Origin: a virus
Direction: 5' to 3' (one strand)
IMG/VR virus record: IMGVR_UViG_3300010885_036249
Coordinates: 1-23,410 of that record
Length of the DNA stretch: 23,410 nucleotides
The first letter of the stretch is position 1. Each line of letters begins with the position of its first letter. Position numbers and translations under genes: made by a program. The notes beneath the pieces are model-generated. The model was not told where the DNA came from and searched no databases. It worked only from the letters and a program-made list of their open reading frames with translations. This document shows, piece after piece, positions 1 through 23,410 of the stretch.

Positions 1-3000
1 GGCTTGCCAATCTTGTATGGTAGATACATATTGGTACCTGTCGTACTTCATGGTAATGTTGAAACTGCGTACCATGTTATAGGCAACATCGTCCACAAGA
101 TCATTGGCCATCACAGCCACCAGTTGACCACCGGTGCCATTGCCGCCCGACAATGAAATCAATGCCGTTGTGGTGTAACCAGAACCAGTGTTGACCACTG
201 TGACTCCAGTGATTCGTCCGGCACTGTTGATATTCACTGTGAGCACAGCAGGCGTGATGCAATCACCAGTAACGGTGGCCACCGGTGCTACTGTATATCC
301 TGATCCTGCATCGGCCACGTTGACTCCCACCACTCCTAGTGTGTAATTTTGGTACCAAAAACTCCAGGGCTGTTGCTGCCATATGAGACTGTCTGCTGCT
401 ACGTCGCTTAGATCGCTGGGAGTACCTGTGCCCACTGCTGTGCTTACTGTGTATGGAGTGAGTATGGGACTCACAAACTGATTGGGTACTACATCAGTAT
501 CGTAAAATGCAGGCACATCAAAGTCAGTGATTGATCCTTGATAATCGTCAAGTCCATCATAGATAAGATTCAGCTCACGTATTTGCACATGGTAAGGTTT
601 GACTTCTTTGATGTAATTCACTACAAAATCTTGATTGTCTTTGCGATAGGTCTGGAATTCTGCCAGTGCTCGTATGGTATGGTTAACATCAATGAGTGAA
701 GTTTTACTCAGCCATTCTGGCGATTCAAACTCGGTGAGTGCAAAATTAAACATCAAGATCAGGGCACGATTGCGCTCAATCAACAAGTCATCTATCAGTA
801 ATTCTTGATTGATACTTTGTATCACGCGGCGTGTTTCTACCACAGGTTCTTGATCAAAATATTGTGCATCAAAAACTTCTATGTCAAATCCAAATCGACC
901 CAGTTGATAATCCCATAACAGTGCAGAGATTTCTATGGTGCCATTTTGCAATGCCACTCTCTCCCATACTGAGGTACTCACACGCAGATAGATTTCCCAG
1001 TATCCTTGTGAATTGGTTTGAACTCTCACGCTGGATCCCACTGGCACTTGATACACACTCAATTTCAATAGATCGCTGTATACCTGCACTGTGGTCACTA
1101 TCTGTTTGCTGGTGTTGTACCCGGGCCGATACCAGTCAACAAAACTCCAATACCTGGTGGTGTCATAACTTTGCACACGCACAAGATCCAAAGTGGCAAA
1201 AGTTTTGGCAGCGGTCACGCTGTATATGGTCCAAAGACCATTTTGTGAAGAATCACTCACAACCAGATACAGATATCCCACAGGCACTGTGGCAAAATTT
1301 TGATAACTGAGTTCTTCAAGATTAGCCACACGCTGATTCCATGCTCCTGAATTTGCTGCTGGTTCAGGTTCTTGACTGTACAACAACGGAAAACTACGGA
1401 TCTCTGCGATAGGAAACTGTGCCAGTACTGAATTCACACGACCAAAATAATTTTTCAATGCCAATAGGCGATTGGCAAACATGCTCTGTCTTGGATTGAA
1501 CTGCACTCCATACTGATTGGCTATGCTGAGGCTTGGATCTGGCACTTTAGCGCCTGCACCGTTCACTCCGCACAGACTGTCTTGGAACTTGAGATACAGA
1601 GTATCTGGCAAGAATCCATCAGCGCGATCCTGAGGAATGAGATTGTACTGCACATGCACATTGTTGTCTGTGGCCTGTTGATTGTATTCAATACTGAGCA
1701 CTGTGTCTTGTGCCGATATATTGCTGTCAGCATTGTAGATGCCTGTGGCACTGGCATTGAGGAATGCCACATATGTTATTCCCGAACTACGAGGATCACT
1801 GATATATCTCGCAACCGCAGTGATAGGCAAGGTTTTTCCAGCCATGGTGTTCACTGTGGTGATACCCTGTGCCCAGAAATAGTAAGTGGTAGCAAATACG
1901 TTGTTGGCGGTGAGACCAGTGACGATGCAGTAACTCAATATATTTCGAGGAGTGCCCGGGCCAGTGTAATTGGCCGGTGGTACTGTGCTGCTGATCCATT
2001 GATACACAGCAACCACTGACCCTGGAAATGTCTGTCCCCAACGTCGTGCTGCATAGGTGATGTCATCTTGATTGGGATCTATGAACCTCACTGTGCTGGT
2101 ATCCCACCATACTTCGCCAACATGCGCTTCGGCCCAGGCACGGCCATTGTTGTTTGCAGGGCCTACATTATAAGCAGCAGGATCCACAGCACTGATATAG
2201 TTGATATTTTCAGCAGCAGCCCCTAATATCTTACCCTGCAATGGGTCAAAGAAATCATAGAATGCAGTCTTGGCACCGGTCTTGATGCTGTAACTGTAAA
2301 CTGAATCAATCAACGCCACGTTGACCACTGGTACTTGTTCATGTATCACTGTCCAAGCAGGAGTCAGCGTGTAGTTGGTAAACAAGGCCACTCGACCGTA
2401 ATTGAGATCGCTGAGTGTGCTGTCTGACAGATCGCTACCTGGACTGCCCACCATCAACACACCATTGGTGTAGTTTACTGCGGTACCAAATTGATCCAGT
2501 GATTGCACACGTTGATCATATATCTGCTGACCAAACACAAACTTGCCAGGATTGCTGATACTGTCGCCTATGCTGGCCAGGTAATCAAAACTGTAGACCA
2601 CACCGGTCTGACTCAATGGGCCATTGAATGTGGTGGCACGGCTGTCAAAATATGTGGTACTTTGATCAAATGTGTTGGGGCGATAGAGATTTCCTCGAGG
2701 CGCCCCCACAGTCAATGTAGTTGCGGCTGTGTCAATATTAAGCGAAGATCCAAATCCAGCATTGATCGCTGGTGCTGGACTGGTGATGGTCTGAGTGTAG
2801 GCAAATGTGTTGAACATCAGACTCTGGAACACTGTTCCTATCAATCCTGGCAGCACAGTGAGTCTGTTGCCAGGCACTGTGGCTGGTAGATTTTTTACAC
2901 TGATGGTTATCAACCCAGCATTTATAGTACCTGGCGCTCCCACGGAAGCCACAACATTGGCCACGCCAGATGCATTGATGTCTTGTGCCAGCACAGCAGG

Positions 3001-6000
3001 CCAACTGCTGATTCTCCAGTAAGTGGTGTCGCCGAGTGCTGTTCCTGCAGGTACTGCGCGAATACTGATGTACAATATTTCTGCATAGTCAACAATGGTA
3101 TCTTTGGAGTAAGAACTTGTACTGCTCCAGAAAGCAGGAGTGCTCACAGCAACTTCTTGATCATTGATCCTGATGGTTTGCCCGGGCACCAGTCGTGCAT
3201 TGGCATTGGTACTGGTGATTGTGCCATACACTCTACTTTGATTCACATTGCGCTGCACAGATCCTGCGAGATCTAAAACAGAACTGTCATTGGGTGATCC
3301 AGTATACAGGCTGCAACTGTATCTGCAGATGTTCACTGCTGTACCAAAATTTGCACCGGCGCTGGGCGAATTTGCTCCAATGATTTGCAATAGATTAAAT
3401 GTGTTGGGCTGTATCTGCAACACATCGCCCACGACCAATGTTGTGCTTACTGTCACAGTGGAACCAGTCACTGTGAATGTTCCATTCAAGTTATCCTGGG
3501 TGTCGGTCAGAAACACATTGTTTAGTACCACAGATGTGGGTGCTACCAACACTCCGCCATCCACTGTGTACGAAGTCTGTGCGGGGTTGGTCACTATGAA
3601 ATTCTGCACCGATCGATCATACACATACACAGATCCTGAATTGATTATGTTGTTATATCCATGATCCGGAGTACCTATCATGACCTGGCGGCCATCAATG
3701 GTACATGACAAACTGTGACCAAATCTTGCGGTGTCAGCCAGTTTTGCAGTGATAGATCTTGATGCAACGCTTTGCCCTGGACTGACTTCATAAGTTCCTG
3801 TGCCGCCGGTGCCAGTGAGGAAGTTAACTATGCGTGTGCCCGGAGTCACGCCGCTACCGGACAAGATCATGCCCTTGGTCAGTGCCGGCGCTCCAACTGG
3901 TACATAACTCACGGTCATAGTGGTGCCAGATATCTCAGCAGTGAAGGTGGTACTGAATTCAATAGTGGTTACATACGTGAAATAACTTTCGGTGGCCACG
4001 TTGATCAACACACCAGCAGATGGCGCTGTGTTAAAGATCAGATCTCTACCATAGGTGCTGTAGTCACTATTGAAAGTGTAGTCGATGTTTGGTCTTTGCA
4101 GAACTCCATTCAAAGTAACTTTAAAACTATAAATGTTCACGGCTGTGTACAAGTATTCGGCCAGAGGAAATATAGTGGTAGATCCATCACCTGAATAATC
4201 TACACCGGTACGTCGAGATATCAACAGAACCAGATCACTCACCGGTGGTGTGGAGAATATTACACTGGTACTGGTTTGTGTGTAGTCCACTCCGTAAGTC
4301 AACAGTTGATTGTTCAACACAACAGAAATCTGCTGCGGTTCCTGATAATCAATGATGATACTATTGCTGTAATTGTAGATGTAAGTGGTTCCATCTGTGA
4401 CATATTTCACGCTCTGTGGCTCAACATCCACATAACCATAGGCAAATACTTTGTTGATGCCCGGTGCACCTATGTACATCCAACGTTCGTCGCGGCTCAT
4501 GGCCACGCTGTATCCAAACTCAGCCGGGTATGCAAGGTCACGAGGATCGGGCACTGTGAGCATGACACTGTTCACAAAGTCCACAGCACCCGGGTGGCGA
4601 TATACCACACTGGCATAACCTCGATTGGTAAAGCTGGCCGGTGCTCCAACCACTTGCCAAGTTTCATTGCCTATACTGACACTTTGACCAAATCCCACGG
4701 TGTCTGCTGCATTGTCTAATTGCAATACGCTATTTTCCACAAATGGAATCAGTGATGTTCTCACAAACGAATATAATCCGCCCACACCTGAGTCATAACC
4801 CGGGCTGCCTATCAACGCATACACATTAGTAAATGCTTGATCCACACTCTGGCCAAACTTGCTGTTGTGTTCAGGAACATCGGCTTTGAGTTCGGAACTG
4901 GCTGTGAAAACCAATTGTTTTTCCAATACTTGCCACAGACCCAGACCGTTGTTATCTACCCAGACTTTGTTGCCAGGTATGAGACTGTTGGCATAAGGCA
5001 AGTTAAGAGTGTCGCTGGCCTGTGCCACTCGTTGTGTCTGCAACACAAATCCAATGCCGGATCCTGTGGCAGTGATCTGATTGGCATTGAAAAAACTAAA
5101 TGCCACCACCAACTGTGTGGCACTGGGTACAACTAGTACCTGATAAGCGCCGTTGACTTCTGTAGAGAAGAATCTCACTATGAACAATGTGCCTACAGTG
5201 ATGCCGTGTGGTTGTGTGAATTCAAACACACTGGTACCATCAAGATTGGTAGTTACTGAACTGAGATAACCTGGCAGTTGGTTGGTTCTGTAGATTCCCC
5301 AGTCGTAGTCATTGATCTTGGCCACCCAGATGGTGGTACCTAATCCGATAGAATTCAGATTGGCATCAAACGATGCAGTGTTGTTGATATCAAACACAGT
5401 GATATCTGCGTCATTGAAATTCACATACCCTGCATTGGGTAATGCCGAATCTGCTACTGGAATAATGCTGGTGGTCAGTATGTTAGGACTGGTGATTTTA
5501 TAACTGCTCTTCCACAGATCGTTTACCAGCACAGTCTGATTGGCCAGGCTGGATTCTCCAGGAATGATCACTTGTATGGTGCTGGGGTTATCTGTGAGCA
5601 ATGCTTCGTTGAGACGTAATTCGTAAAAACTACGATTGGCATTGGCACCATAGATGGCTCGCAGTATGCCCCAATTTTCGTAGATCTGATATTGTGTGGG
5701 TCCACGGCCAAGATCCGCAAAAGAAAATATGTCAGTGGCTTTGGTGGTTCCTTTGGTACCCAGGAACTGTTGATAAAGTTGAACCTGGCTGGTAGAATCT
5801 AGGTCTAGATCCACCATGTACTGTCTAGGCTTCCAACCAATCAACCCGTAGGCAAACAAGTCTTGATTGAGTTCAAGATTGGCTGTGTACACATTGTAAC
5901 TGTTTGCCAGTTCGTCGCTTTTGTTTGGTAGATTAGGCAAAAGTCCTTGCTGGATTTTTGTGTAGTTGGACACTGTCCAGTTGTTGATATCAAATTTTGC

Positions 6001-9000
6001 TGATGGCTGTACAATGTCTTTGGCACTGTAGTAGGTATTTTTCCATTTGACTATCTCGCCTCGTGCATACTTTTTCAGCGGATCCCATGACTGTACATTG
6101 TCTTGATTTAGGATGAAGCCTTGTGCATTGAGCTGGCCATTCCATTCTGTGCTGTACCAGCCAGCAACTCTCACACGGCTTTGTCTGGCGCCTGTTATAG
6201 GATCGTATATGAGGTCATCGAATATACTGACATTGTCCAATACCACCATGTTTTCATAACTGGTGAACTTGATATTGAGAAAATTTATCGTATCTGTGGT
6301 GAGGCTGTTGATAGTAAATGTGTTGTCCAGTCGAGTGATAACAAGATCTCTTGCGTTAAACGGCACCCGGTCAGCATTTAGCACCACATTCTCCACAGTT
6401 TGCACAGCAATGCTGTCTACAATGGCACCTGCACGTTCTACTATCAGTTGGCTGGCTCCTGGGTTCAGGTTAACAATGGCCCCGGTGTTCCATCCTTGGT
6501 TGCTCCAGTACAAGAATTCGCTTGCCATCTGATTCCAGTCCAGCACATATCCATTTTCCACTGTGCTGAATATCAGTCCTTGCTGTTGCAACAACGCGCC
6601 ATAACTCAATAAGAAATCTACTACCAAGGTGGGATTTGTAAACACATATCCATAAGGCACCTGTACCACGTTGTTGCTGTAATTCACCGGCACGCGAACC
6701 GAGGTACCACCAGCCGACACCGTGGCCAAATTACCGTTCACAAGGCTCTGCAATACTTCAAAGTAGGGTTTGTTGGTACTGTAACCATACACGGCCCAAC
6801 CTGTGCCGGTACTTTGTACAATCACACTAGAATAGGTCAATTGTGCAAACGGCACATTTTTGTAAAACAGCAATTTATAACTGTTGTCAGGTATCAACAA
6901 ACTGGCATTGGAACTGTTGGGGCTGGATCTTTCTGTGTAGATAGCCAAGAGATTTTTGGCTGAGAAAGCGGCCAATCTATAGCACAATCTCACATCAAGA
7001 TTTTGCAAATCTACTGTGAGTGTGTCAGTGCTGTTGATACCACTCTGACGATTGAAATCCACGATCCAATTGATATAACTGGCTTTACTTGTACCATTGC
7101 CGTAAATTTGTATACCATTAGCGTCTAATCTATATCGCTGATTGTATAGATACTGTTGGTATTCCGTGTCAAATCGATATAAGTCTCGATCTGCGAACAA
7201 TGAGAAGAATTCTGCAGGACGAGTCAATGCCAACAATCTCATTATGGCAAACGGATACGAACTGGACGTTCTCCAGGCATTTTCAACAGGACCATCATCG
7301 CCGGCTGTCCAGCTCTTGCGGAAATTGTTACTGTTGAAATTTCCTACCATTACCTGCATGGGACTCAACAGTTGGCCTTCGCTGCCCGCTGGTATCACAT
7401 CCAATAGCCCGGGTCGTGCATACTCTGCACGTACATACGGCGCCACTGGATCTCTTACAATTCCTGCTGCTAAATCGCCCCACAGTACCAAGTTGCCCGA
7501 AGTGTAAGGTGCCGGGCCATAATAATTTTCCCACCAGATTGGTTTTTCACTGAAACCCAGCATTTCCCAAGGTCGAGTGGTAGGATATATGGTATCATAG
7601 AAATAGTTGTAAATTCCTCTCCAGGCACCTATATAAAGCGGGTCCCCGGTGAGTTTGTTGGAAGCAGTAGAATAGTTCCAAGTGAATTGATCATTTGGTA
7701 TGTAATCTTGTGCTTTGTAATCCAGCTTGTTCCATCCTACCCAGGTCAAGAAATCTTGATTGAGAATATCCTGTATTTCTGTAGATGAATAATCCGTGGT
7801 TCTGAACTGACCTGGTATCACTTCTGCCGCAGTCAGTGGAATTGCATTGGCATTTAATTTTAAATTGTTGTAGATCCTGGTCTCATATTCCAACAGCAAT
7901 TCGTCTCGGAAGTCATTGAACGCTCGGGTGATACTGCCATCGTGACCGCGTATGACCAATACTGGATTTACATATGATTCGTCCAAGAATATCTCTGGAA
8001 CAAATGCAGGATACAACCCCATCTTGGAAGGAGTATTGGGAACATAACTGCCATAGGTAGCATCGTATTCCTGTATCGTGACCACGTCGCCCACTGCCAA
8101 TGGTACCAAGATAGTGAGAGTTGGAGAATCTGCACTCACAATGTATTCTATACCCCGGGTCAGTAGTCTGGCTTTGCTGTTGGTATAACTGCCGCTGAGG
8201 TACACCAAGACTGTTTGATAATTGGCCGAGGTGTAATTGAAAACCTGAGTGAGATCAAAAACTCTGTCAGTTATAGGTGTGACCGTGGTTTGTAATTGGG
8301 TGTAAACTGTGCCGGTGGGCAACATGTCTGTCCAGTAAAATGGACTTGCACTGCTGCGACCCAGATTGATCTCCACAAACACTGCATTGAGAATTTCAGG
8401 TATGGTGAGATTGGCATAATCGCCGGTCACCGCTTGTGTCAAGAATCTTGACTTGAATTGTTCATATTCTCTGCTGTTGTATTCTAGCGAAGCAAAAATA
8501 TCATATTCGGGCTTGCGGAGGAAATACCCTGCCAAGGTCATGGGCGAGCTTTGCTGTAATATGTTTAGGCCATAAGGAACAATATTGCCCAGATCTCTTG
8601 AGTTATTGGCACCATTGACTACTCCAGTGAGATCCACAAGATTTTGAGCAATGGTGTCATAGTGAGATCTAATGGTTCCCAAAGTAAAGTATGGGCTATT
8701 GCCATTTAATGGATTGTTTTCTAGATTGACAGGAACCTGATAAAAACCCACTGCGCTGACTTGATTGCTCAAGGCCAGCACTTCAACAATATCTCCTGGA
8801 ACAATATGATTATTGGGATTGAACCTTATCACAGTGTTATTTTCTGTGGTGGTAACTGTGTAGGTATTTGGATCTTGAAACAGGCTGCTGTAGTTTTGAC
8901 TGATGCTGGTAGCATACAATTTCACACTTGGCACAGAGCCTGTGGGCACTACTGCTACATCTAGTATCAAGGGAGATGTAGCTGCTAGATCTGCTTCCAG

Positions 9001-11757
9001 CACAGTCTGTGAAACATTAACCAGGTATGTGCCTGTTCCACCAGTTGCTGTGATTAAACCTGTGATTTGTGTGTTGGCTGCTACACCTTTACCGCTGATG
9101 GTCTGACCAATCTGCAATGACGATCCGTTAGCAGGGGCAGTGGTCACTGTGAGCGTGGTATCAGAGATTGAACCTGTGATCACCACACTGGAGTAAGTGA
9201 AACTGAACTGTTGATAAATCTGACTCTTGGTCTTTGCGGCTTGCCATCCAAGTTGTTTTTGGAACACAGTACGATTGGCATATTGACGAGCATGACCTAT
9301 ACTGACCTGGGCAGTTTCACTTACATTGTTCACAACATAGATGAATGTGTCAGAGTAGAGATTGTTGCTGAACAGGATATCACCAATGTTGTCAATGCTA
9401 AGGTATTTTAATTCAAAACCCAACACAGAGTCAATGATACCACTGGTGCCTGTTGCGTAACTGAACAGCGGATTGCCGCCAACTGCAATACCCAGATTAT
9501 TGGGTGTGGTAGAGAAAGTGGAACTGGGGTATACTGCCCTATCACCTAGACTGAATCCATTCACATCATACAGATCAAACATAGGAGTTTGATTTATTGA
9601 AGTTTTTTGCTGCGCCTTGATCCACTGCACGCCATCATATGTGAATGTAACACCCTGTAAAGTTATGCCGCTGAGGCACACCACACACTGGTTGATCAAA
9701 ACATCGGCATCCGATGCAGGTACCAGATCAATCACAGGTTCGGCCATCAATGTGCTGTCAGGCAATGGCCCAGTGGCAGGACTAATAAAATTGACCACAT
9801 ATATCTTATCACGTACCTGTGGATCTGAATCATTGCTAAAGATTACTCTGCTGTTTTGTTGCAGAGCATATCCATCAATGCTGTATCCAATTTGCCCATT
9901 GATGTCATGCAAGGCATTGGTAGCGGAAACATCCACAATGTTAACCGGGTCCTTGGCCTGTGTCCCCATGTTGTAAAGTCTAAGGCCACCTCTAAATTCC
10001 AAGATAGGTCTGCGAGCACGTTGGGCATTATCCAGCACTGCAACGGTGTTGTTGTAGGCCGCACTGGCCTGTATCACGTCAATATGAAACCAACGATTTG
10101 ATCTAGTCCAGGCATTTAGATCAGCACTATCCAAGGCCATGGTGATATAGTCTGGTTTCAATGGCTGATTGAGACTGCCATCAAAGTTGCCCACATCAAA
10201 CGGCAGGCTATCAAATGGTATGGTAGAACTTTCAGTGTACACTTCCGGAGTGATATAATTGCCAACAGGCAACAGTTGTATGGCTGTGCCTACTCCTGCC
10301 ACATAGTATGTTTGATTTTGATAACTTGACGGAATCACATTGCCGCGAAATGTGATTTTGATATTGTTGGTAAACGTCACACCATTGGGAGACAGGTAGG
10401 TTTTCTTGCCCAGAATGTCTGTATCTATATTGATAGTCTGTGATTGAGTTTGATCTATCAGGCGAATCTGTCCAAATATTTCTGGATTGGTACCATCCTG
10501 ATACCAAAGTAGATCTTTGGCCGCAGTCAATAGAGGTATCTGTTCAAAGTACCCCGAGGCGTCACGATACCATTGGGTGCTGTTCCACTGGGCACCAAAC
10601 AGCACAGTGAACTTGCTTAAATTGGCACAAGAGGTCACAGCAGTCAGTATGAGAATGATATCGTTGCCGGATGATTGATATTGTATCCTCCACACGCTGC
10701 GTTGTGTGTCTACATTGGTTATTGGCACTGTTTGGTCAAAAGTCACAGAATCAAAACTGCCCGGATTGCCGTTGTTCACTGTGCCCGATAATGGATCAAA
10801 TGGAGACTGAAACAACCATCCACCATCTTGAGGGTCTGATATGGGGTTGGTAAAAACTATAGTGCGACCATTGAGATCTGTGATACCGTCAATACCTGTG
10901 GGATATTGCTGTAAGAATGTGCTGAGATAAACTTGATTGACTTGATCAAATTGCAATGTTGTGGTCAGCAGATCTACCTGTCCCGGTGTGGGAGTGGTCG
11001 GCACCAGATCGAGATCATAATAGAACTGTTGGGCATTTTGATAAGGCACATTAAAGGTCACAGTTCCGGTAGCTGATCCATTGTTACTAACACCAAACAC
11101 AGTTCTTGAACTGATGTTGGGCGAATATGGCAAGCGACCATTAACTCCTGGATCTGTCTGTATCCAAAATGGGTTGGGACTTTGATTTACTGCAAATTCG
11201 TAGCCGCCGCCTCGCACCAGTGTGAGTATGGGGTTTTTTCCAGCCTGACCCGAGAACTCATAATAGTTGTCGGCTCTGGTCACAGTGAAAGTGTCTGTCA
11301 GCGGCACAGTGGTGGCACTCACGTCCACAGCCAATGGTCCTGCGGGCAACCAGTAATATTGACTGTAGTTTGAAAATTTATCAAAATTTACAAAAGGATC
11401 CCAACTGTAGTATTCGCTGGTGTACAATCGCGACGCATTGTTGGTAAACCCGCCTTGGCGCGCTATAGCGTCCGAAATGCCAGGATACGTGATAGCATCT
11501 GATATGGTGGATGTGTCATTGGGTTTGAGACTTACAACCCCGGGTTCCAACTGATAATTGGCTCGGCTGGCTGTGGGTTCAATCACATAGTAATCATTGG
11601 GGTTAACTCCAGGGCCCACATGCCGACCCACGAACCCTTGAGTTTTTTTCAGCTGAGGCTCTTGTACCAGTTGATCCAATGTGGCAGATAAAAACTGCTG
11701 ATTGGTAGTGGTTTGGAATATGGGTGGTAGAAAGTCTACTGACTTGGTTGTGGCCAT
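1..11757 (-). CDS. Giant baseplate/tail structural protein, at least 3919 residues, C-terminus outside window
   Basis: The frame is open from ATG 11757-11755 to the left edge: I read every codon and found no stop. That gives at least 3919 residues, roughly 430 kDa. The start follows the gp6 TGA with no gap and has GGAG 8 bases upstream. The N-terminus reads [20 protein letters not shown]. Landmarks by residue: RSNRWFH and [10 protein letters not shown] (about 536-599), TGGTGTY module (860-919), [12 protein letters not shown] and [12 protein letters not shown] (about 1396-1419), chitin-binding-like motif (1891-1927), seven FG-GAP repeats (2301-3128) with inserted beta modules, [11 protein letters not shown] (about 3290), [11 protein letters not shown] and [12 protein letters not shown] (about 3714-3753), two GSGYT repeats (about 3818-3862). 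I recall similar phrases in giant structural proteins of marine T4-like phages. No enzyme motif was seen. Its place after gene 6 is that of T4 gene 7, so a wedge protein extended into a peripheral fibre or adhesin is my inference. The exact role is unknown. Confidence 0.95.
100..336 (-). repeat. Tandem GSGYT beta repeats near the left edge
   Basis: Two repeats occur 120 bases (40 residues) apart: [20 protein letters not shown] (GSGYT at 306-292) and [20 protein letters not shown] (GSGYT at 186-172). Each has the form V.V...GSGYT..(P/A)....(T/S)G, known as a repeat in phage structural proteins. The first ends in NSAGRITGV, leading straight into the second. More copies may follow beyond the window. 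Confidence 0.65.
3016..3120 (-). other. Second chitin-binding-like motif, inserted between propeller repeats 5 and 6
   Basis: Residues about 2880-2914 read [20 protein letters not shown], then a [12 protein letters not shown] ending. The order Y(S)K.D.IV.Y...LY......G..L.D..YW matches the small CBM5/12-like module often found in phage fibres. It sits inside the insertion between two FG-GAP repeats, a place that would be exposed at the edge of a propeller. Sugar binding is a guess from the pattern alone. Confidence 0.4.
3745..3945 (-). repeat. TGGTGTY beta module, copy 2 (giant protein)
   Basis: The segment runs [28 protein letters not shown], then [11 protein letters not shown] and QSV (residues about 2605-2671). 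It aligns along its length with the module at 9001-9180. It lies just before FG-GAP repeat 4. Modules ending in [11 protein letters not shown] are familiar from tail fibre proteins; a structural beta domain is inferred. Confidence 0.6.
3982..4326 (-). repeat. Two successive fibre-type modules (VLNNQLL..DYT and TLNGVLQ..DYT)
   Basis: Between FG-GAP repeats 3 and 4 the giant protein has two related beta modules. The first reads [16 protein letters not shown], then [17 protein letters not shown] (about 4326-4226). The second is introduced by [13 protein letters not shown] and reads [16 protein letters not shown], then [15 protein letters not shown] (about 4200-3982). The pattern NGVLQ..DYT..I.F..AP..G..I is common in phage tail fibre and stalk proteins. 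These modules look inserted between propeller blades. Confidence 0.6.
5977..6087 (-). other. Chitin-binding-like W/Y motif in the giant protein
   Basis: Residues about 1891-1927 read [20 protein letters not shown], then YSA, then an aspartate and a NNW about 15 residues later. The pattern W..x..Y..G.IV...N.YY.A....F....W resembles the small CBM5/12 carbohydrate-binding fold, which also occurs in phage tail proteins. Binding to a host surface glycan is only inferred. The module is followed by the conserved stretch [11 protein letters not shown]. Confidence 0.4.
9001..9180 (-). repeat. TGGTGTY beta module, copy 1 (giant protein)
   Basis: The segment runs [28 protein letters not shown], then [11 protein letters not shown] and SQTV (residues about 860-919). 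It shares I.(D/G)TT.TV, (L/I)SG.GV, T.I and TGGTGTY.V with the copy at 3745-3945, about 1700 residues further on. The coding DNA of the two copies is diverged, so the duplication is old or the copies were acquired separately. Confidence 0.6.
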
Positions 11758-14700
11758 TCAGATTACTCCGCTGCCAGGAGCAGTTCTCAAATTAGTTGAT
11801 GTCAACGCAGTGATAACTTCCACACTGCTGACTCCGGCAGCGTTTACAAAAATTTCATTAGGGGCTGAACGTATCTCGTACAGATCACCAAAATACTTCA
11901 ACGGATCCACAGGAACCAGTACCACCGAACTCACTATGCTGCCCATGTTGCGATGTATGTATGCTGCCAGTTCCGAGAAATAAAATGTATCTCCAAAATT
12001 CCACGCTGCAATATCAAAGTACTGATTGAGATTGGCCACTACCAGTGTTTTGATTTCACTGTCACTGGCTGTGGAATTGGGCGCACGTATGACTTTGATA
12101 GTGGCCTGTAGATTCACTGTGGCTTTGGGACCAAACAATGGCTTGAAGGTCACTGAGTTCAACACAATATTGTCAGATATCATCTTGTATTTGTTAAGCC
12201 CTTGATATGCAGTGTCTAGTTCATTGATAGTGGGTTTATCAGGCTCTGTCACTGTGTTGGTGGTATCACGAATCCAGTTGGTATAGGCATTGTAGTAGGC
12301 CAATGTTACAACATAGAGATCAATGATATTGGTGGTACCCGGATCTATGCGATCTGACAGCGGAGCATTGTGTCTGTATTGAAACTGCAAACTGCTGCGG
12401 CCCACTCTGGCCAACCACTCCACACTGACATCTACCAGTGTTCTCACAAGATTGCCTGAGAGAGTCAGTTGATAAAATGCACCTGTCTGTCCTGTCAAAG
12501 GACCTGTGTATATTGGTTGATTGTAGGCATAGAAGATCTGGCCTATCACGTATTGGCTTTTGACCAATTCAATATCATTCAGCGTGGCGTAACTGTCGTT
12601 GACAATGTAAGGCTCCACCAAGAGATATCGTTGCAGATTGTCATAGTCAACAGTTTTCTGGAAAAACACATACTTTGTGTTTGAGTTTACTCCGGGTGCT
12701 ACCAATTCGTCAAAAAAGTCTGGATCATCCGCTATGCCATCGCTGTTGCGATCTTGGTAACTTACCAGCACCTGATAGTCATCCACAAGACCATCTACCT
12801 GCACAGGCTGCCCTGTGATTTTGAGAACCACATCTCCGGGCAAAGGCTGGTTGGAGTCTGGCAAACTATTGGTTCTTAATACGTTGATATAGTCACTGAT
12901 GGTACTGCCAGTTCTAGGATCATAAATGCGATTGCCGGTTTCAAAAAAGAATCTAGTCTGCAATACAGATCCAAAATTGTAGACCAATGCACGACTGGTC
13001 ACTGTGTATTTGCTGCCATCAGTCACAGCTTGTATCATCCACGAAGCATCTTGATTGGTTCCAGATGTGCTGCCTGCATTGCTCAAACTGAAATCAGCAT
13101 TGATAGCAAGATTATTACTGGTTATTAGATACCAGGTGTACGGTGTGCCTGTGATAGAACCAGTGCTGTCATAGCCTAAACCAAAATTCCTATACAACAA
13201 GATCTGATTGATGATGTCTGTGCGCAAACTGGTGGGTATGGTGGTGATCAGCAAGGGAATAACCTGTACTGGAATAGCACCAGTGGGCACAAAAATATTC
13301 AGTGTGACAGGACCTTGGCCGGCTAATCTTCCTGTGGTAAAATTGCCCTGACCTTGATTGGTGCCGTCCACATAAATGCTGCTGGGACTGGCCCAGAGTG
13401 TGAGTCGTTCAGAAGCCAGTGTGGGTACTCCCAACTTCAATCTGTTGTTGGCATCAAAAAAGTATCCAGCAGGTGCTGCAAATTTTACCAAACTACCCAC
13501 CTGTATAAACTTGCTGTTGGTGCTTGAAAAAGAACTGATAGCAGCAGGAAAGCCCAATGAATTCACAAAATACCCTGTGGTTTCTCCGGCCAGGGTGGTG
13601 CTTTGGTGCCAAGTGAGATTGTTTACCAACAGGTCTGGTCTTGGAAAGTTAGCATAGTAGAACTGCGTGAACACCGTGGTAGAAAAGATTGGCTGTATCT
13701 CATTGGTGACCACGCTGGTTATGTCATTGGTTGTGAGCCATGTGAACAAAAATGTTGGCAGTTGATTTTGTTCCCAGATGGCACCATCTGATGCAAAAAT
13801 ATTGGTGCTACTGTATTTTCCTGTGTTGTCCACTAGATCTAGATACCTGCTGGTACCAATACTGGCACGGTTGAGTGCATAACTCTTGATGATTGAGTTG
13901 TAGGCAGTGAATGGAAAGTTGGTATAGTCTTCACCATTGACCATGCGATTCTGGGTGTAGTATCTGGCCGGAGCACGTTGTTTGATCTGGTCCAGGGTTT
14001 CTCTGGCTTGAGCATTGCTTACCGGTGTGGTGATACCACAAGTGAACGTGATGGTTTGAAGTTGCCCTGACCTGCTGATGTAACTGATAGGGATGATCAC
14101 ACTCTGCATCTCTTCAGGATTGATGATGTAAGTGAGTCCATTACTGGCACGAACATAGCTGCGGAAAGTTCCTACCGGAATACTAGAAAATACACCATCA
14201 CCAAAGGTCAGGGTGATCTGATCATTGGCCCTACTGGTGGTAGAATACAATTGACGTTGTTCAGGAGCCAGTTGTTCTGCCGCAGCAGCATAAACAGATT
14301 CTACATACTTCCATTGTGCTGATACATTGCCCACATTGTCCAACTGAAACAACCACCGATCTTCATTGTTTACACCTTCGATGTTGATATCAACTGTGCG
14401 GTTGGGTATGCGTTCTGCAAGATTAAAATCTTGATTCTGAAGTACACCTTGTTTGAAGTAGAAGAAATAGCCTGTGTTGGCACTGGCAAAGCCCAAGGCA
14501 TCATTGCGGAACAGCATGTTGAAACTGCCAGTGGCCAATGGCGGTGGTTCATAGATAAAAGGCGCAGTGGTGGATGTGCCTGCTGAAGTGGAGCTCACTG
14601 CTTCAAACGGCATGTTGATACCGTCAACTGTGGCGGTGTAAGGAAACACTGGCAAAAATCCAGGCACTAGATTTATTGTGTATTCAGCAGTGTCTATGCC

Positions 14701-15240
14701 CAGTATGGTCTGACGATTGCCAGGGCGGCCTACACGTTGTGTGTCCACCAAGGCTGCATTGACGATGGCGGTGAATTGCTCTGCCCAGTTGAAATTGCTA
14801 GGGTCATTCCAATTTACTGTGACTCCACCGAGATCAATGCCATTGATGTCAGTGACATTTTCTGTGGTTTGTACCGAAAATACCTTGAGATATCCGCTGG
14901 CAGCAGTGTTTCGTTTGGGAGTATAACTCACAAGATTGGCCAGGCGCACCACACTGTCTCTGCGTTCAGCAGTGTCTATGTAGTTTTCGCGAGTGTTTAG
15001 ATCATTGCGGAAACTCATGGCCTGACCCATGAACGCAATCACATCCAGCATGGCTATGAATTCTGATGACTCTATATAGTCATTGAACGTTTCGGGATAG
15101 TATTGACGTAGATAGTCTATGAAACTTTTACGCAGAGCCTCAAAGTCGTAACTCTGGAAGTCGGCTTCTCTATAGGTTTCATAGATTCGTTTCCAGTCTT
15201 CTACTCCGAATACAACTGTTTGTCTAGTGGTGCGTGCCAT
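11758..15240 (-). CDS. 6: Baseplate wedge protein gp6
   Basis: This 1160-residue protein is the gp6 (baseplate_J-like) wedge component, which in T4 forms the ring that joins the six wedges around the hub. The hallmark N-terminal block FIAMLDVIAFMGQAMSFRND, then TRENYIDTAERRDSVVRLA and SYTPKRN, lies at residues 61-110. RMVNGEDYTNFP near residue 429 matches the conserved core. The C-terminal block has YFDIAAWNFGDTFYFSELAA (1074-1093) and FGDLYEI. T4 gp6 is about 660 residues, so this one carries roughly 500 extra, mostly between about 550 and 1000. That part includes a calcium-loop-like DRNSDGIADD at 830-839. The ATG has no clear Shine-Dalgarno sequence; the 40-base gap to gp25 is AT-rich. The TGA stop is directly followed by the ATG of the giant gene. 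Confidence 0.95.
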   Translation of the reverse strand: MARTTRQTVVFGVEDWKRIYETYREADFQSYDFEALRKSFIDYLRQYYPETFNDYIESSEFIAMLDVIAFMGQAMSFRNDLNTRENYIDTAERRDSVVRLANLVSYTPKRNTAASGYLKVFSVQTTENVTDINGIDLGGVTVNWNDPSNFNWAEQFTAIVNAALVDTQRVGRPGNRQTILGIDTAEYTINLVPGFLPVFPYTATVDGINMPFEAVSSTSAGTSTTAPFIYEPPPLATGSFNMLFRNDALGFASANTGYFFYFKQGVLQNQDFNLAERIPNRTVDINIEGVNNEDRWLFQLDNVGNVSAQWKYVESVYAAAAEQLAPEQRQLYSTTSRANDQITLTFGDGVFSSIPVGTFRSYVRASNGLTYIINPEEMQSVIIPISYISRSGQLQTITFTCGITTPVSNAQARETLDQIKQRAPARYYTQNRMVNGEDYTNFPFTAYNSIIKSYALNRASIGTSRYLDLVDNTGKYSSTNIFASDGAIWEQNQLPTFLFTWLTTNDITSVVTNEIQPIFSTTVFTQFYYANFPRPDLLVNNLTWHQSTTLAGETTGYFVNSLGFPAAISSFSSTNSKFIQVGSLVKFAAPAGYFFDANNRLKLGVPTLASERLTLWASPSSIYVDGTNQGQGNFTTGRLAGQGPVTLNIFVPTGAIPVQVIPLLITTIPTSLRTDIINQILLYRNFGLGYDSTGSITGTPYTWYLITSNNLAINADFSLSNAGSTSGTNQDASWMIQAVTDGSKYTVTSRALVYNFGSVLQTRFFFETGNRIYDPRTGSTISDYINVLRTNSLPDSNQPLPGDVVLKITGQPVQVDGLVDDYQVLVSYQDRNSDGIADDPDFFDELVAPGVNSNTKYVFFQKTVDYDNLQRYLLVEPYIVNDSYATLNDIELVKSQYVIGQIFYAYNQPIYTGPLTGQTGAFYQLTLSGNLVRTLVDVSVEWLARVGRSSLQFQYRHNAPLSDRIDPGTTNIIDLYVVTLAYYNAYTNWIRDTTNTVTEPDKPTINELDTAYQGLNKYKMISDNIVLNSVTFKPLFGPKATVNLQATIKVIRAPNSTASDSEIKTLVVANLNQYFDIAAWNFGDTFYFSELAAYIHRNMGSIVSSVVLVPVDPLKYFGDLYEIRSAPNEIFVNAAGVSSVEVITALTSTNLRTAPGSGVI
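11766..11769 (-). promoter_or_regulatory. Ribosome binding site of the giant gene
   Basis: GGAG lies 8 bases upstream of the ATG at 11757-11755, inside the last codons of gp6. It supports this ATG as a real internal start even though the frame is continuous with gp6 apart from one TGA. It also argues that normal expression does not depend on stop-codon readthrough. Confidence 0.65.
12724..12753 (-). other. Calcium-loop-like motif in the gp6 insertion
   Basis: Residues 830-839 of gp6 read DRNSDGIADD, followed by PDFFDE. The spacing D.N.DG..DD is that of EF-hand, dockerin and thrombospondin type 3 calcium loops. It lies in the part of gp6 that T4 lacks. Calcium binding is inferred from the pattern only. 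Confidence 0.45.
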
Positions 15241-15258
15241 AATATTTGATTGTTTTGT

Positions 15259-15266
15259 TATTTACC
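15259..15266 (-). promoter_or_regulatory. Possible T4-type late promoter element before gp6
   Basis: In the 40-base gap between gp25 and gp6 the minus strand reads GGTAAATA, matching 6 of 8 bases of the T4 late consensus TATAAATA with the TAAATA core intact. It ends 18 bases before the gp6 ATG, which would leave a leader of about a dozen bases. The gap is AT-rich, so a chance match is possible. Confidence 0.25.
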
Positions 15267-15280
15267 AAAAAAATAAACGG

Positions 15281-15661
15281 CTAGTTTATTGCAAAAGTTG
15301 CTATGCGTTGTTGTTGGTCAAAAAATACACTCAACAGTTCTGAACTGGTATTAGGAGCAAATTGCAGTTCTAGTTCTATCAACACACCATTTTCGTTGGG
15401 ATAAACATTAGCATCAACGAGATTTATCCTGGGGTCGCCGCCGGCCACTCGCTGCACTTCCTTGATCATTCTGCTGATGGTGGTTTGATCCAGTGTTTCA
15501 AACAGATAACTCCAGATTATGGTTCCATATCCAGGGCGGCCAGGCAGTTGACCTTGTGTGATATTGAAAGCGTTGAGAAGATCTCTTTTGACCAGTTCAT
15601 TGTCCACCAGAGTGAACTTCTTGTATTGATTTTGTGTGTTGAATCCGATAAATGTAGACAT
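15281..15661 (-). CDS. 25: Baseplate wedge protein gp25
   Basis: This 126-residue protein is a full-length member of the gp25 / GPW_gp25 family, the wedge component that sits at the tube-sheath end of the baseplate in T4 and in related contractile systems. The family signature RPGYGTIIWSYLFETLD spans residues 42-58, followed by an amphipathic helix (ISRMIKEVQRVA) and DPRINL (76-81). The C-terminus is the usual beta hairpin. The ATG is 32 bases after the preceding stop. No good Shine-Dalgarno sequence is visible; the leader is AT-rich and holds a late-promoter-like CATAAATA. The stop is TAG. It lies between a lineage-specific protein and gp6, whereas in T4 gene 25 is away from gene 6. Confidence 0.95.
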   Translation of the reverse strand: MSTFIGFNTQNQYKKFTLVDNELVKRDLLNAFNITQGQLPGRPGYGTIIWSYLFETLDQTTISRMIKEVQRVAGGDPRINLVDANVYPNENGVLIELELQFAPNTSSELLSVFFDQQQRIATFAIN

Positions 15662-15666
15662 GCAGA

Positions 15667-15674
15667 TATTTATG
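15667..15674 (-). promoter_or_regulatory. Possible T4-type late promoter element before gp25
   Basis: The minus strand reads CATAAATA, 7 of 8 bases of the T4 late consensus TATAAATA, in the 32-base gap before gp25. It ends only 5 bases before the ATG, so transcription from it would begin at or next to the start codon and give an almost leaderless message. That makes a working promoter for gp25 itself less likely, though it could serve gp6 and the giant gene. Confidence 0.3.
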
Positions 15675-15693
15675 TAGAAACAACCCTAGCATT

Positions 15694-16965
15694 CTATCCT
15701 CTGTTGTATTGCAGATCATAATTTCGCAATGCTTCAATGGCAGCAGCTAATTTTTCTTCATTTGATGCCAATGCACGTTTGGCAAACGCCTCTATACTTG
15801 GTCTTGACCCTTTGGCGTTTGCATATTCTTCCGTGGACCGAGTCACTGCTGTTTGCCAGAAAGTGATGTCATCAACAAGTTTTTGTCGTTCGGATGTATC
15901 TGCACTGATTACGGCGCCGGCAGCGTTGGCGTCCACTGTGGATGAAGTAGCGGTCGTTGTAGCAACCGCCGCTGCCAGAGGTGCAAAAGAAGGAGTGGCT
16001 ACTTTGGCATCACCAATGATGGCCTTGATGGCTTGATCCACATTGGTTCGGTTGGTGGTGTTGCTGAAACCCTTTGCCACTACCACTCCTGCCTGCAGAG
16101 GACTGCCACCACCGGCTATGGCAGCGTTAACATCTGCAAAGGCCTGCCCAAACTGTGCGGATGTGGCAAAAGCATTCAGTTGATTAACCAAATCACCCGG
16201 GGCCTTGCCCTTGAGCCATGCTGTGGCTGTGTCTGATCCAAATTTGGTGGCATTGTTCAACAGAGGTCCCAGTTGAGCGGCCACCTCTGTTCCTTTGATG
16301 GTGCCCAACTGTTTGAGTTGATCAAAATTCACATTCATCAATCCCTGTTGTATTCGAGTCTGTAATCCTGTATTGCTCAATACCGAGTCTAGATTCACAG
16401 CGCCTAGTTTGCCAGTCCATGATGTGGGACTACTTAAGATCTCTTTGAATTTGTCTGGAAACTGCTTGACTTGATCTGCGATGCCGGGTTTGATCAATCC
16501 AGATAACTGTAGTTGACTGGCGTCAAGCCCAAACTTGCCAATGCCTTTGACATTGGTAATGGCCGTGGCTGCTTGGTTGACTGATGCTGCGGCCTGAGCA
16601 ACCAATCCTTGTATCTGATTTGACGCGATGGTGCCAATGGCCCGGGCATTGATTTTGGTATTCACAAAATCACTAACCGATATGGCATTGGGGATCAATG
16701 CTCCTATCTTGGTAGGTAGATTGATCACTCCGCCTATTTGTTTGGTTAGTTCTGCTGCTTGCGGTCCAATTTGACTCAGGGCAGATGATAATCCACCGGC
16801 TGCTTGTGTGACTGCGTTGACCACGCTGCCCACTGGTATGTTGGTCAGACTGCCTGTGGCCAACTGCTGATCAAATGCAGTACGGGCAGCAGTCAAATCA
16901 ATGTCTGCAGGTCCTTGCACTTCAAAGACCTCTCCGTTGGGTGCAGTGAATCTAAACTTGTTCAT
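15694..16965 (-). CDS. Unrecognised baseplate-region protein, 423 residues
   Basis: I do not recognise a named family. The N-terminus KFRFTAPNGEVFEVQGP has the f.i.apdG..feV..P look found at the start of various phage proteins. The rest is Ala/Gly/Gln/Thr-rich and predicted mostly helical, with a central part reading LQLSGLIKPG, SSPTSWTGKLGAV and LQTRIQQGLM (residues about 151-210). An Ala/Thr-rich linker (330-355) leads to a charged C-terminal helical segment from about 358. There is no signal peptide, and no membrane segment is evident. Its ATG overlaps the gp5 stop in ATGA, so it is probably translationally coupled to the spike. The position between gp5 and gp25 suggests a hub accessory protein, perhaps associated with the spike or tube. 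A tape-measure-like or chaperone role cannot be excluded. Confidence 0.85.
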   Translation of the reverse strand: MNKFRFTAPNGEVFEVQGPADIDLTAARTAFDQQLATGSLTNIPVGSVVNAVTQAAGGLSSALSQIGPQAAELTKQIGGVINLPTKIGALIPNAISVSDFVNTKINARAIGTIASNQIQGLVAQAAASVNQAATAITNVKGIGKFGLDASQLQLSGLIKPGIADQVKQFPDKFKEILSSPTSWTGKLGAVNLDSVLSNTGLQTRIQQGLMNVNFDQLKQLGTIKGTEVAAQLGPLLNNATKFGSDTATAWLKGKAPGDLVNQLNAFATSAQFGQAFADVNAAIAGGGSPLQAGVVVAKGFSNTTNRTNVDQAIKAIIGDAKVATPSFAPLAAAVATTTATSSTVDANAAGAVISADTSERQKLVDDITFWQTAVTRSTEEYANAKGSRPSIEAFAKRALASNEEKLAAAIEALRNYDLQYNRG

Positions 16966-18473
16966 GCCACTCTAACAATGCTTACATTCTGCGCCACCGG
17001 TTTGGCTGCTGGAGGTGGCGTGGGAACACCATCGGTAAAGTTCACACTGGCATCCACACCTTTGTTATGATAAGGATAAGGCTCATGCGTTGGTGCTCGT
17101 GTGACTATGCTCTCTAAAGCATTTTTTTTCACTTGCCATCCGGTAGAATTATTGAATGTGGTATCATCCATCAGTGTTTTGGGAAAAAGTCTGGGCTTGG
17201 TGACCGATGCAGCACCGGCACCGTTGAGGTCGATCCTGTCAGCCTGGAATTTCAATCCGGCTCCACCGTTCCAAGATCCTCCGCTTTGACTCTGTAATGC
17301 TATGGTACCATCACTCAGCACACCCACAGCGGTCTGACTGTATATGGTCATGTCACCATCACTGGCCATGTTCAATGTGGTCACTGCACCAATGTTCATG
17401 GCAGAATTGGATTTCATGTTGATGTTGCCCTCGGCAAACATGTTGATGTCCTTGTCTGCATGCAGGTTGATAGTGCCTTGTGTGCGTACATTTACCGAGT
17501 TGGAGGAATAGATATCTACTGTGCCTTCTTGTCCCAGTTCAATCCAGGTTTGACCGTTGGCGTGAACTATATAGAAAAAATTCTCAGTGTCATTCATCAT
17601 GATCTGATGACCCTTACTGGTCCTTAGACGTAGCAAGGCATTTTTTCCTTCTATGTCACCGTCATCCATGACCAAGGTATGGCCGCCCAGGCGCCCAATC
17701 ACATTCACCTCTTGCGGCTTGATGGTGCCTTCGCTGAGTTTTTTCCTGATGGTCTGGCGATCCAGTCCTCCGGCATAGACCGGCAGACCAGGAGTTGATA
17801 CCCCGTACACTGTGCTAGGGCTTTCTCGTTGTGCATTAGAGATGATAGGTCCTCGTTCAGGATCTGTGGCCAGCCCTTGTTGGAACATTACTGCGGCCTG
17901 ATAACTATGCACTGGTTTTTGTTGATCAAAGAATTTGGGGCTGCCATCTATGTTGCTGTTGGCAGAGTTAATTTCTGTCACAGGCAATGTGGGTGCATCC
18001 GCAAAGTATTCTGCTTGGCTTTTGTTGCCTGTTACATATTCTCCAGCAGGTGCTGCACCAATGGCCGGCAACATGTGATTGAGCGCATTGTTGATGATGC
18101 AGCCCACATAGTATCCTTGGCTGGGATCTCCTTCTACAAAAAAGCACATGACTTCTGTGCCAATGTCAGGAGGGGTAAACCACATGCCATAACTTTGTTG
18201 ATTGCCAGGGTATGATCCCACGCCGTTGTTGGAACTGGATTTTTCAGTAACCCCATAGAATGGCGGCAAGTAATTGACCCACCGCCATAGTTGCGGGTTG
18301 TCATCTGACCCTGACGCAAACTGCATGATACGTACTTGTAAGCGGCCGGTCCTGGTAGGATCCACATTGTTCATCACGGTGCCAACAAACGGGCCCATTT
18401 CTGCAGGTTTGCCACCACGATCAAACTTGTAGTTGCTGGTTCTTCCTGACAGTTGTTGATTGTTGATTGACAT
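16962..18473 (-). CDS. 5: Central spike protein gp5-like, without lysozyme domain
   Basis: This 503-residue protein is a gp5/VgrG-type spike, the trimeric needle under the tail tube that pierces the outer membrane. The OB-fold domain is at about 25-130 (GPFVGTVMNNVDPTRTGRLQ, WWF-type strands as MWFTPPDIGTEVMCFFVEGD, GYYVGCI). A linker at 135-260 leads to GHTLVMDDGD and LLRLRTSKGHQIMMND. The beta-helix with repeating strands (VDIYSSNSVNVRTQGTINLH, DINMFAEGNINMKS) spans about 300-420. The C-terminus has TRAPTHEPYPYHN and a proline-rich tail. T4 gp5 carries a lysozyme between OB and helix; here the linker is too short and shows no such motifs. The ATG is preceded by AAGAAAGAG. The gap from the hub gene is 15 bases, and the stop overlaps the next start in ATGA. 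Confidence 0.93.
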   Translation of the reverse strand: MSINNQQLSGRTSNYKFDRGGKPAEMGPFVGTVMNNVDPTRTGRLQVRIMQFASGSDDNPQLWRWVNYLPPFYGVTEKSSSNNGVGSYPGNQQSYGMWFTPPDIGTEVMCFFVEGDPSQGYYVGCIINNALNHMLPAIGAAPAGEYVTGNKSQAEYFADAPTLPVTEINSANSNIDGSPKFFDQQKPVHSYQAAVMFQQGLATDPERGPIISNAQRESPSTVYGVSTPGLPVYAGGLDRQTIRKKLSEGTIKPQEVNVIGRLGGHTLVMDDGDIEGKNALLRLRTSKGHQIMMNDTENFFYIVHANGQTWIELGQEGTVDIYSSNSVNVRTQGTINLHADKDINMFAEGNINMKSNSAMNIGAVTTLNMASDGDMTIYSQTAVGVLSDGTIALQSQSGGSWNGGAGLKFQADRIDLNGAGAASVTKPRLFPKTLMDDTTFNNSTGWQVKKNALESIVTRAPTHEPYPYHNKGVDASVNFTDGVPTPPPAAKPVAQNVSIVRVA

Positions 18474-18488
18474 TGAACTCTTTCTTGA

Positions 18489-21400
18489 TTAGGCGTCTTT
18501 TACTAACAGTTGTGAATCTTTGGCAGTGACCGGTGCAGTTGGATCTGCCTTGAGTCCAAACCCGTATCCTCCGCTGCCTAATTTAGGTGGCGGTGCTGCT
18601 GCTGCAACTTCGGTGGGCTGTACGGGAGGCGGATCAGCTGGCCTTAGAGTTGGAGATTGGTTGCTGGATATGACAGGGGCTGTGTTCACTGATGGCGAAA
18701 CACCGTAGTTGTTTTGATATGTAGTGCCGTTGTTCACAGCTACTTCAGTTTCTGCTGCTGTTTGAACGCCTGCTCCTGTGCCCAACCTTGCAAATCTATT
18801 GTCGCTGCCATCTTCCACCGGCGCCTGAGCGGTACGCGCAGTTTCCTCAGGTGGTGTTGCGGTGTATGACTTATTCACGCCATCAGTGAGCCAGTACCCT
18901 TTCAGTTCCTGAGTGAATTTTCCGCCCTTGAACATGCTCTTGACACTGGTGGTGCCATATATCACGGACTGTTGAGCCTGTCCGCCTATCTCCACAAAAT
19001 TGGTTCTGGCATTGTTTAAACCGGTGTCCATGAGTCCAGTCTGCAGATTGTAGTCCACTGGTCGATTCCAGGCAAATTCAAAATAAGGTGCACCAGCAAG
19101 ATAGTTGATGGTACCGTCTGGATAGAATGGAGTTACCACAAAATTACCCTTCTGTGGATTTTTAGGTGATGGTATCCAGGCAGGATCTCCAATGATGTTC
19201 AAGGTGATGTTGTTTAGATCCTGCGTGTACAACATGTCAGCAGCATTGGCTGCGGCTTCGTACACATCTCCTGGGGCACCTTCTCTTGACTGATTGCTGG
19301 CCGGCATGAATCTTCTTTGCCAAACCACACTGCTGTTCACAGCGTTTTTGATATCCTGTGGTAGTTTGGCATTGGCAGTCATGGTCTGAGACCAGTTGCT
19401 GTTGAAACTTTGTTCAAAGGTCAATACCGCTGTGTTCTGTCCTGTAAACCAGTAGTTGTATACCTTGTGTACACCGCGAAAAGCACCTTGTGAAAAATAT
19501 TCACTGATCACCGACGTCTGGTACGGTGATACTTTGTAGACCAGTCTATATACATTGCATCTTGCTACATCATCGTAGCCATTGGCTATGGCTTCACAAC
19601 TGATGTTGTACCATGAAAAAGTTTTGTTGGCTTTGCCGTTTGGTACCCATTTGCCTTTTTGTGTCACAGGATCTGTTTCCCATGTTACTATCTGTTGGTC
19701 GGTGATGAATCTGCTGCTGCGCACCACTTCATCAATGAACTGCACTATCTGTTGACCGGCTGTGGTAGACCTGATCCTGATGCTGGGGTCAACACTTTGT
19801 CTGTTGGGATCAAGATCGCTCACAGCATTGGCATTGGCATTGCCTCCAACCAAGGCCTTGTCTACTGGGCCCGGTGGAACTATGGACGCATCGCTGATGA
19901 TAGGATCAAGAAACTGCACTTCATAGATGTCTGACTTGCCGCCGCGTTTGCCCGCTTCTTCGGCAAAGTATAGATTCAATGCTGAACACAATCCAGTGGC
20001 CTGTTGGTTGCCTACCTTGTAAGGAGCATATGAGGCCTTGGGCGGTGGTGCTGCCGGTGGCAGTCCAGCAGCAGCATTGTCTCTGATAGATTCGCCCGGT
20101 TTTCCCTGACGCTTGGTTGATGCTGCTGCTGCGGCGGCTCTTTGTGCTGGATCTAATGCTCCTGGATTGGACCCGGTTGTGGTATCGGCCAGTGTTTGAG
20201 TGGTGCCCACCAAGATGTCTTTGACTGACTTGCCCTGGAACTGGAAGTTTTGTGGTATGCTGCCACGATCAGTACTGAACGCAGTAATTTGCTCAATAGG
20301 CAACGCCGAGATAGTGTATTCCACCAGTTTGTTAGAAACCTTGAACTCTATGTTGGTGATACTGAATGGTATGTACTTTTCAATGGCTGCTTGACGATCT
20401 GTCTGCCCACCTCGCTGATTGATAGGCATCACAAGATTGCCTTTTTCGTCATAACCATAAAATCTTATGACCATGCAGTATTGCACAGTGTTGTAATTCA
20501 CAAAAGTTCCTGGCTTGACCAGACCTTTGCTCACATACAGAGCGTTCACGGCTCTCACTAGATTGGGCTGTAGAGATATACCATTGGGCTCGGTCACTGT
20601 GAATTTCAATTCGCTCAGTTTGGCAGATCCACGAGATCCTGGAGAAGCACTCACTGCCTGAGAAAACTCAAAATTGTCAATGTAAAAATCCAGAGGGAAA
20701 AACGGGTTTCGCCCCACTGTGGCACCAGCCTGTGCCTGTGGACTTTCACCTGGTTTGCCACTGGTCTGTATCTGTGCTCCACCACTTTGCACCAAGAGAT
20801 TGTAACTGGGCAGGTACTTGATATCGCTGGTCAATAAAGTATTGTATGTGTCGTGATCCAACAGATACCAACTGAGACTGTAGGTATAACTGGCATATTG
20901 ATCCAGTATATTATCTTGACTCTTGATGGCATTCTGTGCGCCGGCATACAATTCTTCCAGTCTACTGGTGGTAGCATTGGAAGGTACGGGGGCTTTTGCA
21001 GCATCTTCACGTTGGGCACCTACTCCGGCTGTTCCACCGGTGTTGACGGCGGCTTGTGGCTGATTGAATGATTTACTGACCGGCTGGGGTTCAGGTATCA
21101 AGGAAGGATTATTGATGCCAGTACCGTAGCCACCAGGTATGCCTTGACTGTTGGTCAATGTGACTGTTTCGGCGTTGGTACCGGTATCAATATTACCATT
21201 AGCAGTGGTAGCAGCAGGAGTGGCGTTGGTGGGTGCTGTGGATACTGCGGCTGCTGATTCAACTCGTCCATTTGGTTTGACTGCTATCATCTGTGATGCT
21301 GGTGCAGAACTAGCATTGGCGCTGTCATCTCGAGCCGTGGCAGCCTGTGCTGTGACATCTGCTGAACTGGACGTGTTGCGTTGGTTGTTGTTGAGATTTA

Positions 21401-21605
21401 ACTGATTAAGTTCTTGTATCAGTGCAGTTTGCTGGGCTTTATATCCTGCTAATTCAGTGTTAAGATCAGCCAGGCGTTGGGCTTTTTCGGCAGCAGTAAA
21501 TAAATTTGAATTATTGGTCTTGTTGATTTGCCGTGTTATAAGACCAATCTGATCGTTAACATCTGCCAGGGCGGCCTCAAGACCTTGTTTTGTATCCGTT
21601 GCCAT
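18489..21605 (-). CDS. Large hub-like baseplate protein (possible gp27 counterpart)
   Basis: This 1038-residue protein has a modular layout. Residues 1-72 form a likely coiled coil (LEAALADVNDQIGLITRQIN, LADLNTELAGYKAQQTALIQ). A low-complexity linker runs to about 210. A first folded domain spans about 215-470 (SYTYSLSWYLL, FFPLDFYIDNFEFSQAV, YTISALPIEQ). A second linker (483-525) contains DPAQRAAAAAAS and GKPGES. A second folded domain spans about 600-906 with QIVQFIDEVVRSS, VHKVYNYWFTGQNTAVLTFE, NIIGDPAWIP, NRPVDYNLQTGLMD and FKGGKFTQEL. A Pro/Ala tail follows. The second domain recalls hub proteins encoded next to gp5 in other myoviruses. T4 gp27, the gp5 partner, is only 391 residues, so hub identity is an inference from pattern and position. 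AGGA lies 8 bases before the ATG, which is 2 bases after the gp53 stop. Confidence 0.9.
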   Translation of the reverse strand: MATDTKQGLEAALADVNDQIGLITRQINKTNNSNLFTAAEKAQRLADLNTELAGYKAQQTALIQELNQLNLNNNQRNTSSSADVTAQAATARDDSANASSAPASQMIAVKPNGRVESAAAVSTAPTNATPAATTANGNIDTGTNAETVTLTNSQGIPGGYGTGINNPSLIPEPQPVSKSFNQPQAAVNTGGTAGVGAQREDAAKAPVPSNATTSRLEELYAGAQNAIKSQDNILDQYASYTYSLSWYLLDHDTYNTLLTSDIKYLPSYNLLVQSGGAQIQTSGKPGESPQAQAGATVGRNPFFPLDFYIDNFEFSQAVSASPGSRGSAKLSELKFTVTEPNGISLQPNLVRAVNALYVSKGLVKPGTFVNYNTVQYCMVIRFYGYDEKGNLVMPINQRGGQTDRQAAIEKYIPFSITNIEFKVSNKLVEYTISALPIEQITAFSTDRGSIPQNFQFQGKSVKDILVGTTQTLADTTTGSNPGALDPAQRAAAAAASTKRQGKPGESIRDNAAAGLPPAAPPPKASYAPYKVGNQQATGLCSALNLYFAEEAGKRGGKSDIYEVQFLDPIISDASIVPPGPVDKALVGGNANANAVSDLDPNRQSVDPSIRIRSTTAGQQIVQFIDEVVRSSRFITDQQIVTWETDPVTQKGKWVPNGKANKTFSWYNISCEAIANGYDDVARCNVYRLVYKVSPYQTSVISEYFSQGAFRGVHKVYNYWFTGQNTAVLTFEQSFNSNWSQTMTANAKLPQDIKNAVNSSVVWQRRFMPASNQSREGAPGDVYEAAANAADMLYTQDLNNITLNIIGDPAWIPSPKNPQKGNFVVTPFYPDGTINYLAGAPYFEFAWNRPVDYNLQTGLMDTGLNNARTNFVEIGGQAQQSVIYGTTSVKSMFKGGKFTQELKGYWLTDGVNKSYTATPPEETARTAQAPVEDGSDNRFARLGTGAGVQTAAETEVAVNNGTTYQNNYGVSPSVNTAPVISSNQSPTLRPADPPPVQPTEVAAAAPPPKLGSGGYGFGLKADPTAPVTAKDSQLLVKDA
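20106..20158 (-). repeat. DPAQRA / GKPGES linker in the hub-like protein
   Basis: Residues about 485-503 read DPAQRAAAAAASTKRQGKPG. The phrase DPAQRA followed by an alanine run and then PGE also occurs in the repeat linker of the gene at 21907-23410. GKPGES appears a second time near residue 283 of this same protein. A shared or copied disordered linker between two adjacent hub genes is inferred. Confidence 0.5.
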
Positions 21606-21607
21606 GG

Positions 21608-21907
21608 TTAGAATCCTAATGCACTACGCAATGTGGTTATCTTGGGCAGGTAGATCAAGGTACCTATTTTAAAATCCAATGGAGGTTTGGTAAGTGTGTT
21701 GGGATTGCGTTGATAGAACACCCACCACAGAGTAGCATTGTCATAAAGGTCAAATGCCAATAGGTCTGGTCTATATTGGTAGGTTTGTGTGATCACCAGA
21801 GTTTGATCATCGCTTTCTTTGGGGAAAGGACGATCAGTCCGTACATCCAAGAAGAACTGACTATATGGTGTGAGATAATAAGCACTGGTGCTGTCGTAGT
21901 TAGCCAT
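21608..21907 (-). CDS. 53: Baseplate wedge protein gp53
   Basis: This 99-residue protein matches the gp53 wedge family, which in T4 helps lock neighbouring wedges around the hub. The signature RPDLLAFDLYDNATLWWVFY, then QRNPNTLTKPPLDFKIGTLI and YLP, spans residues 46-88. It is about half the length of T4 gp53 (196 residues): it has the conserved core but little else. The ATG overlaps the preceding stop by one base (TAATG), and AAGGA lies 8 bases upstream, inside the end of the preceding gene. The next gene starts 2 bases after its TAA. This packing indicates one message with coupled translation. Confidence 0.93.
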   Translation of the reverse strand: MANYDSTSAYYLTPYSQFFLDVRTDRPFPKESDDQTLVITQTYQYRPDLLAFDLYDNATLWWVFYQRNPNTLTKPPLDFKIGTLIYLPKITTLRSALGF

Positions 21908-23410
21908 TACCAGAATCCTTGTTTTACTAGTTCACCATTGGCAAACTGTTTGAGACTGAACTGCCTGCTGGCCTGATTCCTTGTGACTATGGGATACATG
22001 CTGAGACTTATATCTATCTTGGTAGGCACATAAGTGGGAGAATTTTTACTGAAACTAGGCACCACTGCTGTGCCTTGACTCACAGTTTGCACTGCCCCTT
22101 TGTTTATGCCTTGGCTGTTGAACAGTGTTCTCAATCGATCTTGTATGGATGATGCCACGCCTGTGGGCAGATTGTTTTTTTCTGATGTTCTTCTCACCAC
22201 CAGATCAGTGCCGTTGATGTTGGGACTGCCGGCTCTGATGTAATCAACATCAGCGGGCAAACTGTATTCAAAACCAGTGATCACACAAGGATGATTGTTG
22301 AATTGATATTGTCCTAGACCTGTGAGAAACACCAAGGGCGGTGGTGCACCGCGTTGAGCATCCTGCCCGTAAAACATCTTGGTGGCTGATCGGAAGAAAT
22401 GTATCACTGCCAGCAGATATTGTGCTTCTGTGGTATCTTGTGCAGTGAAAGGGCAACTTATCCTTACTGAGTCTACCGAACTGGCCTTGTAGAAGTAACT
22501 TAGATAATTTGAATGTGTGAGAGATTCACTGGCATAGTTGGCTTTGTAGCTGACATCAATCTTGGGGGTATACGGAAAGATCACTCCATAGGTAGCATTT
22601 AATGGAGCCAGTATACCACGTTCTTCCACACTGGGAGCATTGTATAGATAATTTGAATCTGGTGCCAGGCTGAGGCGCACACGCCAGTCGCCTTGATTGG
22701 CCAGTTTCTGCTGGTTGTCCAGTGTTTTCTGCCGTTGTGTAAGCAATTTGCTTGCTTGTTGCTCCGCTGCCGCTGTGTTGTATCTAGCCAGTCTGGCTGT
22801 TTCGGCAGCACTTTGATTGGGTGTAGCTGCTAGATTTAATCTAGCCAGCCTGGCTGTTTCAGCATCACTTTGAACCACCGCGGCAGCACCGGCTGCTTCT
22901 ACTCGTGGAGCACCACGGCCTGCTTCACCGGGTGCTTGAACAAATGATGATGGAACATCACCGGCCGCTGCGGTTGGCGCAGTACCACGGCCTGCTTCAC
23001 CGGGTGCTTGAACAAATGATGATGGAACATCACCGGCCGCTGCGGTTGGCGCAGTACCACGGCCTGCTTCACCAGGTGCCTGAACAAATGTGGATGACAC
23101 TGCGCCAGGTGTAAGTGTGCCGCGACCTGCTTCGCCGGGTGCTTGAACAAATGTGGGCGAATCTACTGCTGCGGCAGCAGCGGCCCGCTGGGCAGCTTCT
23201 GCACGTTGTGCCGGATCCTGTGAGAATGGGTTAGCGCCTGGACCAGCTGATGTTGCTGCCACTTGAGCAGCCTCTGCTCGTTGTGCTGGATCTTGAAATG
23301 TGCTGACTCCAGCAGTAGGAGTGCTTGTTTGTGCAGGTTGTTGAGCTGGTTCGCCTGTACCAGATTGTGCATATGATACCGTGGTCAATCCGGCAGCATT
23401 GGTGGCTCCA
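21907..23410 (-). CDS. Tail-tube-cap-like baseplate protein (gp48/gp54-like) with repeat linker, 5' end outside window
   Basis: The frame is open from the stop at 21907 to the right edge. A TTG at 23388-23386 could start it, but upstream codons (GATNAAG) look coding, so the true start is probably beyond the window. Numbering from the TTG, residues 1-230 are a low-complexity linker: two DPAQRAEAAQ phrases, four FVQAPGEAGRG repeats (80-159) and two AAETARLAR-type phrases (SDAETARLAR, SAAETARLAR). The folded domain (about 233-493) has DWRVRLSLAPDSNYLY, YGVIFPYTPKIDVSYKANY, AVIHFFRSATKMFYG, HPCVITGFEYSLPADVDYIR and PTKIDISLSMYPIV. This order resembles the tail tube cap/initiator family (T4 gp48 and gp54), which link hub and tube. 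That name is an inference. The stop overlaps the gp53 start by one base. Confidence 0.85.
   Translation of the reverse strand, partial: GATNAAGLTTVSYAQSGTGEPAQQPAQTSTPTAGVSTFQDPAQRAEAAQVAATSAGPGANPFSQDPAQRAEAAQRAAAAAAVDSPTFVQAPGEAGRGTLTPGAVSSTFVQAPGEAGRGTAPTAAAGDVPSSFVQAPGEAGRGTAPTAAAGDVPSSFVQAPGEAGRGAPRVEAAGAAAVVQSDAETARLARLNLAATPNQSAAETARLARYNTAAAEQQASKLLTQRQKTLDNQQKLANQGDWRVRLSLAPDSNYLYNAPSVEERGILAPLNATYGVIFPYTPKIDVSYKANYASESLTHSNYLSYFYKASSVDSVRISCPFTAQDTTEAQYLLAVIHFFRSATKMFYGQDAQRGAPPPLVFLTGLGQYQFNNHPCVITGFEYSLPADVDYIRAGSPNINGTDLVVRRTSEKNNLPTGVASSIQDRLRTLFNSQGINKGAVQTVSQGTAVVPSFSKNSPTYVPTKIDISLSMYPIVTRNQASRQFSLKQFANGELVKQGFW
22917..23148 (-). repeat. Tandem repeats encoding FVQAPGEAGRG (72, 72 and 63 base spacing)
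   Basis: Four copies of the FVQAPGEAGRG coding unit lie in a row. The units at 22917-22988 and 22989-23060 are identical over all 72 bases. The unit starting at 23061 is diverged, and the fourth (from 23124) is 63 bases away from it. The identical pair points to a recent duplication by slippage or unequal recombination. All units keep the reading frame (24, 24 and 21 residues), so copy-number change would only lengthen or shorten the linker. Confidence 0.9.

Follow-up and report, generated by a model that had tools for sequence, protein, structure and literature searches.

What is an array of integrin-like FG-GAP repeats doing in the middle of a giant phage protein, and how did it come to be there? 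The question is posed by the window, the whole stretch of DNA that we analyzed, which comprises 23,410 nucleotides of the IMG/VR virus record IMGVR_UViG_3300010885_036249. A preliminary description had proposed that seven repeats in one of its reading frames form a beta-propeller in a baseplate protein.

The repeats lie in a giant baseplate-region virion protein encoded on the minus strand (1..11757), as are all features described below. Its 3919-aa open frame is incomplete, since it runs off the window edge and relatives are ~4700-5000 aa long. The protein matches the virion structural protein family phrog_10938 (1e-272), and its homologue in PA5oct, gp355, is annotated as detected by ESI-MS/MS, that is, as a virion protein. 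The adjacent gene (11758..15240) encodes a gp6-like baseplate wedge protein (phrog_10646, 5e-267), a gp25-like wedge protein is encoded at 15281..15661 (PF04965, 29.9 bits, cut-off 27.2), and the order gp25-gp6-giant recurs in PA5oct, Atu_ph07, and 121Q. These neighbors and the virion homologue support the proposed assignment to the baseplate locus. The place next to gp6 in a gp25-gp6-X order is that of a T4 gp7-type wedge protein, and it is this position that suggests a gp7 identity; a profile of 27 scaffolds searched against PDB sequences found no baseplate protein, returning only chitin-binding modules, and a single-sequence PDB search with the giant protein gave no match. Genome contigs scanned for host clues yielded no relatives of the protein, whereas 78 were found among viral contigs. 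The viruses that encode the giant protein are bacteriophages of a large family with no cultured members.

Seven FG-GAP units and their predicted fold

The repeat region (2374-4857) corresponds to residues 2301-3128 of the frame, with FG starts at residues 2301, 2356, 2414, 2679, 2804, 3002, and 3090. The whole giant protein has seven matches to the pattern FG.[SAT][VLIAM]x5-12G[ASTC]P, all of them within this region, and among 2000 composition shuffles of the protein 17 contained one match and none contained two. A repeat HMM trained on the family, with the window as one training row, scores all seven blades at 26-39 bits each. Pfam FG-GAP_2 (PF14312), a model that owes nothing to the alignment made here, scores the whole protein at 41.6 bits (gathering cut-off, 23) and the propeller region by itself at 50.8 bits, and it matches 29 of 30 relatives; single window blades alone fall under the cut-off. 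PF01839, also named in the preliminary description, matches 1 of 30 members of the window's clade, but it scores above its cut-off in the relatives L280 and L195. All 32 representative relatives (<70% identical) keep the seven units, and the proposed count stands. The description was also right that the units lack DxDxDG and resemble FG-GAP_2, the window's propeller region containing no such motif. Across 255 propeller-positive proteins, DxDxDG is matched 63 times where composition alone predicts 28, but only 8 matches fall at the A-B loop position, and a calcium-loop reading was dropped on these grounds.

L280 and L195 are undecorated, meaning that their blades follow one another at ~60 aa. 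In such relatives the propeller occupies ~410-480 aa, the bare form of ~440 aa being the length of an integrin head, and L280 has exactly seven FG units.

An AlphaFold2 model of the window's propeller region, built on 65 natural sequences, scored pLDDT 86.6 and pTM 0.87 and contains seven successive four-stranded, blade-like strand sets. Integrin alpha heads make up most of the Foldseek matches listed for it against the PDB, with a best E of 1.8e-10 and target TM values reaching 0.60. For the model of undecorated L280 (pLDDT 83.0, pTM 0.82), every one of the 50 matches listed is to an integrin, with a best E of 1.6e-15 and target TM values reaching 0.64. Over both models the best integrin-head matches among those listed have target TM values of 0.55-0.64, with loose superpositions (rmsd ~7-15 A) and fold-aligned sequences that are ~8-17% identical. 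A seven-bladed, integrin-like fold, as first proposed, is strongly supported by these predictions. Of the two results that the preliminary description named as refuting it, a predicted fold lacking a closed seven-bladed propeller and fewer than five repeats scoring as FG-GAP, neither was obtained, although the closed ring is inferred from strand order and the fold matches and not from coordinates. It is very improbable that the seven motifs make up an open, repetitive beta array instead of a propeller: the loose superpositions and the indirect judgment of closure would leave room for it, but two independent confident models have four-stranded blade patterns, nearly all top PDB matches are integrin alpha heads, and undecorated relatives fit exactly seven units into ~440 aa, as an integrin head does.

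The slot in the scaffold and the growth of the inserts

Scaffold profiles match PA5oct, Atu_ph07, 121Q, and SCTP-2 on both flanks of the propeller, and no blades were found in these four. The conserved scaffold after the slot (1348..2322, ~residues 3146-3470) is 31, 31, 26, and 28% identical to them, respectively. Cultured records matching the window's scaffold are without blades where examined; Xanthomonas XaC1, a candidate partial carrier, was rejected when inspection found no blades.

Directly before the propeller stands the scaffold strand LWQVLE (4918..4935, residues 2275-2280; DSSP strand 40-45 of the model), whose equivalent, AWTVYK in L251 and L272, is the first hairpin strand of propeller-free relatives. 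Directly after it stands AWTVIHE (2335..2355, residues 3135-3141; DSSP strand 900-906), the second hairpin strand in empty relatives. The flanking strands adjoin in L251 with a short turn between them, AWTVYKRAQGRWTAFRQQ, and similarly in L254 and L272, an arrangement that we read from the sequences as a plain beta-hairpin, the empty slot. In propeller carriers the propeller parts these same two strands, which in the window read LWQVLEK and AWTVIHE, and other propeller-free relatives have different slot content; in Atu_ph07, for example, it consists of GSGY-type repeats. New here is the finding that the two strands on either side of the propeller pair as a plain hairpin in propeller-free relatives.

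Three scaffold-anchored scans, added to the first scan, supplied 102 representative rows for a tree of scaffold columns. With six rows that have one or two weak blades left out of the count, 63 rows with the propeller and 33 without are split by one change (SH-aLRT 100), and the same split, with support of 99, was obtained when the tree was redone under a mixture model without the slot-adjacent columns. All sampled members of the propeller clade retain the propeller. Because the two groups part with a single change, one gain or one loss suffices, and the choice depends on the root of the scaffold tree. We favor a single gain, given that there are both undecorated and empty forms and that blades are absent from every cultured homologue of the scaffold that was examined.

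Within the window's propeller, blade 1 (4723..4857, residues 2301-2345; 26.9 bits with the family HMM) is conserved, and blade 2 (4558..4692, residues 2356-2400; 26.3 bits) contains the best Pfam FG-GAP_2 stretch. Strands A-C of blade 3 (4429..4518, residues 2414-2443; 39.3 bits), also conserved, are followed in the C-D loop by an insert (3958..4395, ~residues 2455-2600) of two LNG..L..G.DYT-type modules, with a weak Phage_T7_tail match at residues 2516-2587, so that blades 3 and 4 are 265 aa apart versus ~60 in undecorated relatives. Next comes a lineage-variable module (3742..3924, ~residues 2612-2672), filled in only ~30% of relatives and related to the tail fiber family phrog_38233. Blade 4 has conserved A-C strands (3619..3723, residues 2679-2713; 31.1 bits) and a C-D insert (3400..3606, ~residues 2718-2786) after which its D strand, FNLLQII, picks up again at residue 2787, the spacing to blade 5 being ~125 aa. 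The A-C strands of blade 5 (3244..3348, residues 2804-2838; 33.7 bits) bear a CxxxC pair whose C is invariant in 65 rows, and its C-D insert (2806..3225, ~residues 2845-2984), which brings the spacing to blade 6 to ~198 aa, contains a W...YW module with tail-fiber or carbohydrate-binding likeness, a profile of which weakly matches the F2-pyocin tail fiber (E 0.0017). Blade 6 (2521..2754, residues 3002-3079; 29.6 bits) has a B-C insert, FD..TTxFD..T, that is older, being present also in undecorated L195 and L280. Blade 7 (2377..2490, residues 3090-3127; 33.2 bits) is conserved.

Blade spacings taken from 165 proteins with seven detected blades fall into clusters: ~60, 120, 190, and 250-290 aa for blades 3-4; ~50, 120-130, and 180-210 aa for blades 4-5; ~50, 150, and 190-230 aa for blades 5-6; and ~55, 130, and 190 aa for blades 1-2. 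The 2-3 and 6-7 spacings are nearly constant. Blades 1, 3, 4, and 5 have been enlarged in the window's lineage, in steps of ~65-70 aa. The large beta modules anticipated in the preliminary description are present, but for the most part they interrupt blades 3, 4, and 5 in the loop from strand C to strand D and do not lie between blades as it had them; the between-blade siting was dropped after a by-eye comparison with undecorated relatives and the DSSP assignment, which give strand order, not coordinates. By integrin topology, inserts in C-D loops would lie on a single face of the propeller. Some of the added modules, to judge from the matches to phrog_38233, Phage_T7_tail, and the F2-pyocin tail fiber, the latter two weak, seem to resemble pieces of tail fibers; of the fiber-like and sugar-binding-like inserts that had been suggested, the former can be retained, and a carbohydrate-binding likeness is possible.

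Possible roles of the propeller

In 13 near relatives, identity is 0.62-0.81 in the propeller (mostly 0.62-0.72) and mostly 0.75-0.90 in the scaffold, with almost no indels in the propeller and no module swapping. The propeller diverges faster than the scaffold, yet it is not hypervariable, as a host-range determinant would be expected to be. A domain that is neither hypervariable nor prone to indels fits a structural or fiber-docking role as well as it fits a receptor role; the faster divergence without hypervariability leads us to prefer a docking and adhesion platform, with no firm choice between fiber docking and host contact.

On balance, we think it fairly probable that the giant protein next to gp6 is a virion scaffold, one hairpin of which holds a complete seven-bladed FG-GAP_2 propeller to which fiber-type modules were added later, the whole offering a docking and adhesion surface. 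Sequence, models, and comparison show a complete FG-GAP_2 propeller of the integrin-alpha type inserted into one beta-hairpin of the virion scaffold, and it could have been added without upsetting the scaffold because both termini come in via neighboring strands. Stepwise addition of small, tail-fiber-type beta modules in the loops of particular blades then followed in the window's lineage. The gene order suggests a position at the baseplate periphery, where the propeller would project as a rigid disc from each wedge, and the modules added to it, most of which lie in C-D loops and so on one face, would form a surface for docking and adhesion to tail fibers or host envelope glycans during attachment.

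Contact with a receptor is plausible, and a somewhat doubtful but serious alternative is that the propeller is itself a head for binding receptors or glycans, along the lines of the receptor-contact platform of the preliminary description, and touches the host surface through its central pocket or the added modules. Precedents are phiKZ gp131C (4GBF), which is seven-bladed, lies at the periphery of a jumbo-phage baseplate, and is a suggested receptor binder, and the five-bladed propeller of phi11 Gp45, with a cavity that could take GlcNAc (PMC4901313); the weak F2-pyocin match of one insert also speaks for such a head. However, a head of this kind is at odds with the lack of hypervariability and module swapping among near relatives and of DxDxDG sites. 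We regard as unlikely a purely structural propeller that stiffens or spaces the wedges, or holds neighboring baseplate proteins, and makes no host contact. Its moderate, indel-free divergence among near relatives and its retention by every sampled clade member would suit such a part, and some phage propellers are structural, for example, that of the SU10 nozzle (PMC9509320), but its divergence outpaces that of the remainder of the protein, and it has repeatedly gained tail-fiber-like modules.

The docking and adhesion platform that we prefer can be extended, as a tentative proposal, to a single ancestral insertion into a wedge-protein hairpin that founded a large clade of uncultured big phages, in which the propeller would serve as an expandable ring of sockets for tail-fiber modules, added in ~65-70-aa steps at particular blades, and so as an adhesion organ that is carried by the wedges and separate from the tail fibers. 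Because the empty hairpin, the undecorated propeller, and the decorated propeller all survive, one can follow how a possible adhesion device was acquired and elaborated. An integrin-like fold is in this way tied to one traceable architectural event in the evolution of phage baseplates, and a functional hypothesis is supplied for part of a giant virion protein so far annotated only as structural.

Relation to known propellers

A search of the literature for FG-GAP together with baseplate or jumbo phage found nothing. Integrin-like propellers have been described as satellites of larger prokaryotic clusters in two papers whose texts do not mention phages (PMC8023676; PMC3192720). Our propeller-only search returned only S-MbCM6-type cyanophages, Phosso, gp320 of Atu_ph07, and one uncultured phage, a protein of which also contains FG-GAP_2. 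The Atu_ph07 protein, labeled a hemagglutinin protein, is a stand-alone propeller of 393 aa (FG-GAP_2, 65.4 bits; viral fold match, target TM 0.69) encoded by a separate gene beside the tail-sheath genes, whereas that phage's own giant protein has no propeller. In Synechococcus phage S-MbCM6, a 7022-aa "gp8 baseplate wedge protein" scores 149 bits with FG-GAP_2; its gene lies directly after gp6, and the phage also has a separate gp7-labeled gene. The window's scaffold profiles did not match this protein except at a shared GSGY-type repeat, and since its scaffold thus has no detectable homology, its propeller may be an independent recruitment.

Propellers of the integrin type are defined by seven blades, an FG-GAP/Cage motif in each, DxDxDG in the A-B loops, and a closed ring (Chouhan et al. 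2011, PMC3192720). The window has the seven blades, as motifs, HMM matches, and strand sets of the model, with FG...G(A/S/T)P in 7 of 7; relaxed Cage spacing is found in 6 of 7, blade 6 being broken by its B-C insert, and in fewer blades of undecorated L280. The N-terminal propeller of integrin alpha, which shares these features and the bare length and is the best PDB fold match of both models, differs in having calcium loops of the DxDxDG type. The phage propeller, moreover, sits midway in a scaffold protein, and it is the C-D loops of its blades 3, 4, and 5 that take the inserts; in integrins, the I domain sits between blades.

Phages offer two further comparisons. The structure of phiKZ gp131C, absent among the 50 Foldseek matches listed, shares with the window a seven-bladed propeller in the baseplate of a large phage, but it is a C-terminal domain and belongs to another phage lineage. 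The nozzle propellers of SU10 and T7 are likewise seven-bladed phage tail propellers, with domains inserted between blades and a role as a tail-fiber dock, the SU10 propeller docking short tail fibers and the tail needle (PMC9509320); they differ from the window's propeller in belonging to the nozzle of short-tailed phages.

Cysteine pair in blade 5

Blade 5 of the giant protein carries a CxxxCS pair (C2811 and C2815; window 3313-3327). Among the 183 decorated relatives, those with extra inserts in the propeller blades, 172 share this pair; none of the 42 undecorated relatives has it. The two residues are candidates for a disulfide or metal role.

Repeated and chitin-binding-like modules

The TGGTGTY-type module occurs in two copies in the giant protein (window 8983-9195 and 3742-3924), and its positions are filled in just ~26-30% of relatives, as though the module were mobile. 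Residues ~1891-1931 (window 5965-6087) weakly match a chitin-binding (CBM5/12-like) module, and the family profile of the scaffold flanking the propeller matched modules of chitinase A1 and deacetylase DA1. Elsewhere, a tandem repeat (22912-23090; unit 72 bp, 2.5 copies) lies within the frame at 21907-23388.

FG-GAP proteins in other phages

Atu_ph07 gp320 (L337, 5019-6200), annotated as a hemagglutinin, is a stand-alone FG-GAP_2 protein adjoined by tail-sheath genes. Synechococcus phage S-MbCM6 encodes, after gp6, a 7022-aa protein (L339, 141-21209) in which FG-GAP_2 adjoins a Laminin_G_3 domain. Numerous FG-GAP-like units are found in protein 108 of Sinorhizobium phage Phosso (L340), perhaps one chain with several propellers.
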